Shown here: positions 1 through 64,000 of the stretch, one piece after another
Layout: each line of letters begins with the position of its first letter
Numbering within the stretch: the first letter of the stretch is position 1
Assembly: GCA_903900335.1 (NCBI GenBank)
Contig: CAIUMP010000060.1
Coordinates: 62,001 to 126,000, forward strand
Direction of reading: 5' to 3'
Length of the DNA stretch: 64,000 bases
From: an uncultured Ignavibacteriota bacterium
Lineage (GTDB): Bacteria > Bacteroidota > Ignavibacteria > Palsa-1295
Made by a program: the position numbers and the translations under genes
Notes under the pieces: model-generated
What the model was told of the DNA's origin: nothing
The model's database searches: none
Seen by the model: the letters and a program-made list of their open reading frames with translations, nothing else

Positions 1-2
1 AA

Positions 3-377
3 TCGTTCGATCAATCCGATTTCGAATTGCTACTTGCCACGGTAGGCGAATTCCGGCGCGCATTAACTACACCGTTCATCATCGCGGAAGTGAACAGCCT
101 GCTAAACACTACAGGGTTTGCACGTATCCAGTGTCGGACAGCTCTCGCCGAGTATGTTCCAGCGCTCATCGAACAATATGATGAGAGCAAGGCACTCGCG
201 TTGCTCGCTGGTATTTCGCAGTTCGGTTTCTCCGATATGAGTATTGTGCAAGCGGCACGCGACAATAACGCTATCGTATTGAGTGCAGACGGCCCCCTCG
301 TCCAGTATTTGCGAGGTCAGGGTATCGCGTCGCTTCACTATCGCGACTGGAAGAACATCGCCTCGAACCTCCGGTGA
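3..377 (+). CDS. PIN-domain-like protein, 5' end truncated by window edge
   Basis: Frame is open to the left edge (SFDQSDFELLLATVGEFRR...); C-terminal FSDMSIVQAARDNNAIVLSADGPLVQYL resembles PIN acidic motifs. Confidence 0.55.
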   Translation, partial: SFDQSDFELLLATVGEFRRALTTPFIIAEVNSLLNTTGFARIQCRTALAEYVPALIEQYDESKALALLAGISQFGFSDMSIVQAARDNNAIVLSADGPLVQYLRGQGIASLHYRDWKNIASNLR

Positions 378-388
378 GTCGTTCCCCC

Positions 389-1282
389 CTACTCGTGCCG
401 ATTCCGCTGGATTAGCTCGTCAGTGAAGCCTGCTTTTCGCATGTTGTCCTCGTCGGCGAGGGCGTCGTGCATGAGGTGGAGCATAGGGATGGTCATTCCC
501 ATGGCGCTGTAGCCGCCATCGTGGAAGAGGTTTTGCATCGTTACCTTGCGGGTGAGGTCGCTGAGCAGCGTGATAACGTAATCGCCGCACTCCTCGGCAG
601 TGGCATTGCCGAGCGGGGCAAGCATGTCGGAGAATTCGTACATTTTATCGAAATCCTCGATGCCGGAGCCGGCCCGAGTGAACGTTGGGCTCTGGCTAAC
701 CGTGTTAACGCGAATCTTGCGAGGTCCGAGTCGTGCTCCAAAGCTGCGAGCAACGGATTCGAGCAACGCTTTCGCGTCGGCCATATCGGAGTATGTGGTG
801 AAGGAGCGCTGAGCAGCAATGTAGCTAAGACCTAGGATGCTGGCACCGTCATTCAGCGAATCTGTGGCAAGCGCGCCGTGGATCAGGCGATGAAGGGAGA
901 GACCACTGACGTCGAGCGTCTTTAGAAACCAGTCATAGTTGGATTCCTCATAGGCGAGTCCCTTGCGGATGTTCTGGGACATTCCGACGGAGTGCACCAC
1001 GAAGTCCAGTTTGCCACCGAGTTTCTCGGTCGCCTCTTTGAAGCAGATGTCGATCTCGGGGCTTCTTGAGACGTCGCACTGAATGAGCGGGGCATCGCCC
1101 ACGATCTTCGCAAGCTCAGCGGGCTTGCCGACGCGAAGCGCTACTCCGATATTGCTTATCGCGAGCTTCGCACCTTCTCGGTGCGCCGAAAGTGCAATCT
1201 GCCACCCAAGGCTTGTCTCGTCGAGCGGACCGAAAATGATCCCTTTTTTACCTTCTAAAAGTCCGTATGATTTTTGTGGCAT
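389..1282 (-). CDS. fabI: Enoyl-[acyl-carrier-protein] reductase (FabI-like SDR)
   Basis: LLEGKKGIIFGPLDETSLGWQIA..., SVGMSQNIRKG, SYIAAQRSFTTYSDMADAKALLES; typical FabI layout. Confidence 0.9.
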   Translation of the reverse strand: MPQKSYGLLEGKKGIIFGPLDETSLGWQIALSAHREGAKLAISNIGVALRVGKPAELAKIVGDAPLIQCDVSRSPEIDICFKEATEKLGGKLDFVVHSVGMSQNIRKGLAYEESNYDWFLKTLDVSGLSLHRLIHGALATDSLNDGASILGLSYIAAQRSFTTYSDMADAKALLESVARSFGARLGPRKIRVNTVSQSPTFTRAGSGIEDFDKMYEFSDMLAPLGNATAEECGDYVITLLSDLTRKVTMQNLFHDGGYSAMGMTIPMLHLMHDALADEDNMRKAGFTDELIQRNRHE

Positions 1283-1319
1283 GGTGCGATAATGCTGAAA
1301 TCCGTCTTAGCAGTGAGGC

Positions 1320-2570
1320 TTAGCCCTGTGCTTCAAACTCGTGGAATACCAACCCTGTTAACAGCTTGGGATAGAAAAAGGTCGTTTTCTGTGGCATAAA
1401 TCCTCCCTGCTCCACCACCGCCAACACCTCACCGGCCAAGACGGGGCGAACGAGGAACGCGGCATCCCACGAGCAGGTACCCTTCATTTCTTCCAGCTCC
1501 TTTATCGTATGGGGATAGAGGATGTTTCTCTTCTCATCGAGCGCTTGCTGTGATAAGCCGACGAGGGGCCGCAGAATCTCCTGCTCCAGCCTTCCAGCCG
1601 GAATTTGATCTCCAGCAGCTGAAGACTTTGACGAATCACGAACAAGTATCCATTTCGGCTCCTCGGGAAACTCCACGAGCGTAATGGCTCCCTCCGCCGA
1701 ATTCAGCATGGCGATTCCCACCTCCCGAGACGCCTGGGGGACAATCTCAAAGTGCTCTTTCAGCCGCTCGATGAGCCGGTACTGGTTGAAATCAGGCGCA
1801 TCGTGCACCAAACGGTGCGTCGGAAGAATGATCGCGCCAGGAGATTGGAGATTGGAGATGAAGATCATGATGTAGCCATCTCCCGCGATTTCGGGATGCT
1901 TCTCATGAAACTCCACAGCGGTCTCGTAACGATGGTGCCCATCAGCAATAATGACCTTCCCCTGCCCGACCACTCTTGAAACTCGCTCGACGGCCAGTTG
2001 GTCGTCCAGACGCCAGAGAATATGCCGCACGGTTTCGCCGTTTGGCAACGTGTCGTCGATGTCCGCGATCGCTGGGTGCACCGCGGCTATCTCCAGCGCT
2101 TGGTCAAAGAGGAATGTCGGGTCGGAGATAAGGCCGAATATCGGCGAAATATTTGCGCGCGTGTGCTCCATCAACTCGAACCGGTCAACCTTCGGAGCTT
2201 TGTGAGTCCGCTCATGGGGCAGAACCTCGCCTTCAGAATAGGGAGTCAACTTGAGCCTTCCGATAACTCCCGTTCGAGTGACCTGAGAGCCATCGGGAGC
2301 ATTGAAGACCTGGGCGTAAGCGTAAAAAGTTGGATGCGATTCGCGCTTGAGTATCCCATCGCGTTTCCATGACTCAAAAATCCGTCCGGCGCTGTCGTAC
2401 CGATCCGCATCATGATTGAGTTCAATACGGATGACATTGTGCGAATCGCGGGCATAGAGCGCCTCGCGATATTCCTGAGAGATCACGTCATACGGCGGGG
2501 AGACGACATCGGCGAGAGCGACCTTTGTAGCATCGTAACGGGTGCCGATGAACGGCAAAAATTCAGGCAT
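1320..2570 (-). CDS. DUF1015 family protein
   Basis: FIGTRYDATKVALADVVSPPYDVIS, IADGHHRYETAVEF motifs of DUF1015. Confidence 0.85.
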   Translation of the reverse strand: MPEFLPFIGTRYDATKVALADVVSPPYDVISQEYREALYARDSHNVIRIELNHDADRYDSAGRIFESWKRDGILKRESHPTFYAYAQVFNAPDGSQVTRTGVIGRLKLTPYSEGEVLPHERTHKAPKVDRFELMEHTRANISPIFGLISDPTFLFDQALEIAAVHPAIADIDDTLPNGETVRHILWRLDDQLAVERVSRVVGQGKVIIADGHHRYETAVEFHEKHPEIAGDGYIMIFISNLQSPGAIILPTHRLVHDAPDFNQYRLIERLKEHFEIVPQASREVGIAMLNSAEGAITLVEFPEEPKWILVRDSSKSSAAGDQIPAGRLEQEILRPLVGLSQQALDEKRNILYPHTIKELEEMKGTCSWDAAFLVRPVLAGEVLAVVEQGGFMPQKTTFFYPKLLTGLVFHEFEAQG

Positions 2571-2635
2571 GACTGTCTAAATTGGGATTCGTGGGGAATC
2601 TGGATTTTGTGGCTGGAGAAGCGGACTTCTGCACA

Positions 2636-3505
2636 TCAAAGCTGATATCCAAGCTCGGTAAGCGTTGCTTTCTTATTGCGCCAATCGGCCCTTGTCTTGA
2701 CATGAAGTTCGAGGAAAACAGGATGTTCCAAAAAGCGTTCGATCTCAAAACGAGCGCGCTCACCGACGATTTTTAGAGCTGCCCCGTCTTTCCCAATAAG
2801 GATGGACTTCTGCCCATCCCGCTCCACGATGATCTCCGCACTCACGTACCACTTCCCTTCCTCGCGCTCTTTGAATTCGAGAACATCCACCTCTGTGGAG
2901 TAGGGGATTTCCTCCTTGTATTGGGTAAAGATCACTTCGCGAATAAGCTCACCCACGAAGAAGCGATCGTTGCGGTCGCTGAGTTGATCCTCTTCAAAGA
3001 AGGCGGCCTTGGCTGGCAAATACTTTCTTAGAGTCTTGACGAGCTCGTCCAGATTGAACTTCTTCGTTGCCGAAATGGGGAGCAGCTCTGTGAAGTCCGG
3101 CTGATTGCCATAGTGCTGCAGCACAGGCAGAACCTCATTACGACGTGGAAGCAAGTCGGTCTTTGAAACGGCTAGCACGATCGGCTTATCACCAGCGATC
3201 TTTTTGTACGCCGCCCAAGTGTCGGGCAGGGCCTTCGCATAAGGCAAGTTTGCTTCGACGAGAACGAGAATCACGTCGGCATCCGCGAACGAACGCTTCA
3301 CCTCCTCCAGCATCGTCTTGTGGAGTAGCGTAGATGGTCTCGGCATGATCCCGGGCGTGTCGAGAAAGACGATCTGCTCGTTTGGCGTCGTGTAGATGCC
3401 GAGAACACGCTTCCGCGTTGTCTGCGGTTTGCGCGAGATGATCGAGATCTTCGCGCCAAGCAGTGCATTCATGAGCGTGGACTTGCCAGCGTTAGGTATG
3501 CCCAC
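2636..3505 (-). CDS. era: GTPase Era
   Basis: GIPNAGKSTLMNALLG, DTPGIM, SKTDLL G-motifs plus C-terminal KH domain (IIVERDGQKSILIGKDGAALKIVGERAR). Confidence 0.93.
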   Translation of the reverse strand: MGIPNAGKSTLMNALLGAKISIISRKPQTTRKRVLGIYTTPNEQIVFLDTPGIMPRPSTLLHKTMLEEVKRSFADADVILVLVEANLPYAKALPDTWAAYKKIAGDKPIVLAVSKTDLLPRRNEVLPVLQHYGNQPDFTELLPISATKKFNLDELVKTLRKYLPAKAAFFEEDQLSDRNDRFFVGELIREVIFTQYKEEIPYSTEVDVLEFKEREEGKWYVSAEIIVERDGQKSILIGKDGAALKIVGERARFEIERFLEHPVFLELHVKTRADWRNKKATLTELGYQL

Positions 3506-3605
3506 GATGGCGCAGTATCCAGCGCGGAAATTAGGATTTGCGTTCTCCTCTGTTGGGGTTGTCGTTTCGTGTTCGATAGTATTCTAATTTATTAATTCCA
3601 ATAAT

Positions 3606-3713
3606 GTCATTGCGAGGAAGTCCCGGAGGGACGACGAAGCAATACCTTGTTGAAGAGCGGGTCATTCCTTGACAACGGATTGCTTCGTCGGCCTTAGGCC
3701 TCCTCGCAATGAC
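3606..3713. repeat. Inverted-repeat, MITE/REP-like intergenic element
   Basis: GTCATTGCGAGG...GACGAAGCAAT pairs with ATTGCTTCGTC...CCTCGCAATGAC; nested GTCCCGGAGGGAC and GGCCTTAGGCC palindromes. Confidence 0.8.
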
Positions 3714-3734
3714 ACTTGATGAAGCGACAGAGCA

Positions 3735-4964
3735 TTACGGCTCTCGCATCCGCTCCACCGTCCTCCGCTGCATACTCTGCATCGCTTGCTCGGGGGTCTT
3801 CTTCTTGTAAAGCGCTTTCGATACCTCGTCCTCGATGATCGCCTCAACATCGAGCCACTGCGGTATGACTGGAGTCATGCGAGCATGTTGAAGCTGCTCT
3901 GTAAAGACTTTGCCCTCGCGGCGATTCAGATAAAACGAATCCGCTTGCGAGCGCACGTCAGCAGGGTATTCATTCACTTTTCGCGCGAAGGCAAGTTCGT
4001 TCTCTGGCCGCGTGATGTATTCGAGAAACAACTCCGCCTCCTTCTTCATTGCGGAGTGCGCGTTAATTGCGAGATATTCTCCTCCGGCGAAGGATTGGCC
4101 ATCGTGGCCGTTATTTCCGGGAAAGGGAAGGCTATGCCACTTGAACGGTGCTTTGGCAAGCCTTGGTAATAGCCATGAGCCACTATACCATATACCCAGT
4201 TTACCCCGCACAAAGGCTTCGTCCAAATCCTTTTGAGTGCCAAGCACTCCAAAGTTCAGTTGACCGACGTAATACTTCAGTGCCTCGATATTCTGTGGAG
4301 TTGCCATCATCGGATGACCGTTGCTATCGAAAAGATCGCCACCGTTTGACCAAATGTATGGAAGGAATTTCTTATAAAGCCGATGCTGGTCGGGGCCATT
4401 TACACCGATTCCATCTCCTCGCCGCGTGGACCAGATTAGATCAGATTGGAGGTGCTGTGCGTTCCAATCCCAGTGCGAGGTATCAAGTCCGTCCAATATG
4501 TAGCGACGAAGGCTATCGTTGATGAAGATAACCCGTGTATCCAGCAGCCACGGCACTGCATAATGCTTGCCCGACCACATCCCCGGCGCAAGAGAGTACT
4601 GCGCCGCGTTGGCGAATCTCGCCCCGATGGATGGGTTAGAATCAAGCTGCAAAAGCACACCCGAAGAAGAAAACTGTGCAACCCAATCGCTCCCCAACTC
4701 CAGCACATCCGGCGCGGTCTCCGAGTTAAAGCCGACCATTAGCTTTGTCTTTCCATCGGACCAACTTAACTCGCTCACTTCAACGGGAATCTCCGGGTGC
4801 TCTCTATGAAACCCGGCAAGCAGCGTATCCATGAACGCCCGCTGCGCCGGTTCTGACCAGAAATGAGAAAAGCGGAGGACGCCGGGGGTGATCCCGCGAT
4901 TGCAACTTATGGATAGAATTGAAATAGCGGCGACAAGGGCCACACGACTCAGGTAGCCCATCAA
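3735..4964 (-). CDS. Extracellular solute-binding lipoprotein (ABC sugar type)
   Basis: Lipobox-like SILSISC; FSHFWSEPAQRAFMDTLLAGFHREHPEIPVEV and C-terminal bacterial SBP-1 features. Confidence 0.8.
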   Translation of the reverse strand: MMGYLSRVALVAAISILSISCNRGITPGVLRFSHFWSEPAQRAFMDTLLAGFHREHPEIPVEVSELSWSDGKTKLMVGFNSETAPDVLELGSDWVAQFSSSGVLLQLDSNPSIGARFANAAQYSLAPGMWSGKHYAVPWLLDTRVIFINDSLRRYILDGLDTSHWDWNAQHLQSDLIWSTRRGDGIGVNGPDQHRLYKKFLPYIWSNGGDLFDSNGHPMMATPQNIEALKYYVGQLNFGVLGTQKDLDEAFVRGKLGIWYSGSWLLPRLAKAPFKWHSLPFPGNNGHDGQSFAGGEYLAINAHSAMKKEAELFLEYITRPENELAFARKVNEYPADVRSQADSFYLNRREGKVFTEQLQHARMTPVIPQWLDVEAIIEDEVSKALYKKKTPEQAMQSMQRRTVERMREP

Positions 4965-4965
4965 T

Positions 4966-5490
4966 TTATTTATGCGTCGTAAACGAGATGAAATTGATCA
5001 GAGCCGTGATGATCACCATGATGTTTGTGATGATCCCAATGGCCTGGAAGAAGACATCTAGCGCGCGGCCGCTCACGATGATCGTATCGCCCGGTTCGAG
5101 GAGTGGATTCTGTGCGAGATCTCCGTTATCCCGGTAGGCTTCAAGGTTGTACATCTCCACTCGCTTTTCCGCCGCGGTGTCCGCATGGACAACGCGGATG
5201 TCCACAAGCCGGGCCTGAGCGGACGGCCCACCAGCAAAACTTAGAAGCTCCACAAGCGATGTTGAACCGGGTACGCGATAGTGGCCGGGAGAATTCACGA
5301 AGCCCCACAGATTGAGATCAATTTGAATTTCACCGCCACGATAGACGCTGAAGATCGGCATGTTCGGCGAGGATGGTTGAAGCGGCTGGCTGGCGCCGGG
5401 CCCTGTCCCGGGCGAAGAAGCTCCGGGCCGCTGGGCATGAACCGAGGCCGAGGCCACAAAGATGGCAAGCAGTAGAAAGAGTATTTTCAT
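4966..5490 (-). CDS. SLBB-domain secreted protein, polysaccharide-export-like
   Basis: Signal peptide; GFVNSPGHYRVPGSTSLVELLSFAGGPSAQA, LEPGDTIIV. Confidence 0.7.
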   Translation of the reverse strand: MKILFLLLAIFVASASVHAQRPGASSPGTGPGASQPLQPSSPNMPIFSVYRGGEIQIDLNLWGFVNSPGHYRVPGSTSLVELLSFAGGPSAQARLVDIRVVHADTAAEKRVEMYNLEAYRDNGDLAQNPLLEPGDTIIVSGRALDVFFQAIGIITNIMVIITALINFISFTTHK

Positions 5491-5525
5491 GCGTTAGGTG
5501 ACAATCCCATTTCTGCAAAAATACG

Positions 5526-6296
5526 TTACGGAAGTATGTTGAACGTCATCCAAGACGAAGTGGAGCCGCCATTCGGCACAACGCGCTTAACTCGCCAGCG
5601 ATACTGAACGCCGGGTATCAACGGAATCGCAGTGGATGGATACTCAAGCGTTGTAGTGGTCTGATAGTCCTGACCAAGGTACGACCAAACGAACTGTTGA
5701 TTGTCCGTTCGTTGAACTATTATCTGATAATTCCCGCCTCGATCAGGATTTGCCCAGCGGAACTGCAATCCGCTGGGTGGCGCCACAACCTGTCCGGCCG
5801 GCGCATTCTGAATTAGCCGCTCTGCATACTGAAAAGAGGTGCTCCGATCCACAGCTGTCGGGCTGCTGTATGTGAGCTTATTAGTGGGAGATCGGTAAAA
5901 TGCTTGCAACTGGTACCAAAAGGTACCGCCCGGAAGAATGCCCAGTGTGTCCTGATACGAAGTTGGAAGCGGGGCACCAAGTGAATTTGAACTTTCAAAC
6001 TGCGCGAGGATCTGTTTGCTTAAGAGTAGCCCGTCAGCACCAACAGTGGAGTCCGTTGCACGATAGAGCGTGTAGCCACTGGTGTTATTCGTGCTGTCCG
6101 ATCTCCACTCAACGACTATCGCATTGTGCTGCGCATCGACATCGGCGAAGATGCGGTGATCAACTGCGCTTCCTGGCTGGCTCGCATCTGCAAAGCGCGG
6201 CTGCGGCGGGATAATATCGGGCTCCGTCGAACTGCTGCACCCAACGAGACCAAAGATAAGCACCGCAAGAAGTACGCGAATCGCCCCGCTATTCAT
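5526..6296 (-). CDS. Lipoprotein with fibronectin type III-like region
   Basis: MNSGAIRVLLAVLIFGLVGCSSS lipobox; FnIII-like VVEWRSDSTNNTSGYTLYRATD; start overlaps the end of the upstream CDS. Confidence 0.6.
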   Translation of the reverse strand: MNSGAIRVLLAVLIFGLVGCSSSTEPDIIPPQPRFADASQPGSAVDHRIFADVDAQHNAIVVEWRSDSTNNTSGYTLYRATDSTVGADGLLLSKQILAQFESSNSLGAPLPTSYQDTLGILPGGTFWYQLQAFYRSPTNKLTYSSPTAVDRSTSFQYAERLIQNAPAGQVVAPPSGLQFRWANPDRGGNYQIIVQRTDNQQFVWSYLGQDYQTTTTLEYPSTAIPLIPGVQYRWRVKRVVPNGGSTSSWMTFNILP

Positions 6297-7389
6297 TGCT
6301 TCCCTCCTTCTTGAGAACATTGTCGATGTTGACAGAAAAACTAAGGCGATGTTCCGGCCCTAATGCATCGTTGATCGAAAGCGAATAGCTCACGGTCACT
6401 TTCTTTCGCCAATCAAACCCCGCCCCGGCGGCAAAGAAACCTCGGTTGATCCCGAGTCGCAGGGAAACAAGACTATCGTATTGTACATCTAATCCGAATC
6501 GCGCTTTTTCCGCTTCACCGACAAGAAAATCCGAGGAGATGGTTGCTATCGTGTTGAATTGCGGGATTGGCTGTGCATAGGCGATGCCACCGTTGACGTG
6601 CATCGGGATGATCTGCGTTCTTTGCGTACTCCACGCAAGCCTCGTGCCACCAATATCTGTTATTGCTGTCGCGATTGTGAGATTCCCCAGATACGTCATT
6701 AGCAGGAAATCTGCGAGAGAGAACTTCAGCATTGCACCGGCATCGATGCCAATTCCCGATGCAGAGCCAAAACTGCCTATACCTTGATGAATGATCTTGA
6801 AGTTTATTCCAACCGGCACTTCGATCTGCTGTTTGTAATACAGCCAACCCCAGTCGAGAGTGATATGGTTGTCGCGGGCGACACTTAGGACGATCGCATC
6901 TTCATTGTCGCTGAAATAATCGGGCGAACCTGCGTAGATCTCACGCACAAGCTGAGCGCGTTCATCCGTAACTGTCACGTTCGTTAAGTCAGGTGTATGG
7001 ACAAGATCGCCGATAGAGAGGCGTTCCCAGTTTGCCGCAAGGGTCAGATCCTTCATGGGGTATGTGAAGCCGATCTGGTAGAAATTTGCTAACGCGCTTC
7101 CCGGTGTTCCATATTCCGAAGAGTACATGAAGCCCGCGAGTTTGTGATCGACGAGCGAAACACCCGCGGGATTCCAGTGAAACGCGGATTCGTCGTTCGC
7201 GATAGCGGTGAATGCACCACCCATTCCGAGCGCAGACGAGCCAACGGGTATCTCCAAGAATGCGCCTGCATATTTGGAGTCCTGTGCGTGCAAAGTGGGC
7301 CCGAATGCAAGAACGCAGAGAATCACCTGCATTCCACTCAGCATTAAGCACTTAGCACTCAGAACTCTCACATTATCTAACACGTGCAA
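6289..7389 (-). CDS. PorV/PorQ family type IX secretion outer-membrane protein
   Basis: AGAFLEIPVGSSALGMGGAFTAIANDESAFHWNPAG is a PorV-family N-terminus; adjacent to PorU-like gene. Confidence 0.85.
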   Translation of the reverse strand: MHVLDNVRVLSAKCLMLSGMQVILCVLAFGPTLHAQDSKYAGAFLEIPVGSSALGMGGAFTAIANDESAFHWNPAGVSLVDHKLAGFMYSSEYGTPGSALANFYQIGFTYPMKDLTLAANWERLSIGDLVHTPDLTNVTVTDERAQLVREIYAGSPDYFSDNEDAIVLSVARDNHITLDWGWLYYKQQIEVPVGINFKIIHQGIGSFGSASGIGIDAGAMLKFSLADFLLMTYLGNLTIATAITDIGGTRLAWSTQRTQIIPMHVNGGIAYAQPIPQFNTIATISSDFLVGEAEKARFGLDVQYDSLVSLRLGINRGFFAAGAGFDWRKKVTVSYSLSINDALGPEHRLSFSVNIDNVLKKEGSNE

Positions 7390-10300
7390 ATTTTCCCTTG
7401 ATCTCCCTGGTTGCGTCGGCGGTATTTACCGTGAAGCGATAGAAGTACACTCCGTTGGCCACTTCATTTCCGCTGTCATCTCTTCCATCCCACCAGACTT
7501 CATGATACCCCAGACTCGTGGGCACACCAGTTCCACCCTTAAGGAAGCCATAGCTGCGAGTAGGGTCATCCGACGGGAAGCTCATCGTTCGAATGCGGCG
7601 GCCACTCACGGTGTAAAGATCGAGAGACGCGGAGCTTGCAAAAGCAACACCCCGTATCTCATAGGCGATGAACATATTGTCCTTTGTGAACGGGTTCGGG
7701 TAGGAGCCGAGAACACCCACGCTAAAATCTTTCGAAACGTGCACGTCAAGCTCTTTCGCGGGGATGTTGGTGAGTCCGTTGTTGTCAGTTGCTTGAATCG
7801 TGATGGCATGATTTCCATCCGCTAACGTGGGTTCAATGCGAAGGTTGACCGTCGTCGTGGTCCTGCCAGAATCCAACATCGAGAATTCGGATGGAAGTAA
7901 CGTGCGATTATCGATCTTAACAACGGTCTTGCCTGGTGTGATATCAATGCCATTCGCATCTTGGATCACGGCATGTATGTGTGGCTGGGGCGGCACTTCG
8001 CCGTTGTTCGAGAACACTTGTCCCTCCACAGCGATGTCAACGACGGGTGGATGAGTGTCCGTAGTGTAGGCGATGGCAAACGTGCCGAGATTTGTGATGT
8101 TCGCTGTCAGACGATCCTGTTGGGGACGTGCGGTTGGGAGTTGTGTCCAAAGCTTTGAGCGGTCATCTTGATGATAGATGAAGAGGGTATTCGGGATGCG
8201 AATGCTGGTATCAATGCGGAGGGAAATTGTTGCACTGGATGACGCCGTGAGCGGGATCGCACCGAGGGAATCGCTAATGACTCGAATGCTAGAGTACGCA
8301 ACTCCAGTATGCGACCGAAGTGTCACGAAATGTATGTCTGGCTGCGCACTTTGGATCCCAGGGAATACCCGGTTCAAGCGGAGCACATCGGCATTCACGT
8401 TCCCTTCCGCTCCAGTGCGCATACCAAAGATCACTTCGTCACCATCAAAATGCACATCGGAATAGCTGCTGCCATTGAGTGTCGTACCTATCCCATTTTG
8501 ATACGCAACCGCTCCCAGCGGAACGGGAGCCGGTTGTGTGGTATCGTTCGAAGTAAGACTATCCCTGAGATTTAGCGGGCTGCTACCAGCCTCGGGCACA
8601 ATGGCGATAGCAAGCAATCCGGAGTCGAGCGTGGATGAAGTTACTGGAATGGCAATTGGTGCCACACCATGCCCAGAGATCGCGGATACAGTTGCTGCAC
8701 CCAATATTTGAGGTGTCGTTCCGCGCTCGTCTAATAATGTTGCCGTTACCGTGGCGACCGGCGATGAGCCCCAGTTGTACACCTTCCCCATCCAAGTGAG
8801 CCCTGACTTCGTCGAGACATATTTTCCAGAGAGCACGCGGTGATTCGCATCCGGTATTACCGAGGGATCGGACGCCGCTCCGACGATGATCGTTGCTGAG
8901 TCAGACGTTATTTGTCCACCGCTTGTAGTCAGCGACACCACTCCGACAACACGGTCGCCAGCAATAAACTGTGTTCCGGGGACAGTGGAATGATATCGGT
9001 TACCTACACCCAAGGCCATCGGCTGGAGGAGTGTTCGCTGGGTCACCAATCCGCCCGCGCTTTGGGAATAGATGCGAAGTGTATCAACAACGCTGATAAT
9101 GCTCTGGGGTGTTTGAACCGCCGCACTGAAATCCAGGGAAGTGTTCACTGCTAACGGCCTCGGTTCAAAATCCAGCTGGCTTACTCTTGAATTGGAAATG
9201 GTCACGTCCTCTGACGAGCCCGCGTATCGGCCGTCCAAGTTATCGGAGATGGTAACGTGGTAGCTACCTTGCTGAATGTTCGTGTTCGGAACGTTGTCCG
9301 TCACGCTGAACGCCCCATTTACGATCGGTACACTCGGAAGAATGTGGGGTGGCGAGAGCGGGCTGCTCTTGCTGTCACGGAGTTCGATGCGAGCAGTGCC
9401 ACTAAGGATAGTTGAGCTTCCAGCAAGTTGAATAGTCCCACCCGGCTGTATCGTACGATTCGATGGAGTCAGATAGACATGATCGGTTGGAGATAAACAT
9501 CCAAGCAGTGGATCACCGAGGAAGTGATACCCATACATTAAAGTCTTGGGTATTAGATCTCCGGAAAATGCTCGAAGCAGATATTCAATCTTTCCGGAAA
9601 GGACCCGCTCAGCAATGGAACCTCCCACGGAGTCATAAAGCTGATGCAGCACAGCGGCCGCCATGTGCTGATCGTTCTGCTCCCAACCGAAGCTGGTGGT
9701 GCCATAGGCAGCAATTGCTCCTGCTGCAGGAGCGCTGATCATCGAATTAAGGATTCCGCTGTTCGGCCCGTCATACCCGGCAGTGAAGCAGGTCATACTG
9801 AGAATGACCGGGTACTTACCAGCATTGTGGAATCTGGAAATATCCGAGTTGTCCAGCACGGCTCTTCCTGTGCTGTCAAGAGGATCGGCCCAAATTGCGT
9901 TGCCGCCATGACCAAAGTAGGCAAGGCAACCGATCCCAGCGTTCACATGCGAGAATAACGATTGAGATGTACCCACATAGGGAGAAATAGCAACGGTTGA
10001 TTGCCGTACAACCTCGACTCGTGAAGGAACGTCGTGCTGAAGCAGTGCATCAATATCCGTATCAAAGCCGCCACCCGCGCCGATGAATAGCGTGCGATTC
10101 TTCCAATCTCCAGGTGTCACCCGGTCTGCTTCGTACTCTTTCACCTTGGCTAAGTATGCCGCATCTCCATTAATATCCACCGTAGCAAGACGGCCAAGCA
10201 CAATATCGGGGATAAGGTCATCGCCATCGATCATGGAATACCATGCGTCAGCAGCAACATTACCTTCAAGGTATGCCTGGATGTATGGTGCGGGCACCTG

Positions 10301-12490
10301 ATCGGATGGCATGAATGGCTGCGGTTCGTCCGTCCCCATGTGGGTCACGCCGACGAGCAGGACATACTTCGGTGGATCCTGCCAGTTGTTATAAGCATAC
10401 GCGAGAAATGATTTGATCGCGTTGGGTGAACGCGCACCGAAGCTGAATTCATCATAAATGCTCGCGACATCGATGAGTTTGCCGGTGACCTTGCTCGAGC
10501 CTGTGCGATAATCCAGGAAATCCTGCAACGGTACGCGCTGTGCGTTGTGCCCTTTGGACAGATGGTCCCGGTTTGTAATGATGACGTACTCACCGCTATT
10601 CGTTGGTGTGCGAAGCCCGGCGAAGTCATCGACAGCATAGCGAGATGGCTTCAGTTTTTCTGACTCCGCCACAGCGAGAAACTCATCGGCATCACTGGAA
10701 ACATTGAGCTGGAAGATGGCCTTTGCACTGCGAAGCTGATCAGGATTTGAGGAAAGCACCACGTTCGATATTTTCGAAACGCCCTTCCGATAGATCGAAA
10801 TATCCGTGCGGCTAAAGTTTTGTAGCGTGAATTGGTACAGTCCGGACGCTGCTCCACGAGGAGCTCGAAATGCGAGCTGATCCTGATATGCATAGTACAT
10901 CCGGTCGTACCCGATCTCGATCCAGTTCACCCCAAAACGGCAAAAGGATTCATTCGTGACCTTGCGGTTTGCAAATGTTATGGAGATCGGTGGAAGCCCG
11001 CCGGAGGAATCCGCTACGTTTACACCAAGCAATTGTGCCGAGGGAACCACGGAGGTTCGTTGGGACAGCGTATCTGTCGAAAGAAATTTCAGTACCTGGC
11101 TATCCCAGATCCCGTGCAATACATCTTGCCCATTTACGGAGACCCATGCGTCATTCTCGTTAGGAACATCGGGCAACTCGATGCCCTTTGCATCGGTCGC
11201 ACCTGGATCAAAATGTGATATGCCGTGCAACGCCACACGGAAGGAAACCGGTCTGTTCTGCCGCACATCTGGGTAGGGTATCACCGTCTGTGTGGTGTAG
11301 CTATGACCTGAGTACAATATGGACATGAAATCATGATCACGGAGGTCAGAGCGTTGGTCAATGTCCGATACTTCCAGATCATCGTGGACGAGATCTTGCT
11401 CGTAATGAATTGTCGTACCGAAGGAGCTGTCTTTGAGATTGAAGTACTTTGAATTATCTGCCGATCGTATCTCGCCAGACTCTTCCACCATTCGCTTCAC
11501 ACCGGTGGGTGGCACAGGTGAACCGTGGTTGCCCCAGACCAGGTAATAGACGTTATCCTTCGTATCGGGATCATAGTAGAAATCTCCAAAGGTACCTGGC
11601 CCATCGTACCTCTTTTCCTCGCCATAAAACTCAATATAGTCATTTGGGTCGAAATGGCCATCTTGATGGTCGAAGACATAGACCGGTATTTGTTGACCTC
11701 TGTTGATGATTCGCAAAGTAGGGACGTCAAGCGAGGATGGCTCGATCCCGAAGTTGCGAATATCGTCATACGTCAGGTGATAGATCCCTGTCTTTCGAAC
11801 GTACATTCTATAGACCTTCCCGTCGTCAGACTGGATGCCAGGCAGTTGCTGGAGATCGCTGGCGGATTGTAGTCTCATCCCTTTGCTGGTAGCCGAGCTT
11901 GTACGCCGGGATTGGAAAATCCTGTTCGAGACGTGAAAGGGTTCTGAGAGATCCGTGATTGGTTTTGAAAGCTGAAGGTTAGGGTCTGTGATCTTCACCA
12001 CAATCTTCTTGGCGTACCGAACGTGTCCCGCGTCAACCCAATCCAGAATTCCCAATTCCAAACTGGAGAGCTCTGTTGCTCGCAATCGCCCCGCGAAAGT
12101 GATGGCCGCGTAGCCGATGCCATGATGGACGCTCTTCCCTGCTCGTTGCACCCCAAGGTTCTGAACCTTGCATACTGCCGCTTGCTGGGATAGCAACATC
12201 ACACTCGATTGCCGAGAAACCCGAAGTGGCAGGATCAGCCCGGCAAGGGGATCATCATTTTGGAATTGGGAGGAGTAGGCAATTAGGTGGGACACACCGA
12301 ACTTGTCCGTATCGAATGATGGTGGAGGAAGCGTAACTTCAAGGGTGACCGAACTCGAAGTACGCGCGAGTTCGCGTACCTGAGAAGTTCGAATGCTCGG
12401 AGAAGCGTACGACACCCAAGCATACTGTAGCACACTCAGTACGCCAACAAACCACGTTGAGGAGAGGCAAACTCTCGTACGAACTCTCAA
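7373..12490 (-). CDS. porU: PorU-like type IX secretion sortase (C25 gingipain-family peptidase)
   Basis: 1705 aa; YFGHGGN (His) and LSMTCFTAGYD (Cys) catalytic motifs of C25 peptidases; CTD YPNPFTKDN...SGNEVANGVYFYRF. Confidence 0.82.
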   Translation of the reverse strand: MRVRTRVCLSSTWFVGVLSVLQYAWVSYASPSIRTSQVRELARTSSSVTLEVTLPPPSFDTDKFGVSHLIAYSSQFQNDDPLAGLILPLRVSRQSSVMLLSQQAAVCKVQNLGVQRAGKSVHHGIGYAAITFAGRLRATELSSLELGILDWVDAGHVRYAKKIVVKITDPNLQLSKPITDLSEPFHVSNRIFQSRRTSSATSKGMRLQSASDLQQLPGIQSDDGKVYRMYVRKTGIYHLTYDDIRNFGIEPSSLDVPTLRIINRGQQIPVYVFDHQDGHFDPNDYIEFYGEEKRYDGPGTFGDFYYDPDTKDNVYYLVWGNHGSPVPPTGVKRMVEESGEIRSADNSKYFNLKDSSFGTTIHYEQDLVHDDLEVSDIDQRSDLRDHDFMSILYSGHSYTTQTVIPYPDVRQNRPVSFRVALHGISHFDPGATDAKGIELPDVPNENDAWVSVNGQDVLHGIWDSQVLKFLSTDTLSQRTSVVPSAQLLGVNVADSSGGLPPISITFANRKVTNESFCRFGVNWIEIGYDRMYYAYQDQLAFRAPRGAASGLYQFTLQNFSRTDISIYRKGVSKISNVVLSSNPDQLRSAKAIFQLNVSSDADEFLAVAESEKLKPSRYAVDDFAGLRTPTNSGEYVIITNRDHLSKGHNAQRVPLQDFLDYRTGSSKVTGKLIDVASIYDEFSFGARSPNAIKSFLAYAYNNWQDPPKYVLLVGVTHMGTDEPQPFMPSDQVPAPYIQAYLEGNVAADAWYSMIDGDDLIPDIVLGRLATVDINGDAAYLAKVKEYEADRVTPGDWKNRTLFIGAGGGFDTDIDALLQHDVPSRVEVVRQSTVAISPYVGTSQSLFSHVNAGIGCLAYFGHGGNAIWADPLDSTGRAVLDNSDISRFHNAGKYPVILSMTCFTAGYDGPNSGILNSMISAPAAGAIAAYGTTSFGWEQNDQHMAAAVLHQLYDSVGGSIAERVLSGKIEYLLRAFSGDLIPKTLMYGYHFLGDPLLGCLSPTDHVYLTPSNRTIQPGGTIQLAGSSTILSGTARIELRDSKSSPLSPPHILPSVPIVNGAFSVTDNVPNTNIQQGSYHVTISDNLDGRYAGSSEDVTISNSRVSQLDFEPRPLAVNTSLDFSAAVQTPQSIISVVDTLRIYSQSAGGLVTQRTLLQPMALGVGNRYHSTVPGTQFIAGDRVVGVVSLTTSGGQITSDSATIIVGAASDPSVIPDANHRVLSGKYVSTKSGLTWMGKVYNWGSSPVATVTATLLDERGTTPQILGAATVSAISGHGVAPIAIPVTSSTLDSGLLAIAIVPEAGSSPLNLRDSLTSNDTTQPAPVPLGAVAYQNGIGTTLNGSSYSDVHFDGDEVIFGMRTGAEGNVNADVLRLNRVFPGIQSAQPDIHFVTLRSHTGVAYSSIRVISDSLGAIPLTASSSATISLRIDTSIRIPNTLFIYHQDDRSKLWTQLPTARPQQDRLTANITNLGTFAIAYTTDTHPPVVDIAVEGQVFSNNGEVPPQPHIHAVIQDANGIDITPGKTVVKIDNRTLLPSEFSMLDSGRTTTTVNLRIEPTLADGNHAITIQATDNNGLTNIPAKELDVHVSKDFSVGVLGSYPNPFTKDNMFIAYEIRGVAFASSASLDLYTVSGRRIRTMSFPSDDPTRSYGFLKGGTGVPTSLGYHEVWWDGRDDSGNEVANGVYFYRFTVNTADATREIKGKFARVR

Positions 12491-12656
12491 AGCCGATACA
12501 CGTTAATGAAACAACTGCCAAGCTCGAAAAGCATTTGTCTGGGGCACCCAAAACGCTGTCCAATTGCTGTCGGCGCAAAGTTTTACACGAGGAGAACACA
12601 ATTTCCGGTGGGATTCGGTTCACACGTGCACCGCATTTGTACATCAAAAAACAGTA

Positions 12657-12692
12657 ATGCCAGAGCTTCCGCGAGGGCGGCAGCTCTGGCAT
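12657..12692 (-). terminator. Rho-independent terminator downstream of secA
   Basis: 11-bp perfect stem ATGCCAGAGCT/AGCTCTGGCAT followed on the minus strand by T6. Confidence 0.8.
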
Positions 12693-12722
12693 GTAACTCT
12701 GGACCTGGTGGGATTCAGCCCC

Positions 12723-15700
12723 TTACCCCGCCCCGTGACAGTTCTTATATTTCTTCCCGCTTCCGCAAGGGCATGGATCGTTACGGCCGACCTTCGGGCC
12801 CGAGCGAACAGTCTGCGGGACAGCACGCGGGGCGGGCATCTCGGACTCTTCATTGCTATGTCCATAACCGGATGGTGCTGCTTCTTTCGAAGCGACCGCG
12901 CTGCCGCGTCGCACCTTCTGATTCGGGAGCATTCGGCGGCTGGCCGGTTGCAGCGGCATCATCTGGCCAGTCTGCTGATCCTGTACCATGGGGTAGAGTT
13001 TGAATGCAAGCTCCAGCACGCCGTCGCGGATCAGCGTGAGTAACTCCTGGAACATACGGAAGCCTTCGGACTTGTATTCAACAAGCGGATCCTTCTGCCC
13101 GTATGCACGGAGGCCGATACCCTCTTTGAGTTCATCCATCTCACGCAAATGGTCGCGCCATTTATCATCAATGACGCGGAGCGTTGCGAAGCGTTCGAGT
13201 TGCGCCATCGCCTCGACGCCAAGCTGGTCTTCCTTCCGCTCGTAGAACGCGATCGCCTCGTCAATGATCTTGTTGCGAACGCCATCTTCTCCCATCTTCG
13301 CGAATTCTTCGCGCGTCATCTGCACGTCTGCCATGAAGCGTGTCATGACCTCGGCTTGCAGTTTCTCCATGTCACCGGAGTGGTAGTATGTCGCAGTCAA
13401 CTCCGTTATCGCTTCCTCAGTCTGGACGAGCAATTCGTCTTTCAATCGCTCGCCATAGAGTGCCTGCCGGCGGCGCTCGTAGATGACCTCGCGTTGGGAG
13501 TTCATCACGTTGTCGTATTCAAGCAAGCGCTTACGGGTGGCAAAATTATTTTCCTCCACCTTTTTCTGCGCACGCTCGACAGACTTGGTGATCATCGAAT
13601 GCTTGATGACTTCGCCTTCCTCCAAGCCCAGCTTCTGCATGATGCCCGCGATTCGATCGGAGCCGAATAGGCGCATTAGATCATCCTCGAGCGAGAGATA
13701 GAACTGCGTCGAACCTGGATCGCCCTGACGGCCAGCGCGGCCACGCAACTGACGATCAATGCGTCGCGCTTCGTGGCGCTCCGTGCCGAGGATGTGCAAT
13801 CCACCTGCCTCACGAACGCCAGGTCCGAGCTTGATGTCGGTACCGCGGCCTGCCATGTTGGTTGCGATGGTCACGGCCCCGGCGAGTCCGGCATTTTGGA
13901 CGATCTCCGCCTCGCGAGCGTGCTGCTTTGCGTTCAACACATTATGTGGAACGCCAATACGCTTGAGCATACGCGCGAGAGTTTCGGACACTTCCACGCT
14001 CGTCGTACCAACCAACACCGGGCGCCCAGCCTTTCGCAACTCTTGAATTTCTTCAACGACCGCGTTGTACTTTTCGCGGCGTGTGCGATAGACCATGTCG
14101 TCACGGTCATCGCGGATGATCGGTACGTTCGTCGGGATGACAACAACGTCAAGCTTGTAGATCTGGAAGAACTCGCTGGCCTCTGTTTCGGCAGTGCCGG
14201 TCATACCGGCAAGCTTCTTGTACAGTCGGAAGTAGTTCTGAAGCGTGATCGTCGCGAGCGTTTGCGTATCGCGTTCGACGGTAACGCTCTCTTTTGCTTC
14301 GATGGCCTGATGCAATCCCTCTGAGTATCTACGACCCGCAAGAATGCGGCCCGTGAACTCATCGACGATCATCACCTTGCCCTCTTGCACGACATACTCG
14401 TCATCCTTCTCATAGAGTGTGTAGGCGCGAAGGAGCTGCGAGATCGTGTGAAGACGATCAGAACGATCCGCGTACAGCAGATGCAGTTCGTCCTTCTTCT
14501 TTGCCTTCTCCTCTTCGGTCATGTGCTCGATCTGCGAGAGCTCGGTCGCGATGTCGGGAAGGATGAAGAGATCGCGGTCCCCGCCGGCGGCGAGGAAGTC
14601 GCGGCCCTTGTCGGTCAAGTCGATCTGGTGGTTCTTCTCTTCAACGACGAAATACAGCTCGTCGTCGATCAGGTGCATGTTGCGGCCCTGATCGCGCATG
14701 AACTCCATCTCGGTCGATTGCATGAGCTTCGCCATGTCACCATCGGACAAGAGCTTGAGCAGACGCTTGTTCTTCGGCATCCCATGATGCACGCGCACCA
14801 ACTGCTCGCCGGCCTGTTGCTTCTTCTTAGGATCGTCGATCTTGAGCAGTTCCTCTGCGTCGGACATGATCGTCGCACAGAGCGCCTTCTGTGCATTGAC
14901 GATGCGCTCGACGATGGGCTTCATCTCATCGAACTTATGGTCGTTGCTTTCGACAGGTCCAGAAATGATAAGCGGCGTTCGGGCTTCATCTACAAGCACA
15001 GAATCGACTTCGTCAACGACGGCGTAGTAGTGCGGACGTTGCACCATTTCGTTGGCGTCCTGCACCATGTTATCGCGCAGGTAATCGAAACCAAATTCGT
15101 TATTTGTGCCATAGGTGATGTCGGCTTCGTAGGCAGGCTTACGCTCCCACGGCTGCATCGTTTGAAGGATAATGCCGACCTTGAGTCCTAAGAACTCGTA
15201 GATCTTTCCCATCCACTGTGCGTCACGGGAAGCAAGATAATCGTTCACGGTAACAACGTGTACACCACGCCCCGGCAGTGCGTTGAGATAGACCGGGAGC
15301 GTTGCGACGAGCGTCTTTCCTTCGCCCGTTGCCATCTCAGCGATCTTACCCTGATGCAGCACGATACCACCGATAAGCTGCACATCGAACGGGATCATAT
15401 CCCACTTGATCTGCTGACCAGCAACGACAAACGTCGAGCCACACAAACGCCGACATGCATCCTTGACGACGGCATACGCCTCGGGAAGTATCTCGTCGAG
15501 CATACGCTTGGTAACTTCGTTGCGCTCTTTTTCGAGATCGTGAATGCGCTCCTGGATCTGGGTACGTTCGGCGTGAGGAACATCCTCTTTCAGGCGCTCG
15601 CGGAGCTCGGCCATCTCATCAACAACGTCGCCGATAGCCTCCTGAATGCGCTCGCGGAATTCGACGGTTTTGGCGCGCAACTCATCATCGGAGAGTCCCG

Positions 15701-15803
15701 CGAGTCCGGCATAAATCTCATTGATCTGATCGACGAGCGGCAGCAAATCCTCGACATCCTTGGTGCGCTTCGATCCGAATAACTTTTCTAAAAACTTTAG
15801 CAT
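12723..15803 (-). CDS. secA: Preprotein translocase ATPase SecA
   Basis: [42 protein letters not shown]-terminal zinc motif [17 protein letters not shown]. Confidence 0.97.
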
Positions 15804-16056
15804 GTAATGATAGTCCTAAGTCCTGAGTGCTGAGTGCTAAGTCGTAAAATAAGGCGAGACGGTGCCTTTTCTTGGGGACTTAACTCCCAGAATCTTCGCC
15901 CAACGCTAAAACGGTCAGTTTGCTTCCGGGTTTCGGAGGGGAAGCAATTAGGGGATTACGGTGCGGGTGAATCAGTGCAGCTCGTTCCCTCGGAAATGCT
16001 TTGAAGTGTGCATGGGTTCTTTCGTCGTCCAAACCGACTTGATCTGAAATCCATCC

Positions 16057-17799
16057 ATGGCTGACATCTTCATCTCCTATTCCTCCAAAGACCGTGCTCG
16101 GGCGGAGCAGCTCATCGAGCTACTCGCCTCGGCAGGGCTGTCCGTATGGATCGACAAATCCGGTATCGACGTCGCGACAAGTTGGTCGAGTGAGATCGTG
16201 GATGCGATCAACGGATGCAAAGCGTTCGTTGTGTTGCTATCGCCGAATTCGATGGAGTCGGTCAATGTGATCAAAGAGGTTTCACTGGCATCGGAGAAGC
16301 GGAAGAAGATCGTACCGCTGGACCTCGAACCTGTCGCGCTTACCCGCGATTTCGAGTATCAGTTGGCTGGACTCCAGCGCGCACCGATGACCAATATCGA
16401 CTCGGTCATCCGTGTGTTGGCTAAGCTCGGACTCGAAGCAACACAGCCACCTTCCATCAAGCTCGTCAAGGAAACCGACGGACGAAAGAGCTTGATGATC
16501 TTGCCATTCGAAGATTTGTCACCTACCGGCGATAATGCGTGGTTCGCCGATGGAATTGCGAATGAACTCATCGCTGCGCTTTCCCGGCTAAAGCAATTGC
16601 GCGTGGCCGACCAACAAGCGACAAAGGATTACAAACGCTATCAGGGGAATTTGCCAAACTATGCGAAGGAAATGGCAATCCGCTATTTCATTCAGGGAGA
16701 TGTCCGCAAATTCGGCGACCAAATCAAGATAACTGCAACCCTCCTCGACATTGAAACCGGCGACCACCTCTGGCAGGATTCGATGAAAGGCGTGATGAAC
16801 GACATCTTCGATATTCAGGAGACGGTAGCGGAGAAAGTTGTCGAAGGGCTGAAAGTGCATCTTGCATCCGAGGAACGGAAAAAGCTCGTCGAGCTGGGTA
16901 CGGAGAATGCCGAAGCGTATGAATTATATCTCAAAGGGCAAGAGTATTTTGATCGCCAAACCGGAGAAGGCTTTCAGCTTGCGGCAAAGCTCTGGTCCGA
17001 AGCTATCGCGCTGGATTCTGCCTTTGCGGAGGCATATTCGTGCAAAGCCGCTGCACTGGCTGCACTTTACCGCAGTTTCACTCGTGAACCTAGGTTGCTC
17101 GAAGAAGGGCTAACGCTCGTAACGGACGCACGGAGGATGAGGCCCCGGATGTGGTCGGCCTTTGCGCCGCTCACTATGATCCTCCTGCATCAGGGCAACC
17201 TCAAAGCAGCGGAAGCTGCTGCTCAAGAATTCGTCCTGAAGGCACCGGAGCATTATCTGAGCCATTTCTCGCTTGGATGCTTTTACCAGAATACCGGTCA
17301 AGCGGCCGAAGCGATAGCACCGTTTGAAGAGTCATTGAAGAGGAGACCGGGTTACTTTTCTGTTTTATTCAACCTCGTTCTAGCATGCGCCGATGCCGGG
17401 CGTGAGGAGAAGGAGAAGTACTGGTCAGAAATTGCCATCCCAATTTATGAAAAGCGCCTGAAGCTTTTTCCTGGCGAGGAAAAAACTCGGGTCGACCACG
17501 CCGCGCTGCTGTTTTGGGTCGGTCGGGATGGTGAAGCGCGAGCCGCCGCCCGCAAGCTGGAGGATCTTCGGGATGGCAAGGCTCTCTTCAACACCGCATG
17601 CCTGCAAGCCATGCTGAAAGACTATCCGGCTGGGATACTCATGTTTCGCAAAGCTATTGAAGCGGGGTTTCGAGCCACGCAGAACCTAAACTCCTTCCTG
17701 CATGATGCGGAAGGTGGTATCGGCACCCTCAATGGCACGCCGGAGTGGGAGGATGTGCGGGAGCTGGTGGAGGCACTGGAGACGACGAGTATTGGGTAA
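16057..17799 (+). CDS. TIR domain - TolB/FlgO-like - TPR protein
   Basis: MADIFISYSSKDRARAEQLIELL...VWIDKSGI (TIR); SLMILPFEDLSPTGDNAWFADGIANELIAAL; C-terminal TPR repeats. Confidence 0.85.
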   Translation: MADIFISYSSKDRARAEQLIELLASAGLSVWIDKSGIDVATSWSSEIVDAINGCKAFVVLLSPNSMESVNVIKEVSLASEKRKKIVPLDLEPVALTRDFEYQLAGLQRAPMTNIDSVIRVLAKLGLEATQPPSIKLVKETDGRKSLMILPFEDLSPTGDNAWFADGIANELIAALSRLKQLRVADQQATKDYKRYQGNLPNYAKEMAIRYFIQGDVRKFGDQIKITATLLDIETGDHLWQDSMKGVMNDIFDIQETVAEKVVEGLKVHLASEERKKLVELGTENAEAYELYLKGQEYFDRQTGEGFQLAAKLWSEAIALDSAFAEAYSCKAAALAALYRSFTREPRLLEEGLTLVTDARRMRPRMWSAFAPLTMILLHQGNLKAAEAAAQEFVLKAPEHYLSHFSLGCFYQNTGQAAEAIAPFEESLKRRPGYFSVLFNLVLACADAGREEKEKYWSEIAIPIYEKRLKLFPGEEKTRVDHAALLFWVGRDGEARAAARKLEDLRDGKALFNTACLQAMLKDYPAGILMFRKAIEAGFRATQNLNSFLHDAEGGIGTLNGTPEWEDVRELVEALETTSIG

Positions 17800-18171
17800 C
17801 GAGGGTTGAGCTTTGGGCTCAATTCCCTTTTTCGAAGTTCCTTGTGCGCTGATCGGCAATCCACGTCAAGGCGGATTGGAAGAAAACGACTCCCATGCGA
17901 GGACATTTTTTCAAAAATATTCAGGCAGTGCTTGACTTCTCGATTTGATTATGTTATTTTGCTGAGCAAGTTATGAGCACCTTTTCTGGCGGGCATATCA
18001 TGACTTGTTGGATCGCAATGCAAGTATAGGTTTGGAAGCTTCTCTGATAACGCTGTGAAATTGGTTCATATTAATCCAAAAACGAGAAGCTCGTCTTTCT
18101 AATTTGAGTGTAGCTTTTGGAGGTCTGGCGCCTGTTTCCCCATGCTTGGTTTTCCATTGGACAGAAGAGCC

Positions 18172-18220
18172 CGTTCATTAAATGAATATTCAATTGAGAG
18201 AATAGGGGCACCGTTTTCAA
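18172..18220 (+). repeat. 49-nt conserved element, copy A
   Basis: CGTTCATTAAATGAA-TATT-CAATTGAGAGAATAGGGGCACCGTTTTCAA; 46/49 identical to the reverse complement of 39844-39892. Confidence 0.9.
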
Positions 18221-18970
18221 TCAGCAGTTCGGCCCTTGGGATGAGGATGATATTGGTCTCCAGCCAGAGTTAAGAATTTCAGAAGCGCTTTGAGCTACCC
18301 GCGCTTGAACTCTCTACGTCCTGGGTGGGATCCGAATTCGATGGAATGTGCTTGAGAAATTGGAGTTCAGAATAAATATCGGGTGTTGCGGAACTCCTCT
18401 AGCGAAGATACGATTGATAACAGTTGGTTAATTAGTAGCCAGAGTGGGTCGGAGTCGTCTGCGACCAACATCCACTGTATTCGCCTGGAAGTGAAGTCCC
18501 GATAGCGCGTCTATCGTAACCTTTTGAGCCGCTTGCCTGCTTAGGAGGGTTTGGAACAGAGAAGTGGGATTACGCTGCACCCACGGAACGGTCTCCCAGG
18601 ATCATTGAGAATCGAATTAGGAATAGCGCTGGATGAGCTGTCATCCAGCGGAGGACTCTCACTTTCACAGGCCAGTGCCCGGTGGCAGGAAAAGCCCGAA
18701 AGGATGGTCATTCATCCACGGGGATCACTCTTGATCCGCGATACACTCAACCGAATCCGCTGCTGCGGAATAACGAGTACGCTGGTGCGTCGCGTATGCT
18801 TTACTGACGCTCTCTTTCAAACTTGTACCATGTTCTTCGGGCTGTGGGATCAATTGAGATCCACATCCAAAGCGAATCTAATAGTCGGTTCCACTCCCCT
18901 GACACTGGCAGCAGGGAGTACAAACTGACCCGGCTTAAGACTCACACAATTGAACTAACCTCATACAATC

Positions 18971-21088
18971 ATGATCACGATCATCGGCGGGGGCTTTGCC
19001 GGCCTATCCGCAGCTTATTTTCTCCACCGTGCGGGAAAGGATGTCACAGTCCTGGAATGGTCTCGTGGCCTTGGCGGACGCGCCGCAACGCGTAATGTCG
19101 GCTATCGAACAGTTGACTCCGGTGCCCAGCGTCTGGACCTTTCACCACTCAGTGTTAACCAACTTGAGACTGACGCCCGCGCGTTACTTCGCGAGGTGGC
19201 AGCCGAGCGTGGCGCACTTCCCTATATGCTTCCATTCCCCGGTCCGGTCTATCGCTTTGACGGCCGGTCAATCGCCACTGCTCAGCAAGTGGATGTGCCA
19301 AACTGGTCGTTCATGGATGGTGGTATGAAGGTGCTTGCCGAAGCCCTTGTCAAAGATATTCCTGTCAGGACACATACCCGGATCAGCGACATTGTCTTTG
19401 AGGAGAATTCCTACACGCTCCGAAATCAGCGTGGTGAAACGATGCAATCCGAGGGTATTGTCATTGCTCTTCCGGCACCCTATGCACTAGCACTTTTGCT
19501 ACCACATGCGGCAACCAACAAGAAAGTAAAGAAGGTCTGTGACCTTCTGAACGAAGTGAACTATGAGCCGATGATCGGAGCGATCTTCGGGACTGAGAAG
19601 ATCAACTTCAAAGAGCAGTTCTCCGCTCTGTTCACGGACGATGTGACAGCGCCGGTCTTCTGGCTATCCCAGGAGAGTGCCCGCCGAAATTTGGGTGTGC
19701 GACGAAATGAGATGGCTTTCGTGCTTCAGCTGGGTGCGGATATTAGTCGTGAGTACGTCCTCAAGACGGACAAGGAAACATTCGCAGCTATCGAGCGCGT
19801 GTTTGAGGATGTGCTTGATGTGGCATTGCCCGATGTGATCTACGGCGAGATCCAGCGCTGGCCGGCGGCGTTCCTCTCGTCTTCCCCGCTCACGGTTGAC
19901 TCGATCAAGCCATCCGATTTTAAGGTGCCGTTGTACCTGGCGGGTGATTTCGTTGCAGGACAGAGTTCGATCGCATCTGCATTTTGGAGTGGCAAGCAGA
20001 TCGCCGACAAGCTTGTCGGGATGGATACATTCAAGTTCATCGCAGAGCCAGCTCGCGAGCAGGCTCAATTGAGTGCGGAAGAGTGGAAAGCAGCCGTTCC
20101 GCCAGAACGCACCGTTCGGAAGGCACGTCAGAAGCCACCACGCAAGCTTGGCACAAAGAAGAAATTCGACGCAGCTACAGGCAAACGTGTGCCACAGACG
20201 AAGGAGCCAAAGCAGCAGCCTCGCAGAAATGCGCGTCCTGCGGGCGGCCCTCCAGGAAGGGGTGGTGATCGCCGTCAACCAGCATTTGGTGGACCACGCG
20301 GCGGTGGCGGTCAGCGAGGAGGATTTGCACCTCGTCAAGGTGGCGGGCCACGTCAGGGTGGGCGCCCGGGTGGACCACCACGTCAGGGGCCGCCACGTCA
20401 GGGTGGTTTCCGTCCTGCTGGTGGAGCGCCACGAGACAACAGCTTCCAGCCACGTGGTGGAGCTCCTCGGCAGTTTACCCCACGTCCAGCAGGAGGACCG
20501 CCGCAACGCGAATGGGGCGGTGGACAGCAGGGCCGTCCTCAACGCACGCAAGGTGGGCCGCCACGTGAGGGCGGTTACCAGCGTCAGGGGGGCTATCAGC
20601 AGGGTGGCGGAGGTGGCTACCAGCAAGGTGGAGGAGGCTACCAGCGCGGAGGCGGCGGTGGTGGATACCAGCAAGGTGGCGGCAGAAATTATGAGGGTGG
20701 AGGCTACCAACAAGGCGGTGGCGGTTATCAACAAGGAGGCGGATACCAAGGCGGCGGAGGCTATCAGCGTGGTGGAGGTGCACCACAGCGTGGCTCTGGC
20801 GGTGGCGGTTATCAGCAGCGTCCACCGAGCGGCGGCGGATACCGTGGCAGGCCGCAAGGCGGCGGTCAACGACCACCAGGAGGCGGAGGGCAGCGCGGGC
20901 CAGCTCGCGATTACGATCAGAGACAGCCTACTTCATCTGGCTATAGCGGGCCGGGCGAAAGGAAACCTGTTCGCGGGTCAGTCGTCTACTCGACAAACGT
21001 GCGACCTGCCGGCGGATCCGGACCGGCTTCAAATTCCCCGCAACGTCCTCGCAGGCCGTTTGACGACGAGAGCGTCGGGAATCGATAG
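18971..21088 (+). CDS. FAD-dependent amine-oxidase/renalase-like protein with long RGG/GYQ-rich C-terminal tail
   Basis: N-terminal MITIIGGGFAGLSAAYFLHRAGKDVTVLEWSRGLGGRAATR (Rossmann FAD site), C-terminal FAD motif PLYLAGDFVAGQSSIASAFWSGKQIAD, then ~290 aa of low complexity. Confidence 0.88.
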   Translation: MITIIGGGFAGLSAAYFLHRAGKDVTVLEWSRGLGGRAATRNVGYRTVDSGAQRLDLSPLSVNQLETDARALLREVAAERGALPYMLPFPGPVYRFDGRSIATAQQVDVPNWSFMDGGMKVLAEALVKDIPVRTHTRISDIVFEENSYTLRNQRGETMQSEGIVIALPAPYALALLLPHAATNKKVKKVCDLLNEVNYEPMIGAIFGTEKINFKEQFSALFTDDVTAPVFWLSQESARRNLGVRRNEMAFVLQLGADISREYVLKTDKETFAAIERVFEDVLDVALPDVIYGEIQRWPAAFLSSSPLTVDSIKPSDFKVPLYLAGDFVAGQSSIASAFWSGKQIADKLVGMDTFKFIAEPAREQAQLSAEEWKAAVPPERTVRKARQKPPRKLGTKKKFDAATGKRVPQTKEPKQQPRRNARPAGGPPGRGGDRRQPAFGGPRGGGGQRGGFAPRQGGGPRQGGRPGGPPRQGPPRQGGFRPAGGAPRDNSFQPRGGAPRQFTPRPAGGPPQREWGGGQQGRPQRTQGGPPREGGYQRQGGYQQGGGGGYQQGGGGYQRGGGGGGYQQGGGRNYEGGGYQQGGGGYQQGGGYQGGGGYQRGGGAPQRGSGGGGYQQRPPSGGGYRGRPQGGGQRPPGGGGQRGPARDYDQRQPTSSGYSGPGERKPVRGSVVYSTNVRPAGGSGPASNSPQRPRRPFDDESVGNR

Positions 21089-21167
21089 TAGGATTTAGCT
21101 GTCCGGGTCTGGCCCATTCTAAAGGGGCCAGGCTCCAATGATGATCCTACCTCAATCAAGTACCAAA

Positions 21168-21201
21168 AAAGCCTTCTGCAACCGAAATTGCAGAAGGCTT
21201 T
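21168..21201. terminator. Bidirectional Rho-independent terminator
   Basis: 14-bp perfect stem AAAGCCTTCTGCAA / TTGCAGAAGGCTTT, 6-nt loop. Confidence 0.85.
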
Positions 21202-21278
21202 ATACTTTAGACCGTTCACCGAAGAAGTGAGGCCGCCAGCAGGCGAGGCGGCCGTTGCCGCCAAAAGGTAGATTCGAC

Positions 21279-21374
21279 CTACCTTACACGCTTTTTATGA
21301 CGATTCTTCCTCAGGCGTTTCTTTCTCTTATGGGTTGCCATTTTATGGCGCTTACGCTTCTTTCCGCTCGGCAT
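21279..21374 (-). CDS. AURKAIP1/COX24 (mS38-like) domain small basic protein
   Basis: Translated by hand (below ORF-track cutoff): MPSGKKRKRHKMATHKRKKRLRKNRHKKRVR*; matches the known short Bacteroidota family. Confidence 0.8.
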   Translation of the reverse strand: MPSGKKRKRHKMATHKRKKRLRKNRHKKRVR

Positions 21375-21515
21375 GGTTGATGATGGTTAAATAGAGTCAG
21401 AGGGCAACCGCGGTTGCCAAAATTTCTTGCGCAATGCAAACAGCCAGTACGCCAGAGAGTTTCCCCTGATTCGGAACTCCCGAAGTGTCTCGTTGTGGAA
21501 TGCTACCCTTCAGGC

Positions 21516-22682
21516 TTATTGGGCTGCTCCTTGAATTGTCCCGGCAGCATGCAGGCCTGAATATATTCGTCTGAGTATTTCACTCTTGACTTCGGAGGCT
21601 TTTGTGAATTCCGTTACGTTCAGTATGATCTGAAGTGTGGCACCCGAGGCAGCGAAGGGTGTTGTCAGCGAAGTGTACCGCAGCACTGGTTCTCCTGCCG
21701 TGATCTCCGGCATCAATTTCATTACTTCTTGGGCGGCGGCGATCGCGAGCCCTTCGAAGAGTGCGGCGTCCTTGGCAGGATCGACAGGGAGATCGATCAC
21801 CAGATTCATTGCTCGGTCTGGTTTGCTGTAGTTCGTGATAATGCTCGTAGAAAATTTTGAATTGGGAACAATGACAAGTGTGCTAGCGGGTGTTTGCAAC
21901 GTGGTAACGCGCCAGGCGATGTCCCGAATGATTCCCTCTTGCCCACCATCAAGCTTTACGTAGTCGCCGGGATCAAGGTGTTTTGAAATGATGATGTAGA
22001 TGCCGGCGAAGAAATTACTAAGTGTATCCTGCAATGCCAATGCGACAGCGAGTCCTCCAACTCCCAGAGCGGTCAACAGTGGTGCCACGGCAATTCCGTA
22101 GGTATGGAAGATCATAACCACTCCAAGCGTGAAGGCAAAGGCACGCACGATATTCTGCACGAGTGAGATCGATGGAACAAGTCGGTCATTCTCAGCTGCG
22201 TATGTGCGAATGAATGCGACAACCACGCGTCCGCAAAGCACTGTAATGGAGAGAATCAAAATTGCAGTGGCACCATGTTCGAAGGCAGGAAGAGCGCTTG
22301 CCTTCAAGGGCAGATCACTAAGGACAGTCCTGAAGGCCAGCAGTCCGGCCCATATCGTGAAAATCCCGTTCATTGAGCGAATCAACCTGCGACCGATCTT
22401 CCATTCGCGTTTATCGAAGAACCGATAGACGCGGTCGAGCAGTAGCCGCTCAATTAGCACTCCGAAGATGATCGCCAGGATAACGATCCCAAGTGGCAAC
22501 GAGAGATCTTTAAGGTAATCAAGCATCTCAGGCTGAGCAGAACGTGCAGAGAGTAAGGGCATATTCGAACTATGGCTTTCTACTTGCATTGGAAGCTCGA
22601 ACCTTTCGGAGCGAGGTGAAGGTTCAATGCGAAGAATTATTGCGGAGTGGACGGGCGGCCACGTTGACTGCTTGAATTCCAC
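21516..22682 (-). CDS. MscS-family mechanosensitive ion channel
   Basis: GVGGLAVALALQDTLSNFFAGIYIIISKHLDPGDYVKLDGGQEGIIRDIAWRVTTLQTPASTLVIVPNSKF. Confidence 0.92.
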   Translation of the reverse strand: MEFKQSTWPPVHSAIILRIEPSPRSERFELPMQVESHSSNMPLLSARSAQPEMLDYLKDLSLPLGIVILAIIFGVLIERLLLDRVYRFFDKREWKIGRRLIRSMNGIFTIWAGLLAFRTVLSDLPLKASALPAFEHGATAILILSITVLCGRVVVAFIRTYAAENDRLVPSISLVQNIVRAFAFTLGVVMIFHTYGIAVAPLLTALGVGGLAVALALQDTLSNFFAGIYIIISKHLDPGDYVKLDGGQEGIIRDIAWRVTTLQTPASTLVIVPNSKFSTSIITNYSKPDRAMNLVIDLPVDPAKDAALFEGLAIAAAQEVMKLMPEITAGEPVLRYTSLTTPFAASGATLQIILNVTEFTKASEVKSEILRRIYSGLHAAGTIQGAAQ

Positions 22683-23103
22683 ATGGGCTCGGCTTCACGC
22701 GCACCCACACATTCGAAGAACTATGAAATCTCCTGACTTGTCCCGCAACTCGTTTTCTGGTGCTCCGTTTTTTGCCTCATCACAACGAACCGCACATAGC
22801 GGGCCGGAACTGCTCAGCTTTGTACCACAGCCTTCTCTCGCCCACGACCTCGCACAGACGCTTCTTGCTGATAGCATTCAGGTTAGTCGGGGCACATCTA
22901 CCTCGTCATTTGGAAGCGAATCTGACTCTGGCTTTGTCCTGAACCTCTCCCGGCACTAATAAGGCCTTCGAACAGCGTATCTTTGCTGGTGGCCCCTTCT
23001 CGCAAGACCGCTATTTTAGCATGGACGGAATCTGAAGTCATAGTCCGTCTCATTCCGTATCTTTGTAAGAATTTGTTTGGACGAAGTCGCAACTTTACGG
23101 AAA

Positions 23104-23844
23104 ATGAAGATCGCCTTATTGGGATATGGAAAGATGGGTCACGAGATCGAGTCTGCTGCGTTAGGTCACGGGCACACTGTCGTGGCCACATTCGACATTG
23201 ATCACCCCGCGAGCGTGGATAACTTGCGCTCATGCGGAGCGGAGGTAGTGATCGACTTCAGCCAACCAAATGCAGTAATTGATAACATTGCTCTTGTCGC
23301 AAGCGCCCAGCTTCCAGTCGTAATTGGTACCACAGGCTGGGACTCCTCCCTGCCAATTATCCTTGCACAGGTCGCACAAGCAAAGATCGGGTGCGTTGTC
23401 GGCTCGAATTTTTCCGTGGGAGTGAATCTCTTTCTGGAAATTGTCCGGACAGCTTCGCGGCTGCTGGGGACCGCAGGATACGACGCATATATCTCCGAGG
23501 CTCACCACCGCACGAAGAAGGATTTTCCGAGTGGTACTGCACTGCGCATTGGTGATGCCGTGCTATCTGAAATGAAGTCTAAGGTCAGAATTTCGACAGA
23601 ACTTCCCGCTGGTGCAGCTTCCCCACCCGATGCGCTTCTGATCACTTCCATTCGTGCCGGCGGTATCACCGGAACGCACACAGTTGGATTCGAGTCCGAG
23701 GAAGACTCCATCGAATTAGTGCATCGCGCAAAGAACCGGCGCGGCTTTGCATACGGGGCTGTCGTCGCCGCAGAGTGGATCGTGAATCGGACCGGGTTCT
23801 ATCGATTTGAAGAGCATATCACCGAAATTCTCAATGACAGGTAG
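23104..23844 (+). CDS. dapB: 4-hydroxy-tetrahydrodipicolinate reductase
   Basis: MKIALLGYGKMG; SEAHHRTKKDFPSGTALRIG. Confidence 0.93.
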   Translation: MKIALLGYGKMGHEIESAALGHGHTVVATFDIDHPASVDNLRSCGAEVVIDFSQPNAVIDNIALVASAQLPVVIGTTGWDSSLPIILAQVAQAKIGCVVGSNFSVGVNLFLEIVRTASRLLGTAGYDAYISEAHHRTKKDFPSGTALRIGDAVLSEMKSKVRISTELPAGAASPPDALLITSIRAGGITGTHTVGFESEEDSIELVHRAKNRRGFAYGAVVAAEWIVNRTGFYRFEEHITEILNDR

Positions 23845-23848
23845 TTCA

Positions 23849-24748
23849 ATGGACAAACTTATACGGGGCACAGGTACTGCAATCGTCACGCCGTTCCTTA
23901 GTGATGGTTCGATAGATTTTGTATCTTTTAAAAAGGTGGTCGATCACCAACTTGACGGCGGAGTCGAAATGCTCGTCCCGCTGGGCTCGACAGGAGAGAA
24001 CCCAACAATTTCCTGCGAAGAACGCACAGCCATTCTCCGTTGGATTGTGGAGTATGTCGATCATCGTGCCCTCATCATCGCCGGCACCGGGACAAATGAT
24101 ACCCGCACGTCCGTAGAGTTCACAAGCGAAGCGCTCGCTCTCGGAGCCGACGCAGCTCTCGTCGTCACACCTTTTTACAACAAACCGACACCGGACGGAC
24201 TCTTCCGACATTTTAAAGCCGTCGCAGATGTGGGCTTGCCGGTTGTTATGTATAACGTCCCAGGCCGAACAGGTTTGAACATGAGCGCCGAGACCACTCT
24301 ACGATGCGCGGATATACCAAACGTCGTCGCGGTGAAAGAAGCTAGTGCAGACATGGCACAATGTATGGAGATCATCCGCAATGCACCTGCCGGATTTAAC
24401 CTACTCTCTGGTGAAGACAATCTGACAGTCCCGCTCATTTCGCTCGGTGCTTGCGGGGTGATCAGTGTGACGTCAAACGAAATGCCGCGTGAGTTCTCGC
24501 GGATGGTGCGGTTCGCTCTTGCGGGTCAGTTCGAGGAAGCACGCGCGCTTCACTTTGAACTGCTCGACCTGATGAAGATCAACTTTATTGAGTCAAACCC
24601 AGGGCCGGTCAAAGCCGCCTTAGCAATGATGGGAATAATCCGAGAGAACCTTCGCTTGCCCCTTGTACCAGTTCGGGCCGAGAACAAATTGAAGATCCGG
24701 CACATACTCGAACACCTCGATGCAGTGATGCTTGAGCAAATGGGATAA
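23849..24748 (+). CDS. dapA: 4-hydroxy-tetrahydrodipicolinate synthase
   Basis: GTGTAIVTPF, PLGSTGENPTI, YNVPGRTGLNM; starts 4 nt after dapB. Confidence 0.93.
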   Translation: MDKLIRGTGTAIVTPFLSDGSIDFVSFKKVVDHQLDGGVEMLVPLGSTGENPTISCEERTAILRWIVEYVDHRALIIAGTGTNDTRTSVEFTSEALALGADAALVVTPFYNKPTPDGLFRHFKAVADVGLPVVMYNVPGRTGLNMSAETTLRCADIPNVVAVKEASADMAQCMEIIRNAPAGFNLLSGEDNLTVPLISLGACGVISVTSNEMPREFSRMVRFALAGQFEEARALHFELLDLMKINFIESNPGPVKAALAMMGIIRENLRLPLVPVRAENKLKIRHILEHLDAVMLEQMG

Positions 24749-24960
24749 CGGTATTCTTAGGGAATGCGGTTTTTATTTCAAATCGTGAACTCTTATTAAC
24801 CCACTTTGTGTAGTTAAGAGAGCTCTACAATGCGTCGCACGCAGGCCCTCAAGTGGGCGCGACTGCAACTACCAATCCGAGGTCTGCCTGAGTTGATGTT
24901 CTTACTCATGGCCCCACGGCACCCTTGGAATGGGAGCCGATATTGATTGAAGCCGTCATA

Positions 24961-25002
24961 AACAAAACACTTCCCGTTGTAAGCAACGGGAAGTGTTTTG
25001 TT
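24961..25002. terminator. Bidirectional terminator between convergent genes
   Basis: 19-bp perfect stem AACAAAACACTTCCCGTTG/CAACGGGAAGTGTTTTGTT, 4-nt loop, flanking A/T runs. Confidence 0.9.
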
Positions 25003-25022
25003 TTAAACCGGGTCGCAGATTC

Positions 25023-26306
25023 CTAATGTGCGATCACCAACTTTTGCGTCACGGACCGCCCACCACAACGCAGCCGAAGAAGATAAACTCCAGCTGGATA
25101 TGTGCTTATGTCGCAGGTTACTTCATGCTTTCCGGACGCGAACTCCGTGTACGCGAAGACAGGCCATTCAGAACCTGCAACATCGCTAATAGTAATCGTT
25201 GCTTCCCCACTTGCCGGAAGCGTGAAGACGATATTGGTCCGAGTCGCGGATGGATCAGGAAAAGAAGCCAAAGAGAGCAACTTCAGCGAAGGGGTTACTT
25301 CTGCCACAGTCCTCTTCTTAACATCTCCGAGTGGCCGCCGCCAAACTCCGCTCCCGGTGCCAGCAAAAACTGTCGATCCATTAATTATGAATACATTCGG
25401 AACTCCGGACGGCAAGCCATAACCGAAATCTAGCCAACTTCCACCGTAATCTGTGGAGAGCAACACGGAATCCCAGCGGGCCCACACGACAACATGCGCC
25501 CCGCTTGCGGCAATTCGATCAATGGGACCGACAGTGGACACACTGCCCTCTTGTTTCCAACTATCGCCCCTATCTAAGGACACGAAAAGATTTGCTGAGT
25601 CAATGCCATAGCAAACCATGATTTTGTTTCCCGAGACAGCAAGAGAGCCACTATTGATGTAGCGACCCGGCAACCCCATGGTCACATTTGTCCACCGTCC
25701 ACTATTCACTGAGGATCGGAATAATCCCGCATCGGTGCCAACGAATACATCCGTATCGAGACTCGCGAAAGTGTGTGCAGTACACTTCGACGGAAGTCCT
25801 ACCGTGTCAGCAATCCAGGTGATCCCCCGGTCCGAACTTACGAATACCAATCCCGGATGAAAAAAGCTGTTCACACCAGCATAGACTTTAGATCCGAGCA
25901 CGGCAAGGCAGGAAATGAGTGTGTCCGGCATCCCAGTATTGCTATAGTCCCAGCTTGCTCCACCAATCGCCGAGCCATACACCCCGGCTGCAGTCCCGGC
26001 AAGTACTCGATTCTCAACTACAGCCATCGAATAGATGAATTGGTAATAAACCTGAGAAGAATGAGGGTAACCTATCGTATCTGCCTTCCAATTCGTGCCG
26101 CTATCAGTAGAGCGAAACACGCCGTTGAATGTGCCTGCATACAAGTTAGCGCTGTCACCCGCAAGGCTGGTAACCTCTTCCGTCTGCATACCGGCCGTTT
26201 GCGCCCACTGAGCGCTGACCTTGGACAGCTCTCCGCCGAACAACGCCAGCAACGAAACCGAAAAGAGTATTATTCTCATAAAGTCATATACCACAGAATG
26301 AAACAC
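25023..26306 (-). CDS. Secreted Asp-box (BNR) repeat protein with T9SS C-terminal sorting domain
   Basis: Repeated S-x-D-x-G-x-x-W boxes (STDSGTNW, SSDRGITW, SLDRGDSW, STDYGGSW); CTD ends AGVYLLRLRCGGRSVTQKLVIAH. Confidence 0.8.
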   Translation of the reverse strand: MFHSVVYDFMRIILFSVSLLALFGGELSKVSAQWAQTAGMQTEEVTSLAGDSANLYAGTFNGVFRSTDSGTNWKADTIGYPHSSQVYYQFIYSMAVVENRVLAGTAAGVYGSAIGGASWDYSNTGMPDTLISCLAVLGSKVYAGVNSFFHPGLVFVSSDRGITWIADTVGLPSKCTAHTFASLDTDVFVGTDAGLFRSSVNSGRWTNVTMGLPGRYINSGSLAVSGNKIMVCYGIDSANLFVSLDRGDSWKQEGSVSTVGPIDRIAASGAHVVVWARWDSVLLSTDYGGSWLDFGYGLPSGVPNVFIINGSTVFAGTGSGVWRRPLGDVKKRTVAEVTPSLKLLSLASFPDPSATRTNIVFTLPASGEATITISDVAGSEWPVFAYTEFASGKHEVTCDISTYPAGVYLLRLRCGGRSVTQKLVIAH

Positions 26307-26328
26307 TTGTTCATAAGCTTGTACCGCA

Positions 26329-26934
26329 CTACAAAACGACGCCCTCTTCCCTTACAATAACCTCCCCTGCCTGCTCTGTCACCGGTTGGCCCGTAAATCG
26401 TTCAACGTGCTCTCGGATCGTGGCGAGGTCGAAGAAGTGCTTACCCACAGCGTTACGAAGCTCGCGAGCGACGGTGTCCTGAGTCGAGGCAACGATAACG
26501 CGCTTTCCGTAACTACGAAGCAACTCAACGGCACGCTCGAAATCGCCGTCGCCCGTAACAAGAATCGCCGTGTCATACTGCGCAATCGTTGTGAAGAGAT
26601 CTATCGCAAGCTCCAGATCGAGGTTAGCCTTGCGTGTTAGTTCGCCAGAAGCTTCGTCGCGGAAATATTTGATCGTCTTCATACGCACCGTATATCCGGC
26701 ATGATTCAAGTAACCATAGAATCTCTGCTCACGCGGATCGGGTGGCATCTTCTGAGAGGCATACCAAAACGCGTCGCCAATAATGGAGCCTTGTGTGAAG
26801 AAATCCAGAAGTTTGCGGGGATCGAAGAACCAGCCTAGTGAGCGTTGTGCATAATAGGCGTTCTCCCCATCAACAAAGAGCGAGATGCGATTTCGCTCGT
26901 GGGTACCACTAAAAAGAGGGTTTTGAATTTCCAT
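26329..26934 (-). CDS. NYN domain protein (LabA/DUF88 family)
   Basis: RISLFVDGENAYYAQ, LDLELAIDLFTTIAQYDTAILVTGDGDFERAVELLRSYGKRVIVAS. Confidence 0.88.
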   Translation of the reverse strand: MEIQNPLFSGTHERNRISLFVDGENAYYAQRSLGWFFDPRKLLDFFTQGSIIGDAFWYASQKMPPDPREQRFYGYLNHAGYTVRMKTIKYFRDEASGELTRKANLDLELAIDLFTTIAQYDTAILVTGDGDFERAVELLRSYGKRVIVASTQDTVARELRNAVGKHFFDLATIREHVERFTGQPVTEQAGEVIVREEGVVL

Positions 26935-26986
26935 AACTGTTCAATAATTTATTGGATAGTACTATGATAATATTAATAGGCGCGGA

Positions 26987-28105
26987 TCATAGCCGCTTCC
27001 CCGTATCTCGGTCAAATAGATGTACAGTATTGCTGGGAATTTCGAACGACACAACATCACCCAGCTTTGAAATTCCACTTTGACCACTTACCATTTGGGA
27101 GTGGCTGACGCTCGCAACAAGTGTCCCCCCGAAGGCATCCGGCCACTCGATGTGGTAATGTGTTACGCTGCCGATCGGCTCGATGAGTATCAGTTTCCCG
27201 CTGGCGAAAGCATTGCTGCTATTTTGCGGACCCACAGAGAACTGAATGGATTCAGGTCTGATCCCAAGATCGACATTCATTGAGGGGAGTTGATTGGGCA
27301 GCGGTATCTTTAGACTCATCTCACCCTTGCCGAAAATGAAGAAAGAAATGCCCTCTTCGCTCACAATTCCACCTGGGATCAGATTCATCGCAGGCGAACC
27401 CAAGAATCGCGCCACAAACGCAGAGGCCGGTTCCCCGTATATCTCAGTGGGCGTTCCATACTGTTCCAGCTCACCTTTGTTCATCACCGCGATCCTATCC
27501 CCCATCGTCATGGCCTCGACTTGATCGTGTGTTACATACAGCATCGTCGCGCCAAGCCTGCGCTGAATACGCTTCAGCTCCGCACGCATCTGGGTGCGAA
27601 GAGCGGCATCGAGATTGGAGAGCGGTTCATCGAACAAGAATACTTTCGGCTTCCGAACAATGGCGCGACCAACTGCCACCCGCTGTCTCTCCCCACCGGA
27701 TAACTCCTTCGGCTTACGTTTAAGTAGATTATCAATCCCCAATAATTTCGCGGCCTGCTCAACTTGGGTTTGAATTTGCGGTTTCGCTACTTTGCGCATC
27801 TTAAGAGGAAACGCCATATTCTCGAAGACCGTCATGTGCGGATAGAGCGCGTAATTCTGGAAGACCATCGCAACGTCGCGGTCTTTCGGTTCGCGGTCGT
27901 TCATGCGCTGACCATCTATCAGAAGATCACCGCCGGTAATCTCTTCGAGTCCCGCGACCATCCGCAATGTCGTTGATTTTCCGCAACCAGACGGACCGAC
28001 GAGCACAACGAACTCGCCATCATGTGCGGTGAAGGTTATGCCCTTTACTGCAGTGGTGTCGTTGTCGTAGCGCTTTTCTAGATTGTGGAGTTGAACTTCA
28101 GCCAT
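26987..28105 (-). CDS. ABC transporter ATP-binding protein, UgpC/MsmX family
   Basis: VGPSGCGKSTTLRMVAGLE, LSGGERQRVAVGRAIVRKPKVFLFDEPLSNLDAALR, C-terminal TOBE-like region. Confidence 0.92.
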   Translation of the reverse strand: MAEVQLHNLEKRYDNDTTAVKGITFTAHDGEFVVLVGPSGCGKSTTLRMVAGLEEITGGDLLIDGQRMNDREPKDRDVAMVFQNYALYPHMTVFENMAFPLKMRKVAKPQIQTQVEQAAKLLGIDNLLKRKPKELSGGERQRVAVGRAIVRKPKVFLFDEPLSNLDAALRTQMRAELKRIQRRLGATMLYVTHDQVEAMTMGDRIAVMNKGELEQYGTPTEIYGEPASAFVARFLGSPAMNLIPGGIVSEEGISFFIFGKGEMSLKIPLPNQLPSMNVDLGIRPESIQFSVGPQNSSNAFASGKLILIEPIGSVTHYHIEWPDAFGGTLVASVSHSQMVSGQSGISKLGDVVSFEIPSNTVHLFDRDTGKRL

Positions 28106-28163
28106 GAATGCTTTGCCGCAAAGTGATTGGTCTTTAACGGCAGGGCGATTCGTCGGGTTCGGC

Positions 28164-29135
28164 TTACAAATCGAACTTCACACCAAACCCCAAGAACTGA
28201 CTCAAGTCCCGCTTCAGAGACACATTCCGATCATAGACTAAGTGACCACGATAGCTAAGGTTAACGATCTTGTACTGAAAGCCGACGGAGAATAGCGACG
28301 TAACTCTTGCATCGCTGATGGTGCCGCCGAGATTCCCCTTCGTCATCGCGACCGTCTTTGCTCCAAAGGTAAACTTGAGGTTATCTGCGACAAGATTTGA
28401 ATAATTAATGTCAATGATACCACTATAACCCGACTCAATTGTCACCTCCGATTGATTGAGCGGGTTTGTAGCGGTGACGACGATATTGCGGTGTTGTTGT
28501 AGAACAAAGTTATTCGCGACAGTCTGCTGCAAGGCATATCCAACGCCAGCCGTCAGATCGAACGACATATTCCCATCCTCCGATTGCGTGGACATGCGCT
28601 TCCCAACAAAGAGCGATTGGTAGAGAAAAAGAGGATCGAGGAAATTCGTAACGGCAGTATCAACGTGCCCTTCGGTGAACTGCGTCTCCCCTGTCACCTC
28701 CAGAAACAAGCGAAGACCAAGCGCTGGAAAGATTGTGCGTGATGGCGTCATGCTTACGATCAGATTATCCTGTGTCTTCTGCGGCACCTGCTCGCTGATG
28801 TGCTGACCATACGTCGCATCTATCCTCCCAGCAAACTGATCCGGCTCGCCATCCATAAACACACGCGCCGAGAGCGCCGCCAGCCACTCCGCCGAAATCA
28901 CCTCGCTCCCCTCCTTGCTGTCGCTCGTGATGGAGACATCGAGCGAGGGGGAGAGATTGAGCGTGGTGGTGTGGTGGGGGCGTCCCGTCGAATCCACTTC
29001 GCTGGTTTGTGCCTGGATTGTATCACATATTAGTAATGCGAGAACTACCGTGATCACTTTTGCAGTCGGCATACCATGACGGATTGGTGTCTCAAGAGCC
29101 CCAATGGAAGGTCGTGGAGGTCTGGGAAGTTCCAA
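28164..29135 (-). CDS. Predicted outer-membrane beta-barrel protein of unknown function
   Basis: Signal-like N-terminus; amphipathic beta-strand pattern, C-terminal FLGFGVKFDL. Confidence 0.5.
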   Translation of the reverse strand: MELPRPPRPSIGALETPIRHGMPTAKVITVVLALLICDTIQAQTSEVDSTGRPHHTTTLNLSPSLDVSITSDSKEGSEVISAEWLAALSARVFMDGEPDQFAGRIDATYGQHISEQVPQKTQDNLIVSMTPSRTIFPALGLRLFLEVTGETQFTEGHVDTAVTNFLDPLFLYQSLFVGKRMSTQSEDGNMSFDLTAGVGYALQQTVANNFVLQQHRNIVVTATNPLNQSEVTIESGYSGIIDINYSNLVADNLKFTFGAKTVAMTKGNLGGTISDARVTSLFSVGFQYKIVNLSYRGHLVYDRNVSLKRDLSQFLGFGVKFDL

Positions 29136-29256
29136 ATCCTCGATAAATCTATTCCAACAAGGCTAGCTTTGGTGTGACCGATTCTGTCGCGCATACAGTA
29201 TGATTTATTATATTGAGCGTTACGCTTTGTGACCATTCGCTGTACGTTTAATTACC

Positions 29257-29652
29257 ATGTTGACCAAATCCCTCAAACAAACCCGTACCTTCAACGCGCC
29301 TGCAGCTACGATCTACGAGATGCTGATGGATTCGAAAAAGCACTCGAAAGTAACTGGCGCTACGGCGAATATCTCAACGAAGGTTGGTGGCAAGTTTAGC
29401 GCTTGGGATGGCTATTGCGAGGGCGCGAATCTCGAACTGAAACCAGGCAAGAAGATCGTGCAAACCTGGCGTGGCTCCGACTGGCCGGAGGGACATTACT
29501 CACGCACAACTTACGCTTTCGCCAGTGCTGGCCGCGGCAAGACGAAGATGACTTTCACGCAGTCAGGCATTCCTGAGAGCGAATTCGAAGGCGTGAAGAA
29601 GGGCTGGATCGAATTCTACTGGGAGCCGATGGCGAAGATGGTTGGAGGGTGA
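29257..29652 (+). CDS. SRPBCC/AHSA1-like domain protein
   Basis: SLKQTRTFNAPAATIYEMLMDSKKHSKVTGATANISTKVGGKFSAWDGYCEGANLELKPGKKIVQTWRGSDWPEGHYS. Confidence 0.85.
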   Translation: MLTKSLKQTRTFNAPAATIYEMLMDSKKHSKVTGATANISTKVGGKFSAWDGYCEGANLELKPGKKIVQTWRGSDWPEGHYSRTTYAFASAGRGKTKMTFTQSGIPESEFEGVKKGWIEFYWEPMAKMVGG

Positions 29653-29734
29653 TCGCCCCCCAACATCTTCGCGCAACGCCGAGCGAAATACCCGATGCTG
29701 AGCAGCCTGGCTCTGGGTGCTGAGCATCATGACT

Positions 29735-30250
29735 CTACAAGAACCAATCGACACCCACTCTACCGTTCGCCCAACCAAAAGTGATTAGCGATGGACTAAA
29801 ACCTACAGAGAGGATGTCCACATCGGCGTGAATTCCGAACGTCTCTGCGATGTAATATGCGAGACCACCTCCAAGGAACATCCCGCTACTGGAGGTACCC
29901 CCAACCGAAACAATGGCTAGCCCACCTTGCAAGAATGGGCTGACGGTGGACACGAATTGATAGCGGAAGAACGGTGCAAACTCTAACGTCGTTGAGCTCT
30001 CCCCGCCACCGCTTTGTAGCTGCAAGCCAAAGAGCGTACCCACTTGCATGTGCTGGTTGAGGGCAAAAACACCTTCGAGTCCACTTGCGCCACCGCTACC
30101 ACCAGTCAGAATACCAACTCCGAACTGAGAACTCGGGGGGGCGTTCTTCTGGGCGCTTGCGGAAGCTGCTTGAAACAAAATCGCTAGGGATAGGAAGAGG
30201 AAGAGGAATGTAGCTTTTAACATGATTCTGGATATGTTTAAACAATGCAC
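29735..30250 (-). CDS. Hypothetical secreted/outer-membrane protein
   Basis: Signal peptide-like N-terminus with Gly-rich beta-strand pattern. Confidence 0.45.
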   Translation of the reverse strand: MHCLNISRIMLKATFLFLFLSLAILFQAASASAQKNAPPSSQFGVGILTGGSGGASGLEGVFALNQHMQVGTLFGLQLQSGGGESSTTLEFAPFFRYQFVSTVSPFLQGGLAIVSVGGTSSSGMFLGGGLAYYIAETFGIHADVDILSVGFSPSLITFGWANGRVGVDWFL

Positions 30251-30382
30251 TGACGTTCCTTTGAAGATACAAATTTGCGCAGTGTGAGCAAGGGTTCAGG
30301 GTCACGTCTAAGCACTCACATTGCTTACCGGACGGAAACTTACAACACTGGCTCAATAACGAAGCGCTCCCAAAAAATAAAA

Positions 30383-30408
30383 GACCCCGAGCCGAACAGC
30401 TCGGGGTC
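30383..30408 (-). terminator. Terminator downstream of rplQ
   Basis: 10-bp perfect stem GACCCCGAGC/GCTCGGGGTC followed on minus strand by TTTTATTTTTT. Confidence 0.88.
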
Positions 30409-30434
30409 CATCTAAATGCTAGTTCGGCAGATAC

Positions 30435-31004
30435 TTATTCGGTATCTGTCTTCTTCTTGCGGGGAGCGCGAGGCTTCTTCGGCGCTGGTGCCTCCTCGGC
30501 GGCAGGTTCTTCCGTCTTAGCGAGCTTCGCTTCAGCGGTATTGGCCTTATTACGAGTTGGACGCGGTGCCGCCATGCGGGTAGCAGGGGCTGCGGCAGTC
30601 TCGGCCTGATTCCAATCCACAAGTTCGATCATAGCCATCTCTGCGTTATCCCCATGGCGATAGCCGAGCTTCACAACGCGGGTGTATCCACCCGGGCGAT
30701 TCTCGACCTTCGGCGCGATATCGTTGAAGAGCGCCTTGAGAGCAGCCTCTACTTTGATGAACTTGCCAACCTCGCGACGAGCATGGACTCGCGCCGCCGC
30801 AACGACTGCCGCATCGCCCTTAAGGGCTAACGAGCGTTTGGCGCGCGTGATCATCGGCTCGACGTAATGGCGCATTTCCTTCGCCTTTGCTTCGGTCGTC
30901 TTGATCTTCTTATGAATGAAGAGCGACTCAGCCAAGCCGGCCATGAGCGCGGCACGATGACTCGATGTCCGCTTTAACTTTCTTCCTTTTACTCCGTGTC
31001 TCAT
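30435..31004 (-). CDS. rplQ: 50S ribosomal protein bL17 with C-terminal extension
   Basis: MRHGVKGRKLKRTSSHRAALMAGLAESLFIHKKIKTTEAKAKE; Ala/Lys/Pro tail. Confidence 0.95.
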   Translation of the reverse strand: MRHGVKGRKLKRTSSHRAALMAGLAESLFIHKKIKTTEAKAKEMRHYVEPMITRAKRSLALKGDAAVVAAARVHARREVGKFIKVEAALKALFNDIAPKVENRPGGYTRVVKLGYRHGDNAEMAMIELVDWNQAETAAAPATRMAAPRPTRNKANTAEAKLAKTEEPAAEEAPAPKKPRAPRKKKTDTE

Positions 31005-31055
31005 AGTAGTGTTGTGTTCCGACCCGTATCAGGTAGTCAGATTATTGTTAAGGAG

Positions 31056-32048
31056 TTAGTGAGCTTCGGCAGGCTGGCCTTCGAAGTAACGATCGACATC
31101 CATGCCGAAGGTCAATCCGAGTGAGTCAACGATCTTACCAAGCTCATCGAGGGACTTTCGTCCGAAATTTCTGAAGGTCAGAAGGTCGCGCTCATCGCGG
31201 CGAACCAACTCGCCCATCGTCTTGATATTGGCGGCACGCAAGCAATTCTGCGAACGAACCGAAAGCTGCATACTATCTACGGGTGTAGAGAGGATCTGAC
31301 GAATACGCTCGGTCTCTGTATCTGCGATCGGCTTGACCGGCTCTTCTTCTTCTGGTCCACCAAAGCGAACGAAGAGATTTACGTGATCGCGCAAGATACG
31401 TCCAGCAATTGTCACAGACTCTTCAGGGGTTACTGAACCATCTGTTTCGACCTCAAGGATCAAGCGCTCATAATCTGTCTTCTGTCCAACGCGGGTTGGC
31501 TCTACGACGAAGCGCGCGTTTACGATCGGCGTGAAGATAGAATCAATAGCGATCGTACCGAGGGGTGTATCCAATGACTTGTTCTCATCGGACGGCACAT
31601 ACCCGCGGCCGTGGCCAACGCGAACTTCCATTTGGACGCGTGCGCTGTTGGACATCGTAAAGAGGTGATGCTCGGGATTCAAGATTTCCACTTCCGTAGT
31701 GAAGGCCTGCAAGTCCCCTGCTTTGAAATCCTTCGGTCCCTGCACGTCGATCAGAATGCGTGTAGCATTTGTCTGTTCGGAACGTAGGCGGACTCCCTTC
31801 AAATTCAGAATGATCTCTGCAACGTCTTCGATCACTCCCTTGATCGTCGAAAACTCGTGGAGCACGCCTTCGAAACGAACGTTCGTAAACGCAGTGCCTG
31901 GAATCGACGAAAGCAAAACTCGGCGCATGGAATTGCCAAGCGTTGTACCGTAACCCTCCTCAAGTGGAGAGGCGATGAACCTTCCGAACGTGCTAGTCCG
32001 TGAGGACTCCTCAAGTTCGATCCGGTCTGGCATGTGTAGGTTGATCAT
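31056..32048 (-). CDS. rpoA: DNA-directed RNA polymerase subunit alpha
   Basis: GTTLGNSMRRVLLSSIPG; C-terminal NCLRAANIKTMGELVRRDERDLLTFRNFGRKSLDEL. Confidence 0.97.
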   Translation of the reverse strand: MINLHMPDRIELEESSRTSTFGRFIASPLEEGYGTTLGNSMRRVLLSSIPGTAFTNVRFEGVLHEFSTIKGVIEDVAEIILNLKGVRLRSEQTNATRILIDVQGPKDFKAGDLQAFTTEVEILNPEHHLFTMSNSARVQMEVRVGHGRGYVPSDENKSLDTPLGTIAIDSIFTPIVNARFVVEPTRVGQKTDYERLILEVETDGSVTPEESVTIAGRILRDHVNLFVRFGGPEEEEPVKPIADTETERIRQILSTPVDSMQLSVRSQNCLRAANIKTMGELVRRDERDLLTFRNFGRKSLDELGKIVDSLGLTFGMDVDRYFEGQPAEAH

Positions 32049-32158
32049 ATCTTCTTCAGGCTCCCGTTTAGTGGAATTGGAAAAAACTGTGTCGTAGGTC
32101 CTCTTGACTGGCAGCGCAGCGCAAATGCAAACGCTGCCAGAAGGAAACCCGGCGTCGA

Positions 32159-32791
32159 CTACTTCGAGTAAAGTTCGACGATAAGCTGCTCGTTAGCATT
32201 GAGCGGAATGTCGGAGCGTTCCGGCACTGCGAGGAATACGCCTGACAAATTCGCCTTGTCCAACGAAAGCCAGTTCGGCACTGCGGCCTCACCGCGTGTC
32301 CGCTGCAACGATTCATGTACTGTAGAAAGGCGACGACTCGACTCCTTCACCTGGATGGTATCGCCCGGAGAAACGAGATACGAGGCAATATTGACGACGC
32401 CACCGTTAACGGTGATGTGACGGTGTAAAACGAGTTGGCGCGCGGACTTACGTGACGGCGCAAGATTCAAGCGATAGACGACATTGTCCAAGCGGCGCTC
32501 GAGCAATTTTACGAGGTTCTCACCCGTGACTCCGCGAAGCCGGGCAGCCTTCTCAAATGTGTTGCGGAACTGCGTTTCAAGCATTCCGTAGGTGCGGCGA
32601 ACTTTCTGCTTCTCACGTAGCTGAACGCCGTACTCGGAAACCTTCTGGCGGCGGTTCAGACCATGCTGTCCTGGCGGATATGCACGCTTCTCAACGGGGC
32701 ACTTCTCCGAATAGCACTTTGCGCCCTTCAAAAACAATTTTTGCTTCTCCCTGCGGCACTGCTTGCAGGATGCGTCGGTATAACGAGCCAT
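32159..32791 (-). CDS. rpsD: 30S ribosomal protein uS4
   Basis: [15 protein letters not shown]...[32 protein letters not shown]. Confidence 0.96.
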
Positions 32792-32975
32792 GTCTTCAAT
32801 TAAAAATTAAGAGTTCCGATACAGAGTTGATGCCCTGCACTTCCCTCGTTCGCCTTCTTCCTCCATCATGGTCTGACTGGAGTTTACAGCATCCAAAAAA
32901 ATCTTCCTAAACGACTAAAGGCCAAGCGATTGAGGAAGTGACCTCAGCACTTAGCACTTTAGTACTTGGCACTAC

Positions 32976-33377
32976 TTAGACGCGACGCTTCTTTGGCGGT
33001 CGGCAACCATTGTGCGGCATCGGCGTGATGTCGCGGATCGTCAGGATCTCTAGGCCTGTGGTCTGAAGGGCACGAACTGCCGCTTCACGTCCCGACCCTG
33101 GTCCTTTGATGAGAACGTCAACCTTCCGGAGCCCCATATCAAAGGCTTCCTTCGCAGCATTCTCTGCGGAGACCTGGGCTGCGAATGGCGTATTTTTACG
33201 CGATCCCTTAAAGCCCATCTTACCGGCAGTTGCCCAAGAGAGCGTATTGCCACGGTTGTCGGTAAGCGTCACCATCACGTTGTTGAATGTCGCTTTCACA
33301 TGCGCCACACCGTGTGCTTCCGCTTGGATTTTCTTCTTCTTCTTCGTTCCGGCCTTCGCCGCTGCTGCTTTTGCCAT
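32976..33377 (-). CDS. rpsK: 30S ribosomal protein uS11
   Basis: [46 protein letters not shown]. Confidence 0.96.
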
Positions 33378-33451
33378 GTATCTTAGTAGTAGGCGAGATT
33401 CCTGCCCTTCACCTAGTTTACGAGGGCGAGTAACCCGCCCACTACAAAATC

Positions 33452-33829
33452 TTACTTCGTTGCTTTCTTCTTTCCAGCGACGGTCTTACGACGGCCCTTG
33501 CGCGTACGTGAGTTCGTCCGGGTACGCTGACCACGAACGGGAAGCCCACGGCGATGACGCAATCCACGATACGAGCCGATGTCCATCAATCGCTTGACGG
33601 AGAGCTGCATTTCGCTGCGCGCCACACCCTCGACCTTATAGTCGTTCGTGATGATCTGACGAATGGTGGTTACCTCGTCTTCGGTCAAGTCAGCGACCTT
33701 TTTCTCATCCGAAATTCCGGCTGCTTCCAGAATCTTATGGGCATTGGTCTTGCCGATGCCATAGATGTAGGTCAGTCCGATAACGGACCGCTTATTTTTT
33801 GGAAGGTCTATTCCCGCGATTCGAGCCAT
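33452..33829 (-). CDS. rpsM: 30S ribosomal protein uS13
   Basis: [26 protein letters not shown]...[27 protein letters not shown]. Confidence 0.96.
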
Positions 33830-33857
33830 GCTTAAAATCTATAAAACTTACTGAGAA

Positions 33858-33974
33858 TTATCCCTGACGCTGTTTGTGCTTCGGATTCGTCTTGCAGATC
33901 ACGCGCACGACGCCCTTGCGAGTAATGACCTTGCAATTCTCACAGCGCTTTTTTACCGATGCCTGGACTTTCAT
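33858..33974 (-). CDS. rpmJ: 50S ribosomal protein bL36
   Basis: Translated by hand (below ORF-track cutoff): [38 protein letters not shown]. Confidence 0.95.
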
Positions 33975-33997
33975 CTTCGTGTTTCCTAATTAAGCTA

Positions 33998-34216
33998 CTA
34001 CTTATATCGGTAGGTGATCCGGCCCTTGCTCAGATCGTACGGAGAGAGTTCTACAGTTACACGGTCTCCTTGCAAGATCTTGATGAAATTCATCCTCATC
34101 TTGCCGGAAACGTGAGCGAGGATCAGGTGACCGTTTTCGAGCTTCACACGAAACATTGCATTAGGCAATGCTTCATCGATCACCCCGTCCACTTTGATCG
34201 CCGTTTGTTTCGCCAT
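33998..34216 (-). CDS. infA: Translation initiation factor IF-1
   Basis: [72 protein letters not shown]; the longer track ORF is an artefactual 5' extension. Confidence 0.95.
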
Positions 34217-34302
34217 GTATACCGTTAAAACACTCTCTATATCCGCGTCAGCTTCTCTCTCGTATAGAATGCCACGCGGATGACCAAACATCCACAAACC
34301 TG

Positions 34303-35769
34303 TTGTTTTCAACGGGTTTTGGCAATAATGCGTACAACGAGAGAAGCCTTCGCCCGTTTGCAGTGCGGCGAGTAAACCGCGAAGAGGGTGTGAATGTTCC
34401 TTATTTCTCACGAAATGCGACAATGCGCCGCGTTGCGGCATTTCCTAGAAGAAAACATGGCTTCTTGCTAGTCGAGCTTCGAATTTGCGGTGCGAATTCG
34501 GTGTTGAAAATCACGTTCCTTAGAGATTCTCTAGTTGCGTTCAGTATTTATCATATTTCCAGTTTGCCGACTACCGTTTCCCCCCGCAACAAACACTTTC
34601 CTGCCCTCGATGGCCTCAGGGGCCTCGCGGCGCTCATGGTCGTCCTCCATCATTCAGCCTTTTCCTATTGGATGACGGACACCTTCGACAAGGCATATTT
34701 GCGAGCGACCAGTCTGTTGTGGGTCGGCGTCGATCTCTTCTTTGTCCTATCCGGATTCCTCATAACCAACATCCTGCTAGAGACACGCAACGCTAAAGGC
34801 TACTACCGAGCATTTTATGGTCGACGATTTCTTCGAATATTTCCTCTCTACTACGCCTTCCTCGCTGCGGTGTATTTTCTCTTTCCCCTGCTCGGTGGGG
34901 AGTTAACTCCTAGCATGCGAGATGTCGAGCCGTGGCAGTGGACCTATACGACGAACATCTATGCAGCCATCCTCGGCGCAATGCCCGACCACAACGTAAG
35001 TCAATCATGGACGCTTGCCATCGAGGAGCAGTTCTATTTACTCTGGCCGCTGATCATTTTTTTGTTGCCCAAAGAACGGATCACAAGAACGGTGCTGGCT
35101 TTATTCCTCCTGGTACCAGCGCTTCGTGCTATAAGCTGGGCGCTCGGCGCAACTCCATTCTTCCTGTGTACTATCACCTATTGTCGCCTCGACTGCCTCT
35201 TCCTCGGAGCACTCCTTAGCGCGATGGTTCATAATGGTTTACTTGAACGAGTGAAGCAACCGAGGGTAGCCATAACTCTCCGTTGGCTTGATCGGGGCTT
35301 ATTCATCGGCACAACTGTATTTGTGGCCGTCTACTGTCTGGTGCTACGCAACGATCAATTCCGTTTCGACGTCTTGACGTGGCCGTGGTACGGACAGATC
35401 TTCGGTCTCAGTATAGTCGCAATCCCGTTGGGCTATGCTGTCTTCCGCTGTGTTACTCCGGAGACGAATTGGTTACAACGCACGATGACGCGCCGTTTCC
35501 TCAGCTCTATTGGAAAGTACAGCTACGCATTGTATGTGCTTCACGCGCCGATCTGCTACTGGGCAGGCGTTCATTTGCCGATACCGCAGGCATTTCTATT
35601 GCTTCCCCCAAAGTGGCAGTGCATCAGGGCGATATACATCATTCTGTCTGAGATCATACTTTCTCTCTTTGCAGCAGTCATCTCATGGAACCTGCTTGAG
35701 AAGCATTTCCTCAAGTTGAAGAAGTACTTTCCGTATCAGGCTAGTAAGGCAGATATCGTTTCAGCTTAA
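34303..35769 (+). CDS. Acyltransferase 3 family (OafA-like) membrane protein; true start uncertain, probably downstream of 34303
   Basis: [60 protein letters not shown]. Confidence 0.9.
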
Positions 35770-36877
35770 GGAAGTGCTTCTCGAACAAGTGCCAACTTAG
35801 GTAGGCGCAACCGATGACCGCACTGACGTAGAGCACGAGCAGCCCACCCTCCGCCAACATTGTCATCGACGGCGAGAGCTGACTGAGATCGAACGAACGA
35901 AGTATCAAGAAGGCAAGTGGAACGTGTAGCAGATAAAGCGCGTAGCTATACTGCCCCAACCATCGAAAGGAAGGTTGCGAGAAGAAGGTGTACGTCCAGC
36001 CCGATTCAAGTGTTGTGGCCGCTCGTATTATCCAAACAAATACTATTGCGAGGAGCGTCAATGTTATGACCGCCCGAAGATACGCGACTTCCGCAATTGC
36101 CTCCCACGCAGGAAGGAGCCCGCTAAGATCTGCAAGAAACACCGCACCGAGTAGCAGGAGAATTGCCAGCAACTTATTCGGATCAAGTGCTCGCAGTGCA
36201 GTCGGAGAGGGGCTTCGCACCGCAAGCGCAAGATAACCGCCCAGCAGAAGACCATCGCAATGGGTGAGGGTCACAAGCGAAAGCCAAATGGAAGAATATC
36301 CGCACTGATACAGCACAATCCGAAGGAGCAGCACAAGTAAAACGATCCACGGCAGTCCTTTCCTTAACTTCTCCAAATCTCTCACAAGGAAAATCACAAG
36401 CGGCCAAATGAAGTAATACTGCTCTTCGATGGCAAGCGTCCAGAGATGTGAAAGATAATTTGCATACCAGCCATGCGTTGCAAAATAGAAATTGCTGGTG
36501 TACGTCCAGAAAGCGAAATGAGACTCTTCCGGAACCCCCGTGCGAACGCCGGCTAAGGGAAGCAGGATGAGCACGACTATGAGCGTGGCGTAATACAACG
36601 GGAATATTCTAAGCACTCTTCTTCCATAGAATGTGCGAAAGAAATGCTTCTTCCCTTTTGCATCCGCGAGGATACCTGTTATCAAGAATCCGGATAGGAC
36701 AAAGAAAAGATCGACTCCAATCCAAGTGAACTCAAGCCAAACATTCAGCAGCGAGAGGATCCGGCCATGAGCCGGGACAAGTTGTAGGAAGTGATGCCAG
36801 ACGATCATCATCGCGGCCATGCCACGCAATCCATCGAGTGCGGGGTAATGTCGGGCTTCGGTTTGAGTTGGCGGCAT
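35741..36877 (-). CDS. Acyltransferase 3 family (OafA-like) membrane protein
   Basis: [62 protein letters not shown]. Confidence 0.92.
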   Translation of the reverse strand: MPPTQTEARHYPALDGLRGMAAMMIVWHHFLQLVPAHGRILSLLNVWLEFTWIGVDLFFVLSGFLITGILADAKGKKHFFRTFYGRRVLRIFPLYYATLIVVLILLPLAGVRTGVPEESHFAFWTYTSNFYFATHGWYANYLSHLWTLAIEEQYYFIWPLVIFLVRDLEKLRKGLPWIVLLVLLLRIVLYQCGYSSIWLSLVTLTHCDGLLLGGYLALAVRSPSPTALRALDPNKLLAILLLLGAVFLADLSGLLPAWEAIAEVAYLRAVITLTLLAIVFVWIIRAATTLESGWTYTFFSQPSFRWLGQYSYALYLLHVPLAFLILRSFDLSQLSPSMTMLAEGGLLVLYVSAVIGCAYLSWHLFEKHFLKLKRYLPY

Positions 36878-36968
36878 TCAGTCGGGGCAAAATATACTCG
36901 ACTAAATCACAACTCTTTTGAAGAGAAGGTTCACAACACGGTTCGCTAAATCAGAACTCGGTCGCCCG

Positions 36969-37751
36969 CTACTTCGTCAAGATCTCTCCCCCACCTCGCC
37001 GCACCACTACCGTGTGCTCGTAATGCGCGCTGGGCTTGCCATCTTGTGTGAGAACGGTCCATTTGTCTTTCGCTGTCTTGACACGCGATGTTCCGAGATT
37101 GATCATCGGCTCGATCGCCAGGGTCATGCCTTCAAGCAGTTGCAAATTGGGAAAACCTTCTGAAACACCCGGCACATAATTCGGCACTTGCGGGTCTTCA
37201 TGCAGGTGCCTTCCGATCCCATGTCCAACAAGTTCACGAACTACACCGTAGCCGTGTACCTCGCAGTACTGTTGAATCGCTGCGGATATGTCGAAGAGTC
37301 TTCCGCCCACCTTGGCCTGCGCCACGCCAAGCATCAATGCTTCGCGGGTGACATCCATCAGCTTCTGTGTCGCCGGAGCAATCGGCCCGACGGCATAGGT
37401 CCATGCGCCATCACCGAACCAGCCATCCTTCTCGACGCCGACATCGAACGAAATGATGTCGCCTTCCTTCAGCGGCACTTTGACGGGGATTCCGTGAACG
37501 ACCGCATCATTGAGGGAGATGCACGCCGCGTACTGAAAAGTCTGCCGACCAACCTTATATCCCTTGAAAGCTGCTAATCCGCCCTGAGACTTGATGTACT
37601 CCTCTGCGGCCACGCTCAGCTCGAATGGCGTGACCCCCGGTTTGATCAGCGTTTCGATGTAGTTGAGGCACTCCGCAACGATATGCGATGCCACCCGCAT
37701 CTTGGCGATCTCGGATTCCGTCTTGACCAGCTTTGTTGCGGCTCGAAACAT
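36969..37751 (-). CDS. map: Type I methionine aminopeptidase
   Basis: KTESEIAKMRVASHIVAECL, ISLNDAVVHGIP, GDIISFDVGVEKDGWFGDGAWTY, VGHGIGRHLHEDPQVPN. Confidence 0.95.
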   Translation of the reverse strand: MFRAATKLVKTESEIAKMRVASHIVAECLNYIETLIKPGVTPFELSVAAEEYIKSQGGLAAFKGYKVGRQTFQYAACISLNDAVVHGIPVKVPLKEGDIISFDVGVEKDGWFGDGAWTYAVGPIAPATQKLMDVTREALMLGVAQAKVGGRLFDISAAIQQYCEVHGYGVVRELVGHGIGRHLHEDPQVPNYVPGVSEGFPNLQLLEGMTLAIEPMINLGTSRVKTAKDKWTVLTQDGKPSAHYEHTVVVRRGGGEILTK

Positions 37752-37839
37752 GGGAAGCTCGCTTCGGATAAAATGAAAAGGATGAAGTATAAGTGAGTCA
37801 AGCTCTCCCATACTTCATCCTAAATGAACTCTGAACTTC

Positions 37840-39177
37840 TTAGAAACCTCCGCTGCCCGTGCGGCCCCGGATCTTACCACCAGCCTTCATCAGGCCTTCG
37901 TAGTTGCGCATCGTCAGATGTGACTCGACCTGCTGCAACGTATCGAGTGCAACGCCGACCATGATGAGCAAACTTGTACCACCGAAGAACTGAGCAAAGT
38001 CGCTCATGACGCCGAGGTAGCTCACAAACGCAGGAAGGATAGCGACGATCGCGAGGAAGATCGCACCTGGAAGCGTGATATGGGTGAGGATGTTATCGAT
38101 GTAGTCAGCAGTATGCTTGCCCGGACGAACGCCCGGAATAAAGCCGCCCTGCTTCTTCATCGTGTCCGCCACGTCACGTGGATTGAACGCAATGGCCGTG
38201 TAGAAGTACGTGAAGAAGACGATCATCACAGCGAAGACGATCGAATAACCCAACGAACGGTAGCTGAAGAAGCTCGCCAGGAAATCTCCGAAGCCGGTGT
38301 TCGGGAAGAACTGCGCAAGTGTTGTTGGGATGAACAGAATGGACTGTGCAAAGATGATCGGCATAACGCCCGCCGTATTGATACGCATCGGAATGTGCTG
38401 CGTTGTTCCGCCATAGACCTTGCGGCCAATGACGCGCTTCGCATACTGCACGGGGATCTTGCGGATGCCCTGCGTCATCAACACTACGAAGGCAACGACA
38501 CCAAGGAAGAAGGCCCAGAGGACGATCTCGACAATGATGTTGTGCTGCCCGCTGGAGACCATCTGCGCTTCGCTGATGATCGCGTTCGGGAAACGAGCGA
38601 CGATACCGATGAAGATGATGAGCGAGATTCCGTTTCCGATGCCACGCTCCGTGATCTGCTCACCGATCCACATCATCAACATACAACCTGCTGTCAGGCA
38701 GACCACTGTTGAGATGAGGAAAAAGAACGGGCTGATGCCTGCAGCAACTGCGCCGGAAGAATTCTGCAGATAGACCGCCATACCAGAAGCCTGCGCTGCC
38801 GCGACAAGCACCGTACCAGTACGCGTCATCTGTGTGATCTTCTTACGACCGTCTTCGCCTTCTTTTTGCAGTTTCTGGAAATACGGCACGACCGCGCCCA
38901 AAAGCTGGATGATGATCGAGGCCGAAATGTACGGCATGATCCCCAACCCGAAGATAGCAGCGTTCTTGAACGCACCTCCCACGAACATGTCATACAAACC
39001 AAAGATGGAATCGCTTCCACCACCAGCCTTGCTCGTTAATGCTGCGAAGTCGATCCCGGGCAGCGTAATGTGCGCACCGAGACGAACCGCCATCAAACAG
39101 AAGACTGTGAAAAGGATCCTGTCCTTCAGCTCTTCGATCTTGAAGATGTTTCTAAAACTTTCCGTTAAGCGACTCAT
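37840..39177 (-). CDS. secY: Preprotein translocase subunit SecY
   Basis: KIEELKDRILFTVFCLMAVRLGAHITLPGID; GLMKAGGKIRGRTG. Confidence 0.96.
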   Translation of the reverse strand: MSRLTESFRNIFKIEELKDRILFTVFCLMAVRLGAHITLPGIDFAALTSKAGGGSDSIFGLYDMFVGGAFKNAAIFGLGIMPYISASIIIQLLGAVVPYFQKLQKEGEDGRKKITQMTRTGTVLVAAAQASGMAVYLQNSSGAVAAGISPFFFLISTVVCLTAGCMLMMWIGEQITERGIGNGISLIIFIGIVARFPNAIISEAQMVSSGQHNIIVEIVLWAFFLGVVAFVVLMTQGIRKIPVQYAKRVIGRKVYGGTTQHIPMRINTAGVMPIIFAQSILFIPTTLAQFFPNTGFGDFLASFFSYRSLGYSIVFAVMIVFFTYFYTAIAFNPRDVADTMKKQGGFIPGVRPGKHTADYIDNILTHITLPGAIFLAIVAILPAFVSYLGVMSDFAQFFGGTSLLIMVGVALDTLQQVESHLTMRNYEGLMKAGGKIRGRTGSGGF

Positions 39178-39207
39178 GTAATACTCCTGATAGGTCTTAA
39201 CATCATA

Positions 39208-39228
39208 CCCTCCCGATTGACGGGAGGG
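39208..39228. repeat. Small REP-like palindrome in rplO-secY spacer
   Basis: CCCTCCCG-ATTGA-CGGGAGGG. Confidence 0.75.
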
Positions 39229-39240
39229 ACAGGGGAAGAG

Positions 39241-39717
39241 TTATTCGGACTTTGCAACGAAAAGTTGCTCGGCCTTACCGCCGGCCTTTTCGATCTTCTC
39301 GATCGCGCTCTTCGAGATCTTATGAGCCTGGATGCTCAGCTTCAGCGTTAGATCGCCATCGCCGAGGATCTTCACCGGCATGCCTTGCCGATTGATGAGC
39401 CCTGCCTCCCAAAGAATGTCGGGAGTGATCTGACGATCCCCGGGCAGGCGGCCACTGGCCACACATGCTTGAAGGGCGTCAACATTCAGGATCTGATACT
39501 CTACGCGATGGGGAGAGAAGAAACCGAACTTCGGGAGGCGACGAGCCAGCGGCATCTGTCCGCCCTCAAAACCTGCCCTGTACTTATTACCAGAACGAGA
39601 ACCGGCACCATTCGAGCCGCGGGTGGAGGTCTTACCATGACCGGAACCCTCACCGCGACCAACGCGCTTCATACTCTTATTCGACCCGCGTGCGGGACGT
39701 GGATTGCTTATTGCCAT
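39241..39717 (-). CDS. rplO: 50S ribosomal protein uL15
   Basis: MAISNPRPARGSNKSMKRVGRGEGSGHGKTSTRGSNGAGSRSGNKYRAGFEGGQMPLARRLPKFGF. Confidence 0.95.
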   Translation of the reverse strand: MAISNPRPARGSNKSMKRVGRGEGSGHGKTSTRGSNGAGSRSGNKYRAGFEGGQMPLARRLPKFGFFSPHRVEYQILNVDALQACVASGRLPGDRQITPDILWEAGLINRQGMPVKILGDGDLTLKLSIQAHKISKSAIEKIEKAGGKAEQLFVAKSE

Positions 39718-39843
39718 CGTTGATTTGTTTACTGTACGCGGAATCAGCGCTTCCGCTCGCATTCAATTGAGAGCCTTAGAACAGGATTTGGGATGGTTTG
39801 TTCCGATATTCCTCAATCTGCCATCCACCCATACTACTTCACC

Positions 39844-39892
39844 TTGAAAACGGTGCCCCTATTCTCTCAATTGTGTGTTCATTTAATGAACG
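39844..39892 (-). repeat. 49-nt conserved element, copy B
   Basis: Reverse complement CGTTCATTAAATGAA-CACA-CAATTGAGAGAATAGGGGCACCGTTTTCAA; 46/49 to copy A at 18172-18220. Confidence 0.9.
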
Positions 39893-40103
39893 CCTTCTCA
39901 TCTGCGAAATTCTTCGTTCCGGGATATAACTTGCCATTTAAAAGTAGGTGCCCATCTCATTACCCTATAACTTAACACAATCAAAAACCAAAGTCAAGGG
40001 ACTGGCGAAGTATTTTGAGAAAAAATATCTCGCGCATTGCGTCTCACGTCAGGCGGTGCGGTCCTGCCCGACTTATGGCTCCGTCCGATTATTCGTACTT
40101 CGT

Positions 40104-40231
40104 CTGAAGCAATCATCGCCCGTCCCCCAATCAAGCTGAGGGCACGCTCTGAGCCAGCCATAAGGATGCAGTTCGCGGTCAGAGTCCCGCGCCGCGGCCC
40201 GCCGTGGCGGGCTTCTTTTCGTGTCGAGCAT
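40104..40231. repeat. GC-rich direct repeat, copy 1
   Basis: CTGAAGCAATCATCGCCC...CGGTCAGAGTCCCGCGCCGCGGCCCGCCGTGGCGGGCTTCTTTTCGTGTCGAGC, similar to 40477-40566. Confidence 0.75.
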
Positions 40232-40273
40232 TTGATTGACGAGACAGTGCCGTACGCACGGCATATTTGTAGC

Positions 40274-40302
40274 CCCGGGTGGAGCGTAGCGGAACCCGGG
40301 GT
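40274..40302. repeat. REP-like hairpin
   Basis: CCCCGGGT-GGAGCGTAGCGGA-ACCCGGGG. Confidence 0.75.
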
Positions 40303-40476
40303 CGGCGGTTAGGTTAGAATTCAAGAGTCCCAACGGGACGACATATTCCCCACGCGCCGGATAATATGCCGTCTCTACGGGACTCTGAATATGCCGCGCT
40401 GCCGCAACCCCCGCGCTAACGCACGGGGCTACAAATATTCCGCTCCTACGGAGCTACGCCGTGCCCTCCGTTTCGA

Positions 40477-40566
40477 CTGAAGCAAGCATCGCCTACGATG
40501 CGGTTCGCGATCAGAGTCCCGCATCGCGGCCCGCCGCGGCGGGCTGCTTTTGCGTGGCGAGCGTCC
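40477..40566. repeat. GC-rich direct repeat, copy 2 (shorter)
   Basis: CTGAAGCAAGCATCGCC...CGATCAGAGTCCCGCATCGCGGCCCGCCGCGGCGGGCTGCTTTTGCGTGGCGAGC. Confidence 0.75.
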
Positions 40567-40573
40567 ATCCCCA

Positions 40574-40780
40574 GTCCCGAAGGGACGCTGTACCAATAGC
40601 CAGGGGTGGAGCGGAGTGGAACCCCTGGAAACGGTCAACGAAAATCTGGTAGCCCTGAAAGGGCGATGTACCCTATCGCGGTATGGTACTCCGTCCTTTC
40701 AGGACTCAAAATAATGTTCGTGACCATCAACCCAGGGTTGCGGCCTATGGCCTCCACCCTGGGCTGCGAATACTGCGTCC
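40574..40780. repeat. Cluster of short palindromes (REP/BIME-like)
   Basis: GTCCC-GAA-GGGAC (40574-40586), CAGGGGT/ACCCCTG (40601-40627), GCCCT-GAA-AGGGC (40652-40664), CCCAGGGT/ACCCTGGG (40731-40763). Confidence 0.75.
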
Positions 40781-40788
40781 CTTCGGGG

Positions 40789-42201
40789 CTAAGATGCCTC
40801 CTTCTCCATCTCCCCCATAATCTCCATCGTCTTAACCGAAACACTCGTAACGCGCTGTAACAGATCAATCACCTTCTCCTTGTAATCCTCGAATTTGTAG
40901 GTATTGAACTTCTCCCGGATCGTTGGGTCTTTCGGAGTCTTCTCTTTGTATTGATCGAGAATCCATTCGAGCGCCGAGCGGTTGCCGAGTTTGTAGTCCC
41001 ACGCCGCCGCGGGAATGCCCTCCAGCCACGTCCGCTCGTCGAGCGTGATCATGCCGGTCTCTTTGTCGGCCTTGAGCTTTGCCTTAGGCACAGAATCCTT
41101 CTCCCCTCCCACTTGTGGGAGGGGCCGGGGGAGGGGCTTCGCGGTCGTGAGTTTGAGTCCGGGATATGGCTTCACCGTTTCATAGCCGATGTGCAAGTCC
41201 ATCAGCGTCTTGCCCCACTTCGCCCATTTGCGGAAATCCGCATAGAACGGAATGCGCGGAAACTCCCGCTTCAAATTCAACTCGTATTTCTTCCGGTACT
41301 TCGGATCGTGCAACACACCATAGACGTAATGGAAGATCTCTTCCTTCGTGATCTTCTTGTCCTTGTAGTGCTCGCGGAATTGAGCGAGGCCCCAGTCGGT
41401 GATGTTATCGGTACGCTTGCCATGATCATCATAGCGATAGAGAGGCAAGCATTGCGTTTTTTCTAGGGTATCGTGGTGGTACAGAGAATGAGTTGCCAAC
41501 ACTTGAAATGACTTATTGCCTGGAACGCCGGAAATACATATCAATTCATTCTGCTCCTGCTCAAAGAAGACCTGTCTTAGCTGATACTGATCCTCATTCA
41601 GTTCATTCGCAAAATAGAGTTGCTTTACAGCGAATGGTCTGTATAATGACTGCACGATTTTAGCTTTATCAAATCTAATTTTGGCACCCTGTACCAATAA
41701 TCGCTTCAGCTTACGAGTCCATTTTATATTGTATTTAATCGAGCCAGCAACGTTCTTCTTATCGACGTTCCCTAATAGTCTTTTCGACTCAGATTCATAA
41801 TTCTTGAAAAGAAATTTGGTTTTGGCTTCAAGTTGCTCCCTGCTGTCATCGCAAACCCATTCGTCTCTATTTGTCTTAACCCCCAGTGAGTATAGCTTGA
41901 ATAAAGATCTTTCTTCGGATGCATTTTTCGCCAACTTCGTCTTCTTTTCTGCGAGCGGTATCAGGCTGTCAAAATCATTTTTCGAGAGATTAAGCCAGGT
42001 GTTCTTCGGGTCGGCGATGATTTCGGAAAACTTGATCTCACGCAACTTCACCTCGGATAAGAATGTGAGTTTGTCATCGGCAGTGTCAAACTCTGGCCTG
42101 CGCGAATATTTTACTATTGCGCCTCCCTCGTGGGGTTTCTTGATCCAAATCGAGATTGCCACCCCTGTTTGAATCCCAAAAACATTATGCTTAGTCCCCA
42201 T
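40789..42201 (-). pseudogene. 3' part of nuclease/N6-adenine methyltransferase gene (type ISP-like specificity region), separated from 5' part by a frameshift
   Basis: MGTKHNVFGIQTGVAISIWIKK...YRPFAVKQLYF...ALEWILDQYKEKTPKDPTIREKFNTYKFEDYKEKVIDLLQ continues the 42114-43859 product. Confidence 0.8.
41101..41137. repeat. Palindromic repeat embedded in frame within CDS
   Basis: CCCCTCCCAC-TT-GTGGGAGGGG perfect 10-bp palindrome plus GCCGGGGGAGGGGC, encoding KPLPRPLPQVGGEK. Confidence 0.8.
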
Positions 42202-43859
42202 AGTTTTGGATTAAGTCGAACATCGCCGCCGAGATCTATCACATAACACTCCGCGAATTCTTCTGCCATTACTTTGCGGAAGCCATCGTAGGTGCGGGAT
42301 TCGATAAATGAGCGGTTTGTGACAAAACAGATTACACCATTCTCATCAATTCGATCACAGGCCCATCTAAAGAAGCGTGCATACATATCATAGAGCTTCG
42401 TTTTTTGGGCTGTACTCTCCTTGATGTATGTTGCCTTAATTCGCTTATCTATTTCGTCATACTCCCGATTCTTGTTGTTATCATTCTCGCTCGCCTGATT
42501 CGCGTTGTATGGCGGATTCCCAATGATGACCGAAATCTTCCGCTCATTCTGCCGCTTGATACGCTCGGCATTCTCGGCGGCGAGACCGAACATCGCTTCC
42601 TGCTTGCCCTTGTATGCGAACCCCATATTATCCAGCGTATCAACAAAGCAAATATTCTCGAACTCGGCGTACCTCCCGGTGCGCTGCTTGTAGGTGAACT
42701 CAATGTTGAGGTTCGCGATATAATAGGGAAGAATGGCGACTTCGTTAGCGTGTATCTCGTTCTTGTATTTGTATTCGAGCTGCGCGTCCGAGAGATAGTC
42801 GATGATGTCGCAAATGAAGGTGCCGGTTCCGGTCGCGGGATCGAGTATCTCGACATTCTTATCTCCGAGGCCGCGCCCAAAATGTTTGTGTAAAAGATAA
42901 TCCGTCGATTCGATCATAAACTTGACGATCTCCTGCGGCGTATAGACGATGCCGAGGCGGTCGGCGGCCTTGGGATTGTAGGCTTTGTAGAAGGTCTCAT
43001 AGACGACCTTCAGGAATTTCTGCTTCTCGTGATGGTCCGCAATACCGGCGGCGTTGGCCTTGATGACATCGTAATAGTGCTTGATGAGGCCGAGCGTGTC
43101 GCGCTTGGTCGTGCCGGTGAAGAACGTCTGCTCGACCGCGCCCAGCTCTTTTGCGATATTGTTCTCGCGGTGGAATTGCGTCTCGTCGAAGATCGTCGTG
43201 AATATCTCCTCGGTGAGAATATGCTGAATGAGCATCTCGCGCACATCGTCCTGCGTGATGGCGGGATTGATTGACTCCTTGCACAAGTCCCAGAATTTTT
43301 CAAGCGCCGACCGAAAGGCGGTGTTCGTTGCCGACTGCGCGAGGATCATATCGCGCAACGCCTCGGCGACATTCGGTACTTCCTCCTTGAACTTCTTGAT
43401 CGCATCCCGGAAGTTGCGAACTTCCGGGCGTTCGTAGTTTACGAATACAGTGAGCAGATTGTCAAGCTCAATCGCATTCGACATCAATACGCGACCGATC
43501 TCCTTCCCGCCCTGAAATAGCACGGCGGTGGTGTGGTCTTCGAAGAGGATATTGTCCTTCGGATAATCCTTCGCGAACTTCGCACGAATCTCCTCATCGA
43601 GATCATCCTTCTCATCCTTGCTCTCCCAATATCCCCAATCCAATCGGAGCGAGTCTTTGATGGTGCCGTCGGGGATGATGGTCTTGCCCGATGGAGTGCG
43701 AAGGGAAATCTTGGGAGCGAGCATGAAGCCCTTCTGCTTGCAATACTCACCCAACAAATTGGCGAAGGCTTGTTCGAGCGTCCCCTCGTTGCTCGATCCG
43801 CCGAAGCGTTTGAGTTTTTCGGTTTCGCGAATGTATTGTTCGACGGCGTAGATGGACAT
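42114..43859 (-). CDS. 5' part of nuclease - N6-adenine DNA methyltransferase (type II/ISP-like R-M)
   Basis: PDG...YWESK PD-(D/E)XK-like N-terminus; EILDPATGTGTFICDII (motif I), ISVIIGNPPYNANQ (motif IV). Confidence 0.85.
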   Translation of the reverse strand: MSIYAVEQYIRETEKLKRFGGSSNEGTLEQAFANLLGEYCKQKGFMLAPKISLRTPSGKTIIPDGTIKDSLRLDWGYWESKDEKDDLDEEIRAKFAKDYPKDNILFEDHTTAVLFQGGKEIGRVLMSNAIELDNLLTVFVNYERPEVRNFRDAIKKFKEEVPNVAEALRDMILAQSATNTAFRSALEKFWDLCKESINPAITQDDVREMLIQHILTEEIFTTIFDETQFHRENNIAKELGAVEQTFFTGTTKRDTLGLIKHYYDVIKANAAGIADHHEKQKFLKVVYETFYKAYNPKAADRLGIVYTPQEIVKFMIESTDYLLHKHFGRGLGDKNVEILDPATGTGTFICDIIDYLSDAQLEYKYKNEIHANEVAILPYYIANLNIEFTYKQRTGRYAEFENICFVDTLDNMGFAYKGKQEAMFGLAAENAERIKRQNERKISVIIGNPPYNANQASENDNNKNREYDEIDKRIKATYIKESTAQKTKLYDMYARFFRWACDRIDENGVICFVTNRSFIESRTYDGFRKVMAEEFAECYVIDLGGDVRLNPKLWGLSIMFLGFKQGWQSRFGSRNPTREAQ

Positions 43860-43994
43860 GGTGCGGGTTTGTAATTGGGCAAAAATACGACTGTAAATAG
43901 AGACAGTGCTCGATTACCTCCGCCCAAGCGCCTGTGCTCGTCTCTCCAGCGCCATCTGCGCACTCACCCCCGCTGAATCACAACGCAATCTCGC

Positions 43995-44387
43995 TCAACC
44001 CCTACGTCTTCCCTGATAAAACTCCCGAAAGGCCTCCTCCTCACCAGGAAGTTGGATGTCCTGAATCTCAACGATCTGCCCGTCCTCGAAGCGGAGAAGC
44101 TGATCAAAGCGCGATGTATGCCAGGCATCACCCAGTCGGACCTCATCGGTGAAGTGGATCTTGAACTTCTCGGGATTAACAAGCTCCACCTCTGAGGAAT
44201 AGCGAATCTCGTCGAACATCCTCTTGACCTGAAGATGATTCATCTTATAGATGTTGATGATGTTCTTCCTACCGGTGTAGCTCCCTTCGCGATAGGAATA
44301 GCTACAATCCTCGGCCAGAAGCGCGGCGGCCTCGTCGAACTGCTTGTTGTCAATCAGGGATGCGAATTGATATGCGACATCGATCAT
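43995..44387 (-). CDS. NTF2-like/SnoaL-like protein
   Basis: MIDVAYQFASLIDNKQFDEAAALLAEDCSYSYREGSYTGRKNIINIYK...DQLLRFEDGQIVEIQDIQLPGEEEAFREFY. Confidence 0.7.
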   Translation of the reverse strand: MIDVAYQFASLIDNKQFDEAAALLAEDCSYSYREGSYTGRKNIINIYKMNHLQVKRMFDEIRYSSEVELVNPEKFKIHFTDEVRLGDAWHTSRFDQLLRFEDGQIVEIQDIQLPGEEEAFREFYQGRRRG

Positions 44388-44451
44388 AATATTGGTCGTA
44401 ATGAACAGACAACGCGTCGGCGAAAAAGCAAATTCCGCGAGGGACGACAAC

Positions 44452-44484
44452 AAAAAACGGCGCTAGCTTCTCAGCTGCGCCGTT
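44452..44484 (-). terminator. Rho-independent terminator after rpmD
   Basis: AACGGCGC/GCGCCGTT stem followed on minus strand by T6. Confidence 0.8.
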
Positions 44485-44505
44485 CAAAACCAATTGCGAA
44501 GCGAA

Positions 44506-44697
44506 TTACTTCGCGTCTTCGACTTTCACCAAGTGCTGAACCGCCAGGATCATGCCGCGGATAGCCGGGGTGTCATTATGGATCGCCACATAGTGCGGAC
44601 GTCCAAGGCCAAGCGCCTTGATGGTGCGCTTATGCTTTTCGAGCGTGTCGTTGATCGAACGAGTTTGCGTTACTAAAATCTTCTTCGGCGTTGCCAT
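44506..44697 (-). CDS. rpmD: 50S ribosomal protein uL30
   Basis: MATPKKILVTQTRSINDTLEKHKRTIKALGLGRPHYVAIHNDTPAIRGMILAVQHLVKVED. Confidence 0.93.
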   Translation of the reverse strand: MATPKKILVTQTRSINDTLEKHKRTIKALGLGRPHYVAIHNDTPAIRGMILAVQHLVKVEDAK

Positions 44698-44719
44698 CGT
44701 AATTTCTCCTAACAAACGT

Positions 44720-45223
44720 TTAACCGTTGAACACTACGCCGAGCGATACTCCGCGGCGTTCCGCGACCATCGAGGCATCGTTGATCGATTCCAGCGCATC
44801 CATCGTGGCCTTGACGAGGTTGTGAGGATTCGACGAGCCTTGCGACTTCGTGAGAATGTCCTGCACACCAGCAAGTTCGAGCACTGCACGAACGGCACCA
44901 CCTGCGATGAGTCCCGTACCAGGCGAAGCCGGCTTCAGGAACACCTTGCCTGCACCGAACTTGCCATGCGACATGTGCGGGATCGTACCGCGACGCAGCG
45001 GAATAGAGCGGACATTGCGCTTGGCATCTTCCGTCGCCTTCGTGACGGCATCCGTCACTTCGTTCGACTTACCGAGGCCGATACCCACATGTCCGTTGCC
45101 ATCACCGACGGCCACGATTGCATTAAAGCTGAAACGACGTCCGCCTTTGACGACCTTCGAGACGCGATTGACCGCGACCAGCTTGTCCTTCAGATTCAGT
45201 TCTGCTGAACGAATTTTTGCCAC
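44720..45223 (-). CDS. rpsE: 30S ribosomal protein uS5
   Basis: [46 protein letters not shown]. Confidence 0.96.
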
Positions 45224-45250
45224 GCTATAAACTACGGTTACTGATAAACT

Positions 45251-45610
45251 TTAGAATGCCAATCCGCCTTCACGTGCACCCTCGGCCACAGCCTTGATAC
45301 GACCGTGATAGAGATATCCATTGCGGTCAAATACGACAGACTTAATGCCCTTCGCGAGCGCCTGCTCTGCGAGTACCTTGCCAGCCTGTTTCGCGAGATC
45401 CGCCTTTTTGCCACCCGTTAAGCCACGGCTGCTCGATGCTGCGAGCGTGAAGCCCTTTGCATCGTCGATAAGCTGCGCGTAAATAGCGGCATTGCTGCGG
45501 AATACCACGAGCCTCGGCCGCTCGGCAGTGCCTTGAACGGTCTTGCGAATCTTGAACCTGCGGCGCGCCAGTCGGCGAGCTCTGTCTTGTAACTTGAGTT
45601 TCGATGCCAT
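45251..45610 (-). CDS. rplR: 50S ribosomal protein uL18
   Basis: [37 protein letters not shown]...[26 protein letters not shown]. Confidence 0.95.
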
Positions 45611-45670
45611 ATTTTCTTTCTCTGGAGGCTCGGTCTTGGTCGAGCCTCGACTACATCAGCACTACAAACT

Positions 45671-46210
45671 TTACTTTCCTGCGGTCTTACCAGCCTTGCG
45701 GATGATCTTCTCGTCAGAATACTTAACGCCCTTGCCCTTGTATGGCTCTGGCGGACGGATCGAGCGAATCTTCGCGGCAACTGCACCGACAAGCTGCTTG
45801 TCAATTCCAGAAATAACCACCTGGGTCGGAGCTGGAACGTCGATCGTAATGTCCGTTGGATACACGAATGCTACGGGATGCGAGAATCCCAATGCGAACT
45901 GGATCCACTTCGGCTTCTTCTCTGCCTTGAACCCGACGCCGACGAGGTCGAGCTTTTTGGAATAACCCTCAGTCACTCCGACGACCATGTTATTTGCAAG
46001 GGCGCGCGAAAGGCCATGCAATGCACGCATCTTGCTTTCGTCCGAAGGACGAACGAAAGTCAACTGATCGCCATCGATCTTCGTCGTGATCGCAGCAGGG
46101 ATCTGCTGCGAAAGCTCACCCTTCGGTCCCTTGACCTTGAGCAATCCGTCGTTGAGCGTAACCGTTACGCCCTTCGGGATCGTGATTAACTTTTTTCCGA
46201 TTCTCGACAT
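45671..46210 (-). CDS. rplF: 50S ribosomal protein uL6
   Basis: MSRIGKKLITIPKGVTVTLNDGLLKVKGPKGELSQ...IRPPEPYKGKGVKYSDEKIIRKAGK. Confidence 0.96.
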   Translation of the reverse strand: MSRIGKKLITIPKGVTVTLNDGLLKVKGPKGELSQQIPAAITTKIDGDQLTFVRPSDESKMRALHGLSRALANNMVVGVTEGYSKKLDLVGVGFKAEKKPKWIQFALGFSHPVAFVYPTDITIDVPAPTQVVISGIDKQLVGAVAAKIRSIRPPEPYKGKGVKYSDEKIIRKAGKTAGK

Positions 46211-46282
46211 ACTATCTGTTCCTTTTCGCTTACGCTAATCCGCTGAAACGGACGCTGCAGCCTTAATGATAAACTCTAAATT

Positions 46283-46669
46283 CTACCAAACGTAGCAGAG
46301 CACTTCGCCGCCGACGTTCGCCGAGCGAGCCTGCTTGTCGGTCATCACACCTTTCGGGGTAGAGATGATAGCAATTCCGAGACCGGAGAGCACGCGTGGT
46401 GTCTCTGCAACACCGGTGTACTTCCGAAGTCCAGGCGTCGAGATGCGCTTAATGCCCATGATCGCCGGCTGTCCATTCGTGTACTTGAGCGTTACACGGA
46501 GAATCCCCTGCTTATCATCGACGATCTTCTCGATCGACTCGATGTATCCCTGCTCGCGAAGGATCTCTCCCATGGCGAGTTTAAGGTTCGAAGCTGGCAC
46601 ATCAACGTACTTGTGCCGCGCCTTTAAAGCGTTGCGTACCCGTGTAAGAAAATCTGCAATTGTATCCAT
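46283..46669 (-). CDS. rpsH: 30S ribosomal protein uS8
   Basis: [30 protein letters not shown]...[33 protein letters not shown]. Confidence 0.96.
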
Positions 46670-46778
46670 CTATGGTCTGTCGCTCGTGAGCTTGATTTCG
46701 CTCTTCTTCAAATTTCTCATACTGCTCTAGTTCATGTCGAACACGACGATAAACGTCGGTCGATACTGCGCTCTGGGG

Positions 46779-46964
46779 CTACCAGCTCGACTTCCGGACT
46801 CCCGGAATCTTGCCGTCCAGCGCTAGCTCGCGGAAGCATAATCTGCAAATACCGAACTTGCGGTAGTAGGCGCGTGCACGTCCGCAGCGATTGCAGCGGT
46901 TATGAACGCGAGTTGCAAATTTGGGCTTCCTCTTTGCTTTGACTCTAAGGGCTAATCTTGCCAT
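46779..46964 (-). CDS. rpsN: 30S ribosomal protein uS14, zinc-binding type
   Basis: [38 protein letters not shown]. Confidence 0.95.
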
Positions 46965-46989
46965 GCCGTATCTGTACTTCGAAAGTTCG

Positions 46990-47691
46990 TTATGCTGTCT
47001 CCGTTTCGCGCTTGCGGAACGGCAGACCGAATGCCTTCAATAACTCCAGTGCTTCCTCGTCCGAGTTTGCGCTGGTCGCAAAAGTAATGTCCATGCCCGT
47101 GATCTTTGTCACTTTGTCGACGTCGATCTCTGGGAAGATGATCTGCTCGCGTACACCAAGCGTATAGTTGCCGCGGCCATCGAACGACTTATCCGGAATA
47201 CCGCGGAAATCGCGGATGCGAGGGATAGCCGTCGTCATCAGTCTGTCAAGAAACTCATACATGCGTGCGCGGCGGAGCGTTACGCGGCAGCCGATCGCCT
47301 GGTTCTCGCGGAGCTTGAAGTTCGAGATCGACTTCTTCGACTTCGTGATGGCGGCCTTCTGACCGACGATCGCTTCGAGATCGCGAACAGCTGCATCCAA
47401 CAACTTCGGGTCGCTCGTCGCATTACCGACGCCAATGTTCACAGCGATCTTTTCAATTCGCGGCACCTGGTTGACGTTCGCGTAATTGAAGTGCTTCATC
47501 ATCTGCGGAATAACCACGTCGTGGTACTTCGCCTGAAGTCGCGCTGGTGGCGCTGGGCGGTTGCTCTGATGCTCCGCCGGAGCGTGGTCCTCTCCACCGC
47601 CCTTGGCCTTCTTCTCACCCTTCGGCTTGCCTTCGGCCTTTGGCGTCTTAGCCGGTGCCTTCGCTGGAGCCTTCTTTTCTTTATCTGCCAT
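46990..47691 (-). CDS. rplE: 50S ribosomal protein uL5 with N-terminal Lys/Ala-rich extension
   Basis: [34 protein letters not shown] core after ~53 aa extension. Confidence 0.95.
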
Positions 47692-47741
47692 TTCGATCTC
47701 TGTTAATGTACGACGATATTGGCCGTCGTAGTAGAATAAAA

Positions 47742-48065
47742 TTACGCGAGAACTTCACCAGAACGCTTCGAGATACGCTCGAATCGTACTTTGCCCGTGG
47801 TGCCAACAAGCTCACGCTTGCCGACGCGTGTCCGAAGGTTTGTCTTCGGATCGACGACCATCACGTTCGAGGCGTTGATCGGCGCTTCACGCTGGGTGAT
47901 GCCACCCTTCTGATTCTGCTGGGTCGGGCGCTCATGCTTGAACTGAATGTTCACGCCTTCGACAAGCACTTTGTTCGTTTCGGGATAGACGCGGAGGATC
48001 TTACCCTGCTTGCCACGGCTCTTCCCGGTGATTACTTCGACGACGTCGTTTTTCTTAACTTTCAT
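47742..48065 (-). CDS. rplX: 50S ribosomal protein uL24
   Basis: [39 protein letters not shown]. Confidence 0.95.
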
Positions 48066-48074
48066 AAGCTCTCC

Positions 48075-48443
48075 TCAAATTACTTCCGGCGCCAACGAAA
48101 TGATTTTCATGTACTGACGCTCGCGCAGCTCGCGTGCGACTGGTCCGAAGATACGCGTACCTCGTGGCTCACCTTGCGCGTTGAGCAACACGACGGCGTT
48201 CTCATCGAAGCGGATATAGCTGCCATCCTTGCGGCGGGTCTCCTTCTTCGTACGAACGATCACGCCCTTGGCCACTTCACCCTTCTTGACCTGGCCATTC
48301 GGAATGGCGGACTTAACAGCCACGACCACGACATCGCCCAAGCCTGCATAGCGGCGATCGTGACCGCCTAGAATACGGATCACGCGGGCACGTTTGGCGC
48401 CTGAGTTATCCGCTACAATTAAGTTTGACTCTTCCTGTACCAT
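48075..48443 (-). CDS. rplN: 50S ribosomal protein uL14
   Basis: [27 protein letters not shown]...[26 protein letters not shown]. Confidence 0.96.
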
Positions 48444-48498
48444 ACCAATTTCCTCTTACTCCGTTAACCGGATGCCTTCCAAAAATGGAAAACCTACT

Positions 48499-48804
48499 TT
48501 ACTTCGCGCGCTCGAGAACTTCGATGAGGCGCCAGCGCTTCGTCTTTGAAAGCGGGCGGGTCTCCATGATGCGAACGGTATCGCCCGTCTTCGCATCGTT
48601 CTTCTCGTCATGCGCGACGAACTTCGACGTCTTCTTGAAATACTTTTTATAGAGCGGGTGCGCTACTTTGCGCGTAAGTGTAACGACGACGGTCTTATCC
48701 ATCTTGTCGCTGACGACTTTACCGATACGCTCTTTACGGCGTCCGCGAACCACTTCCGTGGCCGCTGTCTCTACGTTTGTTTCGTTCTCTGCCATCGTCA
48801 TCAA
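48499..48804 (-). CDS. rpsQ: 30S ribosomal protein uS17 (start may be internal)
   Basis: [46 protein letters not shown]. Confidence 0.95.
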
Positions 48805-49011
48805 TTACTTCGCTTGTGTCTTGCGCGCACCGAGAGCCGTTTGCATCCGCGCGATGTCGCGGCGGAGCGTCTGGATCTGCGCATGGTTATCGAGTTGGCC
48901 GATCACTCTCTGAAAGGAGAGCGCCGTCAGACGCGAGTGGTTCTCGGCGATCTGCTTTTCGATTTCCGCTGCATTGAGTTTCTGCAGCTCCGCGTACTTT
49001 ATGCCCTTCAT
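48805..49011 (-). CDS. rpmC: 50S ribosomal protein uL29
   Basis: MKGIKYAELQKLNAAEIEKQIAENHSRLTALSFQRVIGQLDNHAQIQTLRRDIARMQT. Confidence 0.93.
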   Translation of the reverse strand: MKGIKYAELQKLNAAEIEKQIAENHSRLTALSFQRVIGQLDNHAQIQTLRRDIARMQTALGARKTQAK

Positions 49012-49028
49012 GTCGTCTCTATAAAAAA

Positions 49029-49466
49029 TTATTTGCGAACGGCAACTTCTTCCACGTAGTCCGGACGGGTTACCATCTTGGTCTTGACTGGCAACTTGTG
49101 CGAGGCCAAACGAAGCGCTTCCTCCGCGACCGAAAGCGGTACGCCACCGATCTCGAACATGATCCTGCCTGGCTTCACGACCGCGACCCAGAACTCCGGA
49201 GATCCCTTACCCGAACCCATACGGGTTTCCGCAGGCTTCTTCGTGATCGGCTTATCCGGAAAGATCCGAATCCAAATCTTTCCATCGCGCTTCATGGTTC
49301 GCGAAAGTGTAACACGGACTGCTTCGATCTGGCGGCTCGTGATCCAACCGGATTCCAGAACCTTCAGTCCGAATGACCCAAATGCCACCTGCGTCCCGCG
49401 AGTCTCGTTACCCGAGACTTTTCCGCGCATCGTCTTGCGATATTTTACTCTCTTTGGAAGAAGCAT
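49029..49466 (-). CDS. rplP: 50S ribosomal protein uL16
   Basis: [88 protein letters not shown]. Confidence 0.97.
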
Positions 49467-49488
49467 CTCTTCTTTTCTTCGCTGCTAA

Positions 49489-50379
49489 TTACTCTGTTGC
49501 TGCCGGTGCTGCCTCACGTGTACGAAGCTTAGGAGTGGCACTGCCACCACCGCTTCCACCACGCGACGGACCACCACGATCTCCGCCTCTATCGCCGCCA
49601 CGACCACCACGGTCGCCGCCACGATCTCCGTCGTCACGTCCACGACCACCGCGTCTGCGGCGTTCGCCGCCCGCTGCCGAAACGATCGGACGCTTATCCT
49701 TCTGCTCTACTCCGTTAACTGCAGTTTCTGCTGCCAACTGAAGCGGAGTCTGACCGATGATGTCACCGTGACAGATCCAAACCTTGATGCCGATCGCACC
49801 ATAGACGGTCTGCGAAGTAGACTTTGCAAAATCAATATCGGCGCGGAGGGTATGCAGTGGAATACGTCCCTCTTTGTACTGCTCGGTTCTCGCGATTTCT
49901 GCTCCGCCGAGACGGCCCGAGCATTTGACGCGGATACCTTCTGCACCGGCGCGCATCGCGGCCTGAATCGCACCCTTCATCGCACGGCGGAAGGAAATAC
50001 GCCCCTCCAACTGCTGTGCGATCTGATCGCCGACGAGCTGAGCATCCGTCTCCGGGCGCTTCACTTCGTTAATAAGGATCTTGACTTCCTTACCCGAGGT
50101 AATATTCTTCAGCTCTTCTTCGAGCTGAGCGATCTCCTTACCGCTCTTGCCGATCACAACGCCAGGTCGTGATGTGTGGATCGTAAGTACGATCCGCTTG
50201 GTCGTGCGGTCCAGCGTTAATCTGGAAAGACCTGCGCGCTTCAGGCGGTTCTTTACGTAGGCACGAATAAGATTATCTTCTTCGAGCTTCTGCGCGAAAT
50301 TCTTGTCGTCGTACCACCTGGCATCCCAGGGTTTGGTAACTGCGAGCCTGAATCCGATAGGATGAGTTTTCTGTCCCAA
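49489..50379 (-). CDS. rpsC: 30S ribosomal protein uS3 with RGG-type C-terminal extension
   Basis: MGQKTHPIGFRLAVTKPWDARWYDDKNFAQKLEED; C-terminal GGERRRRGGRGRDDGDRGGDRGGRGGDRGGDRGGPSRGG. Confidence 0.97.
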   Translation of the reverse strand: MGQKTHPIGFRLAVTKPWDARWYDDKNFAQKLEEDNLIRAYVKNRLKRAGLSRLTLDRTTKRIVLTIHTSRPGVVIGKSGKEIAQLEEELKNITSGKEVKILINEVKRPETDAQLVGDQIAQQLEGRISFRRAMKGAIQAAMRAGAEGIRVKCSGRLGGAEIARTEQYKEGRIPLHTLRADIDFAKSTSQTVYGAIGIKVWICHGDIIGQTPLQLAAETAVNGVEQKDKRPIVSAAGGERRRRGGRGRDDGDRGGDRGGRGGDRGGDRGGPSRGGSGGGSATPKLRTREAAPAATE

Positions 50380-50406
50380 GCGCTTACGTTAATTCGTGAT
50401 GTATGC

Positions 50407-50844
50407 TTAACTCTTGACGGCGTCTGTCGCCTTGGCAGCCTTTTTCGGGCGCTCTTTCTTCGATAGCTTTGCGTTCTTCTTCGCTCCGCGAGGTGTCGGC
50501 GCGTCTCCGACGACGATCCTCAAGTGGTTAGAACGCTTGCGGATGCGAAAAGCTCGTCCCTGCGGTGCAGGTAGTACGCGCTTGAGCATCACGCCGCCAT
50601 CGGCAGAGCACTCACGCACATAGAGATCTTCCACATCGAACCGGGAGTGATCCGGGTTCATCTGAAAATTCGATACCGCACTGCGAAGCGTCTTCTCTGC
50701 TACAACCGAAGCATGGTTCGGTGTAAAGTGAAGGATCGAGAGCGCCTCGGGGACTCGCTTGCCGCGAATCATGTCGAGCACGATTCGCATCTTGCGAGGC
50801 GAACTCGGGATCGCGCGTTTAATTGCGTGGGCTTCTTTTGCCAT
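50407..50844 (-). CDS. rplV: 50S ribosomal protein uL22
   Basis: IPSSPRKMRIVLDMIRGKRVPEALSILHFTPN...RVLPAPQGRAFRIRKRSNHLRIVV. Confidence 0.95.
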   Translation of the reverse strand: MAKEAHAIKRAIPSSPRKMRIVLDMIRGKRVPEALSILHFTPNHASVVAEKTLRSAVSNFQMNPDHSRFDVEDLYVRECSADGGVMLKRVLPAPQGRAFRIRKRSNHLRIVVGDAPTPRGAKKNAKLSKKERPKKAAKATDAVKS

Positions 50845-50864
50845 GACGATATGCTAAACTTTTG

Positions 50865-51146
50865 TTACTTCGTAGCTACTTCCGTCTTCGTGCCCGAGTG
50901 ACCGCGGAACGTCCGGGTCGGAGCAAACTCACCGAGCTTATGGCCTACCATATTCTCCGTGACATAGACTGGAATGAACTTATTACCATTGTGCACCGTG
51001 AAGGTGTGACCCACAAAATCCGGCGATACCGTAGAATCGCGAGACCAGGTCTTGATCACTTTCTTCTGACGCGAAGCATTGAGTGTCTCCACTTTCTGGA
51101 GAAGCTTCTCGTCGATAAACGGCCCTTTTTTCAGCGAACGTGACAT
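50865..51146 (-). CDS. rpsS: 30S ribosomal protein uS19
   Basis: [23 protein letters not shown]...[17 protein letters not shown]. Confidence 0.97.
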
Positions 51147-51152
51147 GCTACT

Positions 51153-51989
51153 TTATTTAGTGCGGCGCTTAACGATGTACTTATTCGATGCGTTCTTCGG
51201 ATGGCGCGTCTTGAGGCCCTTCGAAAGTGTACCCCACGGCGACTTCGGATGCTTGCGTCCACCGCCCGACTTTGACTTACCCTCACCACCACCCATCGGG
51301 TGATCGACCGGGTTCATCGCCATACCGCGCGTCTGCGGACGAATACCGAGCCAGCGTGAACGGCCAGCCTTACCCCAGCTAATATTGAAATAATCCGAAT
51401 TGCCAACCTGACCGATCGTCGCAAAACACTCTAAACGGATCTTTCGCATTTCGCCAGAAGGCAGCTTCAGCGTGCAGAACTCGCCTTCCTTAGCCATGAC
51501 CTGGCAGGCGTTACCCGCGGAGCGAGCAAGCTGACCACCGCGGCCCGCGACCAACTCCACGTTGTGGACCGTCGTACCCAGGGGCATGTTGCGAAGCGGA
51601 AGCGTATTGCCTACGTTGATCTCACTGTCCGGACCAGAAGTGACAATGTCACCAACCTTTAATCCGTTCGGAGCGAGGATATAACGCTTGTCACCATCGG
51701 CATATACGATCAGTGCGATCCGGCAGGTGCGGTTCGGATCGTATTCGATCGACGAGACCTTACCCGGCACGACAAGCTTATTACGCTTGAAGTCGATGAC
51801 GCGGTACATCCGCTTGTGTCCGCCGCCGCGATGCCGCGAGGTGATGCGTCCCGTGTTGCCACGTCCGCCAGACTTTGAAAGCTTTTCGAGCAGCGCCTTT
51901 TCCGGAGTGGTCTTTGTGACCTCTTCGAACGTCGAGATCGAGTAGTATCTCGTCGCAGGTGTTCTCGGTTTTAAATTCCGTATTGCCAT
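51153..51989 (-). CDS. rplB: 50S ribosomal protein uL2
   Basis: [30 protein letters not shown]...[33 protein letters not shown]. Confidence 0.97.
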
Positions 51990-52037
51990 TTAATCAATGA
52001 TTGAGTTATCGCTTCAATCAAGCTTAATTCGTAAAAC

Positions 52038-52355
52038 TTACAGTGCGCCCTTGTCCTTGACATCCATTGGCGAGAACACGTCGATCGTGTTACCCGGCAT
52101 GAGATGGACGACGGCCTTCTTGTAGCCTGCTTTCACACCATTGCGAACGCCCTTGCGGGTCATCTGCGATTTGTGCTTCTCCTTTTGGGAGATCGTCTGA
52201 ACGCTCTTGACCTTAACGTCGAACTTGCGCGTGACCGCTTTCGCGATCTCGATCTTATTCGAACCCGGAGCGACTTCGAAGTGATAGATACCCTTCTCTG
52301 CCTGCAGCGTCGCCTTCTCCGTCAGAATTGGCCGTTTTAGTATTTCTCTGATCAT
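52038..52355 (-). CDS. rplW: 50S ribosomal protein uL23
   Basis: MIREILKRPILTEKATLQAEKGIYHFEVAPGSNKIEIAKAV. Confidence 0.93.
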   Translation of the reverse strand: MIREILKRPILTEKATLQAEKGIYHFEVAPGSNKIEIAKAVTRKFDVKVKSVQTISQKEKHKSQMTRKGVRNGVKAGYKKAVVHLMPGNTIDVFSPMDVKDKGAL

Positions 52356-52368
52356 GCTAAACCTCTTA

Positions 52369-53043
52369 TTATGACGGAATGGAAATGTGCTCGACTTCCG
52401 GCAGCTCGTGAGCCATGCCCGCAAAGCTATCTTCGATGATCTTGATCGCAGATTCTTCCGCGATGACCGCACGTGATTTCCAGATCTCGTACATGGATGC
52501 CTTATCCGCAGCGAGCATCGTAAGCGTCGGGATGTTACGACCGCTCATATAAAGCGTGTTGTTATCACCGGCCGTCAAGAACAGCGCCTGCTTTGTATTG
52601 AGCTTCAACGCATTCAATACTTCCTGAACCGTACGTGTGCGCGGAGCGGTCATGTTCATGTCTTCGACGACGACGAAAGCGTTGTTTGCCATCTTCTCGG
52701 AAAGCGCACTCTTGCGAGCAAGCTGCTTTACCTTACGTGGAAGCTTCTGCGTGTATTTATGCGGCATCGGGCCGTGCATGGTACCGCCACCTGGATGGAG
52801 CGGGCTCTTGATATCGCCCTGACGAGCGCGGCCCGTTCCCTTTTGGCGGAACATCTTCTTCGTCGAACCTGCTACTTCCGAGCGGGTCTTCGTTTTATGC
52901 GTACCTTGACGCTGGTTCGCGAGATAGGCGTTGATCGACAACCACATCGTGTGGCTATGCGGCTCAATGCCGAAGATCTCGTCCGAGAGCGTGATCTTAC
53001 GCCCCGTACTCGAACCGCTCTTGCTAATTACTTCTACTTCCAT
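52369..53043 (-). CDS. rplD: 50S ribosomal protein uL4
   Basis: HTMWLSINAYLANQRQGTHKTKTRSEVAGSTKKMFRQKGTGRARQGDIKSPLHPGGG. Confidence 0.96.
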   Translation of the reverse strand: MEVEVISKSGSSTGRKITLSDEIFGIEPHSHTMWLSINAYLANQRQGTHKTKTRSEVAGSTKKMFRQKGTGRARQGDIKSPLHPGGGTMHGPMPHKYTQKLPRKVKQLARKSALSEKMANNAFVVVEDMNMTAPRTRTVQEVLNALKLNTKQALFLTAGDNNTLYMSGRNIPTLTMLAADKASMYEIWKSRAVIAEESAIKIIEDSFAGMAHELPEVEHISIPS

Positions 53044-53051
53044 TGCCTTGA

Positions 53052-53687
53052 CTACGCTTTAACGATCTCAACGACCTGGTTTTTCGCGCCCGCGAACGAG
53101 CCCTTTACCAAAATTAAGTTCTGGTCGGCCAGCACCTTGACAATCTTGAGATTGCGTGTAGTGATCTGGTTGCCGCCCATTCGTCCGCCCATGCGCTGCC
53201 CCTTGAAGACGCGCGAAGGATAGCTCGAGGAGCCGATCGATCCAGGGGCGCGCTGACGATCCGACTGACCGTGCGTCTGCTGTCCGACACCACCGAAGTG
53301 ATGGCGCTTAACGACACCCTGAAAACCGCGTCCCTTCGAAGTTGAAACGACGTGCACCATATCGCCTTCATTGAAGACCTCCGAAGCCCCGAGAGCCGTA
53401 CCGAGCGTAAGCGCGGCCAACTTCTCTCCTTCGAACGTGCGAATCTCCTTCAAATAACGCTTTGGCTCGACTCCCGCTTTCGCGAAATGTCCCTTGGCAG
53501 GCTTATTCAGCTTGCGCTCCTGCGTATCCTCATATCCCAGCTGAATGGCATCGTAGCCATCCGTCGCCTTCGTCTTGACTTGCGTCACGTAGCAGGGACC
53601 GGCCTGGATGACCGTAACGGGGACGTACTGCCCCTGGTCATCGAAGATACCCGTCATGCCAACTTTTTTGCCTATTAGTGCGCTCAT
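53052..53687 (-). CDS. rplC: 50S ribosomal protein uL3
   Basis: MSALIGKKVGMTGIFDDQGQYVPVTVIQAGPCYV...GKGFQG-like SKGRGFQGVVKRHHFGGVGQQTHGQSDRQRAPGSIG. Confidence 0.96.
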   Translation of the reverse strand: MSALIGKKVGMTGIFDDQGQYVPVTVIQAGPCYVTQVKTKATDGYDAIQLGYEDTQERKLNKPAKGHFAKAGVEPKRYLKEIRTFEGEKLAALTLGTALGASEVFNEGDMVHVVSTSKGRGFQGVVKRHHFGGVGQQTHGQSDRQRAPGSIGSSSYPSRVFKGQRMGGRMGGNQITTRNLKIVKVLADQNLILVKGSFAGAKNQVVEIVKA

Positions 53688-53856
53688 TATCGTTAGGGTT
53701 TAGGGGTTAGGGGCTTGAGCGTTCGAACTGCGAGCGCAGTCGATAACCCATTTTCCCGTCCCGTATCCTATAATAAAATCTGTTAATACTGGGCCCATCA
53801 AAGAGCATGTAGTGCGATCCTTACTAGACCCTACACCCCATACCCGCATCTTGCCC

Positions 53857-54159
53857 TTAGACCTTGATCTCGACTTCGACACCCGCCGGCAATTCAAGCT
53901 TCATCAGCGAATCGACCGTTCGGCTATTCGAATTCAAGATGTCAATAAGCCGCTTGTGCGCACGAATTTCGAACTGCTCGCGGCTTTTCTTATCGACGTG
54001 GGGAGAGCGATTCACAGTGTAGATCGACTTCTTCGTCGGCAGCGGTATCGGCCCGGAAACCACGCAGCCTGTTGGCTTGACGGTTCGGATGATCTTCTCC
54101 GCACTCTTATCGATCAGGTTATGATCGTACGACTTCAGCTTAATTCGAATCTTCTGCAT
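53857..54159 (-). CDS. rpsJ: 30S ribosomal protein uS10
   Basis: [44 protein letters not shown]. Confidence 0.97.
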
Positions 54160-54203
54160 AAATCTCTTTTATATCCCAGCTCCCTACACCGAGGGATAGA
54201 AAG

Positions 54204-54239
54204 AAAGAAGCGCATGCCTAAGCAGACATGCGCTTCTTT
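54204..54239. terminator. Stem-loop between tuf and rpsJ
   Basis: 13-bp perfect stem AAAGAAGCGCATG/CATGCGCTTCTTT, 10-nt loop. Confidence 0.65.
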
Positions 54240-54243
54240 GAAA

Positions 54244-55452
54244 TTACTTCGTGATCTTATCGACGACTCCTGCACCGACCGTACGGCCGCCTTCGCGGAT
54301 AGCGAAGCGAAGTCCCTCTTCCATAGCGATCGACGTGATGAGCTCGATCTTCATCTCGACGTTATCACCAGGCATGACCATCTCGACACCATCCGGCAAT
54401 GTCGCGACACCCGTTACGTCCGTCGTACGGAAGTAGAACTGTGGGCGATAGCCATTGAAGAACGGCGTGTGACGTCCACCCTCTTCCTTCGAAAGCACAT
54501 AGACCTTCGCAGAGAAGTTGGTGTGAGGAGTGATCGAACCCGGCTTTGCGACGACCTGACCGCGCTCGAGATCGTTCTTGTCAACACCACGGAGAAGAAT
54601 ACCGACGTTGTCGCCAGCCGTACCTTCGTCGAGCTCCTTACGGAACATCTCGATACCGGTGACGACAGACTTCTTGTGCTGGCCAAGACCAACGATCTCG
54701 ACTTCCTCGCCGATGCGAACTTTACCGCGCTCGATACGACCCGTACCGACCGTTCCACGACCTGTGATCGAGAACACGTCTTCGATCGACATCAAGAATG
54801 GGCGATCAATGTCACGGGTTGGCGTCGGGATATAGCTGTCAACGGCATCCATGAGATCGTAGATGCACTTGAGGCGCGGATCGTCAACGCTGGCCGACGG
54901 ATCGGAACCGGCATTGAGAGCATTCAGAGCAGAGCCTGGGATGATCGGAATCTCATCGCCTGGGAATTCATACTTGCTGAGCAACTCACGGATCTCAAGC
55001 TCGACGAGCTCGAGCAGCTCCGGATCAGCCGCATCAACCTTATTCATAAACACTACGAGGCGAGGCACACCGACCTGACGAGCAAGCAGGATGTGCTCAC
55101 GGGTCTGTGGCATCGGGCCGTCCGTTGCAGCAACGACGAGGATAGCGCCGTCCATCTGAGCGGCACCGGTGATCATGTTCTTGACATAGTCAGCGTGGCC
55201 TGGGCAGTCAACGTGCGCGTAGTGACGGTTGCCCGTCTCGTACTCGACGTGTGCTGTTGCGATTGTGATTCCTCTGGCGCGCTCTTCGGGAGCGTTATCG
55301 ATTGAATCGAATGTACGGACCTGCGTGCCCGGCATCTTCTTCGCCAGCGCCATGGTGATGGCTGCCGTGAGGGTAGTCTTGCCGTGATCGACGTGGCCAA
55401 TCGTACCCACGTTTACGTGCGGCTTGGAACGATCAAATTTAGCTTTTGCCAT
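54244..55452 (-). CDS. tuf: Elongation factor Tu
   Basis: [33 protein letters not shown]...[26 protein letters not shown]. Confidence 0.98.
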
Positions 55453-56118
55453 GGTAGTGTATTGTTAAGCTCGCGGCGATTCAACGCTAGCCGCAGTGAA
55501 AACCAATAATAAACTCTCAAAACTCAGCTGCGATGACAGCAAGCCGAGGGCCACGCTTGGAAGAGTGCAGTACGCACGCGACCATAGGCCGGAAATAAAA
55601 ATTAGTATGTTACAATTGACTGGCTCCTTCGCAGGAGCATCTTCGATCAAGCTAGACTCTGCTGAGTATAGTTAGATCTGCTTCGCATGCAGAACGCTCG
55701 GAATGCCGCTAAACAATTAGATACGTAACCTAATCATCTCGCTTGCAGAACACGTCTTCCTGCTTGGTTCGGCAGGATTAACCTTGCCGGCGGGAATCGT
55801 TTGCTCTTAGCGCCCTTCTTTGAAATGCAGAGGCGAATGCTATCAATGAACCGCTCACGAATGGTCTCGGCTTTCGCCATCGGAGTACCGTTTGGGCCTC
55901 CCCCATTTTGCAAGCGCGGACATAACGGGGCTTGCCTGTGAAGAGTTTCTGAAAACTCGCGAAGAATCGTACGAATCCCACATATTCCGTTGATTACTGT
56001 CGCTTTTCGCTCCCCGAACACCTCTTTACAGCAAATCGCAGGGTACAATTCAGCATATCGGGCACTCCAAAGCCCCTTCACGAAGGCCTGATTTGCACCC
56101 ACTGGGGTCTTCTGCCGT

Positions 56119-57516
56119 TCAGGTCGCGAGCATTGCGGCTAGCTTCGCAGCCACATTTCCGGTATTGTACTCTTTCAAGACCAGCTGACGCGATCGGAGC
56201 GTTTTTACCATATCCACTGACCGATAGCTATCACAACCGGAGACTTTCTTCGCAGTCAACTTGATCGCAGTGAACATGACAGCCAACAGCGCGGTGATGT
56301 TCCCACCGTAGAGAAGCCCAAAAAAACATGCAAACTGATACAGAATAAGCAAGTGGATCCCAAACTGCCCAAAGAAGAAGTCTTCCTTGCTCTTCCCAAG
56401 CGCATTGTTGATCAGGGCAGATTTCCAGAGCCGAAAGAAGAGCCAGAAGAAGGCAACTGTACCCAGGATACCGCCGCGAAGCGGCCAATACAGGTATGCG
56501 TTGTGCGTGCCTAGAGTCGTGTACACAGAAGAGGCCGGCATTCGGTAGTACACCTTCCACTCCGTACCAACGGGTGTGCCCCAGATCGGATTGTCGATGA
56601 TGTTTCGAAATACGTTCGGATACTCCATCAGGCGGATATACGCAGAACCCTCGTGCTGCGGGTCAACGACACCACTCAATCTGGCCAAGACACCGAGCGG
56701 ATTGGTTACTGCTCCGAAGAAGACCAGGATCAGCAGAAATCCGAAGATCAACCCCACCTGTCGCCGCCACAACACCCGTGGCAAGGTGACGAACATCGCC
56801 AACGCGGAGACGAGTGCGCCAAGCATGAAGGTTCGTCTGTAGCTCATGATAAAGGTAAAACCCAGGAAGGGTATCCCAAGGAGTACCAGTTTTCGAACCT
56901 TCAAAAGTGCGGTGCCCCGATAATGAAGGAACAGCATCGTGGATATAGCACCGATCCCCAAAAGAAATCCATCCCGCCAATCCTGCACAACCCCCCAATT
57001 CTTATGATCATCGGACGAGAAGAAGTAGATATACATTCCTTCGACTGCTTTCGGAAGCACAGCCAGGATCAATATCTTCCATAGCACCTCCCCTTCCTCG
57101 GGATCTCGGAATGCATTCAGAATGACGAAGTACTCGAACGGCCATGAGAAAGCATCCTGGATCTCATAAATGATCGTAACCCTCTGGTTGATCAAACTGC
57201 CCCTACACCAGGAGATGAAGAAGGCGAGCAGCATCAGAAGCAGTGGGGCTCCGAAATCGGATCGCTTAAGGGTGAAATCACGTGTGAGCGTTCGCTCGAG
57301 AACGACAACAAATGCTAATAACAGTGTGAAGAACGGGACCGGTGACAACCCTGGAATACCAATGGGTAGGTTCTCCAGGATCTGAAATGCACTTCCGCCA
57401 ACCATACCATCCTGCCATAGCAGCAGCCAGCAAAGCACATACTTTAGTGTACGAAGCGACAAGTAGTCCCTCGAAGGGTTGCTCTTCTGAAAGTCCTGAC
57501 TACCGGTATTGAACAT
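56119..57516 (-). CDS. Polytopic membrane protein, O-antigen polymerase/ligase-like
   Basis: Many TM segments; central FIMSYRRTFMLGALVSAL and large loop; next to Wzz-like gene. Confidence 0.6.
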   Translation of the reverse strand: MFNTGSQDFQKSNPSRDYLSLRTLKYVLCWLLLWQDGMVGGSAFQILENLPIGIPGLSPVPFFTLLLAFVVVLERTLTRDFTLKRSDFGAPLLLMLLAFFISWCRGSLINQRVTIIYEIQDAFSWPFEYFVILNAFRDPEEGEVLWKILILAVLPKAVEGMYIYFFSSDDHKNWGVVQDWRDGFLLGIGAISTMLFLHYRGTALLKVRKLVLLGIPFLGFTFIMSYRRTFMLGALVSALAMFVTLPRVLWRRQVGLIFGFLLILVFFGAVTNPLGVLARLSGVVDPQHEGSAYIRLMEYPNVFRNIIDNPIWGTPVGTEWKVYYRMPASSVYTTLGTHNAYLYWPLRGGILGTVAFFWLFFRLWKSALINNALGKSKEDFFFGQFGIHLLILYQFACFFGLLYGGNITALLAVMFTAIKLTAKKVSGCDSYRSVDMVKTLRSRQLVLKEYNTGNVAAKLAAMLAT

Positions 57517-57541
57517 TGCAGTGCATCTGACTTTGGTATTT

Positions 57542-58822
57542 CTACGAACGACTGCCAGCATCGCTGCTCTGCCTAAGACTTCCACTGGGAGAGGATGTGA
57601 TAAGACCCGCACGTGAAGCGCGGCGAGATCTCAATTCCGCCTTCCACGACTCGCCCAAGGAACGGAGTCCCAAGAATAGAATGCTCAGTGCCGCACCAAC
57701 GATAAGCCCCAACTGCAACATCGGAAAGCGCTTGGGACTGAACCGCAATTCTGGCGGACGTGCTGGATCGAGTACTGTGATCAACGACTTCTCCTTCTCC
57801 TCATTCAGTCGTTCCTGTTCCGTGACCACCCGAAGATAGGTGATGATCGGCTCCAGTGAGGCCTTTCGCCGGAGGATCTCTGCATAGCGCCTGCCCACCT
57901 CTGGCAATGCACTCAAACTCGGACCGACGTCTTCCCGGGTGGAAAATTCCCGCGCCGTCCGATCTGCCTCTTCGTACTCGGCAAGCGCCTGACGGTAACG
58001 GGAGCTCTGAGTGGAATACTCTCGCTCTGCCAAGGCAAGCTTGATCCTATCCTCCTCGCGGTTCGCTTCCAACTTACCCAGTTGCGTTACCGCCTCCATT
58101 GTCTGCGCCTTGATGGAGACTACGCCGTGTGCCTTTTCGAACTCCTCTTGCACCCTGTCCAAGGAATCCAACTCAGCACTGCGTGCGAGATAGTCTGCTT
58201 CAGCGTGTATTCTCGCAACGTGCGAGCTCAGGCGAAACTCGGATTTGAACATACTGTCCATCGTTGCCAATGCAAGATTGGTCATGCGAGCCGATAGCTG
58301 CCGGGCTGCTTCCTTTTCTGCGGCGGTCGCATTCCAGCCGGTCCAGATCGTGCCATCGACCGTGAGCTTGCTGATCGAAGGGCGTATGTGGATAGCATCG
58401 TGGATGGCGTTTATGAATTCATCATGCGTCTCGAATCGCTTGATGAAATAACTGCGAATGACTGGGTCGATCGCCAATCGCTCGGCCATTGATCGAGACT
58501 CCAGGAGATTTTGCAGCAGATCGACCGAAGGATTCTCCACCTGCTTCAGGATCGAAAGCGCGGAGCCTTCGACGAGGTTTGAAAGCATTCCGGCGGTGGA
58601 AGCGCGGTCGGGCGGAAGTATGAGCGCGGTCGCCTGATAACTTTGCGGGACGAAGTATGTCCCAGCAAGAAATAGCCCACCAGTAACGAAAATCAAGGAA
58701 AGCACCAGCCACTTGTGCTTGGAAAGCAGCAGCAGGTAATCCATCACATGAGGGTCGGGCCGAAGGTCCGGGACTGTGGGGATCTTTGAGGAATCTAGTG
58801 CTTCGTGTGCTTGGTCAGTCAT
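57542..58822 (-). CDS. Wzz/chain-length-determinant family protein
   Basis: MDYLLLLSKHKWLVLSLIFVTGGLFLAGTYFVPQSYQATALILPP; coiled-coil middle; C-terminal TM with PARPPELRFSPKR. Confidence 0.82.
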   Translation of the reverse strand: MTDQAHEALDSSKIPTVPDLRPDPHVMDYLLLLSKHKWLVLSLIFVTGGLFLAGTYFVPQSYQATALILPPDRASTAGMLSNLVEGSALSILKQVENPSVDLLQNLLESRSMAERLAIDPVIRSYFIKRFETHDEFINAIHDAIHIRPSISKLTVDGTIWTGWNATAAEKEAARQLSARMTNLALATMDSMFKSEFRLSSHVARIHAEADYLARSAELDSLDRVQEEFEKAHGVVSIKAQTMEAVTQLGKLEANREEDRIKLALAEREYSTQSSRYRQALAEYEEADRTAREFSTREDVGPSLSALPEVGRRYAEILRRKASLEPIITYLRVVTEQERLNEEKEKSLITVLDPARPPELRFSPKRFPMLQLGLIVGAALSILFLGLRSLGESWKAELRSRRASRAGLITSSPSGSLRQSSDAGSRS

Positions 58823-58998
58823 CCCCTGGATTGGGTATAGAGAATCGGTCTATCGAATTTCGAACTCCGACCACTAAAACAAAAGCTCCGGCATGAGGAT
58901 GTGCAATCACCCACAAGGCCGGAACTTTGAACTTCAACGAATTTGACCAAAGTCCGTTTCCGGACAAGGGGGCAAAAATTTGTCCCCCTTTCGTAGCA

Positions 58999-61098
58999 TT
59001 ACGCTGACACGCCGGCCTTACCCTTCGCCATCTCGACGATCGACTCCTGCACGGAGCGCGGAGCTTCCTCGTAACGGGCGAATTGCATCGAGTAGATAGC
59101 ACGGCCCTGCGACATCGAGCGGAGCACGGTCGCGTATCCGAACATTTCGGACAGCGGCACACTCGCCTTGATGACCTGTGCATCGGAGCGGGCGGTCATG
59201 CCTTCGATCTTACCGCGACGCGACGAGAGATCGCCCATCACATCACCCATGTAATCTTCCGGCGTCACAACCTCGACCTCCATGATCGGCTCAAGGATCA
59301 CTGGATTTGCCTTGCGTGCTGCATCCTTGAAGGCCATCGAACCGGCGATCTTAAAGGCCATTTCGTTCGAGTCAACATCGTGGAAGGAGCCGTCGAACAG
59401 ACGAACCTTGATGTCCTCGACTGGATACCCAGCGAGAATACCATTCTTCATTGCTTCGACAATACCCGCAGATACCGGCTGAATATACTCCTTCGGAATA
59501 ACACCACCAACGATGGCATTCTCGAACTCGTAGCCCTTGCCTGGCTCGTTCGGCTCGACATCGATCCAAACGTGACCGAACTGTCCGCGACCACCCGACT
59601 GGCGGATGAAGCGGCCTTCCTGGGTGACCTTCTTGCGGATCGTCTCCTTGTATGCAACCTGCGGCTTACCGACGTTCGCCTCGACGCGGAACTCGCGTTT
59701 CATGCGATCGACGAGAATCTCAAGATGCAACTCGCCCATTCCAGAAAGGATAACCTGGCCGGTCTCCTCATCGGTACGAACGCGGAATGTCGGATCCTCA
59801 TCGGCAAGCTTTTGCAATGCCTCGGACATCTTCTCCGAATCGGCCTTCGTCTTCGGCTCAACAGCGAGCGAGATAACCGGCTCTGGGAAGATCATCCGCT
59901 CTAAGACGATCGGATCGTCCTCATCGCAGAGTGTATCGCCTGTGCGGGTCTGCTTGAGACCAACGGCGGCGCAGATGTCGCCGGTAAATGCCTCTTCAAT
60001 ATCTTCACGGTGGTTCGCGTGCATACGAAGGATACGACCAATGCGCTCCTTACGACCACTCACTGAGTTCAGCACATACGAACCGGCCTTCAACGTGCCG
60101 GAATAAACACGGAAGAATGTCAGCTTACCGACATACGGATCGGTCATGATCTTGAACGCGATCGAAGCGAACTTCTCCGTATCGAGCGGCTCGCGCTTGA
60201 TGTGATCGGTCAAGTTCAGGTGATGACCTTCGATAGCACCGACGTCCACCGGGCTTGGAAGATAATCAACGACGGCATCGAGCAGGTTCTGCACGCCCTT
60301 GTTCTTAAAGGCCGAACCGCAAAGAACTGGAATGATCTTCGACTCGGTAACGGCAACGCGTAACACGCGCATCACTTCCTCGGTCGTGATCTCTTCGCCC
60401 TCAAGATACTTGATAAGAAGCGAATCATCAACTTCGGCAACGGACTCGAACAGCTTGGTGCGCCATTCTTTGGCATACTCCTTCAAGTTATCCGGAATCT
60501 CAACGATATTGAACGTCGAGCCGAGCGAACCATCATTGGCGTACATGATCGCCTTGTTCGTGACAAGGTCAATAACGCCAGCGAACAACTCGCCTTCACC
60601 AACAGGAAGATTGATCGGAATCGGGTTCGCATAGAGGCGCTCGCGAATCATCTTCACCACGTTGAAGAAGTCCGCTCCGGTGCGGTCCATCTTGTTGACG
60701 AACGCGATACGCGGAACCTCATACTTATTGGCCTGACGCCACACCGTCTCGGACTGCGGCTCTACACCACCGACGGCGCAGAACAGAGCAACGGCACCAT
60801 CGAGCACACGCAGCGAACGCTCCACCTCAACGGTGAAGTCTACGTGACCAGGGGTGTCGATGATATTGATCTGGTTATCGCGCCATACACACGCGGTAGC
60901 AGCGGAGGTAATGGTGATACCACGCTCTTTCTCCTGCTCCATCCAGTCCATGGTCGCGCCGCCGTCATGGACTTCGCCCATGCGGTGAACGACGCCGGTG
61001 TAAAAGAGGATACGCTCGGTCGTCGTCGTTTTTCCGGCGTCAATATGCGCCATGATACCGATATTGCGCGTCCTCGCCAATGGATACTTGCGTGGCAT
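58999..61098 (-). CDS. fusA: Elongation factor G
   Basis: [35 protein letters not shown]...[23 protein letters not shown]. Confidence 0.98.
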
Positions 61099-61460
61099 AA
61101 AACTTCCCTTTGCTAAATCTATCTGTTAATAAATGACCGGATAAGTGGGGGAAATGATGAATTATGAGTGATGAATTATGAAAGCAGATGCCGCAGCTTC
61201 CACTTTTCATCATTCATCATTACAACATTCATACTTTCCCCGAAGGCGCGCCCTTAACCGAAAGTGCCTCCCCTTAGTTCTGAATTCCACAATTTGCCCG
61301 CCGACGGCCAAGCAAATGACAATGCCTTAACATACCAGCACTCCGAATGAAAGCATTGCGGCCCAGGTGCTTTCCTAAGGAAATGTCCGGCTTGCAGCGC
61401 CGGCCTAAGCTCAATCCCCCTTCCCACAAATCCTTCCCATTCCACCAATCCCAGTTCAGA

Positions 61461-61724
61461 CTACTCCTGCACGATGATCCTCCCCCGCTGCACACACGGC
61501 TCCTGAATCAGCACGAGGAAATACTCACCATTCGGCAAACGCGGCAGATCGAGACTAAAGCTCTCCAGCGCGCCCGTCGTCGGGCGCCGCTCCTGAAATA
61601 CCTGACGCCCCATCACATCGTAAAGCTGAAATTTCACCTCCCGAGACACGACCGCGAAAGTGGGGCGTGTAGTGGCAGGAAAGAGAAAAGCCCACTCGCA
61701 AAATTCGAGTGGACTTTCTTGGTG
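61461..61724 (-). pseudogene. Orphan T9SS C-terminal sorting-domain fragment
   Basis: Open frame after TAA at 61725-61727; REVKFQLYDVMGRQVFQERRPTTGALESFSLDLPRLPNGEYFLVLIQEPCVQRGRIIVQE with no passenger domain. Confidence 0.6.
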
Positions 61725-61743
61725 TTAGCAATTCCTGTGATGG

Positions 61744-63279
61744 CTACCGCTGTATTAGCAGATTTAAATAGGATACCCTATTGGCAACCCTCACGCAGCA
61801 GACGTAATGACCGGGAGCAAGTGATTGCGTGCCGAGCAAGATAGACCGTGGCCCTGACTGCTCAATGCCCGTAGAGACCTCGCGAACTGCCTTGCCGAGG
61901 GCGTCGTAGATTACAACTTGCACAAAGCAGGGTGTCTTTACCACGTAGGATAGGGTCATGTCTCCACTCGACGGGTTCGGATAGACCTCTGGACTTGGTG
62001 GCTCTGGTTCTGATGGCTGTCCGGGTAATACTCCAAGCTGATCCGGGCAATAAAGTTTCTTGAACATGCATGCGTCGTCGCGTTGGATCGTCTGGGGTTG
62101 ATTGAAAACCCCAATCCCTTGTTTGGACATGAGCATGGGATGATCCAGATGGTCAGGGCAAGCAGTTTGATTGTTGATACATTCAGAACTGTCGCTTGCA
62201 AGACGCTCGGGATGATTCAGGCCAAGAAAATGTCCGATTTCGTGTGCAACCACCTGACGAAAGGTATAGTCCGAATACCCAGTGTAAACATTACCGACTG
62301 GTGTCGAGGTGCCAGTGAAAAAGCCCCGCAAGGGTGCAGTCGGATGAAGTACGTAATCATTGTTGATCACCACTTTATCTGCAGAGTTGTTATAGAGGAA
62401 GTTGTTCGTCGTGTTATAGATGATGTTCCTGTAATTAGTATCAGGGCAGCGAATTCCGTCCTGGCAATAAGTACCTGCACCGTTAGTGTAACCGAGTCCA
62501 AAGTTCAAGGGGTGACCTGGCGAGGCTACGTAAGTTCCTGGCCAGTTATTGAGGTTATTGTCAGGCTTAATCTGAATGCAGCAACCTGGATCGCCCTGAA
62601 AGCCACACAGCGCCAGCCAAGCATTCAGTCCATCCTGAGCGTCTGTGTGTGCTTGATCGTTGTTCCAGACTTGGTAGTAGGTGACATCGGTACCGTTGGC
62701 ATGATCCTGAACCTCTTGGAGGTAGAGGACATAGTCCGCATCGTATCTTTCCTGATATCCCTGATCTTGCCCTCAAAGGAATTGGATGTACTGCCGATCA
62801 CCCTCGGTTGGGTACAGGGAATGATCGTTTGTATCAGGTTCAATCAACGGATCGCCGCTCATAAAATTCGTGCTGTCGGATACCCATTGGTCATGTGCGA
62901 GTTGCCACTGGTAATGTGAATCCCAGGCGTCCGCGATGTACGGCCCTGGATTGATATCGTCCCTAAAATAAATGGATCTATCGGATTTATCTGGGGGCGT
63001 AGGTGGACCTGGCACTGCTTCCGTCGGTTGAACTTGCAGGCTCGCGTCAACAGGGATAACGTTGACGCAACCGGGCATGTGTGTTTTTGCTGGTGTCAAA
63101 CCTATTTCGAGATTGGGATGAATGGAGCACTTCACTATTATGTGAGGCGAGGTGAGACCTTCGCAGAACCAATAGGGGAATGCTTCTGAGTCACAAGGTA
63201 TCGGACAATGGATTTGTGCAATCAAATCCATCGGCGACGCAATCAAGATTAGAAATAGGAAAAATAGTATCCTTTTCAT
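61744..63279 (-). pseudogene. Secreted matrixin-like zinc metalloprotease with T9SS CTD, interrupted by one in-frame TGA
   Basis: Signal peptide MKRILFFLFLILIASPMDLIAQ; HEIGHFLGLNH zincin motif; CTD EVYPNPSSGDMTL...; TGA at 62773-62775 with both sides in the same frame. Confidence 0.8.
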
Positions 63280-63302
63280 TGTGTTTCCTCTTGCTTATGC
63301 GC

Positions 63303-64000
63303 CTATGGGTTGACAATGGCGCTAATTCGGGCGCGAAGCCGAGTCTTCCACTCGGTAACGGTCAGATTCGTCCCGCCGAGTCCAAAATCGTCGTAGGGAT
63401 CGACCACTTTTCCATTCTTGACCCGATACATCGCGGCGCTATTCCCGAAAACTCCCCAGTAAGGCTGAACCGTAAAATAGGCATTAGCAGTATCGTTTCC
63501 GACACCAGCTAAGCGCAGAAATACAATGTATTCGCCTCCGGGTTTGATCCACGATCCTGAAGAATCGATTAGGAAATCACCCGGTCCTGGGGCATCATCA
63601 AACAGACCTTTTTGCCATTGCCGCGAATACTCAAAACGAATACAAGTACCAAGGGAAGCTGCCGTCACATTCGCTTCTACAATGAACGGTGTGGTGGTTT
63701 GAGGCGATTCTTTGGATCCTTTTCGCGATGGAATCATCATGGGGCACGAAGGGACTCGTTGGCCTTTTATTTCGTCCTGAATTGTTGCCGTAACGAGAAC
63801 CATATCCGTAATACCTTTCCCGGGCGGATATAACTTTACAGAGGTGTCCGTCACGGACACGTCGGAGATGATGTCGCAAGCCAAAAGAAATCCGGTTCTG
63901 CCCGTGTCACCGAATATCCCTCCAATGTGGTTCTGAATTGAGCCTCTCTCTTGATCCGGATCAGCCTTGTAATTCCAGCGATATGGATGCTCTCCTGCTC
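63303..64000 (-). CDS. Hypothetical secreted protein, 5' end beyond window
   Basis: Frame stays open to right edge (...HPYRWNYKADPDQERGSIQNHIGGIFGDTGRTGFLLACDIISDVSV...). Confidence 0.55.
   Translation of the reverse strand, partial: AGEHPYRWNYKADPDQERGSIQNHIGGIFGDTGRTGFLLACDIISDVSVTDTSVKLYPPGKGITDMVLVTATIQDEIKGQRVPSCPMMIPSRKGSKESPQTTTPFIVEANVTAASLGTCIRFEYSRQWQKGLFDDAPGPGDFLIDSSGSWIKPGGEYIVFLRLAGVGNDTANAYFTVQPYWGVFGNSAAMYRVKNGKVVDPYDDFGLGGTNLTVTEWKTRLRARISAIVNP

What the first reader, a model, noticed from the sequence alone, without database searches (positions are those of the whole stretch)
18971..21088. Flavin amine-oxidase-like enzyme fused to a ~290-residue RGG/GYQ prion-like tail
Seen: residues 1 to ~370 have both FAD-binding motifs of a renalase/amine-oxidase-like fold. 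A basic linker follows (TVRKARQKPPRKLGTKKKFDAATGKRVPQTKEPKQQPRR), then a low-complexity tail with RGG/RPGG boxes and about ten GYQ units (GGYQQGGGGGYQQGGGGYQRGGGGGGYQQ...). Established: RGG boxes and G/Y/Q-rich prion-like regions in eukaryotic RNA-binding proteins bind RNA and drive condensation; bacterial examples are usually RNA-binding proteins, not oxidoreductases. Inference: the tail may tether a flavoenzyme to RNA or ribosomes, or form condensates.
Basis: partly seen in the sequence, partly recalled or inferred. Interest (0 to 1): 0.75.

Follow-up and report, generated by a model that had tools for sequence, protein, structure and literature searches.

The report
Renalase-like flavoenzyme with conserved RGG tail
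A bacterial enzyme related to renalase carries a long, floppy, arginine-glycine-rich tail of the kind found on RNA-handling proteins; the tail is kept in every relative found, which suggests that a redox enzyme is physically tied to the cell's RNA or ribosome machinery.

Summary
ORF 18971-21088 (+, 705 aa) is a renalase-like FAD protein (residues 1 to ~368; best solved match is Pseudomonas renalase 4zcc, E=1.1e-16). A basic linker and a ~286-residue disordered RGG/GYQ tail follow. The tail is not an artefact. All 11 orthologs found (one family of class Kapabacteria, three genera) carry a 239-336 aa extension with the same composition (G 19-37%, R 11-15%, Q 8-19%, Y 4-8%) and net charge (+34 to +44), although its sequence barely aligns. 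Glycine codons are mixed and the longest exact DNA repeat is 17 bp, which argues against collapse or recent expansion. Tailless homologs (354-370 aa) occur only in distant families. In 64% of the genome, the other cytosolic Gly/Arg-rich tails are on RNA proteins: PNPase, a RhlE-like DEAD-box helicase, two RRM proteins and ribosomal protein uS3. The uS3 extension has the same family-restricted distribution. Best reading: a renalase-type redox enzyme tethered by its tail to RNA or ribonucleoprotein, as a client or scaffold of an RNA-processing assembly. RNA binding, condensation and the enzyme's substrate are inferred, not shown. The parts are known; the architecture appears new.

The parts
18971..21088 (+). 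whole gene, 705 aa plus stop: renalase-like flavoenzyme with C-terminal RGG/GYQ tail
   Evidence: full-length orthologs in 10 further genomes
18971..20074 (+). catalytic head, residues 1-368, renalase/amine-oxidase fold
   Evidence: PF01593 E=3.6e-21; 4zcc renalase E=1.1e-16 over residues 2-349; Foldseek ranks 1-7 all Pseudomonas renalase
18977..19081 (+). N-terminal FAD (Rossmann) motif GGGFAG to SRGLGGR, residues 3-37
   Evidence: sequence; invariant in orthologs; shared with 4zcc and tailless homologs
19925..20020 (+). C-terminal FAD motif VPLYLAGDFVAGQSS...SGKQIADKLVG, residues 319-350
   Evidence: sequence; conserved in orthologs and aligned with 4zcc YVCGDW
20111..20227 (+). basic linker, residues 381-419
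   Evidence: (K/R)K(F/Y)DA.KGKRV core conserved in the genus
20228..20569 (+). tail segment 1: RGG/RPGG/PRQGG-rich
   Evidence: sequence; composition conserved in 11 orthologs
20573..20815 (+). tail segment 2: ten GYQ units within poly-Gly
   Evidence: 10 GYQ counted; tandem units at DNA level only 70-78% matching
20981..21007 (+). short motif VVYSTNVRP, residues 671-679, near-invariant in the genus
   Evidence: a possible counterpart VxVYQTxxxRNP lies mid-tail in two other genera
21062..21085 (+). C-terminal DDxxxGNR, residues 698-705
   Evidence: GN(R/Q) conserved in all 11 orthologs
49492..49716 (-). RGG/RGGD tail of ribosomal protein uS3 in the same window: another bearer of a similar tail, found in the same family
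   Evidence: PF00189 E=5.1e-37; extension in 12/12 family genomes with a hit, absent or short in 16 of 17 others

Best explanation
A cytosolic renalase-type FAD oxidoreductase (head) is fused to an intrinsically disordered, strongly positive RGG/GYQ region (tail). The tail holds the enzyme on RNA or ribonucleoprotein (ribosomes, or an RNA-decay assembly with PNPase and RhlE) through Arg-phosphate, Arg-aromatic and Tyr-Gln contacts, and could concentrate it in condensates. Shown here: the fusion, its conservation, the renalase relationship, the lack of predicted structure in the tail, and the company of RNA proteins with similar tails. Inferred: RNA/RNP binding, and the head's chemistry (oxidation of a reduced, probably nicotinamide-type substrate with O2 giving H2O2). 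The likeliest role is a metabolic or redox enzyme riding on the RNA machinery, as aconitase does in the Caulobacter RNA degradosome.
For: All 11 orthologs have the tail, with conserved composition, length and charge but little sequence conservation: composition distance among tails 0.16, to heads 0.53. In 2.55 of 4.01 Mb of the genome, the other credible cytosolic bearers of Gly/Arg-rich tails are PNPase, a DEAD-box helicase, two RRM proteins and uS3. The helicase tail is closest in composition (distance 0.27). The uS3 extension is confined to the same family. Renalase is the best match by sequence and fold. AlphaFold gives no structure in the tail, mean pLDDT about 28-40 per block over most of it. 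The Caulobacter RNA degradosome contains aconitase as a client (PMC10412687).
Against: No RNA-binding or condensation data. No conserved gene neighbourhood links it to RNA genes. The tail is richer in Q, Y and P and longer than those of PNPase, uS3 and the RRM proteins, so the shared chemistry is a resemblance, not homology. The survey left 36% of the genome unread. Substrate-site residues of renalase were not tested.
Confidence: 0.55

Rival explanations
1. The tail delivers the flavoenzyme to an RNA or ribosomal-protein substrate that it oxidises directly (an amine-oxidase-type reaction on a modified nucleotide or methylated side chain), so it is an RNA- or RNP-modifying enzyme.
For: Amine-oxidase superfamily head, RNA-type tail; from general knowledge, FAD oxidases acting on tRNA (MnmC) and on methyl-lysine (LSD1) exist.
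Against: The head is closest to renalase, which acts on small dinucleotides. MnmC_Cterm scored 26.5 bits against a cut-off of 174 and matched only the Rossmann start.
Confidence: 0.15
2. The tail binds another polyanion or surface (nucleoid DNA, polyphosphate, inner membrane), and RNA is incidental.
For: Net charge of +34 to +44 is not RNA-specific.
Against: GYQ/RGG stickers go beyond charge, and the other cytosolic proteins found with such tails are RNA proteins.
Confidence: 0.15
3. The tail is a weakly constrained low-complexity extension (solubility, hydration, or drift by repeat slippage) without a specific partner.
For: Poor alignability, many indels.
Against: Kept in all 11 orthologs across head identities down to ~51%, with stable length, charge and composition, mixed codons, and conserved VVYSTNVRP (genus) and GN(R/Q) (family) motifs.
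Confidence: 0.12
4. Assembly or gene-calling artefact (collapsed or expanded repeat, frameshift fusion).
For: A repetitive stretch in what is presumably a draft, metagenome-derived assembly.
Against: Independent assemblies of 10 other species give the same architecture; longest exact repeat 17 bp.
Confidence: 0.01

Closest known systems
Bacterial renalase (Pseudomonas; PDB 4zcc, 4zcd, 5krq, 3kkj)
   Same: Colinear FAD-binding head over residues 2-349; top hit by sequence and fold
   Different: No tail; only about 20% identity; substrate-site residues not compared with the enzyme's structure
Tailless renalase-like proteins of other families in the phylum (L145 370 aa, L146 354 aa)
   Same: Same domain (E=3e-27 and 2e-22)
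   Different: End at the last helix of the head; no linker or tail
Eukaryotic RGG / G-Y-Q-rich RNA-binding proteins (FUS-type; plant glycine-rich RBPs)
   Same: RGG boxes and Tyr/Gln/Gly repeats in a disordered C-terminal region
   Different: Attached to a flavoenzyme, not to an RRM or other RNA-binding fold; no homology claimed
Bacterial RNA degradosome bodies (RNase E C-terminal disordered region with PNPase and aconitase in Caulobacter; PMC10412687)
   Same: A positively charged disordered region, PNPase, and a metabolic enzyme in one assembly
   Different: There the scaffold is RNase E; here RNase E/G has no long C-terminal Arg-rich region and the long tail is on the flavoenzyme itself; no assembly has been shown

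Membership tests
Flavin amine oxidase superfamily (PF01593) | Profile match above curated cut-off with both FAD-contacting segments | tested here: met
   76.4 bits against a cut-off of 19.8, two stretches; both motifs conserved in orthologs
Renalase | Best and full-length similarity to solved renalases rather than other amine oxidases | tested here: met
   4zcc E=1.1e-16 over 2-349; the next non-renalase structure is 8.5e-06 over residues 2-55 only; Foldseek top 7 are all renalase, on a low-confidence model (pLDDT 59)
Renalase | Oxidation of 2-/6-dihydro-NAD(P) isomers (activity reported for renalase, cited in PMC5655536) | not testable with these tools
   needs enzyme assay
Hydroxysqualene dehydroxylase HpnE / protoporphyrinogen oxidase (best NCBIfam names) | Curated score cut-off | tested here: not met
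   56 against 283 bits and 52 against 517 bits
RGG/RG-type RNA-binding disordered region | Clustered RGG/RG in a Gly-rich disordered region | tested here: met
   6 RGG, 22 R-x(0-2)-GG, 30% Gly; no structure predicted
RGG/RG-type RNA-binding disordered region | RNA binding | not testable with these tools
   needs binding assay
RNA degradosome / bacterial RNP-body component | Physical association with RNase E, PNPase or a helicase | not testable with these tools
   only shared tail chemistry seen; gene neighbourhood not conserved

The most novel reading that the evidence does not exclude
This bacterial family runs an RGG-tail-based RNP assembly (PNPase, RhlE-like helicase, RRM proteins, uS3), with a flavoenzyme that has the longest such tail found as a redox-sensing scaffold or client: flavin turnover (peroxide, NAD(P)H state) would tune RNA decay or translation.
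Probability: 0.15. Interest if true: 0.85.

Novelty: new variant of a known kind. Interest (0 to 1): 0.6.

Why it matters
Disordered RGG tails are mostly discussed on RNA-binding proteins. A lineage-wide fusion of such a tail to a renalase-like oxidoreductase is sequence evidence that a redox enzyme is selected to sit in the RNA milieu. It gives a testable model of metabolism-RNA coupling in bacteria, and a natural set of 11 tails that diverge in sequence but not in composition for studying how disordered-region chemistry is conserved.

Tried and rejected
Operon or partner by neighbourhood: flanking genes (secA, a TIR/TPR protein, an mscS-like gene, dapB-dapA) are not conserved in orthologous loci; in two genus members the gene lies near the ribosomal-protein cluster, in four near a conserved membrane-protein-like gene. 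Conserved tail motif as a shared tag: no other VVYSTNVR- or DDxxxGNR-bearing RGG protein was found in the 64% of the genome surveyed. Tail as DNA repeat or assembly artefact: rejected. Alternative reading frames in the tail: frame +1 is open in only 4 of 11 orthologs, the antisense frames in no consistent set. Structure of the full protein: the alignment was too shallow (7 sequences) and the head model weak, pLDDT 59, pTM 0.64. Literature: ten searches of the open library showed no report of an RGG-tailed flavoenzyme in the listed results; this is not proof of absence.

Full report
What is there. The ORF at 18971-21088 (+) encodes 705 aa. Residues 1 to ~368 match Pfam Amino_oxidase (E=3.6e-21) and NAD_binding_8 (5.5e-13). 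No NCBIfam name shown reaches its cut-off. The best solved relative is Pseudomonas renalase 4zcc/3kkj, colinear over residues 2-349 (E=1.1e-16). The other flavoenzymes listed match only about the first 40-60 residues. A model of the head, weak because only seven sequences could be aligned (pLDDT 59, pTM 0.64), still returns Pseudomonas renalase at ranks 1-7 in Foldseek, and human renalase at rank 11. Residues 381-419 form a basic linker. Residues 420-705 hold 6 RGG, 22 R-x(0-2)-GG and exactly 10 GYQ. No regular structure is predicted for the tail.

Is the tail real? Eleven genomes hold a full-length ortholog: all seven members of the genus examined (the window's genome and six others, head identity 78-84%) and four others of the family (51-58%). 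All eleven have open frames of 618-721 codons. The two family genomes without a hit are 67% complete, so absence there means little. Named records are Candidatus Kapaibacterium, Ignavibacteriae and Bacteroidetes MAGs, which I read as class Kapabacteria. Across orthologs the tail is 239-336 aa, G 19-37%, R 11-15%, Q 8-19%, P 8-15%, Y 4-8%, net charge +34 to +44. Composition distance among tails is 0.16, against 0.53 to heads. Residue alignment is poor, except for the basic linker, a VVYSTNVRP motif (genus; with a possible counterpart VxVYQTxxxRNP mid-tail in the two other genera), and a C-terminal acidic patch with GN(R/Q). At the DNA level, all four Gly codons are mixed (1.88 bits), GC3 is lower in the tail than in the head, only the annotated frame is open in every ortholog, and the longest exact repeat is 17 bp. 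So selection most likely acts on amino-acid composition, and assembly collapse is unlikely.

Origin. Among 299 genomes of the class, only the 11 family members have a match at E<=1e-15. In 349 genomes of the phylum, two distant families have homologs (E=3e-27 and 2e-22) of 370 and 354 codons, with no tail. The tail is therefore most simply a gain in this family's lineage, although the direction was not tested on a tree.

Company. I read 2.55 Mb of the 4.01 Mb genome for ORFs with Gly-rich, basic low-complexity stretches. Besides this gene, the credible cytosolic bearers are PNPase, a DEAD-box helicase that looks like RhlE, two RRM proteins and ribosomal protein uS3 (identities by Pfam). One further bearer looks like an exported lipoprotein, and a few short ORFs look spurious. 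The uS3 extension is itself confined to the family: stop-to-stop frames of 268-313 codons in 12 family genomes against 210-235 in 16 of 17 others. Two further genus members show the RGG composition in uS3 directly. PNPase frame lengths do not separate the family cleanly. RNase E/G has a short RG-rich insertion and an acidic C-terminus but no long Arg-rich C-terminal region, so the usual scaffold of bacterial RNP bodies seems to be missing here.

Neighbourhood. Flanking genes are not conserved across the family, and only partly within the genus. No partner can be named from context.

Mechanism, with status. Shown: the fusion, its conservation, the renalase relationship, a tail without predicted structure, and shared tail chemistry with RNA proteins. 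Follows from established families: FAD binding and an oxidase-type half reaction; renalase is reported to oxidise 2- and 6-dihydroNAD isomers (cited in PMC5655536). Inferred: RNA/RNP tethering, possible condensation, and a role as client or scaffold of the RNA-processing machinery. A metabolic enzyme in such an assembly has precedent: aconitase in the Caulobacter RNA degradosome, whose scaffold RNase E phase-separates through Arg-rich blocks (PMC10412687).

Verdict. Observation confirmed; interpretation partly supported. A new architecture built from known parts; interest 0.6.

Noticed in passing
window 49492-50388 (-): Ribosomal protein uS3 with a ~75-residue RGG/RGGD C-terminal tail; the extension is restricted to this family among the class genomes searched.
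   Followed up: partly
L185:14436-16706 (+): PNPase with a GGGDRGGDRGGYGDRRGGGGG tail of ~50 residues after its S1 domain.
   Followed up: partly
[quoted passage not shown]
   Followed up: no
L131:9017-10615 (-): RhlE-like DEAD-box helicase with a ~130-residue R/G/P/Q tail, the closest in composition to the flavoenzyme tail.
   Followed up: no
L166:13196-15292 (-): RNase E/G with an acidic plus RG-rich insertion near the S1 region; stop-to-stop frames 644-733 codons in the family against 536-582 in three of four outside genomes.
   Followed up: no
window 16057-17799 (+): Protein with an N-terminal TIR-like domain (MADIFISYSSKDRARAEQLIELL) and TPR-like repeats, not conserved next to the gene in relatives.
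   Followed up: no
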